The notes under the pieces were generated by a model, which worked only from the letters and a program-made list of their open reading frames with translations, searched no databases and had not been told where the DNA came from. A stretch of 64,000 nt of DNA from NCBI GenBank assembly GCA_009838975.1, contig VXQO01000162.1, positions 1 to 64,000 of the forward strand. The letters run 5' to 3'. The stretch is from Gemmatimonadota bacterium (GTDB taxonomy: Bacteria; Gemmatimonadota; Gemmatimonadetes; Longimicrobiales; Gaopeijiaceae). Below are positions 1 to 64,000 of this stretch, piece by piece; position 1 is the stretch's first letter; each line of letters begins with the position of its first letter. The position numbers and the translations under genes were made by a program.

Positions 1-962
<962 letters not shown>

Positions 963-1275
963 AGATAGCTTGAATAGCTCGAATGAACAGTGGATCTCGT
1001 CGGATCCCTTGTTCGGAATCTGCGTTATCGAACCCGTCGCTCGTCCGGACGCCCTGCGTCCGAAGCCGAGCGAAAACCGGAGAGACACAGTACCCTCCGG
1101 CACTCGGGGCCCGCCCGCTTCTCATAACCTCGATTGTCAAATAGCTCGCGGAGCTCCAGAGCCCCGGAGAGCCGAAGCCGTCTCCGGCCAGCGTTCCTCT
1201 CCACTGACGCATGGAAACTGCTCACACCGGCGGGAAACCGCACCCGGCCAGAGGTGCTTCGGCAGAAGCACAGTA
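963..1275 (-). other. rrn leader (pre-16S) region
   Basis: This interval lies between the predicted rrn transcription start (about 1276) and mature 16S. No protein gene is supported; open frames here run into or antisense to rRNA. It should contain the RNase III and antitermination signals, of which only a boxA-like element at 1133-1147 is recognisable. Confidence 0.6.
1133..1147 (-). promoter_or_regulatory. boxA-like antitermination element in rrn leader
   Basis: The minus strand reads GAGCTATTTGACAAT. The core GCTATTTGACA matches the rrn boxA consensus GCTCTTTAACA at 9 of 11 positions and lies in the leader between promoter and 16S, where NusB/NusE-binding boxA elements normally occur. The TTGACA inside it could be misread as a -35 box, but no -10 follows at the right distance. 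Confidence 0.4.
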
Positions 1276-1282
1276 GACCTTT

Positions 1283-1311
1283 ACTGTACCGAAACCCCGA
1301 TGCCGTGTCAA
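1283..1311 (-). promoter_or_regulatory. Strong sigma70-type rrn promoter
   Basis: The minus strand has a perfect -35 TTGACA (1306-1311), a 17-base spacer and a -10 TACAGT (1283-1288), giving a start near 1276. It lies about 315 bases upstream of 16S and immediately downstream of tRNA-His, so the tRNA is not part of transcripts starting here. Confidence 0.7.
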
Positions 1312-1367
1312 CGGCAGCTCCAGCCATCGACCCGAAGCCGGCGGCCCGGCGATTTCAGGTTTGCGAG

Positions 1368-1442
1368 GGTGGGCGACCGGGATCGAACCGGCGACCTCCG
1401 GAACCACAATCCGGCGCTCTGACCGACTGAGCTACGCCCACC
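1368..1442 (-). tRNA. tRNA-His (anticodon GTG)
   Basis: A full cloverleaf is seen on the minus strand: 7-bp acceptor GTGGGCG/CGCCCAC, a D-arm with GCTCAG, an anticodon loop with GTG closed by CCGGA/TCCGG, and a T-loop TTCGATC. An extra G at -1 faces C73, the hallmark of tRNA-His. CCA is not encoded. It sits just upstream of the rrn promoter. Confidence 0.95.
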
Positions 1443-1582
1443 ATCGACCCCCCGGAGAGGAGCGGCACCAAAGGTACACCAATCATCCGGGAAGGTAAAC
1501 CGACTCCGCCCCCGGCGGCGGGCCGGAAGCGGTCGGACCCGCGGGTGCATTCCCGCCCGTGGCAGGTCGCTCACACACTCCT

Positions 1583-1611
1583 TTGCAACCGAGGCGCGGG
1601 CGCCGTATCCT
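1583..1611 (+). promoter_or_regulatory. Probable sigma70-type promoter for serine hydrolase gene
   Basis: TTGCAA (1583-1588), a 17-base spacer and TATCCT (1606-1611) predict a start near 1618, about 40 bases before the ATG at 1659. A GGAG ribosome-binding site lies 8 bases before that ATG. Confidence 0.45.
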
Positions 1612-1658
1612 GTCCCGCACGATCCTGAACGGTTTCCGAGACCAGCGGAGTTCGAACA

Positions 1659-3179
1659 ATGTCCCATCGCGCCATCTTCCTTTCGTGGGCAACCCTCTTC
1701 GCGACCGCGTGCGGCCAGGACGGCCGGAACGCCCCGGCCGCGACCGATGACCCATCGCCCGACGATCCCCGCGCCGCGCTGATCGCCCGGGGCCAGTCGC
1801 TGGAGATTCCGGGCGACTGGGTGGTTCCGCCCGGCGATCCGCTCACACACGCCACGGCGGGGTTTGCCAAGATACTCTGCTCCAACGTGTTCCTCTCCGG
1901 ACTGGATCCCGTCTTCGCCGCCGAAAACACGGGGTTCTTCAGTTCGCCCCGCGGGCCTCGCGGCGAGGTCACCGACACGGTTGTGGACTTCGAGAACCGG
2001 CGGGTCCACCTGACGCTCCCCGACGGCACCGTCCGTTCGGCCAAGCAGCACGGCGATCAGGGCTGTCTCGCGCTTCCGATCGGTGAATCGGAGCCATACT
2101 ACGAGCCGGTGGAAGTCACGCCCGACCTGCCCGACCCGGCGACCACCCCCTGGCCGATGGGCGATCTCCTGTCCGACGAGCCCTTCCCTGCCGACATCGA
2201 CATGGACAAGGTGGCCCAGGCCGTGGACGCCGCCTTCGACCCGCCCGAAGGGCTCACCGCGGCCTTCGTGGTGACACACCGGGGCCGCCTGCTCGCCGAG
2301 CGGTACCGGGAGGGGATCGATCACACCACACCGCTCGAGAGCTGGTCGATGGGAAAGAGTCTTACCGGAACCCTCATGGGCGTCCTGATCCAGAAGGGGG
2401 TGTACGACCTGTGGCAGTCGGCGCCGGTTCCCGAGTGGCAGTCCGAGGGTGACCCGCGGCAGACCATCCGCATCGGGGACATCATGCGGATGTCGTCGGG
2501 GCTGCGTTTCCGGGCCCCGCAGGACCCCGACTTTGATCCGGATGTGGGCTATGCGGACCACATCTACGTGTACACCGGGACGGTGAACTCCTTCCACTGG
2601 GCCGCGAGCAAGGACCAGCAGTGGGAACCAAACACGGTGGGCAGGTATCGGAATTCGGACCCTGTCATCACCAACTACCTCGTCCGTCTCGGCGTCGAGG
2701 AGTTGGGAGAGAACTACCACCAGTTCCCGCAGCGACACCTCTTCGACAAGCTGGGGATTCGCAACCTCATCCCCGAGACCGATCCCCACGGCAACTTCCT
2801 GCTGCAAGGATACGAGTTCGGTAGCGGACGCGACTGGGCCCGCCTCGGAAACCTGTATCTGACCGACGGCGTCGCCCCCAACGGCGAACGGCTGCTTCCG
2901 GAGGGATACGTCGAGTACGCGTCGACGCTGGCGCCCGCGTGGGAGGCGGACGGCCGCCACCAGTACGGAGGCGCGTTCTTCTGGGTGAACGCGGACGGCA
3001 GGCGGCCCGTGCCCGAGACGGCCTTCTACATGGCCGGTGCGGGTGGGCAGAGCACGACCATCATTCCTTCGCACGATCTGGTGGTGGTGCGCCTGGGCCA
3101 CTACAGCGGCAGCGGTCCCGGGGGAGGCGCCCTCGACCGCGCGTTCGAACTCCTGATGGAGGCGGTGCCGGAAAGCTGA
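1659..3179 (+). CDS. Lipoprotein serine hydrolase, beta-lactamase class C / 6-aminohexanoate-dimer-hydrolase-like
   Basis: 506 residues. The N-terminus is a lipoprotein signal with Cys18 (FATAC), so the enzyme is probably anchored in the envelope. The class C/PBP-type hallmarks are visible: S230-M-G-K233 as the SxxK nucleophile motif, Y330-R-N332 as the YxN motif, and a late GGQS segment in place of KTG. About 190 residues before the catalytic domain look like a separate N-terminal region. Members of this superfamily hydrolyse amides or esters or act as carboxypeptidases; the substrate cannot be read from the sequence. The start has a GGAG site 8 bases upstream. A second unrelated-looking serine hydrolase is at 36613-37920. 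Confidence 0.88.
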   Translation: MSHRAIFLSWATLFATACGQDGRNAPAATDDPSPDDPRAALIARGQSLEIPGDWVVPPGDPLTHATAGFAKILCSNVFLSGLDPVFAAENTGFFSSPRGPRGEVTDTVVDFENRRVHLTLPDGTVRSAKQHGDQGCLALPIGESEPYYEPVEVTPDLPDPATTPWPMGDLLSDEPFPADIDMDKVAQAVDAAFDPPEGLTAAFVVTHRGRLLAERYREGIDHTTPLESWSMGKSLTGTLMGVLIQKGVYDLWQSAPVPEWQSEGDPRQTIRIGDIMRMSSGLRFRAPQDPDFDPDVGYADHIYVYTGTVNSFHWAASKDQQWEPNTVGRYRNSDPVITNYLVRLGVEELGENYHQFPQRHLFDKLGIRNLIPETDPHGNFLLQGYEFGSGRDWARLGNLYLTDGVAPNGERLLPEGYVEYASTLAPAWEADGRHQYGGAFFWVNADGRRPVPETAFYMAGAGGQSTTIIPSHDLVVVRLGHYSGSGPGGGALDRAFELLMEAVPES

Positions 3180-3212
3180 ACCGGCCTCCGGAGGGACCGC
3201 GAGGGGGGTAAA

Positions 3213-3286
3213 CACGCCCGCCAGGACTCGAACCTGGGACCCTCGGCTTAGAAGGCCGATGCTCTATCCAGCTGAGCTACGGGCGC
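3213..3286 (-). tRNA. tRNA-Arg (anticodon TCT)
   Basis: Cloverleaf on the minus strand: acceptor GCGCCCG/CGGGCGT with a terminal G-U pair, D-arm GCTCAGCTGG, anticodon stem TCGGC/GCCGA enclosing CTTCTAA (anticodon TCT), and T-loop TTCGAGT. CCA is not encoded. Confidence 0.95.
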
Positions 3287-3453
3287 ATGGAGGAAGCGGG
3301 TGCAGCCGCCTCTTCGGGAAGCTAACGACCCGCCCCGTCCCGCTCCAGTGTCCGATTCGCGGTGGCGTACCTCGCCTGCACCGCTACCTTATCCGACACG
3401 ACCATTCCCCTGCACCGCAACCGACCGACCCATCGGGAAGAGTTCCGACTGTC

Positions 3454-3651
3454 ATGAAAGACCGAAGGTCCCAGTGGGAGGACACCGCCTTCTTCATCGG
3501 AACCCTGCTTCTCACGGCGGGGGGAGGACTGATGATCCAGGCCGGCCTCGACCTGCCGCTCACGTACGCCAGGGTGGTGTGGGGAGCCGTCGGGCTGGTA
3601 TGGGGCGCAGTGCTGATCCGCGTCTGGCTTTTCCGGGAAAGGGGCCGCTGA
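3454..3651 (+). CDS. Small two-helix membrane protein, function unknown
   Basis: 65 residues, a charged N-terminus (MKDRRSQWED) followed by two hydrophobic segments (about residues 13-30 and 41-59) and a basic tail, so a small inner-membrane hairpin is likely. ATG 3454 is preferred over an upstream start at 3259 because that extension overlaps tRNA-Arg and looks non-coding. The gene ends 4 bases before the convergent stop of ku. No family is recognised. Confidence 0.55.
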   Translation: MKDRRSQWEDTAFFIGTLLLTAGGGLMIQAGLDLPLTYARVVWGAVGLVWGAVLIRVWLFRERGR

Positions 3652-3655
3652 CGGT

Positions 3656-4468
3656 TCAGCCGCCAGCGCCGCCCGCCGCCCTGGACTTCCCGGCTTCGCC
3701 GGTCCCCAGGCTGGCCTTCAAGGCCTCCATGAGGTCGATGATCTTCGTCTCGGGCTCTTCGCGCGGGGCAAGCGTGATCTGCTCCCCCTCGATCTTGCGG
3801 TCGATGAGCGCCTGGACCCGCTCCTTGACCTCGTCCCGGTAGCGCGCGGGGTCGAAGGCGTCACTGGCGGCCTGCTCGATGAACTGCTTGGCGAGCGCGA
3901 GTTCCGCATCGCTGACCTCGCCGTCCTCGACGGGCACCTCGTCGAAGGAGCGCACCTCGTCCGGGTAGTAGAGCTGTTCCAGGATGAGGCCGTCCCCGAG
4001 AGGGCGGATCATCACCAGGCGTTGCTTGCCGCGCGCCGAGTGCCGCGCGATCGCGACGCGGTCCATCTCGCTCAGAGCGGCCGACAGCAGTCGGTAGGCG
4101 CGCGCGCCGCCACGGGCGGGCCCCAGGTAGTAGGCGCGCTCCAGGTAGATGCGGTCGATGTCCGCAGCCGGGACGAACTCGGTGATCTCGATCATCTCGG
4201 TCGACTGGGCCTCGATGGCCTTCAGCTCGTCCGGCTCGAAGGTGACATATTGGTTCTTGGCGAACTCGTAGCCCTTCACGAGTCTGTCGCGCTCGACCGG
4301 GTCGCCGCTCTGTCCGTCCACGTACTGGTACTTGACGCGCGCCCCGGTGTCGCGGTTGATCCAGTTGAAGCGCACCTTGGCCGATGACTGCCCGGTCGAA
4401 TACAGCTTCACCGGCAGCGATACCAGACCGAAGGAGACGGTCGACGTGGAGATTGGACGTGCGGCCAT
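3656..4468 (-). CDS. ku: Non-homologous end joining protein Ku
   Basis: 270 residues, the usual size of bacterial Ku. The N-terminus (ISFGLVSLPVKLY-type), the YVTFEPDEL segment and the YYLGP motif of the Ku core beta-barrel are all present, with a short Ala/Gly-rich tail instead of a long Lys-rich extension. Bacterial Ku forms a homodimeric ring that threads onto DNA ends and recruits LigD. It is divergently arranged with ligD, with only 44 bases between the two start codons, so both genes must share a compact control region. Together they make a complete two-component NHEJ system. Confidence 0.96.
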   Translation of the reverse strand: MAARPISTSTVSFGLVSLPVKLYSTGQSSAKVRFNWINRDTGARVKYQYVDGQSGDPVERDRLVKGYEFAKNQYVTFEPDELKAIEAQSTEMIEITEFVPAADIDRIYLERAYYLGPARGGARAYRLLSAALSEMDRVAIARHSARGKQRLVMIRPLGDGLILEQLYYPDEVRSFDEVPVEDGEVSDAELALAKQFIEQAASDAFDPARYRDEVKERVQALIDRKIEGEQITLAPREEPETKIIDLMEALKASLGTGEAGKSRAAGGAGG

Positions 4469-4512
4469 GAGAAGAAGCTATAAACATATGGTTCGGGGGG
4501 CCAACGGAATCC

Positions 4513-7131
4513 ATGAGTCCGGAAGAACCTGACGGCGGACCCGGGTCCGGGGGGGAGCGTCTGCAACCCGCCGGCACCGACTCGCCCGCCCACCGCCTTG
4601 GGCGCTACCGCGAAAAGCGCTCCGCGTCCGGCACGAGTGAGCCATTCGGCGGCGGGGAGCCGGGCGGCGGCGAACCAGACGGCAGCGGCGGAGCGGGCCG
4701 CCTGTTCGTGGTCCAGAAGCACCGCGCCTCGTCGCTCCACTGGGACCTGCGCCTCGAAATGGACGGAGTGCTGGTGTCGTGGGCGGTCCCGAGGGGGCCA
4801 TCGCCCAACCAGGCGGACAAGCGGCTCGCGGTGCACGTCGAGGACCACCCCCTGGAGTACGCGGACTTCGAGGGCGTGATCCCGGAGGGCAACTACGGCG
4901 CGGGGCCGTCGATCGTGTGGGACCGTGGTCTGTGGACCGCCGTCGAGGACCCGCACGAGAGCATGAGGAAGGGCAAGCTCCTCTTCGACCTGAAGGGGTA
5001 CAAGCTGCGGGGCCGGTGGACTCTCGTGAAGACGAAGGGCGGTGCCGACAACCACTGGCTCCTGATCAAGGAGCGAGACGCCTATCTGAATCCGGAAGGG
5101 GGGACGGGCGACTACCCGGACGACTCGATCCTCTCGGGGCTGACCGTCGAGGAGCTGGGCGCCGGAGGGGATTATGGGGTGCGGATCCGGAAGCGTTGCG
5201 CCACGGCGGGAGCGGTCCGGGAGGAGGTGACCGCTGAAGACCTGGAGGTCATGAACGCGGAACCGAGCGACGCGCCCTTCTCGCGGCCGGGCTGGGTCTT
5301 CGAGATCAAGTACGACGGGTACCGGCTGCTCGGCGAGACGCGGGACGGCACGGCCCGGCTGATCTCGCGCAACGGCAACGACCTCACCCACGTCTTCCCG
5401 GAGGTGGCTCAGGCGCTGGCCAGGCTGCCCTACCGCTCCGCGATCCTCGACGGCGAGGTCGTCGTGAACGACGACGCCGGACTCCCCTCGTTCCAGCTCA
5501 TCCAGAAACGCGGCCGACTCAAGCGGCACGGAGACATCGCGAGGGCCGCCGTCGCCCTCCCCGCAACCTGGTACGCCTTCGATCTGCTCTCCTTCGAGGG
5601 CTACGACCTTCGCGGCCTGCCGCTCCTGGAACGCAAGCGTCTGCTGCGGGAAGTGCTCCCCACCACCGGCCCCGTCCGCTACTCGGACCACATCGCCGAG
5701 CAGGGCGAGGCCATGTTTCGGCACGTCGTCGAACTGGGGCTGGAGGGTGTGGTCGCCAAGCGGGCCGATTCGATCTACGTGGGCGGACGCAGCCGCTCGT
5801 GGCTGAAGGTGCGCATGGTGCACACCGCCGATTTCGCGGTCCACGGCTTTACGGAGCCCGAAGCCGGCCGGACGGGTTTCGGAGCCCTGCACCTGGCCTC
5901 ATGGGACGAGGGCGGGTTCACCTACGCCGGCCGGGTGGGCACGGGGTTCTCGGCCGTCCTGCTCGATGAGCTGGGGGAACTCCTCCGCGGTCTTCCCCCG
6001 TCGGAACCGCCCGCGGGCGCCGCGATCGCCGGACCCGGACGCCACCACTGGGTGTCGCCCCGGCTGGTGGCGGAAGTCCGCTACAAGGAGATCACAGAAG
6101 CCGGCGTGTTGCGGCACCCCTCGTTCATGCGCCTGCGCGACGACAAGCCCCCGGAGGATTGCCTGCCCCCGGCCACGCGGAAGCAACTGACCGAGCCGCC
6201 ACCGCCGGTCGAAGCCGCACCGGAGCGCATCGTCCACTTCACCAATCTCGACAAGCCCTTCTGGCCCGAGGACGGGTACGTCAAGGCCGACCTCGTCGAC
6301 TACTACCGGGAGATCGGTCCCCAGATCCTCCCCTACCTCGTCGACCGTCCGGTCGTGCTCACCCGCTTCCCCGACGGAATCCACGGCAAGTCCTTCTTCC
6401 AGAAGAACGCCCCAGACTTCGCCCCGTCGTGGATCCGCCGCGTCCGCCTCTACAGCGAGGGATCGGAGCGCGACCTCGACTACTTCGTCGCCGACGACCT
6501 CGAGTCGCTCCTCTACGTCGCCAACAGCGCTTCCATCCCGCTCCACATCTGGCAGAGCCGGGTGGCGGACATCTCCCGCCCCGACTTCTGCGTACTGGAC
6601 CTCGACCCCAAGGACGCGCCCTTCTCCGACGTGGTGCGGATCGCACGCTTCCTGAAGGAACTCTGCGACGAGATCGAGCTTCCGTCCTTCGTCAAGACCA
6701 GCGGGTCGACCGGCCTGCATGTGCTCGTCCCGCTGGGCAGACAGTTCACCCACGAGCAGTCCCGCAACCTCGGGCAGCTCCTGGCCCTCATGGCCGTTCG
6801 CGAGCTGGACCGGATCGCCACCGTCGCCAGAATCCCCCGCCAGCGCGAGGGCAAGGTCTACGTGGACTACCTGCAGAACGGGCACGGCCGCCTCATCGTG
6901 GCCCCCTACTGCGTGCGTCCGCTCCCAGGCGCTCCCGTCTCGACCCCGCTCGAGTGGGCGGAGGTGAGGGACGGCCTCTCGATCGCGAACCACACCATCC
7001 GGACCGTTCCCGAGCGCCTGGCGACGCGCCCGGATCCGATGCGCGAGGTGCTCGAACTCCGGCCGGATCTGGGGTACAGCCTGGGTCGGCTGGCGGCGCT
7101 GGTCGCAAACCCTGACGTAACGTCAGGGTGA
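4513..7131 (+). CDS. ligD: Multifunctional DNA ligase D (phosphoesterase-ligase-polymerase)
   Basis: 872 residues with three domains in the Pseudomonas order. After a Gly/Pro-rich lead comes a 3'-phosphoesterase domain (about 64-210; H70, H76 and D78 in QKHRASSLHWDLRLE). Next is the ATP-dependent ligase domain with nucleotidyl-accepting K266 in the K-Y-D-G motif, followed by its OB fold. The C-terminal primase/polymerase domain starts near 572 (HFTNLDKPFWPE) and contains the LDLDP metal-binding motif. It trims, fills and seals broken ends held by Ku. The gene's final bases and stop codon lie in an inverted repeat and overlap the convergent M3 peptidase gene by 9 bases. Confidence 0.96.
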   Translation: MSPEEPDGGPGSGGERLQPAGTDSPAHRLGRYREKRSASGTSEPFGGGEPGGGEPDGSGGAGRLFVVQKHRASSLHWDLRLEMDGVLVSWAVPRGPSPNQADKRLAVHVEDHPLEYADFEGVIPEGNYGAGPSIVWDRGLWTAVEDPHESMRKGKLLFDLKGYKLRGRWTLVKTKGGADNHWLLIKERDAYLNPEGGTGDYPDDSILSGLTVEELGAGGDYGVRIRKRCATAGAVREEVTAEDLEVMNAEPSDAPFSRPGWVFEIKYDGYRLLGETRDGTARLISRNGNDLTHVFPEVAQALARLPYRSAILDGEVVVNDDAGLPSFQLIQKRGRLKRHGDIARAAVALPATWYAFDLLSFEGYDLRGLPLLERKRLLREVLPTTGPVRYSDHIAEQGEAMFRHVVELGLEGVVAKRADSIYVGGRSRSWLKVRMVHTADFAVHGFTEPEAGRTGFGALHLASWDEGGFTYAGRVGTGFSAVLLDELGELLRGLPPSEPPAGAAIAGPGRHHWVSPRLVAEVRYKEITEAGVLRHPSFMRLRDDKPPEDCLPPATRKQLTEPPPPVEAAPERIVHFTNLDKPFWPEDGYVKADLVDYYREIGPQILPYLVDRPVVLTRFPDGIHGKSFFQKNAPDFAPSWIRRVRLYSEGSERDLDYFVADDLESLLYVANSASIPLHIWQSRVADISRPDFCVLDLDPKDAPFSDVVRIARFLKELCDEIELPSFVKTSGSTGLHVLVPLGRQFTHEQSRNLGQLLALMAVRELDRIATVARIPRQREGKVYVDYLQNGHGRLIVAPYCVRPLPGAPVSTPLEWAEVRDGLSIANHTIRTVPERLATRPDPMREVLELRPDLGYSLGRLAALVANPDVTSG
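7109..7129. repeat. Perfect inverted repeat spanning convergent gene ends (copy 1 of 2)
   Basis: Ten-base arms ACCCTGACGT/ACGTCAGGGT flank a single central A. As RNA it can form an 8-bp stem with loop GUAAC. The M3 peptidase stop codon (7123-7125) lies inside it and the first base of the ligD stop is its last base. The minus strand contains CTGACGTTACGTCAGGGTT, the same 19 bases found on the plus strand at 61902-61920. No T-run follows on the plus side; the minus side continues TTTG. Confidence 0.85.
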
Positions 7132-9144
7132 CCCGAGATTGCGCCGGATCAGTGCCCCCGGGTCCGGATCGCGCCCCATGAAGTCGCGGAAGAGTTCGTC
7201 TGCGTCCCGGCTGTCCCCGAGTGCGAGGATGCAGTCCCGGAACGCCCGACCGACCGCCGGATTCAGCACGCCCTCGTCCTCGAAGCGGGAAAAGGCGTCC
7301 GCCTCCAGAGTCTCCGACCAGAGGTAGGAGTAGTAGGCCGACGCGTACCCCCCGGCGAAGAGGTGGGCAAAGGACGGCAGGATATGGCGCTCGACAAACC
7401 TGCCCGAAGGGACGAAGGGGCGGAGCGCGGCGGCCGCGTAGTCCATCACCGGGATCTCGCCGCGGTACGTGCGGTGCAGCTCCAGGTCGAGGTTCGCGAA
7501 GGAGAGCTGCCGCATCTGCAGCCATCCTCCCATAAAGCGCCGGGCGGCGAGAAGTCGTGCCAGCAGCTCGTCCGGGAGCGCCTCGCCGGTTTCGTGGTGG
7601 CGCGCGAAGAGGTCCAGCGCCTCGCGCTCCCAGCACCAGTTTTCCATGATCTGCGACGGCACCTCGACCCAGTCCCATGCCACGTTCACGCCGCCGCGCG
7701 ACGGGATCTCCACACGAGAACAGGTGTGGTGCAGCAGGTGGCCGAATTCGTGGAAGAGCGTGCAGACTTCGCGGTGCGTGAGCAACGCGGGACGTGACGC
7801 GGTGGGCGGGTTGAAGTTGCCCCCGATGAAGGCCAGATGCGGCTGGAAGCTGCCGTCGGGCGCGGGACCGCCCGAGACGAGGCTGTCCATCCAGGCTCCC
7901 TGACGCTTGGTGTCGCGCGGGAACCAGTCCGTGTAGAACGACCCCAGGTGGACGCCGCCTTGGTCGCGCACCTCGAAGTACCGGACTTCGTCGTGCCAGA
8001 CGGCGGGATTGTCCACCCGTTCGACGGAGAGGCCGAAGAGCCGGCTGGCGATTTCGAAGAGGCCGGCCTGGACCTCATCGAGGGGGAACCAGGGCCGCAG
8101 CATCTCGTCGTCGACCTCGAAGCGCTCGCGACGGAGCTTCTCCATCAGCCAGGACACATCCCAGGGTTCCAGGGAGCCGAGGCCGGAGCGCTGCGAGCGG
8201 TCCAGGAGCTTGGCCGTGTCGCGCTCGTGGAAGGTGCGCGTGCGGTCGATAAGCTGGTCGAGAAAGCCGCGCACCCTGCCACCCGACCCCGCCATCAACA
8301 TCTCGAGGCGGTAGTCGGGGAAGTCCGGGTAGCCGAGGATGTCGGCGAGGCGGCGCCGGATTTCGAGGATGCGGGTGACTATGGGTGCATTGTCGCGGTC
8401 GCCCGAGGTGCAGCGGTCGAGGTAGGCGGTGTGGATCTCCCTGCGCAGGGTCCGGTCGTCGGCGTGCTGCAGCACCGCCTGTACGCTGGGCATGTCGAGG
8501 GTGAGCAGCCACCCCTCCTCGCCCTGCTCCGCGGCGAGCTGCGCCGCGCGCTCGAGAGCCGTCTCGGGAAGTCCGGCCAGGTCATCGGCGTCGCGGACCA
8601 TCTTCTTGAAGGCGGCCGTCTCGTCCAGGAGGTTCTCCTCGAAGCGGCGCCCGAGTTCGGAGAGTTCCACGCGCAGGCGTTCCAGTGACTCCTTGTCTTC
8701 TTCGCCGAGCTCCGCGCCGGCGCGCCGGAACTCGCGCAGCGTCCGATTCAGGTGGCGTCTGCGGAGGCCGGCGAGCGCCCGCCCTTCCGGCGACGCCGTG
8801 AAGTCCCTCAGCCTTCGGTACAGTCCCGCGTGGTGATGCAGGCGGCTCGAGAAGCGCGTGATCTCGGGGAGTGCCTCGCCGTACGCCTCACGGAGCGCCG
8901 GAGTGGAGGCCACGTTGTTCAGGTGGGACACCGGCCCCCAGGTCCGCTCCACCGATTCGACGATGTCGTCCAGTTCTGCCACCACTTCGGCATACCCGCC
9001 GCCCCGGCCCGCGCCCAGCCGGTCGACGCGCTCGCGTGCCTGCGCCAGCACCTCGGTGACCGCGGGGACCACATCGTCCGGGGTGATGCGGTCGAAGGGG
9101 ATTGGGAAGTCCCGGTCCAGCAGCGGGTTGGAGGTGTCGGTCAC
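7123..9144 (-). CDS. M3 family zinc oligopeptidase (oligopeptidase A/dipeptidyl carboxypeptidase type)
   Basis: 673 residues, typical for M3A enzymes such as PrlC and Dcp. The zinc motif H465-E-F-G-H469 lies in LFHEFGHLLHH, with the downstream Glu-containing helix (MENWCWE) supplying the third ligand. The N-terminal helical half covers the cleft that restricts these enzymes to short peptides. No signal peptide is seen, so it is probably cytoplasmic. It starts at GTG 9144, where GTGA overlaps the stop of the upstream alpha/beta hydrolase, showing translational coupling. It is last in the GGT-hydrolase-peptidase operon, consistent with peptide breakdown. Confidence 0.93.
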   Translation of the reverse strand: MTDTSNPLLDRDFPIPFDRITPDDVVPAVTEVLAQARERVDRLGAGRGGGYAEVVAELDDIVESVERTWGPVSHLNNVASTPALREAYGEALPEITRFSSRLHHHAGLYRRLRDFTASPEGRALAGLRRRHLNRTLREFRRAGAELGEEDKESLERLRVELSELGRRFEENLLDETAAFKKMVRDADDLAGLPETALERAAQLAAEQGEEGWLLTLDMPSVQAVLQHADDRTLRREIHTAYLDRCTSGDRDNAPIVTRILEIRRRLADILGYPDFPDYRLEMLMAGSGGRVRGFLDQLIDRTRTFHERDTAKLLDRSQRSGLGSLEPWDVSWLMEKLRRERFEVDDEMLRPWFPLDEVQAGLFEIASRLFGLSVERVDNPAVWHDEVRYFEVRDQGGVHLGSFYTDWFPRDTKRQGAWMDSLVSGGPAPDGSFQPHLAFIGGNFNPPTASRPALLTHREVCTLFHEFGHLLHHTCSRVEIPSRGGVNVAWDWVEVPSQIMENWCWEREALDLFARHHETGEALPDELLARLLAARRFMGGWLQMRQLSFANLDLELHRTYRGEIPVMDYAAAALRPFVPSGRFVERHILPSFAHLFAGGYASAYYSYLWSETLEADAFSRFEDEGVLNPAVGRAFRDCILALGDSRDADELFRDFMGRDPDPGALIRRNLGSP

Positions 9145-9875
9145 GTTGCCGCGCGACTCCCCGAGGCGACCCGGCCGATCCAGCGGCGCGTGACCGCTGC
9201 CACCTCGGCAAGCACGTCGTCCAGGGTGCGTCCCGAGCGCTTGAGCGGGTTGAGCGAGTGGTCGCCGCCCTCGACGACGTGCAGTGTGGCCCGGGGCCCG
9301 AGAGCATCGATCAGCGGCCGCAGCAGCTCGAGGTCGGCCAGCCGGTCGCGTGTGCCCTGGTGGAAGAGCATCGGACAGGAGACGCGTGCGAGGTGGTCCC
9401 CCCGCTCGGTGCCGCGCCGGCCCGGGGCGTGCAGCGGGAAGCCGAAGAAGACGAGGCCGTCAGGCGGCCTTCCCTCCCCTGCCGGGTCCGCCCGCTCAGC
9501 CACCAGCGTCGAGGTCATGCGGCCCCCCATCGACTTGCCGCCCGCCAGGAGCGGGAGTCCGCCTGCGCGGTCATGGCCCGCCTGCAGCGCGGAGGCGACG
9601 ACGGCCAGGAGGCGGCGCAGGTGGTCCGGTCGGCGGCGCCCGATCTCCATGTAGGCGAAGTTGTAGCGCAGCGTGGAGATCCCCTGGGCCGACAGCGCGT
9701 GGGACAGGGCCTCCATGAACGGGTGGGTCATGGGGGCGCCGGCTCCGTGGCCAAGCACGAGCAGGGCCGCCGGATCGACCGCCTCGACCACGATTCCCGA
9801 GACGGGCGGGTGCCCGTCGCCCTCGATCGTGAGGCGGTGGCCGAGCGGTTCGGCGTCGCTCTCCTCCTCCCTCAT
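9141..9875 (-). CDS. Alpha/beta hydrolase (Tex30/KANL3-type, dienelactone-hydrolase-like)
   Basis: 244 residues. The fold signature is clear: oxyanion segment GHGAG (residues 42-46), nucleophile elbow G-K-S115-M-G, probable acid D177 (GTRDRL) and His206 (GGDHSL). There is no signal peptide. ATG 9875 is chosen because ATGA overlaps the stop codon of the upstream GGT-family gene; a longer frame upstream only re-reads that gene. Its stop in turn overlaps the GTG of the M3 peptidase. Relatives are poorly characterised serine hydrolases, so no substrate is assigned. Confidence 0.85.
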   Translation of the reverse strand: MREEESDAEPLGHRLTIEGDGHPPVSGIVVEAVDPAALLVLGHGAGAPMTHPFMEALSHALSAQGISTLRYNFAYMEIGRRRPDHLRRLLAVVASALQAGHDRAGGLPLLAGGKSMGGRMTSTLVAERADPAGEGRPPDGLVFFGFPLHAPGRRGTERGDHLARVSCPMLFHQGTRDRLADLELLRPLIDALGPRATLHVVEGGDHSLNPLKRSGRTLDDVLAEVAAVTRRWIGRVASGSRAAT

Positions 9876-11734
9876 CACCACGCTATTCCGTAGTCCTCGC
9901 CGTGGTTGCTCGAACCGCCCCACATCGTTCCGGTCGCGGCGTCGAAGAAGATCGCGTTGATCGGCCCCGAGGTGCGGGCGGAGAAGGTCAGGTCGTAGCC
10001 CATGTCGCGCAGGTCGGTGCGGACCCACTCGGGCACGCCGTCATGGAGGAGGAGGCGCCCGGGCTGCGATTCGTGCGCGCCGAAGGAGCTCCGCATCTGG
10101 TAGCTGTTGAAGTTGGCCGCTTCGGCCGCCTGCTGAACGTTCATGTCGAACTCGACGACGTTGAGGAAGAACTGGAGCAGGTTCTGATCCTGTCCGTCGC
10201 CCCCCTGCACCGCGAAGGACAGGAAGGGCTGGCCGTCCTTGAGCGCCAGCGAGGGGGTCAGGGTCGCGCGCGGGCGCTTGCCCGGCTCCACGACGTTGTA
10301 GGGGCCGGCGCGCTCGTCCAGCACGAAGCTCTGCATGCGCTGGCTCATGCCGATGCCGGTGCGGCCGGCGATGACCGCGGGGATCCAGCCGCCGGACGGC
10401 GTGATCGACACGACCCAGCCGTCGGCGTCGGCGGCCTGGATGGAGGTGGTGCCGGCGTAGAAGGCTTCGTCGGGGTCCATTCCGGGATCGTCGGGGGTGG
10501 CCACCGGCACGGTGTTCCAGGAGTCGATCAGGTGGAGGAAGGGGTTGGTTCCATCCTGGAACGGGTAGGGGTCGCCGGGCAGGACGTCGGGGTCGTTCCT
10601 GTCCCAGTCGATCTGGGCGGCGCGCACGGCGGCGTAGTCCTTCGAGAGCAGGCCGTCGATGGGCTCCTCCGGCGGGTAGTAGGGGTCGCCGTAATAGAAG
10701 TCGCGGTCGGCGAAGGCCAGGTTCATGGCCTGGTACAGGGCGTGGATATAGCGCGTGGAGTTGTAGCCCATGTCGGCGACATCCAGCCCCTCGAGGATGT
10801 TCAGGGCCTGCAGCAGGACTGGACCCTGCACCCAGGTGGTCAGCTTGTACACGTCAATGCCCTTGTAGGACGTGCTGACCGGTTCCTCGAGATAGACCTG
10901 CCAGTCCGCCAGGTCGGCGAGTGTGTGGAGCCCGCCCTGCTCCTGAGACCCGCGCACGAACTCCTGCGCGATGTCGCCGCGGTAGAAGCGGTCGTAGGCG
11001 GCCATGATCGCGTCCTTGCGCGACGCGCCCGCGGCCAGCGCCTCGGCCTCGGCTTCGACGAGCTGCTCGAGTGTGCGGGCGAGGTCTTCCTGGACGAAAA
11101 GCTCGCCGGCGGCGGGGGCGGCGCGGTCCTCGCCGTAGTGGGGCAGGAAGACGTCCCTGGAGTACGGCCACGCCGCCAGGCGTTCCTTCTGGCCCTCGAT
11201 GGAGTTGGCCGCCTGGGCCTCGATCGGGTAGCCTCGCGCCATGTCGATGGACGGGGCGAGGACATCGGCGAGGCTGAGGCGTCCGTATTCCGCCATCATG
11301 ACCATGAGCCCGCCGGGGGTTCCGGGGGTGACCGCGGCGAGGGGGCCGTAGGCGGGAGGGATCTCCATGCCCTGTTCACGGAAGTACTCGGGCGTGGCTC
11401 CAGTGGGGGCGGCCCCCAGCGCATTGATCCCGATGACCTTGCCGGTCCCGGGATTGTAGATGAGCGCCTGGGTCTCGCCGCCCCAGCCGAGCACGTCCCA
11501 CATGGTGGCCGTTGCGCCCAGCATGGCAGCGGCGGCGTCCACCGCGTTGCCTCCCTTGAGGAACATCATGGCGCCGGCGGTGGCCCCCAGAGGCTTCCCG
11601 GTAATCGCCATCCAGTCCTTTCCGTGGAGGACGGGCTTCTGGGTTCGTTGCGCCTGGAGACCGGGGGACTGGGCGGCGGCCGCGACGAGGGCCAAGACCC
11701 AGAGAGAGGGCGTGGTGATCTTCCTGCGAGGCAT
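9875..11734 (-). CDS. Gamma-glutamyltransferase family protein (Ntn hydrolase), secreted
   Basis: 619 residues with an N-terminal signal peptide (MPRRKITTPSLWVLALVAAA). The GGT fold is shown by KGGNAVDAAAAMLGA, the GGETQALIYNP segment and the autocatalytic junction before T429-T430 in AGTTSIQAADADG. The canonical nucleophile context TTHxS is altered to TTSIQ, so this belongs to a divergent GGT-like branch and may not act on glutathione. The ATG has an AGGAG site about 10 bases upstream. It heads a tightly coupled operon with an alpha/beta hydrolase and an M3 peptidase; a canonical GGT lies at 15419-17146. Confidence 0.88.
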   Translation of the reverse strand: MPRRKITTPSLWVLALVAAAAQSPGLQAQRTQKPVLHGKDWMAITGKPLGATAGAMMFLKGGNAVDAAAAMLGATATMWDVLGWGGETQALIYNPGTGKVIGINALGAAPTGATPEYFREQGMEIPPAYGPLAAVTPGTPGGLMVMMAEYGRLSLADVLAPSIDMARGYPIEAQAANSIEGQKERLAAWPYSRDVFLPHYGEDRAAPAAGELFVQEDLARTLEQLVEAEAEALAAGASRKDAIMAAYDRFYRGDIAQEFVRGSQEQGGLHTLADLADWQVYLEEPVSTSYKGIDVYKLTTWVQGPVLLQALNILEGLDVADMGYNSTRYIHALYQAMNLAFADRDFYYGDPYYPPEEPIDGLLSKDYAAVRAAQIDWDRNDPDVLPGDPYPFQDGTNPFLHLIDSWNTVPVATPDDPGMDPDEAFYAGTTSIQAADADGWVVSITPSGGWIPAVIAGRTGIGMSQRMQSFVLDERAGPYNVVEPGKRPRATLTPSLALKDGQPFLSFAVQGGDGQDQNLLQFFLNVVEFDMNVQQAAEAANFNSYQMRSSFGAHESQPGRLLLHDGVPEWVRTDLRDMGYDLTFSARTSGPINAIFFDAATGTMWGGSSNHGEDYGIAW

Positions 11735-11852
11735 CTTGCATGACTCCTGTGTTCGGTTGGCCCGGATGCCGTTCCTGGCTGGAAGGCTACCAGCAGCGCG
11801 ATGGTCGCGCCAGATTTGCAGCGGGCGAGGTATTCACGGGAAGGGAGCGACG

Positions 11853-14177
11853 ATGGATTTCATACGCAGCATGGTGTTGCGGGACCTGGAGACCGGGAAG
11901 TACGACGGGCGCGTCGTGACCCGATTCCCGCCGGAACCGAACGGATTCCTCCACATCGGGCACGCCAAGTCGCTCTGCCTCAACTTCGGAATCGCCTCGG
12001 AGCACCCGGGCGGCCGCTGCCACCTCCGGCTCGACGACACCAACCCCGACACCGAGAAGGCCGAGTTCGTCGAGGCGATGAAGCGGGACATTCGTTGGCT
12101 GGGATTCGACTGGGGCCCACACCTGTACCACGCGTCGGACTACTTCGAGCAACTGTATCGGTATGCACTGGTGCTCATCGACAAGGGGCTCGCCTACGTC
12201 GACTCGTCGACCGAGGACGAGATACGGGAGCGGCGGGGGTCGGTCACCCGCCCCGGGGTGGACAGCCCCTGGAGGAATCGTGTGCCCGGTGAGAATCGGG
12301 ACCTCTTCCGGCGGATGCGCGCGGGGGAATTCGCCGACGGCACCCACGTGCTGCGAGCGAAGATCGACATGGCCCACCGGAACATGGTCATGCGCGACCC
12401 CATCCTCTACCGGATCCGGCACGCCAGCCACTACCGCCACGGAGACGACTGGCCGGTCTACCCGATGTACGACTTCGCGCACTGCCTGTCCGACTCGCTG
12501 GAGCGGGTCACGCACTCGCTCTGCACCCTGGAGTTCGAGAACAACCGGGAGATCTACGACTGGCTGCTCGAGCATGTGGACGCGCCGCAGCCGCGCCCGG
12601 AACAGACGGAGTTCGCGCCGCTGGTGCTGGACTATGTGATCACGAGCAAAAGCAAGCTGCGGCCCCTGGTCGAGGGGGGACACGTGCGCGGATGGGACGA
12701 CCCGCGCATGCCCACGCTCGCGGGCCTGCGGCGCCGGGGCGTGACTCCCGCAGCGATTCGGGCCATGTGCGACATGGTGGGGGTGGCCCGGGCGCAGTCC
12801 AGGGTGGACATGGCCAAGCTGGAGTTCGCCATTCGCGACGACCTGAACGACAAGGCTCCGCGCGCCTTCTGCGTGCTTGACCCGTTGAAGGTGGTGCTCA
12901 CCAACTACCCGGAAGACGGGACCGAGATTTTCACGGCTCCGCGCTTCCCCGGTGGCGCGGGTGACGGGGGGGTGCGCGAACTGCCCTTCGGGCGCGTTGT
13001 GTTCATGGACCGCTCGGACTTCGAGGAGACTCCGCCGCCGGGCTTTCGCCGGCTCACGCCAGGTGGCGAGGTGCGCCTGAAGTACGCCTACGTCATCCGC
13101 TGCAACGAAGTGGTGAAGGACGGCGAAGGAAGGGTGACCGAGCTGCGCTGCACCGTGGATCCGTCCACGCGGGGGGGCGTCGCTCCCAGGGGACGCCGGG
13201 TTCGGGGAGCGGTTCAGTGGGTCGAACCGAAGAGCGCGGTGCGGGCCGAGGTCCGGCTCTACGACCGGCTCTTTTCGGTGGCGGAGCCTCCGCTCGAAGA
13301 CCTCCTCGGGACACTCAATCGCGGGTCGGAGCAGATCGTAACGGGGGCGCTGCTGGAGCAGGGCGTGGCCGGAACCCGGCCGGGCGACCACTACCAGTTC
13401 GAGCGGATCGGGTATTTCTTCGCCGACCCCGAAGACGGTGGGGAGGGCACCCCGGTGTTCAACCGCACCGTGACGCTGCGCGACAGCTGGAAGGCGCGCA
13501 AGCGGGGTGCGGCCACCGGCGCCGATGGCGTCCGGGGTGAGCCTGTCCGCCCACGAGGACCTGCGCGCGCACAGCAGCGTTCGCCGGAGGAGGCGTTGCG
13601 AACCGACGGGGAACGGCTGTGGTTCACGGAACTGGTCGAACTCGGCGCGAGCGAAGCCGCGTCGATCAACCTGGCGCGCACACCCGACCTGCGGGCGGTG
13701 TTCCTGGCCGCGCGGACGGAGTATCCCGGCGGTGCCGATTCGATCGCCGCCTGGCTTGTGAATGAAATCACAAGGCTGCTGGGGAGCGGTGCGGCCTACG
13801 ACATCGGGCGGCTGGCGCCGGAGGCTCTCGCGGACCTCGTCGAGGCGGTGGACGAGGAGGAAATGTCGCACCGGCAGGGGCGCACGGTGCTCGAGACGCT
13901 GCTCAGGGAGGGCGGGGATTTCGAGGAAGTGCGCCAGCGACTCGATCTGGAGGAGATCGGCGATGAAGGGGCATTGCTGGCCATCCTCCGGGGCATGATG
14001 GAAGCCTACCCCGAGAAGGCGGCAGCCTACCGGGGTGGGCAAACGGGCCTCCTCGGGTTCTTCGTCGGCGGGGTCATGAAGCGGACGAAGGGGAAGGCCG
14101 ACCCGCGAAAAGCGAGCGAACTGGCGGCTCGGCTTCTGTCGGGTCCGGATGGGGTCGCCACCGCGGACAAACGATGA
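11853..14177 (+). CDS. glnS: Glutaminyl-tRNA synthetase with C-terminal GatB/YqeY-like domain
   Basis: 774 residues against about 555 for E. coli GlnRS. The catalytic core has H34-I-G-H37 and a KMSKS variant T264-S-K-S-K268-L, followed by the two anticodon-binding beta-barrels. From about residue 588 to the end there is an added helical domain whose last part (LLGFFVGGVMKRTKGKADP) is the signature of the GatB/YqeY tail. Deinococcus GlnRS is known to carry a YqeY-type extension that strengthens tRNA-Gln binding. ATG 11853 is chosen from homology (MDFIRSMVLRDLETGKY); upstream codons run antisense through the GGT gene. The stop overlaps the next gene (ATGA). Confidence 0.95.
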   Translation: MDFIRSMVLRDLETGKYDGRVVTRFPPEPNGFLHIGHAKSLCLNFGIASEHPGGRCHLRLDDTNPDTEKAEFVEAMKRDIRWLGFDWGPHLYHASDYFEQLYRYALVLIDKGLAYVDSSTEDEIRERRGSVTRPGVDSPWRNRVPGENRDLFRRMRAGEFADGTHVLRAKIDMAHRNMVMRDPILYRIRHASHYRHGDDWPVYPMYDFAHCLSDSLERVTHSLCTLEFENNREIYDWLLEHVDAPQPRPEQTEFAPLVLDYVITSKSKLRPLVEGGHVRGWDDPRMPTLAGLRRRGVTPAAIRAMCDMVGVARAQSRVDMAKLEFAIRDDLNDKAPRAFCVLDPLKVVLTNYPEDGTEIFTAPRFPGGAGDGGVRELPFGRVVFMDRSDFEETPPPGFRRLTPGGEVRLKYAYVIRCNEVVKDGEGRVTELRCTVDPSTRGGVAPRGRRVRGAVQWVEPKSAVRAEVRLYDRLFSVAEPPLEDLLGTLNRGSEQIVTGALLEQGVAGTRPGDHYQFERIGYFFADPEDGGEGTPVFNRTVTLRDSWKARKRGAATGADGVRGEPVRPRGPARAQQRSPEEALRTDGERLWFTELVELGASEAASINLARTPDLRAVFLAARTEYPGGADSIAAWLVNEITRLLGSGAAYDIGRLAPEALADLVEAVDEEEMSHRQGRTVLETLLREGGDFEEVRQRLDLEEIGDEGALLAILRGMMEAYPEKAAAYRGGQTGLLGFFVGGVMKRTKGKADPRKASELAARLLSGPDGVATADKR

Positions 14178-15343
14178 ACCCGCTCGTTCCCGCCGACAAC
14201 GTCCTTGCCGTAACCGGAATCCTCTTCGCCGTGGTGGCGGCCTCCATCTACGTGGAGGGCAGGTTCGCGTGGGCGAAGACGCTCTCGGCGGCGCTGCTTG
14301 CCCTCCTGGGGGGATTGCTTCTCTCGAACACGGGAGTGCTCCCCTTCGCCTCGCCGGCGTACGATTTCATCAATGAGTACTTCATCCTGATGGCGATTCC
14401 GCTGCTGCTCTTCAAGTCCGACCTGCGGGTCATCCTCGGGCAGGGGGGCAGGACGCTGGCGGCGTTCGTGGTCGCCGCGGCCGGGATCGTCACGGGCGCC
14501 GTCCTCGCGTTCCAACTGATCACGGTACCCGAATCCGCCAAGTACGCCGGGATGCTCGTTGGAGGCTATACGGGAGGAGGCCTGAACTTCGTGGCCGTCT
14601 CACAGGCCGTCGGGATGGACGATCCCAGCCTGGCGACGGCCGCCCTCGCCGCGGAGAGCCTGGCCGGGATCGCCTATCTGTTCGTCCTCGCGCTGCTGCC
14701 AACCGTCGCCGCCATTCGCAGGTGGCTGCCGCTCCGCGGACCGGAAGTGGAGCGCCCGGGCGACGTGGCCGCGATTGAAGTCGACCCGACCCGGGAAGCG
14801 GATCCCGACTCTTCGCCTGGGGTTGGATGGCCGGTTCATACGGCGGCGGGCATCGCGCTCAGTCTGCTGATCTGCGCCGCCGGGGTCTGGCTGGCGACGG
14901 CTAGCGGCCGGCCCCGGTACTCGATCCTGGCCGTGACGGCGCTCACCGTACTGGTCGCCAACCTCTTCCCCCGGACGATGGCACGGCTGAAGGGCGACCA
15001 GGAACTTGGAATGCTGCTCCTGTACGTCTTCTTCGTGGTGTACGCCGCCGGGGCCGACGTCCGCTCACTGCTCGGGTCGGCGGCGCTGCTGCTCACCTAC
15101 GCGTGCCTCGTAATTCTGGTGCAGGTGGTCTTCTCGGCGGTGGGGGCGAGGATCTTCCGCTTCAGTTACGCCGAGATCCTAACCGCGTCGAACGCCTGCG
15201 TGCTGGGCCCTCCAACCGCGGCGGCCCTCGCCGCCGGGCGGGGTTGGCACGGCCTCGTGACCCCCGGTTTGCTGACAGGGGTCTTCGGCTACGTCGTGGG
15301 CAACTTCCTCGGTGTCAGCGTCTGGGTCTGGCTGGGCGGATAG
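14174..15343 (+). CDS. DUF819 family integral membrane protein (YjcL-like)
   Basis: 389 residues with around ten hydrophobic segments and no signal cleavage site. The segment GGYTGGGLNFVAVSQAVG, with its repeated Gly motif, and the late GPPTAAALAAGRGW are typical of the DUF819/YjcL group, whose fold resembles bile-acid/sodium symporter-type carriers. Function is not established. ATG 14174 overlaps the glnS stop (ATGA), so the two are translated together, although a functional link is not obvious. Confidence 0.85.
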   Translation: MNPLVPADNVLAVTGILFAVVAASIYVEGRFAWAKTLSAALLALLGGLLLSNTGVLPFASPAYDFINEYFILMAIPLLLFKSDLRVILGQGGRTLAAFVVAAAGIVTGAVLAFQLITVPESAKYAGMLVGGYTGGGLNFVAVSQAVGMDDPSLATAALAAESLAGIAYLFVLALLPTVAAIRRWLPLRGPEVERPGDVAAIEVDPTREADPDSSPGVGWPVHTAAGIALSLLICAAGVWLATASGRPRYSILAVTALTVLVANLFPRTMARLKGDQELGMLLLYVFFVVYAAGADVRSLLGSAALLLTYACLVILVQVVFSAVGARIFRFSYAEILTASNACVLGPPTAAALAAGRGWHGLVTPGLLTGVFGYVVGNFLGVSVWVWLGG

Positions 15344-15418
15344 CGCCTGCACACGCTGCCGGAGATCCACGCTTCCGCGGATTCGCATCGGCCGCTGGAC
15401 CGCACGGGAGCGGAGTTT

Positions 15419-17146
15419 TCAGTAGCTCGCTGAGGCCCCGTCCGAGTCCCGCGGATCAGGCACGCCGACAAGCTGACCCGTCGTACCGTCCACGAAAATG
15501 CAGTGCGCGATCCCCTGTCCCCTGCCCCAGGTCACCTCGTGTCCGAGGGCTGCCAGCGAGGCGCCATCTTCCTCCGACATGAAGCCCTCCTCGAGGCGGA
15601 CCCTGTCGGGGAGCCACTGATGATGGAGGCGCTTCGCCGCCACGACACCCTCGGGAGACTCACCGAAGTCCACCAGGTTCACCACGAGCTGGAGCACGGT
15701 GTTGATGATGGTGCGTCCTCCGGGGCTCCCGATCACCGCCACGAGTTCCCCGTCACGAGCGACGACCGTGGGCGTCATCGACGAGAGCATCCTCTGTTCC
15801 GGCCGTGCCAGATTGGCTTCCGTGCCGATGAGGCCGGTCTCGTTGGTCAGTCCGGGCCTGCCGTTGAAGTCCCCCATCTCGTTGTTGAGCAGAAAACCGG
15901 CGCCCGGGACGGTGATGTACGACCCGTAACCGCCTTCGAGGGTGTAGGTAACCGAAACGGCCATCCCGTCCGCGTCCACGACCGAGTAGTGCGTCGTTTC
16001 GGTGCTCTCCCAGCCGGGCGCCGCTTCAACGTCGGCGGGACTCGACACGCTGGCCGCGTCGGTCTCGATCGTCGCACGAATCTCGGCGGCGTACTCCTTG
16101 CTGGTCAGGCGCTCGACGGGAACATCGGCGAAATCGGCATCGGCGAGGAAGGTCGCGCGGTCGCGGAAGGCCCGGCGCATCGATTCGACGAGATGGTGCG
16201 CGTACTCGGGGCTGCCGGCGCCCATGGCGGCAACGTCGAAGCCCTCCAGCACGTTCAGCATCTGAACCAGCGCCGTTCCCCCGGATGACGGCGGCGGCAT
16301 GCTGATGATGTCGTACCCGCGATAGGTTCCCCGGATCGGCTCGCGCTCGCGGGCTTCGTAGCGGGCGAGGTCCTCTTCGGTGATCCACCCGCCGCCACGC
16401 TCCATCTCCTCCGCCAGGAGGCGTGCCGTGGTGCCGCTGTAGAACCCGTCCCTGCCCTCGTCCCTGATGCGTTCGAGCGTTCCCGCCAGGTCAGCCTGCA
16501 CCAGCACCTCGCCCGGCTCGTACGGAACGCCGTCCTTCGAGAACTGGGCGAAGGTCGCGGGATAGTCGCGGAACGCCTCCAGCCTCCCGGAGAGCGAGTT
16601 TGCGAGGCGATCGCTCACGACGAAGCCGTCGCGGGCCAGCGTCACCGACGGTTCCACGAGATCGCGCCACTCGGCATTCCCGTACTTCTCGTGCGCGAGG
16701 GCAAACCCGGCGACCGTACCCGGGACACCTACCGCCAGATGGCTGCGATGGTGGATCTGGTAGGAGTATTCGCCGTCCTCGCCGACGAACATCTCCGGGT
16801 GCGCCTTGAGCGGCGCCTTCTCGCGGAAATCGATCGCGGTGGCGCCGCCGTCGGGGAAGCGAATCACCATGAACCCCCCTCCGCCGATGTTGCCCGCCGT
16901 GGGATGGGTCACGGCAAGCGCCAACCCCGTGGCGATCGCGGCGTCCACGGCGTTGCCACCCGCGCTCAGAACGCGGGCCCCCGCCTCGCTCGCGTCGGGA
17001 TAGGCGGACACCACCATGCCCGAGCCGGACGTGACGACACCGCGTACGGCGTCGATTCCCGCCGTTTCGACGCTCGATCCGCCGCAGGCGGCAACGGCCA
17101 GAGCGGTGACAAGAGTCAGCGACATTGACAACAGGCGGTTCATCAT
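15419..17146 (-). CDS. ggt: Gamma-glutamyltransferase, lipoprotein
   Basis: 575 residues. A lipoprotein signal ends at Cys20 (ALAVAACGGSS). The precursor has the canonical GGT layout: GGNAVDAAIATGLALAV, the maturation junction before T384-T385-H386-Y-S, then the small subunit with GSPGGRTI. GGT cleaves the gamma-glutamyl bond of glutathione or transfers it to an acceptor, normally in the periplasm. Either of two adjacent Met codons (17146 or 17143) could be used; the long upstream frame runs antisense to the RND gene. It lies 50 bases after the RND transporter gene on the same strand and may be its last co-transcribed gene. Confidence 0.93.
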   Translation of the reverse strand: MMNRLLSMSLTLVTALAVAACGGSSVETAGIDAVRGVVTSGSGMVVSAYPDASEAGARVLSAGGNAVDAAIATGLALAVTHPTAGNIGGGGFMVIRFPDGGATAIDFREKAPLKAHPEMFVGEDGEYSYQIHHRSHLAVGVPGTVAGFALAHEKYGNAEWRDLVEPSVTLARDGFVVSDRLANSLSGRLEAFRDYPATFAQFSKDGVPYEPGEVLVQADLAGTLERIRDEGRDGFYSGTTARLLAEEMERGGGWITEEDLARYEAREREPIRGTYRGYDIISMPPPSSGGTALVQMLNVLEGFDVAAMGAGSPEYAHHLVESMRRAFRDRATFLADADFADVPVERLTSKEYAAEIRATIETDAASVSSPADVEAAPGWESTETTHYSVVDADGMAVSVTYTLEGGYGSYITVPGAGFLLNNEMGDFNGRPGLTNETGLIGTEANLARPEQRMLSSMTPTVVARDGELVAVIGSPGGRTIINTVLQLVVNLVDFGESPEGVVAAKRLHHQWLPDRVRLEEGFMSEEDGASLAALGHEVTWGRGQGIAHCIFVDGTTGQLVGVPDPRDSDGASASY

Positions 17147-17196
17147 TTTCAAGACCTCCGGCCGGGGACTCGGTGTGCGATCTCTCCGTTCGAGAC

Positions 17197-20100
17197 TCAA
17201 CTCCGCACGGCCGCCGCGACCTCGGGCTCCGATTCCGGCCCGGTACGCAACGGTGAGACCAGAATGGGGGAAGAGGTGCTGGCGCGCGAGTCCCCGGTTT
17301 CGGGCTCGGGGTCCTTCCGCCGGAAGAAGCGGACCAGATCGGCGACGAGACTGTACAGGACCGGCACCAGGATCAGCGTCAGGAAGGTGGCGAAGATGAT
17401 GCCGACGATCACCGCCACGGCCATCGGTCCCCACCAGGCCGCCTGCTCCCCGCCCCAGAAGAACTCGGGAGACAGACTGGCAAAGAACCCGAAGAAGTCG
17501 AAGTTGAGGCCGATGGCGAGCGGAACCAGCCCCAGCGCCGTCGTGATCGCGGTGAGCAGGACGGGCCGCAGACGAGTCCTGCCGCCCTTTATCAGCGCCT
17601 CCCGAGTGCCCAGTCCGTCCCGCTTTCTGAGCACGTCGATGTAGTCGATCAGCACAATGGCGTTGTTCACGACAATGCCGGCCAGGGAGATCACCCCTAC
17701 GCCGGTCATGATGATCACGAAGGGCATTTCGAACACCATCAATCCGATCAGAACGCCGATCGTGGACATGATCACCGACGAGAGAATGATCAGCGGCTTT
17801 ACGACGGAGTTGAACTGGGTCACCAGAATCAGGGCGATGAGCATCAGAGCCGCGAGGAAGGCACCGGTCAGGAACGCCATCGCCTCCTCCTGCTCCTGCT
17901 GCTCTCCGGTAAACGCAAGCGTATAGCCGGCAGGGAGCGCATCCGTGAAACCCGCAAGTACGGTCTCCACCTCCTGGCGCACCGCGTTGCTGTTGTATCC
18001 GGCCGCGACTTCAGCGCTGATCGTCGCCATCCGATCCATGTCCTTGCGCCGAATCGAACTGTAGCCCCTGTCGACGGACCATTCGGCGACCGAAAGCAGC
18101 GGAACCTGGCGTCCCTCGGTGAACACGGTAAGCTCTTCGAGCGATGTCAGTTCCCGCCGGTCCTCCTCGCGCAGCCGCACGATGATGTCGTATTCGTCGT
18201 TGCCCGTGCGGTACTTGGCGGCTTCCAGGCCGTTGATGGCACCGCGCACCAGAAAGCCGACCTCGTTCGTGGACAACCCGTAAAGGCTCGCCTTCTCACG
18301 GTCCACCTCCACGCGCAACTCGGGCCGGGCATCCTCCATGTCGCTTTCAAGTCCTACCAGGCGGGGATAGACCTGGGACCGCTCGACCAGATCGACGGCC
18401 TCGGCAGCGAGCGTCTCAAGGAGATCGGGATCCTCTCCGGAGATCTCGATGTTCACCGGTGGTCCGGACGGGGGGCCCTCCGACACCTTGTCGACCCGCA
18501 CTTCCGCTCCCGCCAGGTCCCTGCCGATCGTTTCCTGCATCTCGGCGAGCGTCGCGAAGATATCGAACCGGCGTTCCTGGAAGTCCACCATGCTCAGGGT
18601 GACACGTCCCGCCTCCGGGCCAGACGGGCCGCCCCCACCCATGGGACCGCCTCCGCCGCCGCTCCCTCCCACGGTTGTGACGATGGTCTCCGCATCGACG
18701 ATGCCGGCCAGCCCCTCCACCTCTTCCTTCAGTCGACGCGCGTAGCCGTTCGTCACCGCCGCAGACGTGCCTACGGGCGCCTCGACGGATACGAACAGCA
18801 CGCCCGGTGGAATGTCCTCCGGGAAGTACTCGACCGGGGCCGCGAACCTGCTGTAGAGGAGGATCGTGCCCGCCAGGGCCCCGAACGAAACGAGGAGGAT
18901 GGCCGCACGATTGTTCAGCGACCAGCGCAGCCGCCGCTCATACCAGCCGGCCACGCGCGGGAATCCGTTCGACATGAAGACCCGGCTCATCCGGTCCAGC
19001 AGTCTTGAGTGGAGCAGCCAGACCGCGCCTCCGACAACCACGAAGAGAACGGCCGTCAGCGGATTTGAAAATGCAATCGATGCCAGCACCAGCAGCCCCA
19101 GGACGAGCAGCGTGAGCCGCGCGTTGCGATTGAGCGGACGGCGGCGCCCGCCTTCGCGAACGAGGAAGATCGAGCAGAGGGTGGGCACGATGACGAGGGC
19201 CACGAACAGCGAACTGGTGAGCGTGATGATCAGCGTGAGCGGGAGGTAGCTCATGAAGTCGCCCGCCATGCCCGGCCAGAAGAGCAGCGGTGTGAAGGCG
19301 GCCAGCGTCGTGGCGGTAGCGGCGATCACCGGGACGGCGACCTCTCCCGTGGCCTTCTTGCAGGCGGACTTTCGGTCCCATCCTTCCTCCAGGAAGCGAT
19401 AGATGTTCTCCACGATCACGATCGCGTTGTCGACCAGCATGCCCAGCGCGAGGATCAGCGAGAAGAGGACCACCATGTTCATCGACACGCCCAGGAGTCC
19501 GATCACGATGAACGAGAGGAACATCGAGGTGGGGATCGAGAGCGCGACGAAGATCGATGTGCGCAGACCGAGCACGAAGAGCAGGATTCCGACTATGAGA
19601 ATCAGGCCGGAGATGATGTTGTTCTGGAGGCTGTTCACCATCTGACCGATGTCGTCGGACGTGTCAGAGGTGATGGACACGACCGTGGACGGCGGGAAGA
19701 GCGGGCGCATGGCCTCGATCTCGGCCCTGACGGCGTCCGCAGTGGCGATGATGTTCTCGCCGGAACGCTTCACCACGTCCAGGGTCACGACCGGCTGGTC
19801 CCCCAGTCGCGCGAACGATTCGCGTTCGGTGAATCCGAACTCCACGTCGGCGATGTCCCTGACGTATATGGGCCGGCCCTCGACGGTGGTCACCACCAGA
19901 TCGCCCACGATCGACGGATCATCGAACTCTCCGTCGACGCGCACGAGATACTTCACTCCGTTGACGTCGATGGACCCGCCGGGCACATTCACGTTCTCCT
20001 GCCGGATCGCACTCAGCACATCATCGAACGAAACGTTGTAGTACTGCATTCTGGCGAGGTCGATATCGACCTTGACTTCGCGCTCCAGTCCCCCGCGCAG

Positions 20101-20682
20101 CGCCACCCTGAGTACCGCGGGGATGGACTCGATCCGATCCTGCAGCTCCTCGCCGAGTTCCTTGAGACGCACCAGTCCGTATCCTCCGGACAGATTCACC
20201 TGCATCACCGGCGCATCGGCCATCGAGAACTCGAGGATCATCGGGTCCTCGGCATCGCCCGGAAGCTCGGGCCGAGCCAGGTCCACCTTTTCGCGGACCT
20301 GCTGCAGCGCTTCGTTCAGGTCGACCGACGTCTCGAATTCGACGATGACGCTGGAGTACCCCTCCACGGAGGTGGAGGTAAGCTCCTTGACGTCGGAGAT
20401 CGTGTTCAGCTCCTCCTCGATCTTCCGGGTGACCAGACTCTCCACGTCGGCCGGTGACACGCCGGGGTAGACGGTGTTGACCGCGATCGTCGGGATCTCG
20501 GTCTCGGGAAAGGACTCCTTCGGAATCGCACGATAGGAGAGAAGCCCCGCGATCGTGATGAAAGCGAAGAGCACGATCACCGACGTGGAGTGCTCCACGG
20601 CGACCGAAGTCAGCCAGAACTCCTTGAAGGAGCGATTGTCGCGGCCCTCTCCGGCGCTGCCCCCGTTGCCTGTGGTGCTCAT
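17197..20682 (-). CDS. RND multidrug efflux permease (HAE1/AcrB-like)
   Basis: 1161 residues, longer than AcrB (1049) partly because of a 25-residue N-terminal lead and extra membrane-proximal sequence around 500-560. Twelve transmembrane segments and two large periplasmic loops are evident. The TM4 motif LVDNAIVIVENI keeps the first proton-relay Asp and has Asn at the second. The TM10-11 segment has VVNNAIVLIDYID. The periplasmic loop carries a Gly-rich stretch near residue 670. The protein exports substrates from the periplasm and inner leaflet using the proton gradient. ATG 20682 overlaps the adaptor gene's stop by 4 bases. Substrate range cannot be read. Confidence 0.95.
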   Translation of the reverse strand: MSTTGNGGSAGEGRDNRSFKEFWLTSVAVEHSTSVIVLFAFITIAGLLSYRAIPKESFPETEIPTIAVNTVYPGVSPADVESLVTRKIEEELNTISDVKELTSTSVEGYSSVIVEFETSVDLNEALQQVREKVDLARPELPGDAEDPMILEFSMADAPVMQVNLSGGYGLVRLKELGEELQDRIESIPAVLRVALRGGLEREVKVDIDLARMQYYNVSFDDVLSAIRQENVNVPGGSIDVNGVKYLVRVDGEFDDPSIVGDLVVTTVEGRPIYVRDIADVEFGFTERESFARLGDQPVVTLDVVKRSGENIIATADAVRAEIEAMRPLFPPSTVVSITSDTSDDIGQMVNSLQNNIISGLILIVGILLFVLGLRTSIFVALSIPTSMFLSFIVIGLLGVSMNMVVLFSLILALGMLVDNAIVIVENIYRFLEEGWDRKSACKKATGEVAVPVIAATATTLAAFTPLLFWPGMAGDFMSYLPLTLIITLTSSLFVALVIVPTLCSIFLVREGGRRRPLNRNARLTLLVLGLLVLASIAFSNPLTAVLFVVVGGAVWLLHSRLLDRMSRVFMSNGFPRVAGWYERRLRWSLNNRAAILLVSFGALAGTILLYSRFAAPVEYFPEDIPPGVLFVSVEAPVGTSAAVTNGYARRLKEEVEGLAGIVDAETIVTTVGGSGGGGGPMGGGGPSGPEAGRVTLSMVDFQERRFDIFATLAEMQETIGRDLAGAEVRVDKVSEGPPSGPPVNIEISGEDPDLLETLAAEAVDLVERSQVYPRLVGLESDMEDARPELRVEVDREKASLYGLSTNEVGFLVRGAINGLEAAKYRTGNDEYDIIVRLREEDRRELTSLEELTVFTEGRQVPLLSVAEWSVDRGYSSIRRKDMDRMATISAEVAAGYNSNAVRQEVETVLAGFTDALPAGYTLAFTGEQQEQEEAMAFLTGAFLAALMLIALILVTQFNSVVKPLIILSSVIMSTIGVLIGLMVFEMPFVIIMTGVGVISLAGIVVNNAIVLIDYIDVLRKRDGLGTREALIKGGRTRLRPVLLTAITTALGLVPLAIGLNFDFFGFFASLSPEFFWGGEQAAWWGPMAVAVIVGIIFATFLTLILVPVLYSLVADLVRFFRRKDPEPETGDSRASTSSPILVSPLRTGPESEPEVAAAVRS

Positions 20683-21782
20683 TCCCCGCCCTCCTCCGCG
20701 TCACCGCTGCTCGATACCACTCGGACCCTGTCTCCACCGGTCAGGCCCTGCTGCCCCACGACCACGAGGAGATCACCGGAGTTCACTCCGGACCCCACCA
20801 CGATGTCATTGCCCTGGCTCACGGCCACCTCGACCGTGCGCGCTTCGGCGCGCGCGTCGTCACCCGCGCCTTCGACCACAAAGACCACGTACCCCTCCTC
20901 CATCGCTACCAACGCCTGCTGGGGCACGACGAGAGCGTCGGCGATCTCTTCCTGGACAACCGAGATCTCGGCGATCATCCCGGACTTGATCACGCCGCCA
21001 GGATTGGGAAGATCCAGTTCGATGGGGAAAGTGCGGCTTTCGGGGTCCACCACGGCACCTACATACGTGACTTCACCCTCGTAGACTTCATCGCCCAGCG
21101 CATCGAACGAGACGGATGCCCTGGCCCCGACGGGCAGCGCCAGCGCGTACCGCTCGGGTGCCCCGGCCGTGATCCTGATCGTATCGGTCTGGACGATGCG
21201 CGCGACCGGCGTACCCGGCGATACCATGGCTCCAATCTCGACGAGGCGGTCGTCGAGGACGCCGCTGATCGGTGCCGCTACGGTCGTTCGCGCAAGCCGC
21301 TCCTCGAGGGCGGTCAGGTTGCCCCGGGCCTGCTCCGCATTGTACTGGGCTTCGTAGTAGCCGAGCTCCGAACCGATGCTGTCCTGCTCGTACAGCCGCT
21401 TCGTGCGCTCCCACACCTCCCTGGCATACTCGGCCTGGGCCGTCGCCGCCTGCACCTGGGCGCGGAGAATCGCGTCGTCGAACTGCAGAATGGTCTGTCC
21501 CGCGCGCACGGGACGTCCCTTCTCCCTGACGATCCGGCGGAGAATACCCGCCTCCTCGGCCGAAATGACCACGTCGCGCATGGCCATGGCGACTCCCGGC
21601 AGGCGGATGACCCGGGTAAAGCCGCGCGGCTCCAGCCGCTCCACCTCGACGTTGACCACCCGCCTGTATCCTTCGTCCGAGCTCGCCGCGGCAGGTGCGC
21701 CTCCCGCACCCATTCCATCGCAAGCCGCGATGGATCCGGTCGCCAGGACTGCAACCAGCCCGGCCCGCAGATTCCCGATCAT
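20679..21782 (-). CDS. RND efflux periplasmic adaptor (membrane fusion protein)
   Basis: 367 residues with an N-terminal signal of lipoprotein type (ATGSIAACDG). The HlyD/AcrA layout is present: a beta-barrel strand region, a split lipoyl half (GRPVRAGQTILQFDD), an alpha-helical hairpin (about 110-165), the second lipoyl half (VAAPISGVLDDRLVEIGAMV) and the beta-barrel. It bridges the permease to the outer membrane channel. It lies 42 bases after the TolC-like gene and overlaps the permease gene by 4 bases, so all three components are made from one operon. Confidence 0.94.
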   Translation of the reverse strand: MIGNLRAGLVAVLATGSIAACDGMGAGGAPAAASSDEGYRRVVNVEVERLEPRGFTRVIRLPGVAMAMRDVVISAEEAGILRRIVREKGRPVRAGQTILQFDDAILRAQVQAATAQAEYAREVWERTKRLYEQDSIGSELGYYEAQYNAEQARGNLTALEERLARTTVAAPISGVLDDRLVEIGAMVSPGTPVARIVQTDTIRITAGAPERYALALPVGARASVSFDALGDEVYEGEVTYVGAVVDPESRTFPIELDLPNPGGVIKSGMIAEISVVQEEIADALVVPQQALVAMEEGYVVFVVEGAGDDARAEARTVEVAVSQGNDIVVGSGVNSGDLLVVVGQQGLTGGDRVRVVSSSGDAEEGGE

Positions 21783-21824
21783 GGTGACCTCCTCACACTC
21801 CTGATTCTATCCTCAACCCATCCG

Positions 21825-23321
21825 TCAGTGTCCGCCGCCGTCCCCGTTACCCCAGTGCTCCAAATCGACGATCGGAACCTGTCCCGCCGCCTCGTCGAGC
21901 CTGGCCCGTGCGGCAAGATAGTCGTACACCGCCTGAGCGTAGTTGAATTCGCTTTGACGGAGCGCCACTTCCGCGTCCGTCAACTCCAGTTGGCTCGCAA
22001 GTCCCTCGCGATACTGGGCGCTGGCGATCTCGTAGCCGCGACCGGCCTGGGACACCGCGAGACTCTGGGCGCCCGTCCTGTCCCGGGCCTCACGTACCTC
22101 GTCCACCAGGTTGCGCAGCTGTATCTCCGCCTGGTCCACTGCGATATCGGTCTGCGTCCGTGCCTGCCGCAACGCCATCTCACGCTGTTCGATCCTCGCT
22201 TCGCGACGGAAGCCCGAGAATATCGGAAAGCTCACGCGGAGTCCGATCTGTTTCGTCGATCCGCGCTGCAGATTGGTGCCGAAGAAGTCCGGCACCCCGT
22301 TCTGCTGGGCAGCCAGGCCATAGGTTCCGAAAGCCGAAACGCTGGGGAGATAGTCGACCTGTTCGATTCGAACCTCCGTCTCCCGGAGGGTCTCCGTGAT
22401 CTCGAGCTGGCGAATGTCCGAACGACGGACGGCGCCCCTGCTCACGAACTCCATCACATCGGTCCCCTCGCCGACATCGACTCCGGCGAAGGCGAGGATG
22501 TCCCGATTGGCGGGTGAATTGGCGTCGAATCTGTCCAGATCGATCCGGGCCAGTTCTCCTGCCACGTCAAACATGATCTCCGGGGCGAGGGCCATCTCGG
22601 ATGCGATCGTTCTCCGCGCGGCGCTGCGACGATTCTCCGCCCGCTTGAGATTCGGTTCCAGGTTGGCGAGTTCGACTTCGAGCCGTAGCACGTCGTAGTA
22701 CTCGGCGAGGCCGGCCTCCTGCATCGCACGCGTCTCTTCGAGGGACTTCCTGACGCGCTCGATCGAATTCTCGGTCAATCTGACCTCTTCCTGAGCGAGG
22801 AGGAGATCGTAGACGGCGATTCGGACCCGTGTCACCACCTGCTGGCTCCTGCCGCGCAGGGCTTCCTCCTGGAGCCCGCGGAATCGGGACGCGGCGCCCA
22901 CCCCGACAAAAACGCGGGGGTCTATCAGGGATTGCTCCGCGCTCACCGAGAGGTTCCAGAGGTTGTCGGCCCCGAACTGTACGGGGATGAAGTCACCTTC
23001 CGATGCTGTGGGATCGAAGATCTGTGCCGGCAGAAAGCTGACCTGTGGAGCGACGTTGCGGGTGTAGGACGACGACAGATCCAGGCTCGGGTAGACGTCG
23101 GCCCAGGCCTCGGAGACCTGTCCTTCGGCGACGCCCACCTGATAGCGGGCGTCCAGCACATCCCGGTTCCGATCGACGGCCAACCGTGCGACGGTACTCA
23201 GGAAGACGGGGCCGTCCCCCAGTACATCCTCGGGCGAGCGTTGCTGCGCCATCGCGGTACCGACGGTGCTGAACAGCGTCGCCAGGACAACCGCGGACCT
23301 TCCCGCGAGCCGACCGCGCAT
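21825..23321 (-). CDS. TolC family outer membrane efflux protein
   Basis: 498 residues from ATG 23321, which begins a good signal peptide (MRGRLAGRSAVVLATLFSTV ending GTAMA/QQ) and has GGGGAG about 9 bases upstream. ATG 23372, with GGAGGT only 3 bases before it, is a possible longer start. The body has the duplicated TolC pattern: long amphipathic helices (for example YEIASAQYREGLASQLELTD) alternating with beta segments. It supplies the outer-membrane exit duct of the RND pump and is the first gene of the efflux operon. Confidence 0.93.
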   Translation of the reverse strand: MRGRLAGRSAVVLATLFSTVGTAMAQQRSPEDVLGDGPVFLSTVARLAVDRNRDVLDARYQVGVAEGQVSEAWADVYPSLDLSSSYTRNVAPQVSFLPAQIFDPTASEGDFIPVQFGADNLWNLSVSAEQSLIDPRVFVGVGAASRFRGLQEEALRGRSQQVVTRVRIAVYDLLLAQEEVRLTENSIERVRKSLEETRAMQEAGLAEYYDVLRLEVELANLEPNLKRAENRRSAARRTIASEMALAPEIMFDVAGELARIDLDRFDANSPANRDILAFAGVDVGEGTDVMEFVSRGAVRRSDIRQLEITETLRETEVRIEQVDYLPSVSAFGTYGLAAQQNGVPDFFGTNLQRGSTKQIGLRVSFPIFSGFRREARIEQREMALRQARTQTDIAVDQAEIQLRNLVDEVREARDRTGAQSLAVSQAGRGYEIASAQYREGLASQLELTDAEVALRQSEFNYAQAVYDYLAARARLDEAAGQVPIVDLEHWGNGDGGGH

Positions 23322-23597
23322 CGCCCGACTCTCCCCCACCAGCCACTGCACCCCACCTGCCGATCCATGCATGAAACCTCCACCGAATCTTCGCGCGCTT
23401 CTTCCGCCCCACCGCGTCGTGAAACCGGGATCGCGCCCCTTCCCGGGCAACGAGAGCTGCGGTGTTGAGACCGCCTTTCTGCAGCCATAATGTCTCACAC
23501 ACCAGACTCATATGACACCCGGCCCGACGTTTTCGTTGAGAATCGACTGGACTATCGTGTGAATCGCGGGTTTTCCGCCGGTTTTCGCCCAACGGTA

Positions 23598-23626
23598 TTG
23601 ACGGGAACGTTCCATCCCGGTAGGCT
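23598..23626 (+). promoter_or_regulatory. Probable promoter of the cold-shock gene
   Basis: TTGACG (23598-23603), a 17-base spacer and TAGGCT (23621-23626) predict a start near 23633 and a 5' UTR of about 56 bases, modest for a csp transcript. Confidence 0.5.
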
Positions 23627-23688
23627 GTTTCGCGTGAGTCCGGCGGCACGCGCCGGTAGAGACTACAGTTGCCTAGAAGGAGCAGAGG

Positions 23689-23907
23689 ATGCGGACCACG
23701 GGTACCGTGAAGTGGTTCAACGACGCCAAGGGATTCGGATTCATCAGCCCGGAGGCCGGGGAGAGGGACTGTTTCGTCCACTACTCCTCGATCGAGGGAG
23801 AGGGTTTCCGAAGCCTCACTGAGGGAGACCAGGTCGAGTTCGACATGGTGAACGGGCCGAAAGGGCCTGCTGCGGAGAACGTGGTCCGCGTCGGGGCTAT
23901 GGCATAG
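23689..23907 (+). CDS. csp: Cold-shock domain protein (CspA family)
   Basis: 72 residues, a single OB-fold cold-shock domain. Both RNA-binding motifs are intact: RNP1 KGFGFISPE and RNP2 DCFVHYSSI, plus the N-terminal [11 protein letters not shown]. Such proteins bind single-stranded RNA or DNA and melt RNA structure. The AGAAGGAG site a few bases upstream fixes the start. It is a single-gene unit, with its own promoter upstream and a strong intrinsic terminator 32 bases downstream. Confidence 0.97.
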
Positions 23908-23938
23908 CTTCCAGAAAGACCAGCTCCACATTCCAATG

Positions 23939-23977
23939 GAAGAAGCCGGCGGGGCAGCCCCGCCGGCTTCTTCTTTT
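23939..23977 (+). terminator. Strong intrinsic terminator after csp
   Basis: A 17-bp perfect GC-rich stem (23939-23955 with 23957-23973) around a single central base is followed by TTTT. The A-rich 5' flank of the stem could let it also terminate minus-strand transcription arriving from 24008. Confidence 0.92.
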
Positions 23978-24007
23978 GCGAGGGTCGCTCGCAATACGAC
24001 TCCCCGG

Positions 24008-24505
24008 TCAGGCGCCAAAGAATGCCGCGTGCCAGCGCTCGCTGGCAGGCCCCTCCCAGCATCCGTTCCGCAATTGCGCCAACTCCGTGATCGAGTTGTC
24101 GAAAACCACCGATGCGGGCGTGACTGTTCCAGCTTTGGCCAGCGACCGGAATTCCGGTCGTGAGGCTTTCCTGATGCGATCTCGCCCGTCCCGGTACCAC
24201 ACGGCTTCGTTGCCCAGAAAACGTACTCCAAGCCGATGCTCCATCTCCCCCAGAACGTGCACCAGCGCGTCGATCGAACAACCTGAAGGGGATGTGGCAT
24301 TCACGTCGGCACCGACGATCAGGAATCGTCCGTAGCACCACGCGCGACCCGCTCGAAGCGGCGCTCCGTGGGCAGCCCATCCCGATATGAAGTCGTCGAC
24401 GGCTTCGAGAAAGACCCCGGTCTCGGCGCGGTCGAGTTCCCGCTCCGCCCCGAAAACCCAGACGCGGGCGTCGCCCGGGAAGCCGTCCAGTGCCGGGAGC
24501 TTCAC
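24008..24505 (-). CDS. Conserved cytoplasmic protein (often mislabelled ABC transporter ATPase)
   Basis: 165 residues starting at GTG 24505, where GTGA overlaps the stop of the AI-2E-type permease gene. Recognisable segments are FPGDARVWVFGAERELDRAE, FISGWAAHGAPLRAG, YGRFLIVGADV and SGCSIDALVH. These match a family common in Bacteroidota that databases tend to name ABC transporter ATPase although it has no Walker motifs. None are seen here either. A single conserved Cys occurs in the SGCSID motif. The function is unknown; coupling to the permease gene is the only context. Confidence 0.78.
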   Translation of the reverse strand: MKLPALDGFPGDARVWVFGAERELDRAETGVFLEAVDDFISGWAAHGAPLRAGRAWCYGRFLIVGADVNATSPSGCSIDALVHVLGEMEHRLGVRFLGNEAVWYRDGRDRIRKASRPEFRSLAKAGTVTPASVVFDNSITELAQLRNGCWEGPASERWHAAFFGA

Positions 24506-25611
24506 GATGGGTTGGCGGAGCGCACCAGCGCGTCCTCTGGAGGATTCTTGTCGATCAGCACCGCTATCCATCGCAGGTCCTTCGTATTCTCCAGCATGAT
24601 CTTGACAACCATGGTGAGCGGTACCGAGAGAAGTGCACCGACCGGTCCCCACAACCACCCCCAGAACACCAGGGACAGGATGACGACGAGGGTCGACATG
24701 CCGAGGCGCCGCCCCTGCAGCGTGGGTTCTATCCAGTTGCCCAGGATGAGGTTGACCGCCACGTAGCCCAGACCTACGATCGCCGCCCCCTGGATATCGA
24801 TGCCCACAAACGTCGCCGTCACGGGATCCACTTGCACTAGCGCGAGCGCGATGGCCGGCACGGAAGCGATGATCGATCCGATCGTCGGAACATAGTTGAG
24901 GATGAAGGCGATCAGCCCGAAGAGAACCGGCAGGTCCAGTCCCATCATCCAAGTCCACAGTCCCAGGAGCACACCGGTGCACAGGCTGACCAGGGTCTTG
25001 ATGACGAGATAGCCCTGAACCTCGTCGATGATCTTGCGGTAGCGCTTGTCCGAAGCCAGCGCGTCCCCGGAGATCGCGCTCAGCTTGCGAGGGAGGACCG
25101 CAGCTTCACCCAGCGCGAACACGAGGATCAGGAAGACCAGGAATGTGCTTGAAAGGAAGGACAGTGCCAAGGTGGTCGCCCCGGTGGCGAGCGTCGTCAG
25201 CGTCGCCACGTTCAGCACACTGCGAATCGCCTCCCGCAACTCGCCCTCGCCGACGAAGGGTACCCACGACTCGATCTGCTGAACCCATGAATCCAGGTGG
25301 GGCCTGATCGCGTCGATCTGCAGCAGGATCTGGGTCTGAAGGGCCTGCAGCTGCTGGCTGCCTACGAGGATCAGGAGGCCGAACACTCCCGCGGCCGCAA
25401 GCACCGTCATCAGAATGGCCAGGTTCAGCGGCACGCGCCTCCTGGCCAGCCAGTAGACCAGCGGCAGACAGATGACCGCGAGGAACCCCGCCAGGGCGAC
25501 GGGCAGAAGGATAGGTTCTGCGAAGCGCAGGCCCTGGGTCAGGATGAACGCGGCCGCGAGGGTGATCAGGAACCGCAGGCCTGGATTCTGATCGGACTGA
25601 TCTAGGACCAT
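24502..25611 (-). CDS. AI-2E family transporter (PerM/YdiK-like permease)
   Basis: 369 residues with about eight transmembrane segments in the characteristic 2+1+5 pattern, a central soluble stretch (residues 100-165) and the C-terminal family signature (NYVPTIGSIIASVPAI and later GNWIEPTLQGRRLGMSTLVV). Some members export AI-2 or act as sodium/proton antiporters; the role of this one is open. ATG 25611 is preferred to an upstream frame start at 25686, which would run into the divergent release-factor-like gene starting at 25649. It is translationally coupled to the downstream gene at 24505. Confidence 0.9.
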   Translation of the reverse strand: MVLDQSDQNPGLRFLITLAAAFILTQGLRFAEPILLPVALAGFLAVICLPLVYWLARRRVPLNLAILMTVLAAAGVFGLLILVGSQQLQALQTQILLQIDAIRPHLDSWVQQIESWVPFVGEGELREAIRSVLNVATLTTLATGATTLALSFLSSTFLVFLILVFALGEAAVLPRKLSAISGDALASDKRYRKIIDEVQGYLVIKTLVSLCTGVLLGLWTWMMGLDLPVLFGLIAFILNYVPTIGSIIASVPAIALALVQVDPVTATFVGIDIQGAAIVGLGYVAVNLILGNWIEPTLQGRRLGMSTLVVILSLVFWGWLWGPVGALLSVPLTMVVKIMLENTKDLRWIAVLIDKNPPEDALVRSANPS

Positions 25612-25648
25612 CTCGCTCGTCTCAAATGGTTTTTCGTAGCTTGAGTCT

Positions 25649-26056
25649 ATGGACAACCCGCCGTCTCGAAAACCCCCCGGTGTCACTGCCGATCGCGAGC
25701 CCGAGGATACGCCCCGGACACGGAACGACGCCGACCTCCTCGGTCAGTGCCGCGTGGACACCTTTCGCTCCGGAGGCCCGGGCGGACAGCACCGGAACAA
25801 GGTCGAGTCCGGGATACGGCTGACGCATCTGCCGACGGGAGTCGTGGTCGTCTCGCGGGGGCACCGGTCCCAACACCGCAATCGGCAGGACGCTTTGCGC
25901 CGATTGCGTACGGAGCTGGAACGCCGAACCGGGAGAGAGAAGCCCCGCATTCCCACGTCCGTCCCGAGGGCCCAGCGCGAGAAGCGGCTGGAGGGAAAGA
26001 AGAAGCGTGCCAGGGTCAAGCTGATGAGGAAGAAACCCGATCCCGACGATCACTAA
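25649..26056 (+). CDS. Peptide chain release factor-like protein (stand-alone GGQ domain)
   Basis: 135 residues. It has the peptidyl-tRNA hydrolysis motif in [18 protein letters not shown], followed by RSQHRNR and a basic C-terminal tail ([18 protein letters not shown]) like that of ArfB/YaeJ. There is no codon-recognition domain. Such proteins bind the ribosomal A site, the tail entering the empty mRNA channel, and release stalled peptides. The head resembles true release factors (GGPGGQ) rather than ArfB (GAGGQ), so assignment to a ribosome-rescue subfamily is tentative. Confidence 0.87.
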
Positions 26057-26086
26057 GCGCGACGGGCGGTCGCCGGTCGCGTCGCC

Positions 26087-26857
26087 TCAGCAGACGATCG
26101 GGAGCAGGGGGCGTTGCCGCACCGCTGTGCCCTCCACGTAGGTGTTGGTGTACACGCGAATCTGTCCGCATCCCCGGATGACCTCCACGCGGTAGATCGC
26201 GGTCGTGGGCAGCGAAGCCAGCTCCTCCACGCCGCCGAAGGCCGGGGCGTCGTCGATGTAGATCCGGGGGCGCTGCGCCATCGTGCCACGGGTGCGAATG
26301 CAATTGAGGCGCTGGCCGAAGATGCTGGTCCCGGAGTTGTCCTCGAAGCACGGAACGAACTCGAACGCCGGCTGGCTGTGGAGGTATTCGGCGACGTTCA
26401 GGTCCGGCGCCGACTTCAGTTCAGGCTCACTCCATGTGTTGGTGACATACGGCAGTTCCCGCAGCCGGGTCTCCAGCCGGTCCACATAGACTTCGAGCCC
26501 CTCGAGCACCACGGGCTTGGGGATCAGTACGACTTCCGTGAACTGCCCGTCCCGGATGTCCAGCACCTGGTAGAGATCCGCGTAGCCGATGCGCGTGACC
26601 GAAACCTGACTCGGGCCGGGCGGTACACCCGCGATCCTGAACCGGCCATCGGCGCCGGTGATCCCGACGATCCTCGATCCGTCCGGGCGCAAGGTCTCGG
26701 TGAGCCGGACGACGGCACCCTCGACCGGCTCGCCCCAATACGTGTCGATCACCTGACCTGCGAAGGTTGCTGCGGCGCCCGCCTGGGCCCTGGCCTCCGC
26801 GGCCGGTAAGATCGCCGCCAGAATCGCGAACCAGGAGAAGAGGAGCCTGTACGACAC
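26087..26857 (-). CDS. Secreted carboxypeptidase-regulatory/plug-like domain protein, barrel-less
   Basis: 256 residues. A signal peptide ends near ARAQA. A carboxypeptidase-regulatory-like beta-sandwich follows (about 32-112; GQVIDTYWGEPVEGAVVRL). The second half resembles a TonB-receptor plug (PRIYIDDAPAFGG, AIYRVEVIRG) but the protein stops with no beta-barrel. Four Cys (two pairs) are in the C-terminal half. It follows the peroxiredoxin gene by 7 bases. A paralogue-like protein with the same architecture is at 27413-28444. Confidence 0.75.
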   Translation of the reverse strand: MSYRLLFSWFAILAAILPAAEARAQAGAAATFAGQVIDTYWGEPVEGAVVRLTETLRPDGSRIVGITGADGRFRIAGVPPGPSQVSVTRIGYADLYQVLDIRDGQFTEVVLIPKPVVLEGLEVYVDRLETRLRELPYVTNTWSEPELKSAPDLNVAEYLHSQPAFEFVPCFEDNSGTSIFGQRLNCIRTRGTMAQRPRIYIDDAPAFGGVEELASLPTTAIYRVEVIRGCGQIRVYTNTYVEGTAVRQRPLLPIVC

Positions 26858-26864
26858 GGCAGGA

Positions 26865-27347
26865 TCAGGCCAGGGACCGAACCGCCCCGACGACTTCGTC
26901 GAAGGGGGGGAGCACTCCCGGGTTGTCGCTCACCCAGGCGTACGCTATGCGGCCTTCGCCGTCCACCACGAAGACCGACCGCTTCGCAACGCCATGCAGT
27001 CCGAAGAAGTCCTCCTGAAGCACCCCGAACGCCCTGGCGGCTTCCTTGTTGAAATCCGACAGTATGGGGAACGGGACGTCCATTTCCTTGCGCCACTGCT
27101 GGTTCGAGAAGGGCGAGTCGATGCTGATCGCGTACACTCCGGCGCCGAGCCCGCCCCATTGATTCCAGTTCTCGCCGATGTGGCAGAGCTCCTCGGTGCA
27201 CGTGCCGCTGAAGGCGAGCGGTACGAACATCAGCACGACCGGCTGGCCGCGGTGCCCGGAGAGAGTTACGGGGTCCTTGCCGAATACGTCCAGCAGAGAG
27301 AAGTCCGGCGCTTCGTTTCCGACTTGAATGTGGCTCAAGGTAGTCAC
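26865..27347 (-). CDS. Peroxiredoxin (AhpE/thiol-specific antioxidant type)
   Basis: 160 residues with the thioredoxin-like AhpC/TSA fold. The peroxidatic Cys50 is in PLAFSGTCTEELC, with Cys55 five residues later and no C-terminal resolving Cys. Arg in VAKRSVFVVD fits the active-site Arg. No signal peptide, so cytoplasmic reduction of peroxides is expected. It lies between two secreted plug-domain proteins on the same strand (66 bases after one, 7 before the next). Confidence 0.93.
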   Translation of the reverse strand: MTTLSHIQVGNEAPDFSLLDVFGKDPVTLSGHRGQPVVLMFVPLAFSGTCTEELCHIGENWNQWGGLGAGVYAISIDSPFSNQQWRKEMDVPFPILSDFNKEAARAFGVLQEDFFGLHGVAKRSVFVVDGEGRIAYAWVSDNPGVLPPFDEVVGAVRSLA

Positions 27348-27412
27348 TCCCTCGATTGTGGTCTTCGCCGATTTTGGAATGGAAAACTAACACCCCGCGC
27401 GGCGGCGGGATC

Positions 27413-28444
27413 CTAGTTGCCGCGCGCCGCCTGCCTGGTCCAGATCAGAGCGGATCCACAGCCGCCGTTGTATCTGCCCCGGAACTCCGGAGGTGTTCGC
27501 GCACCCCAGTAGACCTCGGCCACCTCGACCCATTCCGGCGGGATGTGGTCGATATTGACCGTTCCTTCCATGTCCACGTTCCACTCGACTCCGTCGACGA
27601 AGATCGCGAGTTCGCAGTCCCGAACCTGCAGGAACGCCCGGTCCGTGGTTGGGCGGTTGATCCGGAGGCCCGGCAGTCGGGCGAACGCATCGGAGATGCG
27701 CGGGGACCCCTGCTCTTCGATCGTCCGTCGGGTAAGCAGCCGCATCACGATCCCGTCGTCCAGGCGGCGATAGTAGCCGCGGGCTTCCAGAAAGCGCGAG
27801 CGCACTTCGACAGTCAGGGGCCTCAGCGCGACCGCCTCGACGGTCATCGCCACCTCGACCACCGTCGTACGATCGGGGTGCAGTGCAATCGGTTCCTCAC
27901 GCGTTGCGTAACCGATGCGCTCGACCGTCAGGCGCGTGAGGTCGGACTCCAGGTCGGCGAACTCCACGCGTCCGCCGGCGTTCGTGAACGCCCGCCGCCC
28001 ATCGAGGACCGCGACCATCGCTCCCTCGACCGGCGCGCCGGAATCCGAATCCACGACCCTGACCAGAAGCCTCGCGGAAGTAGCGAGGGGGTTACCCGAT
28101 TCCCCCTTGCGCATCATCAGGTTGAAACTCCCCGGCCGCAGCACCCTGAATCCGCCCTGCAACGTGACGTAGCCGGACCTGCGGATCGTCAGGGTGTAGT
28201 TGCCGGTGGGCGCCGAGAAGGTCGCTCTCCCGTCCGCCCCCGTCACGTAGCGATGCACCAGGCCGGACAACTCGAGGACGGCACCCTCCAGGTCGGAGCC
28301 CGTATCCACGTCCTGGATGTGCCCGGTAATCGTCACGGAGTCCGCGCGCTGAGCCGCCAAATCGGGCGGGGCCCAGGGGCAGAAACCAGCCAGGACGGCT
28401 GCCGCTCCCAGCACCGCAATCGGTGATGACTTGTGGGCGTGCAT
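27413..28444 (-). CDS. Secreted protein with two carboxypeptidase-regulatory-like domains and a plug-like C-terminus
   Basis: 343 residues. After a signal peptide (cleavage near LAAQR) come two carboxypeptidase-regulatory-like domains (about 38-115, TITGHIQDVDTGSDLEGAVL; and 125-205, VRVVDSDSGAPVEGAMVAV). A plug-like region follows (ISDAFARLPGLRI, LAIFVDGVEWN, EWVEVAEVYWG), again without a beta-barrel. The layout matches the protein at 26087 with one extra sandwich domain. The two may be paralogues serving as surface or periplasmic binding modules; no function is known. Confidence 0.78.
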   Translation of the reverse strand: MHAHKSSPIAVLGAAAVLAGFCPWAPPDLAAQRADSVTITGHIQDVDTGSDLEGAVLELSGLVHRYVTGADGRATFSAPTGNYTLTIRRSGYVTLQGGFRVLRPGSFNLMMRKGESGNPLATSARLLVRVVDSDSGAPVEGAMVAVLDGRRAFTNAGGRVEFADLESDLTRLTVERIGYATREEPIALHPDRTTVVEVAMTVEAVALRPLTVEVRSRFLEARGYYRRLDDGIVMRLLTRRTIEEQGSPRISDAFARLPGLRINRPTTDRAFLQVRDCELAIFVDGVEWNVDMEGTVNIDHIPPEWVEVAEVYWGARTPPEFRGRYNGGCGSALIWTRQAARGN

Positions 28445-28582
28445 TGACTATAGTAATTGGATGTGTTCCGTGTTCCGTCACATTGTATGTTGCCGGGCAC
28501 GGCACGCAGGGACAAGGGTTGGAGCCGTTCCGCGTCCGTTCCGACTGGCCGAACGCCTACCCGCCACCATACCTTGGGAGCC

Positions 28583-31027
28583 ATGAACAGGTATTCACTT
28601 GCGCTGCTGGCTGCGGGCACCTTGGGTCTGGCCGTGGCCAATCCTGCCGGGGAGCAGCACTACGCCGGCGACGCGTCGACCGTTGTATCGCCGACATCTC
28701 TTGACCGCACGTTACCGAACGCGGAGGTCGCAAACGAGATCGTGGCGGAGTACTGCGTTCGCTGTCACAGTGAACGGCGGCAGGTGGGTGGTCTCGTGCT
28801 CGAGGGCTTCGACATCGCCGAGGCAGCCTCGCGCGGCCCGACCGTGGAGAAGATGATCCGGAAGCTGAGGGCGGGAATGATGCCGCCGCAGAGCGTCCGT
28901 CGCCCCGAGCCGGAGATGATCGCGGCAATGGCCACGGAGCTCGAGACCGCAATGGACGAGCTTGCGGCGAATGATCCGAACCCCGGCAAGCGCACGTTCC
29001 AGCGTCTCAACCGCGCCGAGTACGCACGCGCCGTCAGGGACCTGCTGGGCGTGGACATCGATGTGAGCTCCTTCCTGCCGCTCGACACCAAGAGCGCGAA
29101 TTTCGACAACATCGCCGATGTGCAGATGCCCTCTGCCACCGTCGTGGAGGGTTACCTGCGCGCGGCCGGACAGATCAGCCGGTCCGCGCTAGGCGACCCG
29201 GACGTCGAGACCTCTTCGACCATATACCGGATTCCCCGTGTAGCCTCCCAGAAGGATCGCGTGGAAGGCGCGCCCATCGGCACGAGGGGCGGACTGTCGG
29301 TCCTTCACAACTTCCCGGCCGACGGCACCTACGTCTTTCACATCATGCCCTACGCGGCCGTAGAGGGAGAGGTGTTCGGCCGGACGTTCGGAACCGAGCA
29401 GATCGAGGTCTCGATCGACGGAGCGAGGGTGGCGTTGCTGACGATCGACCGCTGGATGTCCGAGTCCGAGCCCACCGGCCTGAACATCCGGACCGATTCA
29501 ATCTACGTCACGGCGGGCCAGAAGAGGGTGTCGGTCGCGTTCATTCGGCAGTTCGAGGGCGTGGTGGACGACCTGATTCGGCCGATCGACCATACCCTCG
29601 CCGACGGGCAGATCGGGATCGGACTCGGAGTGACGACGCAACAGCACCTGCAGCGGCTTACCGTTCTGGGGCCTTTCGGCGTGACGGGTGTGTCGGATAC
29701 ACCAGCGCGCCAGGCGGTCTTCACCTGTCGGCCGACCTCGCCCGACGAGGAAGGGCCCTGCGCACGCGAAATCATTGCCAGGCTCGCCACCCGGGCCTAT
29801 CGCCGGCCCGCTGTCGACCGCGATGTCGACGGCCTGATGACCTTCTATGGGCAGGGCGCAGCCGACGGCGGTTTCGAAAAGGGCATCCGCACCGCGCTGC
29901 AGGCGATCCTGGCGAGCCCGCACTTCATCTTCCGACTCGAACAGCGGCCGTCCGAGGTCGGGGCCGACGACTTGTACGGGATCGACGACTTCGATCTCGC
30001 GTCGCGGCTTTCGTTCTTCCTGTGGGGCGCGCCCCCCGACGATGAACTCCTGGAAGCCGCCCGCGCCGGTTCGCTTTCCGATGCGGCCGAGCTGGACCGA
30101 CAGGCGCGGCGCATGCTCGCCGACCCCCGCTCCGAAGCGCTGGCCACGCGCTTCGCCGCGCAGTGGCTCCGACTCCAGGACATCGAGGACATCCACCCGG
30201 ACGCGTTGACCTTCCCGTATTTCGACCAGACCCTGGCCGACGCCATGGTGCGGGAAACGGAACTGTTCTTCTCCCATCTGGTGGAAGAGGACCGCCCGGT
30301 TCTGGATCTCCTTACGGCGGACTACACCTTCGTGAACGAGCGGCTGGCCCGACACTACGGGATGACCGGAGTTCTGGGCCCGGAGTTCGCCAGGGTCACC
30401 TATCCGACCGACCATCGCCGCGGCCTGCTCGGGCACGGGAGCGTGCTCACGCTTACCTCGCACCCCGACCGTACCTCACCGGTTCTGCGCGGAAAGTGGG
30501 TGCTCGAGGTCCTGCTGGGCGCTCCTCCGCCCCCGCCCCCGCCGGACATCCCCGCCTTCGAGGAAACCGCCGCGGCCGAAGAGGGACGTTTCTTCACGGT
30601 TCGGGAGCGCATGGAGGAGCACCGGGCGAACCCGCAGTGCAGTTCCTGCCACAACGTCATCGATCCGCTCGGGCTCGCGCTCGAAAACTTCGACGTGACA
30701 GGCGGCTGGCGGATCCGGGACGAGGGCAACCCGGTGGACCCCGTGGGCACGATGTACGACGGCACGGAACTGGCCGGCCCGACCGATCTGCGCACGGCGC
30801 TGATGGGCCTGTCCGATGTCGTCGTGAGCACCTTCGCCGAGAACCTGATGGCCTATGCGCTGGGCCGGCGGGTGGAGTACTACGACATGCCGACGATCCG
30901 GGCCATCGTCCGGGCGGCGGCGGAAGACGACTACCGCGTATCCAACTTCATCCTGGGCGTCGTGAACAGCATGCCGTTCCGCATGGCGCGCGCCGGCACG
31001 GTGGCCGAGGAAGAAGCCGAATTCTGA
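28583..31027 (+). CDS. Di-heme cytochrome-type DUF1587/1592/1588/1585/1595 protein
   Basis: 814 residues from ATG 28583, which begins a signal peptide (MNRYSLALLAAGTLGLAVA). An N-terminal planctomycete-type cytochrome c domain has C58-V-R-C61-H62 and the MMPP motif. Then come DUF1587 (RLNRAEYARAVRDLLG), the DUF1592 core (DLASRLSFFLWGAPPDDEL), DUF1588 (HRRGLLGHGSVLTLTSHPDRTSPVLRGKW, written in parts) and DUF1585 with a second heme site C686-S-S-C689-H690. Proteins of this type are exported and pair with DUF1552 proteins, as here; the reaction is unknown. The start has GGGAG only 2 bases upstream, so a different start remains possible. Confidence 0.9.
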   Translation: MNRYSLALLAAGTLGLAVANPAGEQHYAGDASTVVSPTSLDRTLPNAEVANEIVAEYCVRCHSERRQVGGLVLEGFDIAEAASRGPTVEKMIRKLRAGMMPPQSVRRPEPEMIAAMATELETAMDELAANDPNPGKRTFQRLNRAEYARAVRDLLGVDIDVSSFLPLDTKSANFDNIADVQMPSATVVEGYLRAAGQISRSALGDPDVETSSTIYRIPRVASQKDRVEGAPIGTRGGLSVLHNFPADGTYVFHIMPYAAVEGEVFGRTFGTEQIEVSIDGARVALLTIDRWMSESEPTGLNIRTDSIYVTAGQKRVSVAFIRQFEGVVDDLIRPIDHTLADGQIGIGLGVTTQQHLQRLTVLGPFGVTGVSDTPARQAVFTCRPTSPDEEGPCAREIIARLATRAYRRPAVDRDVDGLMTFYGQGAADGGFEKGIRTALQAILASPHFIFRLEQRPSEVGADDLYGIDDFDLASRLSFFLWGAPPDDELLEAARAGSLSDAAELDRQARRMLADPRSEALATRFAAQWLRLQDIEDIHPDALTFPYFDQTLADAMVRETELFFSHLVEEDRPVLDLLTADYTFVNERLARHYGMTGVLGPEFARVTYPTDHRRGLLGHGSVLTLTSHPDRTSPVLRGKWVLEVLLGAPPPPPPPDIPAFEETAAAEEGRFFTVRERMEEHRANPQCSSCHNVIDPLGLALENFDVTGGWRIRDEGNPVDPVGTMYDGTELAGPTDLRTALMGLSDVVVSTFAENLMAYALGRRVEYYDMPTIRAIVRAAAEDDYRVSNFILGVVNSMPFRMARAGTVAEEEAEF

Positions 31028-31069
31028 CGGAGCAGAGTTGCAACACACCCACGACCGAGGTCTGAACAG

Positions 31070-32458
31070 ATGCAATACCTGACTGGCAAGCACATTTCGC
31101 GGCGAGCAATGCTCAAGGGCGCCAGCGCCGCCATCGGCCTCCCCCTGCTGGACGCCATGATTCCGGCCGGGCGAGCGTGGGCGGCGACGGAGGCCGGAAG
31201 GGCGGCCGGCCGCACGAGGGTGGTTTGTATCGAGCAGGTGCATGGTGCGGCCGGTTGCAACGACTGGGGCCGGGCGCAGAACCTGTGGTCGCCGGCGGAA
31301 ACGGGCCGCGACTTCGACCTGACGCCCAGCAACCTCCGGCCGCTGGAACCGTTCAGGAAGTACCTGACGATCGTGAGCGACACCGACGCGCGGATGGCCG
31401 ACGCGTACGCGCCCGCCGAGATCGGTGGAGACCATTTCCGGACCAGCGCGGTCTTCCTCACCCAGGCCCATCCGAAGCAGACCGAGGGTTCCGACGTTCG
31501 CGTGGGAACTTCCTTCGACCAGCTGTACGTACAGCGTTTCGGCCAGGACACGCCCATCCCGTCGCTGCAGCTGTCCATCGAGAACGTCGACCAGGCCGGA
31601 GGGTGCGCGTACGGCTACGCGTGCGTTTATACGGACACGATCAGCTGGGCCTCGCCGAGCGACCCGCTTCCGATGATCCGTGATCCGCGAGCGGTCTTCG
31701 AGCAGTTGTTCGGGGCCGGTGGAACACCCGAGCAGCGCGCCGAGCGCCTCACTACCGACCGCAGCATCCTCGACTGGGTCATGGGCGAGATGTCGATGGT
31801 GCGTCGCAAGCTCGACCCGATCGATGTCCAACGCCTCGATCAGTACGCAAACAACATTCGCGAACTCGAACAGCGGATCCAGCGCATCGAGGCACAGAAC
31901 TCCAGCGGCGAGGAGCGGGCGATCCCGGAGGCTCCGGTGGGTGTTCCGGATTCGTTCGAAGAGCACGTGAAGCTGATGTTCGACCTTCAGGTCCTCGCCT
32001 TCCAATCCGACACGACGAGGGTCTTCTCCTTCAAGCTTGGGCGCGACGCGTCGCCCAGGGTCTACCCGGAGTCCGGAGTGGATTCGCCCTTCCATGCTTC
32101 ATCACACCACGGAGGCCGTGAAGATCGGGTGATCCAGTTCGGCAAGATCAACGAGTATCACGTGTCGATGGTGCCCTACTTCCTGGAGAAGCTGCAGGCG
32201 GTGACCGAGGGAGATGCCACACTTCTCGACAAGACGCTGCTCATGTACGGCTCGGCGATGGCCGACAGCAACCTCCACAATCACACGCGTTGCCCGCTCT
32301 TCCTGGCTGGCGGCGCGAACGGCATCCTGGAGGGCGAACAGCACATCCGGGCGCAACCCGGCACGCCGATGGCCAACGTGATGCTGAGCCTGCTGCACAA
32401 ACTTGGAGCCGACGACATCAAGAGTTTCGGGAACAGCACGGGCCGCTTCGCCATCTAG
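31070..32458 (+). CDS. Tat-exported DUF1552 (HXXSHH) protein
   Basis: 462 residues. The N-terminus has a twin-arginine signal (ISRRAMLKGASAAIGLPLLD). The family hallmark H342-A-S-S345-H346-H347 is intact. Tat export suggests folding or cofactor loading in the cytoplasm before secretion. It is the universal neighbour of DUF1592/1588 cytochromes, and the pair here is separated by 42 bases. A role as a redox or hydrolytic partner of the cytochrome is inferred only from context. Confidence 0.92.
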   Translation: MQYLTGKHISRRAMLKGASAAIGLPLLDAMIPAGRAWAATEAGRAAGRTRVVCIEQVHGAAGCNDWGRAQNLWSPAETGRDFDLTPSNLRPLEPFRKYLTIVSDTDARMADAYAPAEIGGDHFRTSAVFLTQAHPKQTEGSDVRVGTSFDQLYVQRFGQDTPIPSLQLSIENVDQAGGCAYGYACVYTDTISWASPSDPLPMIRDPRAVFEQLFGAGGTPEQRAERLTTDRSILDWVMGEMSMVRRKLDPIDVQRLDQYANNIRELEQRIQRIEAQNSSGEERAIPEAPVGVPDSFEEHVKLMFDLQVLAFQSDTTRVFSFKLGRDASPRVYPESGVDSPFHASSHHGGREDRVIQFGKINEYHVSMVPYFLEKLQAVTEGDATLLDKTLLMYGSAMADSNLHNHTRCPLFLAGGANGILEGEQHIRAQPGTPMANVMLSLLHKLGADDIKSFGNSTGRFAI

Positions 32459-32469
32459 GAGGTGCGACG

Positions 32470-34392
32470 ATGACCGGTGAAAGTATGAACACTGGCGGGT
32501 CTGACACGGTCGCGTCGAAACGCCCGCACGCGAAACGCACAGTCGGCGGGCTCCTGGCGCTGGCTTCACTGATTGCGACCATCGGCGCGGTGGTGCCCAC
32601 CGAGGCTCCGGTCGCCGACGCTGCCGAACGTGGTGATCTCGAGGCGGTGCGCGCGTTGCTGCGACAGGGTGCCGACGTCAACACGGCTCAGAACGACGGC
32701 ATGACGGCGCTTCACTGGGCCGCGAGCAACAACGACATCGCTATCGCGAAGGCGCTTCTCTATGCGGGAGCTACCTTCCGGGCGACGACGCGTATCGGGG
32801 GCTACACACCTCTGCACCTCGCGAGCAGGGGCGGCCACGCGGAAGTTGCGTGGCTCATTCTGGAGGACGGCGCCGATCCGGACAAACTCACCGGCACGGG
32901 CGTAACCGCAATGCACTTCGCTGCCGACGCCGATGCAGCCGAAGTGATCGAGGCACTGGCCGCGCATGGCGGTGACGTGGACGCACGGGACAGCTTTGCG
33001 GAGCGCACCCCTCTGATGTTCGCCGCCGTGCGGGGGGCAGACGCGGCGGTACGTGCCCTTCTGAACGCGGGGGCCGATGTATCTCTGGTGACCCGGGTGA
33101 AGGACTATGAGGTCATCGACCGGGACCTGCGCGCCGAGCAGCGCCAGCGCGCCCGCGTAAGGGCCGCGGCCGAGGAGCCCGAGGAGGAGGAAGAGGTCAG
33201 TGAGGCCTCAGCGTCGCCAATTCCGCCCCAGGGACAGCAAGCCCGCAACCCGGCCCAGGTCCCTCAGGCCCGACAACAGCCCGGCAATCCGGCACGGCCT
33301 GCGGCAGCCCCTGGCCAGGCCGAGCCGGACGAACCCTCCACACCTCCGGAAGAACCGCCGGTAAGAGCGTTGAGTTCGGCGCAGCAGATCGGCAGGCAGG
33401 GCGGTTTCGGCGCGCTGCACTACGCCGCTCGCGAGGGCCACCGCTCCACTGCGACGCTGCTTCTCGACGCCGGCGCTGACGTCAACCATCCAACCGGCGG
33501 CGATCAGTCCTCTCCCATGCTGGTGGCGGTCATCAACGGCAACTACGACCTCGGGCGCGACCTGCTGGAGCGCGGCGCGGATCCCAACCTCGTCAGCGAC
33601 GACGGCGCGGCACCGCTTTTCGCCACGCTGAACATCGAGTGGTCGCTGCGCACCTGGTATCCCCAGCCACAGGCCTTCCGCCAGCAGGAGACCGACTACC
33701 TGGAGTTAATGCGGCTCCTGCTCGACGCGGGCGCGGACCCCAATCAGCAGACGACCACACATATCTGGTATGCAGCCTACAACGCCGGCCGCATGGGTGT
33801 GGACTTCACGGGCGCCACCCCCTTCTGGCGGGCCGCATACGCCACGGACGTGGAAGCAATGCGCCTTCTGGTCGACTACGGAGCCGACCCCAACATCTGG
33901 ACCACGAAGCTCCCCAGCCGGCGCCGCTTCTTCGATCCGAACTTCCCCGACACCCGACCCGAGGCGACCGAACTGGATCCGTCCGGGCTTCCGCCGGTTC
34001 CCGTCGGCGGCCCCGCGGTGCACCCGCTCCACGCGGCCTCCGGCGTCGGCTTCGGCACCTCGAGGGTGGCACAGCAGCATCGGAGCGTCCCCGACGGATG
34101 GCTTCCGGCGGTGCGTTACCTGATCGACGAACTCGGCGTCGACCCCAACCTGCGCGACCACGACGGCTTCAACGCCATCCACCACTCCGCGGCCCGGGGC
34201 GACAACGAGACCATTCTCTTCCTGGTCAGCCGCGGTACGGACATCCATGCCATCAGCCGGCGCGGGCAGACCACTGCAGACCTCGCCAACAGTCCGGAGC
34301 AGCGCGCACAGCCGCACCCGGCCACGGTCGCACTGCTCGAGAAGCTCGGTTCCCACAACAACCACCAGTGTCGTTCCTGCGGAGGCAACTGA
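32470..34392 (+). CDS. Exported ankyrin-repeat protein
   Basis: 640 residues from ATG 32470, which has AGGAGGTG 6 bases upstream; it begins 11 bases after the DUF1552 stop. One hydrophobic segment (about 22-45) suggests export or membrane anchoring. Ankyrin repeats fill residues 50-205 (ALHWAASNNDIAIAKALL; HLASRGGHAEVAWLILEDG), then comes a disordered Glu/Gln/Pro-rich linker (235-300), then further repeats to the end, finishing in CRSCGGN. Ankyrin repeats bind proteins, so it may be a scaffold for its two neighbours. Its presence beside DUF1592/DUF1552 genes is a recurrent arrangement. Confidence 0.9.
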   Translation: MTGESMNTGGSDTVASKRPHAKRTVGGLLALASLIATIGAVVPTEAPVADAAERGDLEAVRALLRQGADVNTAQNDGMTALHWAASNNDIAIAKALLYAGATFRATTRIGGYTPLHLASRGGHAEVAWLILEDGADPDKLTGTGVTAMHFAADADAAEVIEALAAHGGDVDARDSFAERTPLMFAAVRGADAAVRALLNAGADVSLVTRVKDYEVIDRDLRAEQRQRARVRAAAEEPEEEEEVSEASASPIPPQGQQARNPAQVPQARQQPGNPARPAAAPGQAEPDEPSTPPEEPPVRALSSAQQIGRQGGFGALHYAAREGHRSTATLLLDAGADVNHPTGGDQSSPMLVAVINGNYDLGRDLLERGADPNLVSDDGAAPLFATLNIEWSLRTWYPQPQAFRQQETDYLELMRLLLDAGADPNQQTTTHIWYAAYNAGRMGVDFTGATPFWRAAYATDVEAMRLLVDYGADPNIWTTKLPSRRRFFDPNFPDTRPEATELDPSGLPPVPVGGPAVHPLHAASGVGFGTSRVAQQHRSVPDGWLPAVRYLIDELGVDPNLRDHDGFNAIHHSAARGDNETILFLVSRGTDIHAISRRGQTTADLANSPEQRAQPHPATVALLEKLGSHNNHQCRSCGGN

Positions 34393-34952
34393 TGTCCGGA
34401 AGCTCTTCGGACGGGCCGACCCCGGCGCGGCGCGGCGCGGTCCTGCTGGCCGCTGCCGCCACCGCGTCGATCACACTTCCCTCACCCGCCGCCGCCCAGA
34501 ACACCGAGTGGAACCGGTACACCCTCGAGGACCTGGTCGGTGTCTACGTGCGCGCCGAGACCAATCAGGGATGCGAAGGCGCGGGGCTCTCGGCCGAGTC
34601 CGTCCGCACCGACGCGGAGTCCGCGCTGGGGGAGGCGGAGGTGCCCCTTCTGACCGAGCGCGAGATGCTCGAGAGCCCGGGACTTCCCGAGTTGAGGGTC
34701 ACGCTGGAGTGCGGCGGCGGAGTCGCCGGCGTGGTGGGCTACTCGGTTTCCGTCCGCATGCAACAGGCCACGCAGATGATCCGGGACAACCAGATCACAC
34801 TGTCAGAGGCCGTCACATGGTGGACGACCGGCGTCGGGGTGGCCCAGGCGGGGACGGTTTCCGATGCGCTGGACGCCGAACTGCGTGCCAGGCTCACCGT
34901 CTTCGCGGAAGCCTTCGCGGCGGCGAATGCGGAGGAGGAGGGATCGGGGTAG
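34392..34952 (+). CDS. Small secreted protein of unknown function, last gene of cytochrome/DUF1552 operon
   Basis: 186 residues. ATG 34392 shares one base with the ankyrin gene's stop (TGATG), so it is translationally coupled. An N-terminal signal (ARRGAVLLAAAATASI...AAAQ) is followed by a soluble domain with two Cys (NQGCEGAG, LECGGG). The LTEREMLESPGLPELRVTLEC segment looks like a mixed alpha/beta domain. I do not recognise the family. It stops 3 bases before the convergent SulP gene. Confidence 0.75.
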   Translation: MSGSSSDGPTPARRGAVLLAAAATASITLPSPAAAQNTEWNRYTLEDLVGVYVRAETNQGCEGAGLSAESVRTDAESALGEAEVPLLTEREMLESPGLPELRVTLECGGGVAGVVGYSVSVRMQQATQMIRDNQITLSEAVTWWTTGVGVAQAGTVSDALDAELRARLTVFAEAFAAANAEEEGSG

Positions 34953-34955
34953 CGC

Positions 34956-36587
34956 CTACGACGCGAGCAGGTTGATCGCGACGTTTCGTGCCTGGTCCAG
35001 TGTATCCACGACGTGGTGGTCCGGAACGCTCCGCAGGATGTCCAGGGAGCGCAGGGTCTCGGCCACGGAGCCCGTCAGCCCCATGACAATGACTTCGGTG
35101 CGGCTCGTTTGGGCAACCTCGAAGAGCTGCGCAATCAACATCGCCGCGCTGTCATCCAGAAACGTGGCGCCAGAGAAGTCGAAGATTACGATTTCGTGTT
35201 CACTGATGTCACCACCGATCACCCCGACGAGCTTGTGGGCGGACGCCACCGTGAAGCTGCCCTTCAATGCCACCAGTCCCGTCCGGGCCGCATATTCGTC
35301 CTCGAACGCCAGCATTTCGGGGTTTTCCGCGAAGAAGGCCCGGTCCAGTAGCGGCACCGAGATCACGCTGTCCAGTTCCAGCACCTCCATCTCCTGGGCA
35401 TGAGCCATTGCGGCGACGATCAGTCCGATCGCCACCGCCGTGACGAGATCGACAAAGACGGTGAGGCCCAGCGTGACCAGCATGACAACGAGATGGGCAC
35501 GGCGTATTCGATGAATCCGGGTCAGCAGCCGCCAGTCGATGATGTCCCAGCCGACCTTCATCAGGATCCCGGCCAGAACAGCGTGAGGGATAGGCTCGAC
35601 GTACGGGCCCAGCCCGAGGAGCAATCCCAGCACGATCACCGCGCGTAGCACGCCGGACACCCGGGTTGTCCCGCCCGCACGGATGTTGGTCACCGTGCCC
35701 ATGGTAGCGCCGGCCCCGGGCAAGCCGCCGAAGACTCCGGAAACCACATTGCCGATTCCCTGCCCCACCAGTTCCCTGTTGGGATCGTGCCGCTGGCCGG
35801 TCAGGGAGTCGGCCACGAGAGAGGTGAGCAGGCTGTCCACCGAACCGAGCAGAGCCAGTACGAGTGCCGGCTGAGCGGCACCGAGGAGAAAACCCGCCGA
35901 GGGCAGCGTGACCTGCATGTCGGGCAGACCCCTGGGTATCTCTCCGATAGCGGGGACCCCGGTCAGCCAGAGGACGCCCATGAGCGTCCCCGTCACCAGG
36001 GCCACGAGAGCCGGCGGAGCATATCTGGAAAAGCGACGGGGCCAGAGGACCGCGATCAGGAGGGTCACCGTCGCGATGGCCAGCGCCTGGTAGTTGACCG
36101 AATGGACCGCCACGGCAAGGGCATCGATCGCACCCCGGGCTCCGCCGGAAGGTGCGGGCGCGCCGATGAACGGCAGTGACTGGATCAGCATGATGATGAC
36201 GCCGATCCCGGACATGAACCCCGACACTACCACGTGCGGTGTGTAGACCACGAAGCGCCCGATCCTCAGCAGGCCGAGGGCCACCTGCAGCAGGCCTGCG
36301 AGTACGACGATCGCGAACGCCTCGCCGAGGGTGGAGGCATGTGTGGTCACGATCACCGCCATGGCAACGGTCATCGGCGCGGTCGGCCCCGAGATCTGGG
36401 ATCGGGTGCCGCCGAACACCGAAGCGAAGAACCCCACCGCAATGACGCTGTAGAGTCCCGTGGCCGGGCCGAGGCCCGAGGCAATTCCGAAGGCAAGCGC
36501 CACCGGGAGCGCAACTACGGCCGAGGTAAGGCCGCCGAATATGTCACCGCGGAGGGCACCCGCGTCGTAGCCGCGCCCGGGAATCAT
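34956..36587 (-). CDS. SulP family anion transporter with STAS domain
   Basis: 543 residues. The SulP signature appears early (GLTSAVVALPVALAFGIASG, LGPATGLYSV) with about 12 membrane segments, and a STAS domain occupies roughly 440-540 (LVALKGSFTVAS, IVIFDFSGATFLDDSAAMLI). The Ser/Asp site used for STAS regulation is in the segment around DDSA. Substrates in the family include sulfate, bicarbonate and other anions; a choice is not possible here. ATG 36587 is preferred because the upstream extension overlaps the serine hydrolase gene and is Arg-rich. Confidence 0.93.
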   Translation of the reverse strand: MIPGRGYDAGALRGDIFGGLTSAVVALPVALAFGIASGLGPATGLYSVIAVGFFASVFGGTRSQISGPTAPMTVAMAVIVTTHASTLGEAFAIVVLAGLLQVALGLLRIGRFVVYTPHVVVSGFMSGIGVIIMLIQSLPFIGAPAPSGGARGAIDALAVAVHSVNYQALAIATVTLLIAVLWPRRFSRYAPPALVALVTGTLMGVLWLTGVPAIGEIPRGLPDMQVTLPSAGFLLGAAQPALVLALLGSVDSLLTSLVADSLTGQRHDPNRELVGQGIGNVVSGVFGGLPGAGATMGTVTNIRAGGTTRVSGVLRAVIVLGLLLGLGPYVEPIPHAVLAGILMKVGWDIIDWRLLTRIHRIRRAHLVVMLVTLGLTVFVDLVTAVAIGLIVAAMAHAQEMEVLELDSVISVPLLDRAFFAENPEMLAFEDEYAARTGLVALKGSFTVASAHKLVGVIGGDISEHEIVIFDFSGATFLDDSAAMLIAQLFEVAQTSRTEVIVMGLTGSVAETLRSLDILRSVPDHHVVDTLDQARNVAINLLAS

Positions 36588-36612
36588 GCCACCGGCTCTC
36601 CGAGGCACGACG

Positions 36613-37916
36613 TCACGACGGCCCAACCGCCGGCAGGATTCGCTCCTGGAGCGCCGTCCAGCTCGACATCTCCGCACGCTGGTGCAGCGTCCACCCGTTG
36701 AAGACCGAGATCAGGTCGTGTTCGGGGACGACGTGCAGGAACTGGCCGCCGTAGCCGTTGCCGGCAAACACCCGCGTCTCGCCGCCCTCTTGCACCGGCA
36801 CCCACCACTGGTACCCGTATCCGCTGTCGGGACGGTCGTTGTCCGGGGCCACGTCCGGGACGACGGGCGATGTCGACACCCGCACCCACTCGCGCGACAC
36901 GATCTGCCGGCCGTCCCACTCGCCGCCGTGCAGCATCAGATAGCCGATCCGCGCCAGGTCGTGGGTGGACAGGTAGAGACCGCCCTCCGAGTCGGCCTCG
37001 CCCCCCGGGGTGATCTTCCAATAGTACTCGTCGATCCCGATCGGACCGAACAGCCGCTCCTCGGCCCAGGCGTCCAGCCGCTGCCCCGTGGCCTCGCGAA
37101 CCACCTTGCCGAGCAGCACACTCACGCCGTCGTTGTAGTCGAAGCGCTCGCCGGGATCGGTCCCGATCGGCTGTTCCACCACATACTCGATCCAGGCGTC
37201 GCTCCCCTCCAGGATCGCGGTCGGGTGGGTTTCGTCGGTGTAGGGCTGCCCCGGACGCGCCCAGTCCATCCCGCTCCGCATGGTGAGGAAGTCCTCGATC
37301 GTGGTCGCCGCGCGCCGGGGATCCGCGAGATCGACGCCGTAGTCGGCAAACCAGGGCCACGCCGCGTCATCCACCCCGGAGATATGGCCCGCATCGACAG
37401 CGACCCCAAAGGCCACGGACATCACGCTCTTGGTCACGGACTGCAGCGAGTGCAGATCGGTGTCCCGGTAGTACGGGTGCCAGTCGGGGTGGTCGTAGTT
37501 GTATTGGTGCAGGACCGTGTCCGGTTGTTGGGTGAGGAGCTCGGCGTATCTCTCGCCGTGATCCCATCGGTGATCGGCAATGACGTATCCGTTGCGGATG
37601 AGGAGGAATTGGTCGATGAGGCCGTAGCGGCCCGCATCGATGTCGCGTACCAGCGCCTCGATCGCGGCGGCGTCCACGCCCTCGGCCTCGGGCGTGGAGA
37701 CGGGCCATTCTGCTCCCGGCCACACTGCGCCGGCATCGCCCTGCGGCGCCGACGATCCGCCCGGGCCCGAGCACGCCCCGGCGAGGAGCAGCACCCACGC
37801 AACGGCGTTTCCGCGCCACTTCGGCCCCGGTCTCGCGGTCAAATCGCCTGCGATCCCGCCACGGCGGGCTTCAAGCGGCGTGTCGGTGCCGGCGGTTCCG
37901 GGAGAAGTCGTTTCGT

Positions 37917-37920
<4 letters not shown>
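36613..37920 (-). CDS. Serine hydrolase (beta-lactamase/PBP4*-like), probable lipoprotein
   Basis: 435 residues. The catalytic motifs are S161-V-T-K164 (SxxK) and Y262-N-D264 (YxN variant). A hydrophobic segment ends in a lipobox with Cys50 (LLLAGACSG), unusually far from the start, leaving a 35-residue Pro/Gly/Arg-rich leader. The start is nevertheless supported by the 4-base ATGA overlap with the recQ stop codon. Substrate unknown. A helicase gene coupled to an exported hydrolase is an odd pairing. Confidence 0.86.
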
Positions 37921-39788
<1,868 letters not shown>

Positions 39789-39933
39789 GCGCGGGGGCTG
39801 AAGCTGGCGAAATGGCGATGATGGAGGATGAACACCCGGCTGGCCCGCGACAATGTAGCGGCCGCGATCAAGGTCCCGTCAGCGGATCCGACGCGCTCAC
39901 TCGCGCGGCGCCGGGCGCTCCAGGTCGCGCGCC

Positions 39934-42222
39934 CTACCCTCCAAACACGTTCAGCTGCCGGGTAAACTTAAGATAAACCGAGCGCCCCAGCGGCCCCGTC
40001 AGCGTCTCGATCCCCTGCACCTCGTTGTAGACGATGAAGAGGCCCGTGCCGGCGGTGTTGAGCCAGCCGAAGCGGATGTTGGCGGACCAGGTGTCGATCT
40101 GGTCGGAGTACTGGATGAGGGACTGGAGGTAGATACGGGGCGTGAAGAAGTAGCCCAGGTTGACCCCGGCCAGGGTGGCGGTGAAGTCGCCCTGGGGCAG
40201 CATCACGTCGTTGTACGAGACACGGAGGCCGGCACTGGTACGGGCGCCGCGGCGGAGCGTCAGGTCGGCGGTCGTGGTGCGCTTGCTGCCCGAGAGGAAT
40301 GCGCCCCAGTTGAAGCGGGTGTTCAGGGCCACCGGGCGGGACTGGTCGGTGAAGAAGACGATCTGGGACTCCCAGCCGGCGTAGGTCCCGTTGGGCACCA
40401 CGACGTCGGTTCCCGGGATGGCGAAGGACTCATACAACCCTTCGGTCACGTAGTTCGCCCCCGTGTGAAGCTCCATTCCCGAGTGCCACTGCCAGTGGCT
40501 GTCGATGTGCCAGCGGGCCGACTCGTTGAAGCCGTTGTCCACGCCGGTGCGCATGGTTCGGTAGGTGAAGTAGGAGATGTGGGGGCGGATCTCGCGGAAG
40601 ACGCTGGCCGGCCGATGCGTCCACATGCCGAAGACCTGGTAGTAGCGATGTCCGTTGCGGGGCAGGAAGCCGACCTCGGGTTTGAAGTCCTCGCCGATCT
40701 CGCGCACGGTGGCGTTGGCGGTAAAACGGCGGCTGCTCCAGGAGGCCGTGACGTTCCATGCGGCGTCGGCCCCCTCCAGGTCCGGGGTGTCGGTTCTTGC
40801 CACGAAGGAGGTCAGGGTCAGCTGATCGCCGAGGCCGAGGCTGCCGTCGACGGCCCAGGTCCGGTTGTAGTCGCCGGCGAGGTTGCCGGCACGGTTGACG
40901 AAGAGGCCGCCCACACGGGAACGGTTGGGGAGTTCCTTCGCGACGCGCGCGACCGAGTAGACGTTTTCGGGATCCCCCACTTCATTGGCGCCGGTCTCGA
41001 TGTGCAGCAGGCCCAGATTCAGCCCCGCCACGCGCCCGGATAGCCTGCCGCCCCCCGTAATGGGCACCGGCTGGCCGCCGGAGATGCCGATGCGGCGGCT
41101 GAAGAAGAGGTCGGCGCCCCCCGCCCCGACGGTGAAGAAGCCCGCGTTCTCGAGGAAGAACGGGCGCTTCTCGGGAAAGAGCAGCGAGAAGCGCGTCAGG
41201 TTCACCTGCTGGTCGTCGACTTCGACCTGTGCGAAGTCGGTGTTCACGGTCATGTCGAGGGTGAGTCCCTGGGTGACCTGCACCTTGGCCTCGCCTCCGA
41301 ACTCGGCCTGCCGTCCGAATCCGGTCTGCGACGCGTCGGCGTAGTCACGGGTCGATGCTCCCAGCACGTACGGCGTGACGGTCGCGGAACGGCGGAACGG
41401 CGGTTCGACACCCGTGAGCTGGCCTGCGAAGTCGAGCCGGTAGAGCCCGAACTCGCGGGGCACGGCCGCCCAGAAGTCCTCTTCGTTGAGCCGGCGGATC
41501 CTGCGTGAGACGTTGAAGCCCCAGGTGTCGGTCTCCGACCCGTAGCGGAGCGTGCGGAAGGGGATGCGGAACTCGGCGTACCAGCCTTCGGCATCGCGGG
41601 ACGTGGCGACCGTCCAGCTGCCGTCCCAGTTCTTGTTGAAGCCGCCGCCGGCGCCACGTTGGAAGCGGCGCTGGTTGTTCATGCCGCCGCCAAGGAAGAA
41701 GCCGCCGCCGCTTCCCTGTGAGGCGACCTGCCCGTCGTACTCGATCCCGGCGGGGGTGGTGCCGAAGACGAAGCCGTTCTGCTGGTCGTTGTAGGTGTCG
41801 AAGACCATGATCACCGCGTCCGCATCGGTGACCTCGTAGTCGCGGATCGACTCGCCCGGGACAATGGCGTCCGCCCGGGAATCGTAGGCCCAGACTGCGA
41901 CGTAGACGGCGTCCTGGTCGAAGAGGATGCGGACTTCGGTGGGTTCGGAGGCGGGTTGGCCGTCCAGGGGCTCTCGCTGTGTGAAGTCGGCGAGGGGCGT
42001 GGCGGCGACCCATGCCGCATCGTCGGGGACGCCGTCGATGACCGGTGGGGCATCGGTGCGCGCGGCCGTCGCGATCCCGGGCGCGGGCGCGGGCGGGGAG
42101 GCGCCGTTCCCGTCGACCGGATTCTGCTGCGCATGCGCGCCGGTCGGGAGAGGTGCGCCGGCCACCAGGAGGGCGGCGGTCAGCAGAATCGGGGCCCTGA
42201 GAGGAATGGAACGATGTGTCAT
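39934..42222 (-). CDS. DUF5916 outer-membrane protein with CBM9-like N-terminal domain
   Basis: 762 residues from ATG 42222, which starts a signal peptide (MTHRSIPLRAPILLTAALLV...HAQ). Residues 55-230 form a family-9-type sugar-binding sandwich (PPVIDGVPDDAAW, VYVAVWAYD). The rest is the DUF5916 region, rich in alternating strands and ending in an aromatic-rich beta-barrel-like finish (YLKFTRQLNVFGG). SLLFPEKRPFFLENAGFF is a DUF5916 hallmark. Such proteins are linked to carbohydrate or peptide use in soil and marine bacteria, but none is defined biochemically. The upstream frame extension to 42882 crosses the divergent TonB gene and is rejected. Confidence 0.87.
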   Translation of the reverse strand: MTHRSIPLRAPILLTAALLVAGAPLPTGAHAQQNPVDGNGASPPAPAPGIATAARTDAPPVIDGVPDDAAWVAATPLADFTQREPLDGQPASEPTEVRILFDQDAVYVAVWAYDSRADAIVPGESIRDYEVTDADAVIMVFDTYNDQQNGFVFGTTPAGIEYDGQVASQGSGGGFFLGGGMNNQRRFQRGAGGGFNKNWDGSWTVATSRDAEGWYAEFRIPFRTLRYGSETDTWGFNVSRRIRRLNEEDFWAAVPREFGLYRLDFAGQLTGVEPPFRRSATVTPYVLGASTRDYADASQTGFGRQAEFGGEAKVQVTQGLTLDMTVNTDFAQVEVDDQQVNLTRFSLLFPEKRPFFLENAGFFTVGAGGADLFFSRRIGISGGQPVPITGGGRLSGRVAGLNLGLLHIETGANEVGDPENVYSVARVAKELPNRSRVGGLFVNRAGNLAGDYNRTWAVDGSLGLGDQLTLTSFVARTDTPDLEGADAAWNVTASWSSRRFTANATVREIGEDFKPEVGFLPRNGHRYYQVFGMWTHRPASVFREIRPHISYFTYRTMRTGVDNGFNESARWHIDSHWQWHSGMELHTGANYVTEGLYESFAIPGTDVVVPNGTYAGWESQIVFFTDQSRPVALNTRFNWGAFLSGSKRTTTADLTLRRGARTSAGLRVSYNDVMLPQGDFTATLAGVNLGYFFTPRIYLQSLIQYSDQIDTWSANIRFGWLNTAGTGLFIVYNEVQGIETLTGPLGRSVYLKFTRQLNVFGG

Positions 42223-42438
42223 TGCGATCTGTGATTGCGACGCTTTGTATCGGCGGTCGTTGCTCGGAGTGAAACGGTCCAACCCGGAAGTTAACGACAG
42301 GTGATCGGCCGGTTGCGTTGAGGCGTCCTGGCTTACGGCGCCCTGCATGCTCCCGGTGCACCGGCGGGAGGCGGGCCCTATGTTCAATGCCGTTGGCCAT
42401 TTGAAACTGCAGAGCCCGTGGCAGGAGAGGAGATCGTC

Positions 42439-44925
42439 ATGAAGAGAACCTCGACCGTCGTGCCGTTCATCGCCTGCCTTGCGGTAACCTGGGTGCTGAC
42501 CGGGCCGGTGCTGGCACAGGAACCGCCCGATACCGTCTTCGAGGTGGAAGAACTCGAGGTCGTCGTCGGTTCGCGGGCGGGCGTGGCGGACCCGGCCACG
42601 CTCCCCGTACCGGTCGACATTTACGGAGCCGAGGAGATCGCGCGCCTGGGAGAAGTCGATCTCGCCGAAGTCCTGGGACGGATCGCACCCTCCTTCAACT
42701 CGACCCGCCTGTCCGCCGGCGATGGCGCCGCCTTGCACGTGGCCACCCTGCGGGGGATGAACGGGGACCAGGTGCTCGTGCTGGTCAACGGCAAGCGGCG
42801 CCACGGGGTGGCATTCGCGAAGGTGCTCGCGGCATCCGGCCAGGGCACGACCGGCACCGACCTGCGGGCCATTCCGGTACACGCGATCAAGCGAATCGAA
42901 GTGCTGCGCGAGGGTGCGGCTTCGCAGTACGGCTCGGACGCCATCGCGGGCGTCATCAACATCGTGCTCAAGGACGACGCCAGCGGGATCAGTGCGGCGA
43001 CCTTTCTCGGGCGCACGTCGCGCGGCGACGGTACGAGGCTGATCACGTCCGCCAACGCGGGAGTGCCCCTTGGCGACGGCTTCCTGAACGTCACCATGGA
43101 GGTGGCAAGGCAGGAGGTGACGAACCGGGCGGGCACGGCGCCCACCTGCTTCGGTCCCGACCCGTCCTACGGACCCTGCGCGGATGGAGGCAAGGTCATC
43201 CAGTTGCAGCGCAACGGCGAGCCCGACTACAGGGGCGCCGGCTTCATGGCAAACGCGGCGATCCCCTTCGGCGAGTCAGCCGAGTTCTATGCCTTCGGGG
43301 GTTACTCCGGCCGTGAGGCGGTCTCCGACGGGCTGTACCGGAAGGCCGACTGGGTGCCGCGCTCGGTAAGCTACGTCTTTCCGGACGGGTTTTTTCCCGT
43401 CGAGGAGTCCGACCTGACGGACAGGTCGGCCGTGGCGGGGCTGCGCGGTGAAATGGGTGAATGGTCGGGCGATCTCAGCCTCGGTTTCGGACACGGCCGG
43501 TTCGCATTCGGGGCCGCCAACTCGATCAACCCGTCGTACGCGGCCGAGTACCTGGCCCGCAATCCCGAGGCGGACGGGGCGTCCATCGCGGCGAACGCCG
43601 GACCGCGCGACACGTTCAGCGGCGGCTTGAACGTGCGCCAGTGGACGCTGAACGCCGACGCAACGCGCGAGATCGAGGTGGGCTCGACCCCGGCGTTTCT
43701 GGCCGTGGGCGGCGCTTTCCGGAGGGACTCGTACTGGATGGAAGCCGGCGACCGGGCCTCGTGGGCGTGTGGAACCAGCGACACGCCCGGGAGCTTTCCG
43801 GCCGCCCATCATCAGAACGACGGGTCGGTGTTTGCCAGCTGCGGAATCCAGGGCTATCCGGGCTACAGTCCTTCCTCGGCTTCGCTGAGTGAGCGGGACC
43901 GCAACAGCTTCGGCGCATACACGGACCTCGAGTTGCGCCCGTCCGAGGCGGCGACGCTGGGCGGTGCCCTCCGCTTCGAGCACTACACCGACGCCGGCAG
44001 TTCGCTTACCGGCAAGGTTGCGGGCCGCATCGAGCTCGGTGCGTCCGGCGCCGCGCTGCGGGCCGCGGTTTCCACGGGCTTTCGCGCGCCACGACTTCCC
44101 CAGCGAGGCTTCAACACCATCGGTTTCGTGGGCGGCAGTGACGGGCTGGTGAGCGCCGGGTTCCTTCCCGAAGGCGACGAGATTGCATGCGCCGACTTCG
44201 GGGCGTGCTCCCTGAGCCACGAGACATCGCTCAGCTTCACCGGCGGATTCGTGTATTCGAGCGACGGCGGCTTCCTCTTCACGACCGACTACTACCGCGT
44301 TGCGGTGGCCGACGCCATCGCGCTGACGCAGAGCCTCGGCCCGAGCCACGGGCTCCGCGCCGGTGCCCGGTTTCAGGGCCGGCCGGTGGACGCCGTCGCG
44401 TTCTGGACGAATGCGATCGACACGCGGACGCAGGGATTCGACCTGGTCGCGAGCTGGAGGTTCCGCGGAATGGACTGGGGCGCCGCGGATCTGTCGGCCA
44501 GCCTGCACCGCAACAACACCGAGATCACCGCCAACCGGAACCAGGACTTCATCGGCGGCACGCAGCAGACGCTGATCGAGCAGTCGCAGCCGGGACGGCG
44601 TATCGGCGTCAGCGCCGACGTTCGTTCCGCCGGCGGCCTGGGTGCAAGATTCAGCGTGAATCACATCGGTGCGGTCACCACCCCATTCATCTTCGAGCAG
44701 AACATCACTATCGACGCGGCGGCCATCGCCGACCTCGAGGTCACCTTTCAGGTGGCCGACCGGATTCTGCTGGGGGTGGGCGCCAACAACGTGTTGGACA
44801 GGCTGCCCAACAGGCTCCCGGACGACTCCGTGGCCCAGCTGTGGACCATGGAGTACCCCTCCGAGTCGCCCTACGGTGTCGCGGGACGGATCTGGTACAT
44901 GCGGGTGAACGTGGTCGGGAACTGA
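42439..44925 (+). CDS. TonB-dependent outer membrane receptor
   Basis: 828 residues. ATG 42439 has GGAGAGGAG upstream and begins a signal peptide (MKRTSTVVPFIACLAVTWVL...VLAQ). The plug domain is complete (VLVLVNGKRRHGVAF, IKRIEVLREGAASQYGSDAIAGVINI) and is followed by a barrel of about 22 strands ending in the aromatic-type terminus VNVVGN. There is no carboxypeptidase-regulatory extension. Several Cys pairs occur in the barrel loops (APTCFGPDPSYGPC; WACGTSD; ASCGIQ). Ligand unknown; it is divergent from the DUF5916 gene. Confidence 0.93.
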   Translation: MKRTSTVVPFIACLAVTWVLTGPVLAQEPPDTVFEVEELEVVVGSRAGVADPATLPVPVDIYGAEEIARLGEVDLAEVLGRIAPSFNSTRLSAGDGAALHVATLRGMNGDQVLVLVNGKRRHGVAFAKVLAASGQGTTGTDLRAIPVHAIKRIEVLREGAASQYGSDAIAGVINIVLKDDASGISAATFLGRTSRGDGTRLITSANAGVPLGDGFLNVTMEVARQEVTNRAGTAPTCFGPDPSYGPCADGGKVIQLQRNGEPDYRGAGFMANAAIPFGESAEFYAFGGYSGREAVSDGLYRKADWVPRSVSYVFPDGFFPVEESDLTDRSAVAGLRGEMGEWSGDLSLGFGHGRFAFGAANSINPSYAAEYLARNPEADGASIAANAGPRDTFSGGLNVRQWTLNADATREIEVGSTPAFLAVGGAFRRDSYWMEAGDRASWACGTSDTPGSFPAAHHQNDGSVFASCGIQGYPGYSPSSASLSERDRNSFGAYTDLELRPSEAATLGGALRFEHYTDAGSSLTGKVAGRIELGASGAALRAAVSTGFRAPRLPQRGFNTIGFVGGSDGLVSAGFLPEGDEIACADFGACSLSHETSLSFTGGFVYSSDGGFLFTTDYYRVAVADAIALTQSLGPSHGLRAGARFQGRPVDAVAFWTNAIDTRTQGFDLVASWRFRGMDWGAADLSASLHRNNTEITANRNQDFIGGTQQTLIEQSQPGRRIGVSADVRSAGGLGARFSVNHIGAVTTPFIFEQNITIDAAAIADLEVTFQVADRILLGVGANNVLDRLPNRLPDDSVAQLWTMEYPSESPYGVAGRIWYMRVNVVGN

Positions 44926-44935
44926 GCGAGAGGCG

Positions 44936-46201
44936 TCAGCGCCGCAGCAGAAGCCGGTCCGCCGTCCCGCGGCTGGCCAGGTAGAAGTCGGGCCGTCCGT
45001 CGCCGTCGAGGTCCGCGAACTCGAGGTCCAGGCCCGTCCCGACCGCGCCCGCGCCGAACACCTCGTCCGATGCGTCGGTGAAGACGCCGCCGCCGTTGTT
45101 CAGGTAGGCGCGGTAGCGGCTGTCGGCGATGCGTCCGACGCTCAGGTCGACATCGGCGTTGGCGGTGACGATGTCCAGGTCCCCGTCACCGTCGATGTCC
45201 ACAAGGTCGCCGTCGAACGACGACACGGTTGCCGAAGGCAGCCGGGCCGAAGTCTCATCGGCGAAGAAGCCGCTGCCGTCGTTGATCAGGAGGCGGTTGC
45301 GCGGATCGGCACCGGCCACGAAGGCTGCAACGTTGGCGAACAGGAGGTCGAGGTCGCCGTCGCCGTCCACGTCGCCGAAGTCGGCCTCGCGGGTCTCTTC
45401 ACCGCCTTCGCGCCGGGGGATCCTGGCCGCGCTTTCATCGCTGAAGTGCCCTGTGCCGTCGTTGATGTAGAGCACGTTGGGCCCTTCGTTCGCGACCACC
45501 AGATCCAGGTCGCCGTCGCCGTCCACGTCGCCGAGTTCGAGATCCTGGGTGACATCCGCCGCACGCGGAAGTCGCTCGGCCGTCTCGTCGACGAAGTTGC
45601 CGGTGCCGTCGTTTATGACGACCGCGTCCTGACCGTTGTTGGCGAAGAGGATGTCGGGGAACCCGTCCCCGTTCAGGTCGGCCACCACCACGCCGTTGGT
45701 GGTTCCCTCGACGGGAAGCCTCGTACCCTCGTCGCTGAAGCGCCCCGCCCCGTCGTTGAAATAGAGTTCGTTCACTCGGTCGTCCTCGCTTACGACCACG
45801 ATGTCGAGGTCGCCGTCGCCATCGAAATCGGCGATGCCCACGTCCTCGGAGTCGCGGTTGGCGGCGGGCAGACGGGAGCTGCCGTCGCTGAAGCGTCCCG
45901 CCCCGTCGTTGAGGAGCAGGATGTTGGGGCGGAATTCGTTGGCGATCACGATGTCCAGGTCGCCGTCCGCATCGAGGTCGGCGACGCCGGCGTCCATGCT
46001 GAGGCCGTTCAGCAGGCCGGCTGGAAGATGCGTTCCGGTGACATCGCCATAGAGCGTATGCGGCGGTGCGACCGTGGTCGTGTCGGGCCCCAGGGGCTCG
46101 CCGCTCTCGCTGCTCCCGCATTCCGCAGGAGCCGCCGCGAGACAGGCCGCGACGCACGGCGCGACGTACAGAGCGGCGCGGACCGGCCGGCCCTCCTTCA
46201 T
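44936..46201 (-). CDS. Secreted seven-bladed FG-GAP/VCBS beta-propeller protein
   Basis: 421 residues. An N-terminal signal is followed by seven repeats, each with a calcium-binding-type loop of the form D-x-D-G-D-x-D (the first is LDADGDLDI, the last LDGDGRPDF) and a following LLLNDGAGRFSD-type strand pair. Seven copies fit a complete integrin-like propeller with nothing else attached. The repeats are also visible at the DNA level as near-identical GC-rich blocks. ATG 46201 overlaps the upstream gene's stop by one base (TGATG), so it is made together with the sortilin-like propeller protein. Confidence 0.9.
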   Translation of the reverse strand: MKEGRPVRAALYVAPCVAACLAAAPAECGSSESGEPLGPDTTTVAPPHTLYGDVTGTHLPAGLLNGLSMDAGVADLDADGDLDIVIANEFRPNILLLNDGAGRFSDGSSRLPAANRDSEDVGIADFDGDGDLDIVVVSEDDRVNELYFNDGAGRFSDEGTRLPVEGTTNGVVVADLNGDGFPDILFANNGQDAVVINDGTGNFVDETAERLPRAADVTQDLELGDVDGDGDLDLVVANEGPNVLYINDGTGHFSDESAARIPRREGGEETREADFGDVDGDGDLDLLFANVAAFVAGADPRNRLLINDGSGFFADETSARLPSATVSSFDGDLVDIDGDGDLDIVTANADVDLSVGRIADSRYRAYLNNGGGVFTDASDEVFGAGAVGTGLDLEFADLDGDGRPDFYLASRGTADRLLLRR

Positions 46202-49200
46202 CAGGAAATCACTCCCATGCCCAGGGCCTGAATTCGGCGGTTGAAGTCGGCGAGATCGTCTTCCAGCACCTCTTCGACCGCTTCACGGATCCGCAGCAGG
46301 CGCTGTTTGAGGAGGGTGTGCACCTCGCCCTGCTGATCCGTCGGGCGGAAGTCCCCGACCGACACGGTGGTGAGGAGATAGCCGAGCCGTTCGATGAGGC
46401 GCGTGGGATAGCGAATGGCGTCCTGTCCGGTTCCTGTGGCGCGCATCTGGAAGAGCCCGTCCTCGGCAGCGATCAGGCGCTGGTTCAGGGAATCGGCGGC
46501 GGCCACCAGCTCTGCGGCGTCGCCACGGTCTTCCAGGACGGCGCGCGCGTCCAGCACCTGCCGGCGCACCCACTCGACGCGGTTGATCAGGTCGCCGGTG
46601 GCCTCCAGATCGGCCCGGATGTCGGCGAGCGCGGCCATCTGCAGCTCGATGTCGGCCATGGTGCCCTCGGAGTGGGGATCCTTGCGGACCTCCAGCTGCT
46701 GCGTGTGGCTCTGGTCCCCCACCCTGAGCGTGACGGTGTAGGTGCCCGGCGGCTGCAGGAATGTTCCGGCTCCCGGGCCGCCCAGGGGACCGCCCGCAAG
46801 CGGGCGCCAACGCTCCTCGCCCAGCGGGATGTCGTCGCCGTAGAGCGGCTTCGTGCGGAGGCGTACTTCCGCGATGGGCTCGTTCATCAGGTCCCACCAG
46901 ACGCGGTTGACACCCGTATCCGTGGTGCCCTGCAGGGTGCGCACCAACTCGCCGTCGGCGCTCGCGATCTCGATGACGACGCTGTCGTCGGTCCCCTCGC
47001 CCAGCCAGTAGTTGAACGAGGCGCCGTAAGGCGGGTTTTCGCCGTCGGACTGGTCGTCGAACATGGTGAAGGGCGCCGAGATGGGCCGGAACCGGTAGGC
47101 GGGACGCGGGTTGAAGAGATGGGACGCACTCGCGGCGACCTCAGGCGTGAGCTGCTGCAGCGGCGTGATGTCGTCCAGGATCCAGTAGCCGCGGCCGTAG
47201 GTCCCCACGACCAGGTCGTTGAAGTGCTCCTGCACGACGAGACCGTACATGGGTGCGGGTGGCAGGTTGGTGTGGAACCTCTGCCAACGGTCGCCGTCGT
47301 CGAAGGAGACGTACACCGACGCTTCGGTGCCCAGGTAAAGGAGGCCGGGGCGGACGGGGTCTTCATGGATCGACCGTGTGTAGCTGAGCACGCCGTCGTC
47401 GACTCCGTTGTTGATCGCGGTCCAGCTCGCGCCGTAGTCGTCGGTCCGGTAGGCGCGGGCCTCGAAGTCGCCCACCTGGTGATGCTCGATGACCATGTAC
47501 GCCTTGCCGGGCGTGTGGCGTGAGGCGTCGATGCCGCGGACCACCCCGTCGGGCGGCAGGTCCGGGATGTTGTCCGTCACGTTGGTCCAGTTGGCGCCGC
47601 CGTCGCGGCTGACGTGCATGAGTCCGTCGTTGGTGCCCGCCCACAGGAGGCCCGGCTCCAGCGGAGATTCGTCGAAGGCGTAGATCACGCAGCAGTACTC
47701 CACCCCGATGTTGTCGGGCGTGAGGCCGCCGCTGATCCCCATGCGGCTGCGGTTGTTGGTGCTGAGGTCCGGGCTGATCACCTCCCAGCTCTGGCCGCGG
47801 TTGGTGGTACGGTGGACGTGCTGGCTCGTCACGTAGATGGTGTTGTTGTCGTGCGGCGAGATGAGTAGCGGGAAGGTCCACTGGAAGCGGTACCTGAGTG
47901 AGTCGGCGGGGTGGCCGGTGGTCGACTCGGGCCAGACCTCCACCTCGCGGTATTGGCCGGTGCGCGCGTCCCAGCGCGACACGATCCCGCCCCCCGCCCC
48001 GACCCCCGACGCGCTCGACCACACGATGTTCGGATCGGTGGGATCCGGAGTGGCGAAGCCGGATTCGCCGCCGCCCACCGAGTGCCAAAGGCCGCGCGGG
48101 ATCCCGACCCCGAACAGGCCGCCCATGCGGCTGTTACTCGGGCCTCGGGTCGAGGGACCGTCCTGGCGGTTGCCCATGACGTTGTAGGGGATCGCGTTGT
48201 CGACGGTGACGTGGTACATCTGCGCGATGGGCAGCTGGGCGCGGAACCAGGTTCGGCCGCGGTTGCCGGAGATCGCGAGGCCGCCGTCGCCGCCTACGAG
48301 CTGGCGGTCGCCGTCGTACGGGTCGATCCACATGTCGTGATTGTCCCAGGTCGGGCCTTGCAGGAACCCCGCCGCGCTCGAAGTGACGCCGCCGTCGAGT
48401 GTGGTGCTGTATGCCGCCGCCAGGAAGTAGGCCTCGTCGGGGTCGTCGGGGTTGACCTCGCAGCGGGTGTAGTAGGCGGTGCGGCCGGCGAGGTCACGGT
48501 CGTAGCTGACGAGCGCCCAGTTGCGGCCGCCGTCGTCGGAACGCCAGAGTTCGCCGCCGTCGGTGTCGCCCCCCTCCCACGGAACGCCGTCGCCCGTCTC
48601 GATGAGGGCGTAGATGCGGCGCGAGTCGGCGCGGCTCATGCACAGCGCGATCTTCCCGATCTCGCGCGTGGGCAGGCCGTTGCCGGCGAGCCGCGTCCAC
48701 GTCGTGCCGCCGTCCCGGGAGACGTGTATGGCGCTGCCGGGGCCGCCGGATGTGCGCGTCCACGTCCGGATCGCGATCTGCCAGGTTCCCGCGAAGAGGA
48801 TGCGGGGGTTGTTGGGGTCCATGACGAGGTCGCTTGCGCCGGTCTCCTCGTCCACGTACAGGACGTGTTCCCAGGTCGCACCCCCGTCCATGGTGCGGTA
48901 GATGCCCCGTTCGGGCTGGGGCGCGTAGCCGTGTCCGATGGCGGCCGCGTAGACGATGTCCGGGTTGGTGGGGTGGACGATGATCCGGCTGATGCGTCCT
49001 GTGCCCTCCAGACCCATGTGCGTCCAGCTGTCGCCGGCGTCGGTGGACTTCCACACCCCGTTTCCGATCGACACGTTCGAACGAATGAAGGGCTCCCCGG
49101 TCCCCGCCCACACGATGTTGGGGTCGGACGGGGAAACCTCGACTTCGCCCACCGAGTGCACGGGCTGGTCGTCGAAGACCGCTCGCCAGTTCACACCGCC

Positions 49201-49452
49201 GTCCTCGGTCTTCCACAGTCCGCCCGATGCCGCTCCGACGTAGTAGGTGAAGCGGTCCCCCGGCACGCCCGCCACCGACGTGATCCGGTTTCCGAGCGGG
49301 CCGATGTGGCGGTACTGCATCGAGGCGAAGGACGACGTGGGGACTTCCTGGGCGCTGCCGGGCGGCGGATTCATGACACTCGCGGCGACCGAAGCCAGCG
49401 CCAGACCGAATGCGACGGATGAGCGGAGCTTGCATGAAGGCATGGTGGACAT
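46201..49452 (-). CDS. Secreted VPS10/sortilin-like BNR-repeat beta-propeller protein
   Basis: 1083 residues with a signal peptide ending near GSAQE. Multiple Asp-box/BNR repeats are visible (GGLWKTEDGGVNW, GVWKSTDAGDSW, GIYRTMDGGATW, AIHVSRDGGTTW), forming one or two large propellers up to about residue 760. A beta-sandwich region follows (RVWWDLMNEPIAEVRLR) and then a C-terminal helical segment (LQMAALADIRADLEATGDL). This is the family usually named glycosyl hydrolase although no catalytic residues are shown for it. Met1 or Met4 could be the start. It heads a two-gene operon with the FG-GAP propeller, from the promoter at 49485-49513. Confidence 0.9.
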   Translation of the reverse strand: MSTMPSCKLRSSVAFGLALASVAASVMNPPPGSAQEVPTSSFASMQYRHIGPLGNRITSVAGVPGDRFTYYVGAASGGLWKTEDGGVNWRAVFDDQPVHSVGEVEVSPSDPNIVWAGTGEPFIRSNVSIGNGVWKSTDAGDSWTHMGLEGTGRISRIIVHPTNPDIVYAAAIGHGYAPQPERGIYRTMDGGATWEHVLYVDEETGASDLVMDPNNPRILFAGTWQIAIRTWTRTSGGPGSAIHVSRDGGTTWTRLAGNGLPTREIGKIALCMSRADSRRIYALIETGDGVPWEGGDTDGGELWRSDDGGRNWALVSYDRDLAGRTAYYTRCEVNPDDPDEAYFLAAAYSTTLDGGVTSSAAGFLQGPTWDNHDMWIDPYDGDRQLVGGDGGLAISGNRGRTWFRAQLPIAQMYHVTVDNAIPYNVMGNRQDGPSTRGPSNSRMGGLFGVGIPRGLWHSVGGGESGFATPDPTDPNIVWSSASGVGAGGGIVSRWDARTGQYREVEVWPESTTGHPADSLRYRFQWTFPLLISPHDNNTIYVTSQHVHRTTNRGQSWEVISPDLSTNNRSRMGISGGLTPDNIGVEYCCVIYAFDESPLEPGLLWAGTNDGLMHVSRDGGANWTNVTDNIPDLPPDGVVRGIDASRHTPGKAYMVIEHHQVGDFEARAYRTDDYGASWTAINNGVDDGVLSYTRSIHEDPVRPGLLYLGTEASVYVSFDDGDRWQRFHTNLPPAPMYGLVVQEHFNDLVVGTYGRGYWILDDITPLQQLTPEVAASASHLFNPRPAYRFRPISAPFTMFDDQSDGENPPYGASFNYWLGEGTDDSVVIEIASADGELVRTLQGTTDTGVNRVWWDLMNEPIAEVRLRTKPLYGDDIPLGEERWRPLAGGPLGGPGAGTFLQPPGTYTVTLRVGDQSHTQQLEVRKDPHSEGTMADIELQMAALADIRADLEATGDLINRVEWVRRQVLDARAVLEDRGDAAELVAAADSLNQRLIAAEDGLFQMRATGTGQDAIRYPTRLIERLGYLLTTVSVGDFRPTDQQGEVHTLLKQRLLRIREAVEEVLEDDLADFNRRIQALGMGVIS

Positions 49453-49484
49453 CTCTCGATGGAGTGCTGGAGGATTTCGCTGTT

Positions 49485-49513
49485 GGAATACCGGCTCAGG
49501 ATGCCAAAGTCAA
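49485..49513 (-). promoter_or_regulatory. Probable sigma70-type promoter of the beta-propeller operon
   Basis: On the minus strand TTGACT (49508-49513), a 17-base spacer and TATTCC (49485-49490) predict a start near 49478, about 25 bases before the ATG at 49452. Confidence 0.5.
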
Positions 49514-49582
49514 ACCGGCCGTCCGCGGTAGCGCCCGAGAGGCTGCACCACGAACGGCCGGTTGCCGGTTGTCGGGCTGCTG

Positions 49583-50056
49583 CTACCCGTGATCGTGGAC
49601 GTGTGCGTGCACCGGGGTCGTGACGAAGTCGGCGTGTCCCGACCCGATGGCGCCGTGCATGAGCATGAACGTCACATCGGTCTCGCCCGCCTCGTGGCCG
49701 TGCAGGTGGCCACCGAACTCCCCGGGCGTGTCCTGTTCCCACTCGGCGATCGACTCGTCCTCGATGTCGACCTCCAGGTATGTGTCGTCCTCCATCGGGA
49801 TTGCGTCACCGTCGTGGTCTACGAAGCGAACCGTGATGTGGGGCGTCTCTTCACCCTCGTCGACCTCCAATTCGCCGGTCCAGCTCTGGGTATCGCCGTC
49901 GTACGAAGCGATGACCTGGCCATTCATGACGAGTTCCAGCCCTTCAGGTTCGTAGTGCTCTTCCTCCGGCTCGGTGGACGACTCGCAGGCTGCGAGAACC
50001 AGAGCGACGGCGGCGAGCGCGGCCAACGGCCAGTTTCTGTAGCTCCATGTCTTCAT
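49583..50056 (-). CDS. His-rich envelope lipoprotein, probable metal-binding partner of the adjacent TonB receptor
   Basis: 157 residues. ATG 50056 has AAGGAG 7 bases upstream and begins a lipoprotein signal with Cys24 (ALVLAACESS). The mature domain is acidic and beta-rich. Its C-terminal part is His-rich (GGHLHGHEAGETDV) and the protein ends in HAHVHDHG. Such clusters suit zinc or copper. It follows the ZnuD-like receptor gene by 49 bases on the same strand. I infer that it captures metal at the surface or in the periplasm; no named family is recognised. Confidence 0.8.
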   Translation of the reverse strand: MKTWSYRNWPLAALAAVALVLAACESSTEPEEEHYEPEGLELVMNGQVIASYDGDTQSWTGELEVDEGEETPHITVRFVDHDGDAIPMEDDTYLEVDIEDESIAEWEQDTPGEFGGHLHGHEAGETDVTFMLMHGAIGSGHADFVTTPVHAHVHDHG

Positions 50057-50105
50057 TTCATGTCTCCTTGCGGTTCGATAAGTGGTGAGTCGTGCGCACG
50101 TCACG

Positions 50106-52355
50106 TCAAAACACGACCCGGTAGGTAAAACTCAGGCCTCTCCCGGCCTCGGGCATGATCTCTTTCACCCGGGAGAGGTGGTTGCGGTATACGGTATCCG
50201 TGGCGTTGTCGAGGCTGACGGCGAGGATGTTCAGACGCCCCCCCAGGGTGAGGCGGGCACCGGCCGAGACGTTCAGGACCGCATACCCGTCGGTCGGGGT
50301 CTCGAATTCGCCTACGCGTTCCTGCCGGGCTGCCATCTCTGCCTCTCCGCGGACGAACCACTGTGGCCGCTCATACTTGAGGGCCGCATGCCCCTTGAGC
50401 GGAGGCACGAGTGGCAGAGGTTGCTCGGTGGCCTTGAGGCTCCCCGTCACGGAGGACCCCACTGCCTCAAGCGCCAGCCCCCGACCCAGGTCCGCGTCCA
50501 ACGTGGCTTCAAAGCCGCTGAACACGGCATCGTTGCCCCGGAACTGATAGATGGGCAGGAGCACACGGCTGAGTCGGCCCGTGTCCTCCCCGTAGACGTA
50601 ATCCTTGATGTCGTTGTAGAACCCGGTCACCTCACCCCGCAGCCGGTCGAAGTCGAAGCGGAAGAAGATGTCGAGTCCCCTCCCGATCTCACCCGCCAGT
50701 GACGGGTTTCCGACTTCAAAGGCGTAGGCCGCGAGGTGCGGACCCTCCGAATAGAGTTCGTTGATGTCCGGTGCCCGGAACGCATGGACGAAACTGGTCC
50801 CGAGGGTCAGTCCGGCGGCCGGGCTGTAGAGCGCGCCGACCGACCCCGAAAGAGAGTGGAAACCACGATCCCGGATGTCTCCGATATCCGAATCCGGATC
50901 CTCCTGCAGGGGATCGGCCACCGTCCAGTCGTAGCGCAAACCCCACTCGAGCCGGGTTGCGCCCAGGTCGACCTCTTCAAGGAAGTACATGGACGCTCTG
51001 CCCCGGCGCGTGTCGGGCGTGTAGAGGCCACCACCGTACTCGAAATCCTCCCACGACAGGCGGGCGCCGACCGCGCCCCCCGAGAAGGGGCCCCACTCCG
51101 CGTGGCGGCCGAGCACGTCGCCGCTGACCACCTGGTGGTGATACAGAGTGCCCAGAATGTTCGGCGGTTCGATCTCCCGGTGCTCGTACCAGGTGTGGGT
51201 CGCATCGACGCGGATATCGCGAAAGAACCCTTCCGGTTGCTCGACCACGGTTCGGAACTTCGAGGCGAAGCGCTCCATCTCGATGCGCACCCCTTCTTCG
51301 TGCCCTCCTACGAATCCGCCGGGAATGCCGTAGTCGTTGAGGTACCCGCGGAAGGACGCTCCCAGATGGCCCCAATCCGCTATGTAGGCCGATCCCACAC
51401 CGCCGCTCCATACCCGGCCATCCGTGTTGAGCAGCGTGCCCAGCGGGGTCTTGAGGTCTCCGCCCATGCGTCCGGACACCTCCAGGCGCAGCGGCACCTG
51501 TTCCGCCACCGGGAAGACCACGGTCGCGCTTCCGCCAGACGAAGCCGTCACGGTCTGGCTCTGCAGGGTCGCAGATCCCGTCGTGTGGTGCGGCACGGCC
51601 GACGGGATCTCGTCGCGGATGACATTGATCACTCCTCCCAGCGCGTTGCCGCCGTAGAGCAGCGCCCCCGGGCCGCGCACGACCTCGATACGCCGCGCCG
51701 GCGCCGGGTCGAGTCCGGTAGTGTGATCGGTGCCCGAATTGGAAGCATCCTCCACCCGCGTCCCGTCCTCCAGCACGAGCACCCGGTCGCCGCTAAGCCC
51801 GCGCACGACCGGCTGCGAGACGGTCGGACCCATGGTCGTCACGGCCATTCCGGGCATCGAGGCCAATGTGGCCGCCACCGTCCCTTGCATCCGGCGCTGC
51901 AGTTCGTCGCCGGCCATGACGCTGACCGGTCGAAGGGCTTCCGCGGCGCCTCGCTCGCTGAGGGTAGCGGTGACCACCATCCCCTGCAGCGCGATCGGCG
52001 ACGTTGCCAGTTCGATGACGACGACCGGGGACTCGTCTCCCACGGCGACCTCGGTCGTCGCGCTGCGGTAGCCCAGCCGTTCGATCCGCAGGGAGTAGGT
52101 TCCTGCTGCGATCCGCGTCAGGTGGAACGTTCCGTCCCCGTGCGTGACCGCCATCGTGCCCGTTCCAACCACCGAAACGAACGCACCCGCGAGCGGGTCG
52201 CCCGTCTCGGCATCCCGCACCACGCCCTCGATCTCGCCCTGGTGCTCCGGCTCCTGCGCTGACGCAGGCGCCGACAACACGGCAACCCCGGCGACGGTCG
52301 TGACGACGCCGGTGCATAGCAACTCGGACAAGGTCTTCTTCAAGGTATGGTGCAC
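50106..52355 (-). CDS. TonB-dependent receptor, ZnuD-like, with N-terminal carboxypeptidase-regulatory domain
   Basis: 749 residues from GTG 52355, which gives a clean signal peptide (HHTLKKTLSELLCTGVV...ASAQ); GTG 52397 in the same frame is an alternative. Order: regulatory-like beta-sandwich (GVVRDAETGDPLAGAFVSV), plug (ASNSGTDHTTGLDPAPARRI, EVVRGPGALLYGGNALGGVI), then barrel ending in aromatic FTYRVVF. The DHTTGLDP and FVGGHEEGVRIEMER segments resemble ZnuD-type zinc receptors. The next gene encodes a His-rich lipoprotein and the preceding one a small Cys/His protein, so zinc or another divalent metal is the likely cargo. Confidence 0.88.
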   Translation of the reverse strand: MHHTLKKTLSELLCTGVVTTVAGVAVLSAPASAQEPEHQGEIEGVVRDAETGDPLAGAFVSVVGTGTMAVTHGDGTFHLTRIAAGTYSLRIERLGYRSATTEVAVGDESPVVVIELATSPIALQGMVVTATLSERGAAEALRPVSVMAGDELQRRMQGTVAATLASMPGMAVTTMGPTVSQPVVRGLSGDRVLVLEDGTRVEDASNSGTDHTTGLDPAPARRIEVVRGPGALLYGGNALGGVINVIRDEIPSAVPHHTTGSATLQSQTVTASSGGSATVVFPVAEQVPLRLEVSGRMGGDLKTPLGTLLNTDGRVWSGGVGSAYIADWGHLGASFRGYLNDYGIPGGFVGGHEEGVRIEMERFASKFRTVVEQPEGFFRDIRVDATHTWYEHREIEPPNILGTLYHHQVVSGDVLGRHAEWGPFSGGAVGARLSWEDFEYGGGLYTPDTRRGRASMYFLEEVDLGATRLEWGLRYDWTVADPLQEDPDSDIGDIRDRGFHSLSGSVGALYSPAAGLTLGTSFVHAFRAPDINELYSEGPHLAAYAFEVGNPSLAGEIGRGLDIFFRFDFDRLRGEVTGFYNDIKDYVYGEDTGRLSRVLLPIYQFRGNDAVFSGFEATLDADLGRGLALEAVGSSVTGSLKATEQPLPLVPPLKGHAALKYERPQWFVRGEAEMAARQERVGEFETPTDGYAVLNVSAGARLTLGGRLNILAVSLDNATDTVYRNHLSRVKEIMPEAGRGLSFTYRVVF

Positions 52356-52458
52356 ATCGCTTGGAACGCAGGAATTCGACGGGTGCCAGCCATCCACCTG
52401 GGAGGGCGAACCCGCGAACGACGCTGATGGGAGCGGGGCGGAAGAGGCCCCGGGGGCC

Positions 52459-52854
52459 TCAGGCGATGGGCGGAGCTCTGGGGAAGAAAGACCCCAGCAG
52501 AACCGGAGCCGCCGGGGGACGGCCGGCCGCCGGATCCGGCTCGGGCAGCCGGAGAGGAGGTGCGCTCACCCTGGGAAGCGCTATTCCCCCCGACACACCC
52601 GCCTTGGCAAGCGATCGCACCACCTGGCAGAACGTGTGCCCGTGATCCATGGCACAGTCCGCGTTGTCAGGCGATTCCAAATGGACCGGTGACCCGAATC
52701 GCTCGATGTCGAGGACCGCATCGGCCGGCCCCAGGGACACCGCCAGACCCATCTGCAGCGTGGCAAGCGAAAAAACTGCCGTCCGGCGCAAGTCCCATCT
52801 GTTCGATCGCCGGAAGAACAACTGCCACCGCCTCGCACTCGGGTGAACAAACAC
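52459..52854 (-). CDS. Small exported Cys/His protein upstream of ZnuD-like receptor
   Basis: 131 residues. A basic N-terminus leads into a hydrophobic stretch (RRTAVFSLATLQMGLAVSL), then a short region with spaced metal-type residues: HLES, CAMDHGHTFC. The Pro/Ala-rich tail (APPLRLPEP, PPAAPVLLG) looks disordered. It starts at GTG 52854, a start such as Met35 being possible, and ends about 100 bases before the receptor gene on the same strand. Short proteins with this H/C pattern are often seen beside metal receptors. The family is not firmly recognised and the gene could be spurious, though the operon position and motif favour it. Confidence 0.5.
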   Translation of the reverse strand: MFVHPSARRWQLFFRRSNRWDLRRTAVFSLATLQMGLAVSLGPADAVLDIERFGSPVHLESPDNADCAMDHGHTFCQVVRSLAKAGVSGGIALPRVSAPPLRLPEPDPAAGRPPAAPVLLGSFFPRAPPIA

Positions 52855-52868
52855 CGGAAACTGCGGGA

Positions 52869-52897
52869 AATGAAGCCTGCGATTCCCTAACCGTCAA
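52869..52897 (-). promoter_or_regulatory. Possible promoter of the putative metal-uptake operon
   Basis: On the minus strand TTGACG (52892-52897), a 17-base spacer and TTCATT (52869-52874) lie just upstream of GTG 52854. No Zur- or Fur-type inverted repeat was recognised over it. Confidence 0.35.
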
Positions 52898-52928
52898 GTT
52901 GCATTCGGCTGTCCGGTGCGTGAGATCA

Positions 52929-53002
52929 TGGGCCCAGAGGGACTTGAACCCCCGACCGTCGGATTATGAGTCCGCTGCTCTGACCGCCTGAGCTATGGGC
53001 CC
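52929..53002 (-). tRNA. tRNA with anticodon CAT (elongator Met or lysidine-type Ile2)
   Basis: Cloverleaf on the minus strand: acceptor GGGCCCA/TGGGCCC, D-arm GCTC...GAGC, anticodon loop CTCATAA and T-loop TTCAAGT. CCA is not encoded. It lacks the GGG/CCC anticodon stem of an initiator tRNA. The GGGCC acceptor start recalls tRNA-Ile, but Met cannot be excluded by eye. It starts 63 bases after the upp stop on the same strand and may be on the same transcript. Confidence 0.93.
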
Positions 53003-53065
53003 GCTTAACGGTAACCGCGGGGAGAGGTCCCGGCCACCGGAGTTCCGTGGCCAGGGCCGCTGGCG

Positions 53066-53701
53066 CTACAGCGTACCGAACAGACGGTCACCGGCGTCTC
53101 CGAGGCCCGGAACGATGTAGCCGCGCTGGTTGAGTCTGCGATCGAGAGCGGCCGCGTAGACGGGTACATCCGGGTGCTCGATTGCCAGGCGGCCGGCTCC
53201 TTCGGGCGCCGCGATCAGACACATCATCGCGAGGTTCTTCACACCGCGTGACTTGAGGTCCGCAATGGACGCGCAGGCGGTGCCGCCCGTACCGAGCATC
53301 GGATCCACAAGCAGAAAGCTGAACCGCGCAGGATCGGGGGGCACCTTTCCGTAGTAGCGCACCGGCTGGAGCGTCTCTTCGTTCCGGTAGAAGCCCAGGT
53401 GGCCCACCCGCGCGCCCGGCATGAGCCGCAGAACGCCCTCGACCATGCCAAGCCCCGCCCGAAGGATCGGGACGACTACGAAGCGGTCTTCGCGGATGCG
53501 CCGAGCCCGGGTCTCACGGAGTGGCGTCGCAAACGTCACCTCCTCGCCCTCCAGCGCCCGCGTCGCATGGAAGGTCATGAGCAGCGTGATCTCTTCGACC
53601 AGTTCCCGCATCCGCCTGAGACCGGTGTTCCGGTCACGCACAAGGGACAGCTTGTGTTCGATGAGCGGATGCTCGACCACCTCGATTGTGAGTTCAGCCA
53701 T
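53066..53701 (-). CDS. upp: Uracil phosphoribosyltransferase
   Basis: 211 residues, the standard length. The PRPP loop (LLVDPMLGTGGTACASI), RAGLGMVEGVL and the uracil-binding tail (RGYIVPGLGDAGDRLFGTL) are all present. It makes UMP from uracil and PRPP, the salvage route complementing the pyr operon at 56887-59701. ATG 53701 is chosen by homology (MAELTIEVVEHPLIEHKLS); it lies within the end of the pseudouridine synthase gene (8-base overlap), so it is probably the last protein gene of the scpA-scpB-rluB operon. Confidence 0.96.
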   Translation of the reverse strand: MAELTIEVVEHPLIEHKLSLVRDRNTGLRRMRELVEEITLLMTFHATRALEGEEVTFATPLRETRARRIREDRFVVVPILRAGLGMVEGVLRLMPGARVGHLGFYRNEETLQPVRYYGKVPPDPARFSFLLVDPMLGTGGTACASIADLKSRGVKNLAMMCLIAAPEGAGRLAIEHPDVPVYAAALDRRLNQRGYIVPGLGDAGDRLFGTL

Positions 53702-54461
53702 TGTCGTTCCCCTGGCGTCTCCGCGACCGGTTGCGGCGGCGGCCACCTCTTCGTCGGACGAGGGCGCGCGCCTGTGCGAGTTCCGATGCATGTGCCGGCC
53801 TCCAGTTTCCGGCCTTCAGCCTTCCCAGGCGAAACGGACCGAAGCGTGTGCGCTCCAGCTCCACCACGGGGTGTCCGACCGCCTTGAGAAGCCGCCGCAC
53901 CTCGCGCTTGCGCCCCTCAGCAAGAACCAGCCTCACACCCCACGCTTCATCGCCAAGGCGAAGCTTCCGAACTGCTCTCGGCCGCGCGAAGCCGTCTTCG
54001 AGTTCCATGCCCTGTCTGAGCGAACGCAGCGCCCGGGCGGTGATCCGGCCCCGCACCCGCGCCACGTACTCCCTCTCGACCCCCCCGCTGGGATGTGCCA
54101 GTGCGAAGCCCATGTCGCCGTCGTTGGTCAGCAGGAGCAGCCCGGAGGTATCGCGATCCAGGCGTCCGACGTAGTGCAGCGGGCCGGCCCACGCGGGGAG
54201 GAGGGCGTAGATCGTTTCCCCGCCGTGGGGATCGCTGCGGGTGCAGAGTACTCCCCGCGGCTTGTGGAAGACGACCCAGCGCTGCGGGGCGGCTTCCACC
54301 ATACGCCCATCCACCGCTACGGTGTCCACACCGGGGGTGACGAGCGTTCCCATCTCCTGCACCGGAACCCCGTTGATCGCGATCCGCCCCTCGCGCATCA
54401 GCGCCTCGGCCTGTCTGCGCGACGCCAACCCCGCCTGTGCGACGTACTTCTGGACACGCAT
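53694..54461 (-). CDS. rluB: 23S rRNA pseudouridine synthase, RluB/RsuA family
   Basis: 255 residues from ATG 54461. An S4 RNA-binding domain (MRVQKYVAQAGLASRRQAEA) precedes the catalytic domain with the nucleophile Asp in GRLDRDTSGLLLLTND. The C-terminus is strongly basic (RRRGGRRRNRSRRRQ). It isomerises a uridine in rRNA; RluB-type activity is inferred from its position next to scpB, a common arrangement, rather than from residues that separate RluB from RluE/RsuA. Confidence 0.9.
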   Translation of the reverse strand: MRVQKYVAQAGLASRRQAEALMREGRIAINGVPVQEMGTLVTPGVDTVAVDGRMVEAAPQRWVVFHKPRGVLCTRSDPHGGETIYALLPAWAGPLHYVGRLDRDTSGLLLLTNDGDMGFALAHPSGGVEREYVARVRGRITARALRSLRQGMELEDGFARPRAVRKLRLGDEAWGVRLVLAEGRKREVRRLLKAVGHPVVELERTRFGPFRLGRLKAGNWRPAHASELAQARALVRRRGGRRRNRSRRRQGNDNG

Positions 54462-54477
54462 GGCCTCGGGAGCGCCC

Positions 54478-55038
54478 CTACCCCTCCGCATCATCCGACC
54501 CCGCCAGCGGTGTGCCGTCGCGAAGCACCACGGGCAGCTCCTCGGGCCGTGGCAAGTCGTCCAGCGACGCGAACCCGAAATGCTCCATGAACCTTCCGGT
54601 GGTGCCGTAGAGGACTGGACGTCCGACACCCTCGCCGCGTCCTACCGCCTCGATCAGCCCCCGGTCGAGCAGGGTGCGGATCACTCCGGTCGAATTGACG
54701 CCGCGGATGTACTCGACCTCGACCCGGCTGATCGGCTGCCTGTAGGCCACGATCGCAAGAGCCTCGAGCGCGGGGCCCGACAGGCGCGACGTCCGGGGGA
54801 CCGTGTCGAAGCGCTCCAGGTATGGTGCGAACTCCGGCCGCGTGATCAGCTGGTATCCGTCCGCCACCTGCCGCAACTCGAACGCCCGCCCGGACCTGTC
54901 GTACTCGTCCCTGAGGGCCGTCAGCGCCGCCTCCACCCGGTCCTCGTCCAGCGTCTCGTCCGCGCGGACGATGTCACCGGCCGCCAGCGGCGCGTCGCTG
55001 GCGAAGAGGATCGCCTCCACGATGCTGGCGTCGTTCAC
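54478..55038 (-). CDS. scpB: Segregation and condensation protein B
   Basis: 186 residues with two winged-helix domains: SIVEAILFASDAPL at the start, and the family motif LEALAIVAYRQPISRVEVEYIRG (in parts) in the second, then LYGTTGRFMEHFG. ScpB dimers bind the ScpA linker and form the kleisin complex with SMC for chromosome compaction. The start overlaps the scpA stop by 4 bases; no smc gene is in the window. Confidence 0.95.
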   Translation of the reverse strand: MNDASIVEAILFASDAPLAAGDIVRADETLDEDRVEAALTALRDEYDRSGRAFELRQVADGYQLITRPEFAPYLERFDTVPRTSRLSGPALEALAIVAYRQPISRVEVEYIRGVNSTGVIRTLLDRGLIEAVGRGEGVGRPVLYGTTGRFMEHFGFASLDDLPRPEELPVVLRDGTPLAGSDDAEG

Positions 55039-55835
55039 CGAGGCGCCTCATCGTCAGCGGACGGGTCGGCCGATCCGATCCCCGCGTTCGGCCCCCTGTA
55101 GATCCAGAGGGGAGAAAACGGCTCCGTCTGCCGGAGCGTGACCACGCGCCGCCTCCCGAGCTCCAGACCGGCCAGGAACGTCATCACGCCGTGGATGCGC
55201 TCCTTCCAAGGCGCGATCAGCTTCGCGAACTCGATACTGCGCCTCTGCGTCACGGCGGCGACGATCAGGTCGACCTTCTCGCGCATCGAGACCGGGCGCG
55301 TCTCCACGCGGTGCTCCCGTTCCCGCTCGACCGGTGCCTCGATGGCCAGCGCCGCCGCGAAAACGTCTTCCCAGGTCACCGTGAGCGGGGCGTCCATCAG
55401 AGCAGGCCTGCTGCGCGGCTGCACGAATCCCTTGCCGAAACGGCGGCCCCGGTCGTCCTCCGCGCTGCGCAGCCGGCTCGCGATCTCGCGGATCTGCTCG
55501 TACTCGAGGAGACGCCTGACCAGCTCGGCGCGCGGATCGTGGTCCTCGTCGTCCGCCGGGCCGGGCAGAAGCATCCGCGCCTTGATGCGCACCAGGGTCG
55601 CCGCCATCTCCAGAAACTCCCCCGCTTCGTCCACGTCCCCGTCGTGCATTTCCTCGATCGCGGTCAGGAACTGCCGCGTGATCCTGGCGATCGGGATATC
55701 GAAGATGTCGATGTCCTGCGTGCGGATGAGGTGCAGCAGAAGATCCAGGGGGCCATGGAAGCGTTCGGTCTCGACGACGAGCAGGCCGTCTTCGATCGTC
55801 CCCGGGTCGCGGGAACCGTCGCGTTCGAGGATCAT
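55035..55835 (-). CDS. scpA: Segregation and condensation protein A (kleisin)
   Basis: 266 residues from ATG 55835. The N-terminal SMC-binding region (FHGPLDLLLHLIRTQDIDIFDIPI, in two parts) and MAATLVRIKARMLLP are diagnostic; a central acidic linker (DDEDHDPRAELV) and a C-terminal winged helix (FLAGLELGRRRVVTLRQTEPF) follow. It bridges SMC heads in the condensin complex. ATG 55835 overlaps the M50 protease stop by 4 bases. The upstream frame extension runs through the M50 gene and is not used. Confidence 0.95.
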   Translation of the reverse strand: MILERDGSRDPGTIEDGLLVVETERFHGPLDLLLHLIRTQDIDIFDIPIARITRQFLTAIEEMHDGDVDEAGEFLEMAATLVRIKARMLLPGPADDEDHDPRAELVRRLLEYEQIREIASRLRSAEDDRGRRFGKGFVQPRSRPALMDAPLTVTWEDVFAAALAIEAPVEREREHRVETRPVSMREKVDLIVAAVTQRRSIEFAKLIAPWKERIHGVMTFLAGLELGRRRVVTLRQTEPFSPLWIYRGPNAGIGSADPSADDEAPR

Positions 55836-56491
55836 CCTACCGTCGCCCTCAGGATCCACTGGAACGCCAGGAAGACCGGCGACAGCGCTACGGCGAACGC
55901 GCCGGGGAAGAGCACGAGGGTAAAGAACAGCAACGTGATCCCGTACCGTCCCATACTCCGGTAGCGCACCCCCAGCTCGGGTGGAAGCAGGTGATAGAGG
56001 ACGTGGGAGCCGTCGAGCGGCGGGATCGGGATGAGGTTGAAGTAGGCTAGAATCAGGTTGATGAAAACGCCGTAAGTCAGCATCAGAACGATGCTTGAGG
56101 TGAGCGACCCGAAAGTGCTGCCATCCGTGGTGGAGGTGACGCCGAACGCGGCCATGAGCGCGAGCAGCGCCGCGCAGACGGCGACGAGCCCGAGATTGGA
56201 GACGATGCCGGCCAGCGAGACGCGGATGTCCCCCGCGCGGTAGTCGCGGTAATTCCGCGGGTTCACCGGGACGGGTTTCGCCCATCCGAAGAGGAAGTCC
56301 CCGGGGAGGAGATGGAGGACCACTGGAACCACAATCGATCCCACCAGATCGAGATGCGGCAGCGGATTCAGCGTGATCCGGCCCAGGTCCCGTGCGGTGG
56401 GATCCCCTTCCCTGAGCGCCTGCCACGCGTGCGCCACCTCGTGGACGACCACGGAGAAGAGGAGAACCGGAACGATGAGCAGGAAGTCCAT
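55832..56491 (-). CDS. Site-2 protease family M50 membrane metallopeptidase
   Basis: 219 residues, about six hydrophobic segments. The zinc motif H17-E-V-A-H21 is inside the first membrane helix, and the third-ligand motif region (LIPIPPLDGSHVLYHLLP) is in a later one. This compact form, lacking a PDZ domain, is the rhomboid-like YwhC group usually found before scpA in many bacteria, as here. It presumably cleaves membrane proteins; targets are unknown. It heads the scpA-scpB-rluB-upp operon. Confidence 0.92.
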   Translation of the reverse strand: MDFLLIVPVLLFSVVVHEVAHAWQALREGDPTARDLGRITLNPLPHLDLVGSIVVPVVLHLLPGDFLFGWAKPVPVNPRNYRDYRAGDIRVSLAGIVSNLGLVAVCAALLALMAAFGVTSTTDGSTFGSLTSSIVLMLTYGVFINLILAYFNLIPIPPLDGSHVLYHLLPPELGVRYRSMGRYGITLLFFTLVLFPGAFAVALSPVFLAFQWILRATVG

Positions 56492-56555
56492 GTCAGGTGT
56501 CCAGCGCTACGGCACGCCTTTCCGACGGGTGCGGGGGTGTGGTCGGCGGCCCCCG

Positions 56556-56584
56556 TTGATCGGACCGGCCGGTGTTTCTACCTT
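56556..56584 (+). promoter_or_regulatory. Probable promoter of rpsT
   Basis: TTGATC (56556-56561), a 17-base spacer and TACCTT (56579-56584) predict a start near 56591, some 58 bases before the rpsT ATG. The leader holds a TGTGT...ACACA inverted repeat at 56585-56605. Confidence 0.45.
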
Positions 56585-56648
56585 TGTGTCCGCAATGTAA
56601 ACACATAGTGGCGGAAACACACGACGCCAGCAGGGAAACCGGAGAAGC

Positions 56649-56903
56649 ATGCCCAATATCAAGAGCGCGAAGAAGCGGATGGAGTTGAGCCGGGTCGAGC
56701 GCAGCCGCAATCGCGAGACCCGATCGAAGATTCGTACCGCGATTCGCCGGGTTCGCGAAGCCACATCGCTCGAGCAGGCCCAGGAGCGCCGGCGTCTGGC
56801 CGTGGCGCTCGTCGACAGGGCCGCGACCCGCAGGGTGTTGCACCCGAACAAGGCCGGTCGGATGAAGGCTCAGCTGGACCGGCTGGTCAGGGCGCAGCAG
56901 TAG
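56649..56903 (+). CDS. rpsT: 30S ribosomal protein S20
   Basis: 84 residues, the usual length, highly basic and helical. The start MPNIKSAKKRMELSRVERSRN and the end [16 protein letters not shown] match S20. It binds 16S rRNA early in small-subunit assembly. It is a single-gene unit converging on the pyr operon; its last 17 bases overlap the 3' end of pyrC on the opposite strand. Confidence 0.97.
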   Translation: MPNIKSAKKRMELSRVERSRNRETRSKIRTAIRRVREATSLEQAQERRRLAVALVDRAATRRVLHPNKAGRMKAQLDRLVRAQQ

Positions 56904-58176
56904 CCTCCCAGACCGTCTCTCCCCCCACTAGGGTCCGCACGACCCGTCCCATCGCCTCCGCTCCGCCGAAGGGCGTGTTGCGGCACTTGGATAGAAACGC
57001 GGCGGGTTCGATCGTCCACTTCGCGTTCGTATCGATCAATACCAGGTCGGCCGGGTCGCCCGGAGCGAGGGTGCCGCCGGCCAGACCCAGTGCCCGCGCC
57101 GGGCCGGTCGACATGCGTGCAAGAAGTTCGGGCAGGGTCAGGACGCCGGCGAGCACGAGCCGGGTGTGAAGGACCGCGAAGGCGGTCTCGAAGCCGACCA
57201 CCCCGAAGGGGGCGTCGTCGAAAGCCTGCTCCTTCTCGTCGTAGGTGCGGGGTGCGTGGTCGGTGGCGATGCAGTCGACGGTGCCGTCGGCGAGCGCTTC
57301 GCACAGCGCCCCGCAGTCGGATGGGGTCCTGAGCGGCGGATCCACCTTGTACTCGGTGCCGTAGCCCGCGACCAGCTCGTGTGACAGGAGCAGGTGGTGC
57401 GGGGTCGCCTCGGCCGTCACGCGCACGCCTCGTGCCCTGGCCCGGCGGACGAGATCGGCGGCGGCCGCTGTAGAGACGCGCTGCAGGTGCAGGCGCCCCC
57501 CGGTGGCCTCGGCCAGCGCCAGGTCGCGGGCGGCGCCGATCTCCTCGGCGGCGGCGGGCTTCCCGCGGAGGCCCAGGCGCGTGGACATCACGCCCTCGTG
57601 CATGACCCCTCCCCTGGCGAGACCCGTGTCCTCGGGGTGGGAAAGGACCGGCACGCCGAACGCCCGGGCGTACTCGAGCGCGAGGCGCATCAGCATGGAG
57701 GAGCGCACCGCCCTTCCGGCGTCGCTCACCGCGATCGCGCCCGCGTCCACCACCTCGCCGAACTCGGTGAGCTGCTCCCCCTTCCGCCCCGCCGAGACCG
57801 CCGCGACCGGCAGGACCCTGGCGCCCCGCGCCCGCCTCCCCGCGGCGACGATGAACCCCACCGAGGCGGGATCGTCCACCACCGGGTCCGTATCGGGCAT
57901 GGCGCACACCGTGGTGTACCCTCCGGCCGCCGCGGCGAGCGCACCCGTCGCGATCGTCTCGCGGTGCTCCCAGCCCGGCTCGCACAGGTGCGCATGGGGA
58001 TCGACGAACCCGGGAGCCACCACCAGCCCCCGCGCGTCAACTACCTCGGCGCTGTCCGGTGCCAGACTCGGCCCCACGTGGACAATGCGCCCCTCGTCCA
58101 CGAGCAGGTCCGCCGCCACGTCGGTCCCGGCGGCCGGATCGATCACCCGCCCGCCCCGGATCAAGAGCCGCTTCAC
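56887..58176 (-). CDS. pyrC: Dihydroorotase
   Basis: 429 residues, class I amidohydrolase. The metal site begins with H-x-H in [13 protein letters not shown], and the catalytic Asp is in [15 protein letters not shown]. It closes carbamoyl-aspartate to dihydroorotate in pyrimidine synthesis. The start is GTG 58176, where GTGA overlaps the pyrB stop; homology ([14 protein letters not shown]) agrees. It is third in pyrR-pyrB-pyrC. The 3' end overlaps rpsT by 17 bases in the convergent sense. Confidence 0.95.
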
Positions 58177-59150
58177 CCACGCACCCCCTTCCCCGACTTG
58201 GCCGCCTCGGCCAGGTCCGGCGCGCCGCCCGCCAGCAGATATAGCACCGCCATCCGTATGGCCACCCCGTTCGTCACCTGCTGGAGGATCACCGAATGGG
58301 GGCCGTCGGCGACATCCGAGTCGATCTCCACCCCCCGGTTGATCGGCCCCGGGTGCAGGATCAGAAGATCGCGCGGCGCCCATTCCAGCCGCTCCCGGGT
58401 GATCCCGAACACGCGGTTGTACTCGCGCAGCGACGGCACGAACCCGTCCTGCATCCGCTCCAGCTGAAGCCGCAGCACGTTGAGCGCATCGGCCCACTCG
58501 ATCGCCGCCTCGACGCGCCCGAAAACGCGCACGCCGAGCTCCTCGATCCCGGCCGGCATCAGCGTGCGGGGGCCGCAGACCGCGACCTTCGCCCCCAGCG
58601 TCACCAGCCCGAAGATGTTGGAGCGCGCCACGCGGGAGTGCAGCACGTCGCCAACGATGCAGACCTTCAGCCCTTCCAGCCGGGAGAAGTGGTCGCGCAG
58701 CGTCAGGATGTCCAGCAGCCCCTGCGTAGGGTGCTCGTGCGCCCCGTCCCCCGCGTTGATCACGTTCGACGGAATCCGTGCCGCCAGGAACGACGCCGCC
58801 CCGGGGGACCAGTGCCGGATGACGACCATGTCGATCCGCATCGCCTCGAGGTTGCGCGCCGTGTCCACCAGCGTCTCGCCCTTCGACACCGACGACCCCA
58901 CCGCCCCTATGTTCACCGTGTCCGCCGACAGCCGCTTTTCCGCGAACTCGAACGAGATGCGCGTCCGCGTCGACGCCTCGAAGAAGAGGTTGACGATCGT
59001 CTTCCCCCGGAGCATCGGCACCTTCTTGATCCGCCGCTCCGAGATCTCCTTGAAGGGCTCGGCGGTGTCCAGAATCATCCGGATCTGTCGACGGCTCAGC
59101 GGCTCCAGACCGATCAGGTCCTTGCCCAGCGCCGCCGAAGACCGGGTCAC
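58173..59150 (-). CDS. pyrB: Aspartate carbamoyltransferase catalytic subunit
   Basis: 325 residues. The carbamoyl-phosphate loop [16 protein letters not shown], the [11 protein letters not shown] segment and the closing [12 protein letters not shown] motif are intact. It commits aspartate and carbamoyl phosphate to pyrimidine synthesis. There is no pyrI regulatory subunit nearby, in keeping with control by PyrR. The start overlaps the pyrR stop and its end overlaps the pyrC start, each by 4 bases. Confidence 0.97.
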
Positions 59151-59701
59151 CGCTCCTCCACCCCGCTCAGCACCACGGCCAACTCACCGTCCCGCGCCGG
59201 CACCAGCACGTCCACACGCTGGTTCGCGAGCGCCGGAAACTCCCGCCCCACGATGTCCGCCTGGATCGGCAGCTCCCGTTCCCCGCGGTCCACAAGCACA
59301 CAGAGCAGAATCCGCTCCGGGCGCCCCCAGTCCATCAGCTCGTTGAGCGCGGCGCGCACCGTGCGTCCGGTGTAGAGCACGTCGTCGACCAGGACCACCG
59401 CCATGCCCTCCACCCCCCCGGGCGGCAGCATGGTCTCACCCACGACGGGCCTGGGCCCGAGCGCCATGAGGTCGTCGCGGTACAGGGTGATATCGAGGGT
59501 GCCGGTCGCGACCTCCACGCCCTCCGCCTCGACGATCGCCGCGCGGATCATGTCGGCCAGATCGACGCCCCGCCGCTGAATGCCCATCAGGACCAGGCGC
59601 TCCGTGCCGCCCAGCTTCTCGAGAACCTCGTGGGCCATGCGTCCGATGGCGCGCCTGACGGCCGCCTCGTCCATGAGCACCGTGGGTGTCGCGGCGGTCA
59701 C
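59147..59701 (-). CDS. pyrR: Pyrimidine operon regulator PyrR / uracil phosphoribosyltransferase
   Basis: 184 residues from GTG 59701, chosen because the segment [19 protein letters not shown] aligns with the usual N-terminus including the residues before MDEAA; ATG 59674 is the alternative. The PRPP motif [18 protein letters not shown] is perfect, and the basic RNA-facing segment ([12 protein letters not shown]) is present. PyrR binds UMP or UTP and a hairpin in its target mRNA to repress pyr genes. Its own start codon lies at the base of the long hairpin described at 59701-59773. Confidence 0.93.
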
Positions 59702-59773
59702 CTTTCGTCGTCTGCTCCTGCCATGAGATGCCCGGTCCTTGTGTCCGGCCTGCCCTTGCAGACCGACGAAAGG
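59701..59773 (-). promoter_or_regulatory. Leader hairpin at the pyrR start, candidate PyrR-responsive RNA element
   Basis: On the minus strand the 16 bases at 59773-59758 pair with 59715-59701 (15 pairs, one bulged G). The 3' arm is GCAGACGACGAAAGG, which runs straight into the GTG start. The 42-base interior contains a smaller CCGG/CCGG hairpin with loop region ACACAAGGA. Pairing would hide the GAAAGG next to the start codon. PyrR-type translational repression at a leader hairpin is known in mycobacteria; that the same happens here is an inference. Confidence 0.6.
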
Positions 59774-59799
59774 TAATTGCACTCCGGCCCTTCGGCCAA
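59771..59799 (-). promoter_or_regulatory. Possible pyr operon promoter
   Basis: Minus strand TTGGCC (59794-59799), 17-base spacer, TTACCT (59771-59776). The start would fall near 59764, leaving about ten base pairs of the leader stem intact. It overlaps the plus-strand promoter candidate at 59777-59805. Confidence 0.35.
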
Positions 59800-59805
59800 C
59801 ATGAT
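59777..59805 (+). promoter_or_regulatory. Possible promoter of the NhaC-type antiporter gene
   Basis: TTGCAC (59777-59782), 17-base spacer, CATGAT (59800-59805), start near 59812, 57 bases before the ATG. The spacer contains a GGCC-rich dyad shared with the opposing pyr promoter. Confidence 0.35.
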
Positions 59806-59868
59806 GGGTGGCACCGAAAACGCCGGGCCGCCGCGTCCGCCAATGACCCGAACCCAAGCGGAGTTCCG

Positions 59869-61905
59869 ATGTCCTCACCAGCCGCTCCTTCGCCCGCAGC
59901 GCCGTTCCCCCGCGGCAGGTGCCGTGTCCCCGCTGGAGGTGGAGGGGGAAGGAGCTTCTGCCGCATCCGCACCGCATTCAGGCTGTTCTGTGGCCTGGCG
60001 CCGCTCGCGGCCCCGCTGGCGGGAAGCGCCCAGGAGGTGGTCGAGACCCCCGCCGTGATCCTGGCCTCGGTGCCCTTCACGGTGGCCGTACGCGGCGGCG
60101 ACGACTTCTCCACCCTCGTGGAGATCCGCGACTCGGGCGGTGCGCTGCTCGCATCCGGGCCCGTGGCCGCCGGCGAGACCCGCGCATTCGGCGATATCTC
60201 GGTCGCCGCGCGGGACGCCCTGCCGCTCCAGGTGCGCGCGGGCGACACCGTCGAGGAGATCTCCCGGCCCTTCGCGCCCGGCTGGTTCTCGATCCTGCCC
60301 CCGCTGATCGCGATCGTGCTCGCGCTGGTCTTCAAGGAGGTCATCACCGCGCTCCTGGCTGGGATCTGGCTGGGTGCCCTGGCCGTGGCGGGCTACAACC
60401 CCTTGCAGGCCACATGGCGGCTGGTCGATCAGTACATGGTGCCCGCGCTGAGCAATACCGACAGCGGCCATACACAGATCGTCGTGTTCAGCCTCATGTT
60501 GGGCGGCATGGTGGGGATCATCAGCCGCAACGGGGGCACGCGGGGGGTGGTGCGGGCGGTCGCACCGCTGGCGCGCAACCGCCGCCGCGGCAAGATCGCC
60601 ACCTCGCTCGCCGGCCTGGGCATCTTCTTCGACGACTACGCGAACACGCTCGTCGTCGGCAACACCATGCGCCCGATCACCGACGGGCTCAAGGTGTCAC
60701 GCGAGAAGCTGGCCTACCTGGTGGACTCGACCGCGGCCCCGGTCGCGGCACTGGTGCCGGTCTCGACGTGGGTGGGCTACGAGGTGTCGCTGATCGCAGG
60801 CGGGCTCGATGCGGCCTCCGGCGAAGCCATCGGCGCCGACGCCGCGTTCCTCGCGGGTCTGAGCCCCTACACCGTCTTCCTCGAGACCATTCCGTATCTC
60901 TTCTACCCCCTGCTCGCGCTCGCCTTCGTATTCCTCACCTCGTACATGAACCGCGACTTCGGTCCGATGGCCCGCGCGGAGGCGCGCGCGGCCTCGGACG
61001 GCGGCGTGCTCCGCCCCGGATCGAGACCGGCCGCCGAGATCTCCGAGAGCTTCGTCAACTCAAAGGAGGGGGTTCCGGAGCGCTGGTGGAATGCGGGATT
61101 GCCGGTCGCGACCGTGGTCCTGGTGGTCCTCGGCGGCCTCTACACTTCGGGGCGCGCGGCGGTGGGAGCCGATGCGTCGCTGCGTGACGTGTTCGGAGCG
61201 GCCGACCCCTTCATGACTCTCCTCTGGGGCTCGCTGTCGGGGTGCGTGGTCGCGGCGGTGCTGTCCATCTCGCAGCGGCTCCTCGACGTCAGGGAGTGCA
61301 TCGACGCGGGGCTCGGCGGGGTCAAGGCCATGCTGATCGCCATGGTCATCCTGACGCTGGCGTGGTCGCTCGGCGCCGTCACCCAGGACGTCGGCACGGC
61401 CGCATACGTGTCCCAGCTGCTGGGCGGCAACCTGCCCCTCTTCCTCCTGCCGGCGCTCGTGTTCATCACGTCGGGAGCGATGGCGTTCGCAACCGGAACC
61501 TCCTGGACCACCATGGCCATCCTGATCCCGCTGGTGATTCCTCTCACCGTCTCGCTGGCGGGCGGCACCGGCTTCGCGGACGGCTCGGTCTACGGCATCC
61601 TCCTTGCGACCACCAGCTCGGTGCTGGCCGGCGCGATCTGGGGCGACCACTGCTCCCCCATCTCGGACACCACCGTCCTGTCCTCGACCGCGGCCGCCTG
61701 CGACCACGTGGACCACGTCCGCACCCAGCTGCCCTACGCGGTGCTGGTCGGCGCGGTCGGCCTCGTGCTGGGCAGTCTGGGAACCTCGCTGGGACTCCCG
61801 ACCTGGGTTGCGCTCCTGGCGGGTGTGGCGATCCTGGCGATCTGCCTGCGGATCTTCGGCACCCCGGTCCCCGAGATCGGCGAGGCGGCCACCTCGGAAC
61901 TCTGA
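59869..61905 (+). CDS. NhaC-type Na+/H+ antiporter family protein with N-terminal extracytoplasmic domain
   Basis: 678 residues from ATG 59869, with GCGGAG 5 bases upstream. A hydrophobic segment near 45-65 ends in GSAQE like a signal peptide. A beta-rich domain of about 90 residues follows (VVETPAVILASVPFTVAVRG; LVEIRDSGGALLASG). From about residue 145 the transporter begins, with around 11 helices and the NhaC-family segments GLGIFFDDYANTLVVGNTMRP, SGAMAFATGTSWTTMAIL and GDHCSPISDTTVLSSTAA. Ion specificity is not readable. The stop codon TGA (61903-61905) is supplied by the repeated palindrome at the gene end. Confidence 0.9.
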   Translation: MSSPAAPSPAAPFPRGRCRVPAGGGGGRSFCRIRTAFRLFCGLAPLAAPLAGSAQEVVETPAVILASVPFTVAVRGGDDFSTLVEIRDSGGALLASGPVAAGETRAFGDISVAARDALPLQVRAGDTVEEISRPFAPGWFSILPPLIAIVLALVFKEVITALLAGIWLGALAVAGYNPLQATWRLVDQYMVPALSNTDSGHTQIVVFSLMLGGMVGIISRNGGTRGVVRAVAPLARNRRRGKIATSLAGLGIFFDDYANTLVVGNTMRPITDGLKVSREKLAYLVDSTAAPVAALVPVSTWVGYEVSLIAGGLDAASGEAIGADAAFLAGLSPYTVFLETIPYLFYPLLALAFVFLTSYMNRDFGPMARAEARAASDGGVLRPGSRPAAEISESFVNSKEGVPERWWNAGLPVATVVLVVLGGLYTSGRAAVGADASLRDVFGAADPFMTLLWGSLSGCVVAAVLSISQRLLDVRECIDAGLGGVKAMLIAMVILTLAWSLGAVTQDVGTAAYVSQLLGGNLPLFLLPALVFITSGAMAFATGTSWTTMAILIPLVIPLTVSLAGGTGFADGSVYGILLATTSSVLAGAIWGDHCSPISDTTVLSSTAAACDHVDHVRTQLPYAVLVGAVGLVLGSLGTSLGLPTWVALLAGVAILAICLRIFGTPVPEIGEAATSEL

Positions 61906-61920
61906 CGTTACGTCAGGGTT
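61898..61920. repeat. Inverted repeat at convergent gene ends (copy 2 of 2)
   Basis: CTGACGTTACGTCAGGGTT at 61902-61920 is identical to the minus strand of the repeat at 7109-7129. The RNA can form a 9-bp stem (AAC-U-CUGAC with GUCAG-G-GUU, one G-U pair) around GUUAC. It lies between the NhaC-type gene, whose stop it contains, and the convergent tadA. Confidence 0.85.
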
Positions 61921-61933
61921 GGCCGTTTGGCGT

Positions 61934-62365
61934 TCAGCCCCTGCGCGCGCGAAAGAAGGCCCGCAGAAGCTCGGAGGACTCGGAGGCCAGGACGCCGCCG
62001 AGCAGTTCGACCCGGTGGTTGAGGCGCTGATCCTGCACAAGGTTCTCCAGGCTGCCGGCCATGCCCGCCTTGGGGTCGTGGGCCCCGAAGACGAGGCGCG
62101 GAATGCGGGCGAGCACGATGGCGCCGGCGCACTGCGCGCAGGGCTCCAGGGTCGTGTACAGGGTGCAGTCGTTGAGGCGCCAGTCCCCCAGTCTCCGAGC
62201 CGCCGCACGGATCGCCAGGGATTCGGCGTGGGCGGTCGGATCGTGCAGTTCCACCGTGCGGTTGTGCGATTCGGCGAGGACCTCCTCGGCGCGAACGATC
62301 ACCGCGCCGACCGGAACTTCGCCCCGCAGCCCGCCGGCCCGTGCCATCTCCAGGGCGCGGGCCAT
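61934..62365 (-). CDS. tadA: tRNA-specific adenosine deaminase TadA
   Basis: 143 residues. The zinc/catalytic motifs are H46-A-E48 and P75-C76-A-Q-C79, with GEVPVGAV at the start and NHRVELLGGVL near the end. It converts A34 to inosine in tRNA-Arg(ACG). The first Met at 62365 leaves a slightly short N-terminus; codons for DLDRAW precede it in frame but no standard start codon is in reach, so the true start may be non-canonical. It begins 19 bases after the lexA-like stop on the same strand. Confidence 0.93.
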   Translation of the reverse strand: MARALEMARAGGLRGEVPVGAVIVRAEEVLAESHNRTVELHDPTAHAESLAIRAAARRLGDWRLNDCTLYTTLEPCAQCAGAIVLARIPRLVFGAHDPKAGMAGSLENLVQDQRLNHRVELLGGVLASESSELLRAFFRARRG

Positions 62366-62384
62366 CCAGGCGCGATCGAGGTCG

Positions 62385-63092
62385 CTAATGGGCGGTGATG
62401 GGTGCCGTGAAGGGGAGCGCGCTCATCCGCCGGTACAGCGCGGCCACCCTGCCGATGATCACCGGATGCGCGCCCTCCGGACCGTCCGGGACCGACGGAT
62501 CTCCCCCGATCGGGTAGAAGAAGAAGCGCGAACCCCGCTTCTTGAGCTGGAAAAAGTCGGTCACACCGCCGACCCTGGCGACGATGATCTCTCCATCGGC
62601 CAGCTCGTCGGCGCGAACCGGCTGAATCACCAGGAAATCCCCCTCGCTGATCCCCGCGGCTGCCAACCGGTCACGGGGCGCACGCACCACGAAGCCCCCG
62701 CCGCGGCTCACCAGTTGCCGGTCGAGCGAAATACGCACCTCGGCCGCGCCTTCGCGGGAACTGCTCGTCGCGTCGCGCAGGTCGCGGAAACAGGGCAGCG
62801 ACACGGTCTGCGCATTGAGGTCGATGCCCAGAATTCGGATCCCCCGGGAGCGCGAGGGGTCGCGTTCCACATACCCCTTGTTGGCGAGCGCCTGCAGGTG
62901 TTCGGAGACCGTCTTCGTGCTCTTGATCCCGAAACGCTGCCCAATTTCCCTGATCGATGGCTGATAGGTGTTGGTGCGCAGGTACGACACCATGAAATCG
63001 AGGATTCTGCGTTCGATGTCGTTGAGGCTCGGGACGACCCGGACTACAGTCGATTCATGAGCCGTAGCGGAGGAACTGGGACCAGGCGGCAT
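62385..63092 (-). CDS. LexA-like transcriptional repressor lacking the protease Ser/Lys dyad
   Basis: 235 residues. The N-terminal LexA winged helix is intact (ERRILDFMVSYLRTNTYQPSIREIGQ, in parts, then STKTVSEHLQALANKGYVERDPS). The C-terminal S24 domain aligns with E. coli LexA (FVVRAP..., GISEGDFLVIQP, DGEIIVARVGG, FQLKKRGSRFFFYP), but Ser119 corresponds to Arg142 and Lys156 to Phe181, and no Ala-Gly cleavage site is seen in the linker (VSLPCFRDLRDA). Self-cleavage on RecA filaments is therefore unlikely. LexA proteins lacking these residues are known in some cyanobacteria, where they have other regulatory roles. A good promoter is at 63134-63162. Confidence 0.88.
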   Translation of the reverse strand: MPPGPSSSATAHESTVVRVVPSLNDIERRILDFMVSYLRTNTYQPSIREIGQRFGIKSTKTVSEHLQALANKGYVERDPSRSRGIRILGIDLNAQTVSLPCFRDLRDATSSSREGAAEVRISLDRQLVSRGGGFVVRAPRDRLAAAGISEGDFLVIQPVRADELADGEIIVARVGGVTDFFQLKKRGSRFFFYPIGGDPSVPDGPEGAHPVIIGRVAALYRRMSALPFTAPITAH

Positions 63093-63133
63093 GCTGTCCG
63101 GGTGCAGGAGCTGTCAGGGGAGTGGCGCCGTGA

Positions 63134-63162
63134 ACGATAGGCCCCGGAGTGCGGGTTGGCAA
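63134..63162 (-). promoter_or_regulatory. Probable promoter of the lexA-like gene
   Basis: Minus strand TTGCCA (63157-63162), 17-base spacer, TATCGT (63134-63139), start near 63127, 35 bases before the ATG. No obvious SOS-box dyad overlaps it. Confidence 0.45.
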
Positions 63163-63250
63163 GCTCCCTGGGACTTCGAGGTTTGCCCAGGCCGACGCCC
63201 CCAGGCAGTTTGCCAGGGCGTGCTGTTTCGCAACGCGCGAGGAGGATTCG

Positions 63251-64000
63251 ATGCCAACACCGAGCCGGAGGACCGCAGAGGTCCGCTACCAGCCCGACGA
63301 GCATCCTCCCCACGGCCTCGCCCTGGGGCTCGCACTCCAGCTGATGATGCTCGAAATCGGCGAGATCATCCTGATTCCGGTGGTCGTGGTGCGCGCGGCC
63401 GGGGGTACTGACGCCTATTTGGCGTGGGCGGCGTTCGCGGCGCTGGCGATCTCGGGAATCACGACGATGCTCCAGGCCCACCGGGTCGGCAGGATCGGGT
63501 CCGGCTACATCCTCCTCATGGTCACGTCGGGGGCCTTCATCGCGGTCTGCGTCACGGCGCTCACCGAAGGCGGCGCCCCGCTGCTGATGACCCTGCTGAT
63601 CGTCTCGTCCCTGTTTCAGTTCCTGCTGTCGGCACGGCTGTCGCTGCTCCGGCGGATCATCACCCCCACGGTGGCCGGCACCGTCATGATGCTCATCGCG
63701 GTGTCGATCATGCCCGTGCTGTCCGAGCTGCTCGAAGAGGTCCCCGAAGGAGCGTCCGCGAACGGGATCCTGATCAGTGCGGCCACGACCCTGATCGTCA
63801 CCGTTGTGATGATCCTGCGCGGTTCGAGCGGCGTGCGCCGCTGGGCCCCGATCGCCGGGGTCGCCGCGGGCTGCATCGTGGCTTCCGGGTTCGGCCTGTA
63901 CGAGATCGAACGGGTGATCGAGGCTTCGTGGTTCGGGCTTCCCGAGGGCGGTTGGCCCGGCTTCTCGCTGGACTTCGGTCCGGCCTTCTGGGCGCTCCTC
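63251..64000 (+). CDS. NCS2 family uracil/xanthine permease, 3' end outside window
   Basis: The first 250 codons are open to the right edge. ATG 63251 has a near-perfect AGGAGG 5 bases upstream. After a hydrophilic start (MPTPSRRTAEVRYQPDEHPP) come at least six hydrophobic segments, with GLALGLALQLMMLEIGEI, ALAISGITTMLQAHRVGRIG and RRIITPTVAGTVMMLIAVSI matching the nucleobase:cation symporter-2 pattern. The substrate motif lies beyond the edge. Uracil would fit with upp and the pyr operon in the window, but xanthine or urate is as likely. Confidence 0.88.
   Translation, partial: MPTPSRRTAEVRYQPDEHPPHGLALGLALQLMMLEIGEIILIPVVVVRAAGGTDAYLAWAAFAALAISGITTMLQAHRVGRIGSGYILLMVTSGAFIAVCVTALTEGGAPLLMTLLIVSSLFQFLLSARLSLLRRIITPTVAGTVMMLIAVSIMPVLSELLEEVPEGASANGILISAATTLIVTVVMILRGSSGVRRWAPIAGVAAGCIVASGFGLYEIERVIEASWFGLPEGGWPGFSLDFGPAFWALL

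Follow-up and report, generated by a model that had tools for sequence, protein, structure and literature searches.

A DUF1592-DUF1552-ankyrin triad and a lineage-specific fourth secreted protein in a Gemmatimonadota gene cassette

The DNA analysed here is a stretch of 64,000 nucleotides, referred to as the window, from a Gemmatimonadota bacterium of the Gaopeijiaceae (contig VXQO01000162.1, positions 1-64,000), in which a four-gene locus at 28583-34952 was followed up. The core of this system is a widespread DUF1592-DUF1552-ankyrin triad in which the ankyrin protein is a general third component, and the fourth gene is a dedicated yet lineage-specific part, belonging to a single orthologous cassette within one family of bacteria. 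We read the locus most readily as encoding an exported redox enzyme directed at carbohydrate, which the ankyrin protein partners or helps to assemble and to which the fourth protein is a lineage-specific accessory. We give a probability of roughly 0.4 to the locus being a single operon that encodes a redox enzyme module acting outside the cytoplasm, with genes 1-4 in the roles proposed below.

Some groups of uncultured bacteria are rich in DUF1592/DUF1552 pairs, for which, as the original prediction held and as stays true, no reaction is known, the one biochemical precedent being Cbp2D (PMC8981238). With a fixed third partner whose CxxC tail is nearly invariant, a predicted fold for DUF1552 and, in DUF1592, a CBM-like domain, specific experiments become possible; these findings also suggest that work on single proteins or single domains may miss the working unit.

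Table 1. Features of the four-gene locus, in window coordinates
Feature	Position	Strand	Description and basis
Possible sigma-70-type promoter, ATGACT-17-TATAGT	28426..28454	+	Weak: 1 found vs 0.7 expected by chance
Gene 1	28583..31027	+	814 aa; exported di-heme c-type DUF1592-family protein (two CxxCH; heme predicted)
Heme site 1 of gene 1, CVRCH, residues 58-62	28754..28768	+	Predicted; invariant in 65-row alignment
CBM6/35/36-like beta-sandwich of gene 1, residues 206-369	29198..29689	+	AlphaFold2 model; VIA-align
Heme site 2 of gene 1, CSSCH, residues 686-690	30638..30652	+	Predicted; invariant in 65-row alignment
Gene 2	31070..32458	+	462 aa; Tat-exported DUF1552/HXXSHH protein; Pfam, AlphaFold2, Foldseek, VIA-align
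Twin-arginine pair R11 R12 of the Tat signal of gene 2	31100..31105	+	Invariant in alignment
HXXSHH motif of gene 2, H342-A-S-S345-H346-H347	32093..32110	+	H/S/H/H invariant
Gene 3	32470..34392	+	640 aa; exported ankyrin-repeat protein; Pfam and triad conservation
C-terminal CxxC tail of gene 3, C634-R-S-C637	34369..34380	+	Both Cys 100% in 78-row alignment
GGAGG, likely ribosome-binding site of gene 4	34381..34385	+	Within the 3' end of gene 3
Gene 4	34392..34952	+	186 aa; secreted; no Pfam/NCBIfam family

Arrangement of the locus

The locus had been described as four co-directional genes spaced by at most 42 bases, with the last two overlapping, and this was borne out: the gaps are 42 bases between genes 1 and 2 and 11 bases between genes 2 and 3, while genes 3 and 4 share one base (TGATG). 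A GGAGGTG element precedes the ATG of gene 3 at 32470. Because both neighbours (27413-28444 and 34956-36677) lie on the minus strand, the transcription unit comprises exactly genes 1-4. In each of the four proteins, the most hydrophobic 14-residue segment lies at the N-terminus, which bears out, at the level of sequence, the proposal that all four products are exported.

The convergent gene at 34956-36677 encodes a SulP-type anion transporter with a STAS domain, and about half of 20 relatives retain a SulP-type gene next to the cassette. Upstream, on the minus strand (26087-28444), lie two small exported proteins that combine CarboxypepD_reg and TonB-plug domains and have no barrel; arrays of such proteins occur in several relatives (loci L046, L048 and L049).

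A recurrent triad with an ankyrin protein

The host genome carries seven DUF1592 and seven DUF1552 genes, which are paired, and an ankyrin gene adjoins six of the seven pairs. The original prediction needs correcting in that the locus, though real, is one of seven such pairs. Across 101 DUF1552 genes in 80 loci, most of them labelled Gemmatimonadota or Acidobacteriota and some Gammaproteobacteria MAGs, the gene upstream of DUF1552 is DUF1592 in 89 of 94 testable cases, and the one downstream encodes an ankyrin protein in 90 of 96. These figures cover one DUF1552 branch rather than all of them, since the loci were picked for their closeness to gene 2. Another DUF1592 gene follows 14 of the complete triads.

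Tandem triad arrays were seen at L063, L065, L066, L117, L126 and, with two triads of the host genome, L210, and doubled DUF1592-DUF1552 pairs stand ahead of a single ankyrin gene at L094, L102 and L126. Two loci labelled Gammaproteobacteria and Euryarchaeota (L059 and L067) have DUF1552 genes that group among Gemmatimonadota sequences, that of L059 falling next to the sequence of L052, from the same family, at near-zero distance; judged by this placement, both are likely mis-binned or mislabelled MAGs.

Gene 3 has 10 Pfam ankyrin matches, arranged in two blocks parted by a Pro-rich linker; the ankyrin effector names offered by NCBIfam were rejected as repeat cross-matches far below the cut-off. 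The C-terminus of the triad ankyrin proteins is near-invariant (LLExLGxxNNHxCxSC), and its CxxC is found in 82 of 84 complete triad ankyrin proteins. Of the six in the host genome, that of L214 lacks the tail. In the cassette that contains gene 4, GGN comes after the tail, and the codons for these residues share bases with the gene 4 ribosome-binding site. The ankyrin protein had been proposed as a scaffold; because the C-terminal CxxC is nearly invariant, it is probably more than that.

Another account would have the ankyrin protein serve the cytochrome in heme trafficking or maturation, similar to AnkB/Cj1386, while standing outside the working complex and using its CxxC in thiol redox or heme handover. 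Both the position of the ankyrin gene beside a heme protein (90/96) and the conserved tail (82/84) would fit this account, and in P. aeruginosa and C. jejuni catalase activity is reported to depend on ankyrin proteins, which probably allow heme to bind (PMC7567364). We nevertheless regard it as unlikely, if a serious contender: the tail has nothing to match the His of CxxCH, the cases on record concern catalases, with b-type heme, whereas here the heme is of the c type, which has its own maturation system, and among the six DUF1552 genes that no ankyrin gene directly follows, some belong to doubled pairs ahead of one ankyrin gene, which makes dosage hard to judge.

Predicted structures of the paired proteins

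Gene 1 follows the domain order cytochrome, PSD3, CBM-like, PSD5, PSD4, PSCyt3 and PSD2, with Pfam scores all well over cut-off for PSD3 (72.6 bits), PSD5 (77.5), PSD4 (DUF1592; 166.1), PSCyt3 (123.1) and PSD2 (78.8), while the N-terminal cytochrome matches fall below cut-off yet contain a CxxCH. The two CxxCH sites and the Tat substrate had been taken to suggest an extracytoplasmic redox enzyme; an exported redox locus is supported, and both heme-c motifs are invariant in the alignment. Met100 and His680 are likewise invariant across the 65 rows, and Met100 is likely the axial ligand at heme site 1. The AlphaFold2 model (65 sequences, pLDDT 85, pTM 0.85) predicts that gene 1 bears a carbohydrate-binding-module-like insert, which aligns with the CBM36 of XynJ over 104 residues (Z 9.7, rmsd 2.4; VIA-align); when the whole model was searched, almost all matches listed concerned this CBM-like domain.

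Gene 2 belongs to Pfam PF07586 (HXXSHH/DUF1552; 283.7 bits against a cut-off of 30). Its alignment contains a set of invariant residues, E55, H58, D121, H122, H299, H342, H346, H347, H405 and H425, whose His, Asp and Glu side chains suggest a putative metal site. The AlphaFold2 model (75 sequences, pLDDT 80, pTM 0.83) predicts an alkaline-phosphatase/sulfatase superfamily fold: all 50 matches listed belong to the alkaline-phosphatase superfamily (Z 14.6-15.7), the best being 6bia (Z 15.7, rmsd 4.1, 267 aligned residues), with NPP3 at Z 15.5 (both VIA-align) and a best Foldseek E of 1.3e-05. Since gene 2 is Tat-exported, it is probably exported folded. A PDB sequence search with genes 1, 2 and 4 returned nothing credible.

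The sulfatase signatures CxPSR and SDNG are absent from the sequence of gene 2, while the host genome's own two sulfatases display CCPSR/CSSSR. A type I sulfatase was ruled out, as the C-x-P-S-R formylglycine site and SDNG are missing. Profile comparison of DUF1552 with DUF1501 or sulfatases gave no match, the alignments being shallow and some of their rows read stop to stop. With the sulfatase motifs missing and the profiles unconnected, superfamily membership is thus argued from the fold alone, and catalysis may differ or be lost.

The latter possibility, taken further, would have the DUF1552 protein, for all its phosphatase-like fold, act as a Tat-exported chaperone or shell without catalytic activity, leaving gene 1 alone as the enzyme. 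The missing sulfatase nucleophile and SDNG motifs, together with the lack of a profile match to active sulfatases, speak for this arrangement, but the many invariant His, Asp and Glu residues resemble a retained metal site, and we consider it rather improbable.

A fourth protein tied to one cassette

Gene 4 has no match among curated Pfam or NCBIfam models and no PDB relative, and it is present as a single copy in the host genome. Among 58 relatives, it was found in 24, comprising 19 of 22 in the genus and five of 12 in the rest of the family, with none of 24 elsewhere in the order; a wider sample placed it in 58 genomes of the host family. It lies directly after the cassette ankyrin gene in all 37 family loci inspected, where the order of genes 1-4 is fixed while flanking genes of the AhpC, SulP and TonB-plug types vary. 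The conservation of gene 4 beside a DUF1592/DUF1552 locus, set in advance as a check, is therefore found within the cassette of the host family. As had been noted, the protein has two Cys; C61 and C107 are invariant in 46 of 46 sequences and probably form a disulfide.

With a median dN/dS of 0.15 against 0.08-0.12 for genes 1-3, gene 4 is the fastest evolving of the four, and this ratio indicates that it is under purifying selection. The dN/dS value and its conservation in the 58 family genomes rule out a spurious open reading frame.

The DUF1552 tree places every cassette with gene 4 in one clade with support of 100 (20 of 20 and then 37 of 37 sequences). A sister lineage (L062 and L091) has triads without gene 4, the sequence of L091 covering only about 0.7 kb past the ankyrin gene. 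In 20 family genomes without gene 4, no strong DUF1552 match falls in the gene-4 clade, so gain and loss involve the cassette as a unit. The single clade, the sister triads without gene 4 and the 20 genomes without both together show that gene 4 was gained once and then inherited with the cassette.

A role as a general part of DUF1592/DUF1552 systems was ruled out, since gene 4 is absent from the six other loci of the host genome and from more than 70 elsewhere (L062-L132). The proposal of an overlooked dedicated component accordingly holds for the cassette of one family and fails for DUF1592/DUF1552 systems in general. In this sense, gene 4 provides a natural tag, a dedicated accessory marking one orthologous copy among seven paralogues.

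Remote relatives occur in three genomes of other families (L172, L173 and L174) with no DUF1592/DUF1552 alongside. One of them, at L172:5339-6181, lies away from DUF1592/DUF1552, which suggests a wider family of small secreted proteins as the source from which gene 4 was recruited.

These distant relatives, as well as the fast evolution of gene 4, could instead be taken to mean that it is a passenger hitchhiking with the cassette. Such a passenger would have to show a one-base translational overlap with gene 3, linkage in 37 of 37 loci while other neighbours come and go, purifying selection, and a single gain followed by retention, and we find this quite improbable.

Proposed function

Gene order and co-inheritance show that genes 1-4 are a functional unit, whereas a physical complex is inferred from gene order only. 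In the mechanism we favour, that of an exported carbohydrate-directed redox enzyme, the products of genes 1 and 2 would together make up the active enzyme, its substrate being of a carbohydrate type. A metal would be bound in the DUF1552 pocket, with its invariant His, Asp and Glu residues, and this pocket would position or hydrolyse an ester or acid group, while the DUF1592 helical core would perform the redox chemistry, its electrons leaving by way of heme 2 and then heme 1 for a respiratory acceptor. Docking of the products of genes 1 and 2 would fall to the ankyrin protein, whose CxxC tail might keep heme-attachment or catalytic cysteines reduced, or deliver heme or metal. Gene 4 would then be a small, disulfide-stabilised accessory that tunes the complex in the host family through substrate capture, stability or localisation.

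A bolder version, which we advance as speculative and consider unlikely as a whole, is that DUF1592-DUF1552-Ank is a so far undescribed extracytoplasmic oxidoreductase of three subunits, that the ankyrin protein is an obligate one whose C-terminal CxxC takes part in redox or metal chemistry beside the hemes, and that individual lineages add small secreted subunits of the gene 4 kind to retarget it.

Comparison with known systems

Few open-licence papers deal with DUF1592/DUF1552, and what was read of them describes neither the ankyrin triad and its CxxC tail nor gene 4, which is weak evidence of novelty.

Among characterised proteins, the two-cytochrome DUF1587 protein Cbp2D of Cellvibrio japonicus has been tied to the use of polysaccharides; in vitro, LPMOs are reduced by its X183 heme domain, and a cbp2D/cbp2E knockout grows poorly on cellulose (PMC8981238). 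Likened by description, Cbp2D and gene 1 are both exported and share DUF1587 (PSD3), two single CxxCH sites and a carbohydrate-binding module, whereas Cbp2D differs in its YceI/X158 domain, its FN3 and its link to LPMOs (PMC8981238). No AA10 LPMO was found in the host genome, which is 96% complete; a role as LPMO electron donor there was therefore ruled out, and the biochemical precedent does not transfer directly.

Gene 2 shares its predicted fold with the alkaline phosphatase/sulfatase superfamily (Z about 15) at about 10% identity, but CxPSR and SDNG are absent. In the DUF1800-DUF1501 pairs, which occur in tandem in one species (PMC5122149), a Tat-exported DUF protein (DUF1501) is likewise joined by a second DUF protein, and the reaction is not known; the Pfam families nevertheless differ from DUF1592/DUF1552, and the DUF1552 and DUF1501 profiles do not match.

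The AnkB/Cj1386 systems resemble gene 3 in placing an ankyrin gene beside that of a heme protein, and AnkB is periplasmic, although the partner there is a catalase and, in the part of the source consulted, no C-terminal CxxC is reported, unlike gene 3 (PMC7567364). The eight genes scanned at the operon and on its flanks include no catalase, the neighbour of gene 3 being DUF1552.

The closest counterparts in domain content are the DUF1592/PSCyt3-DUF1552 pairs of Planctomycetes and Verrucomicrobia, which have the same Pfam domains as the pair studied here and likewise no known function (PMC5615132, PMC2754498). PSCyt3 genes are reported usually to adjoin one unknown gene family, and Verrucomicrobia PSCyt genes carry CBMs and adjoin sulfatases (PMC5615132). 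The portions of these sources consulted mention no ankyrin partner for these pairs, whereas the pair described here is accompanied by an ankyrin protein with a CxxC tail and by gene 4.
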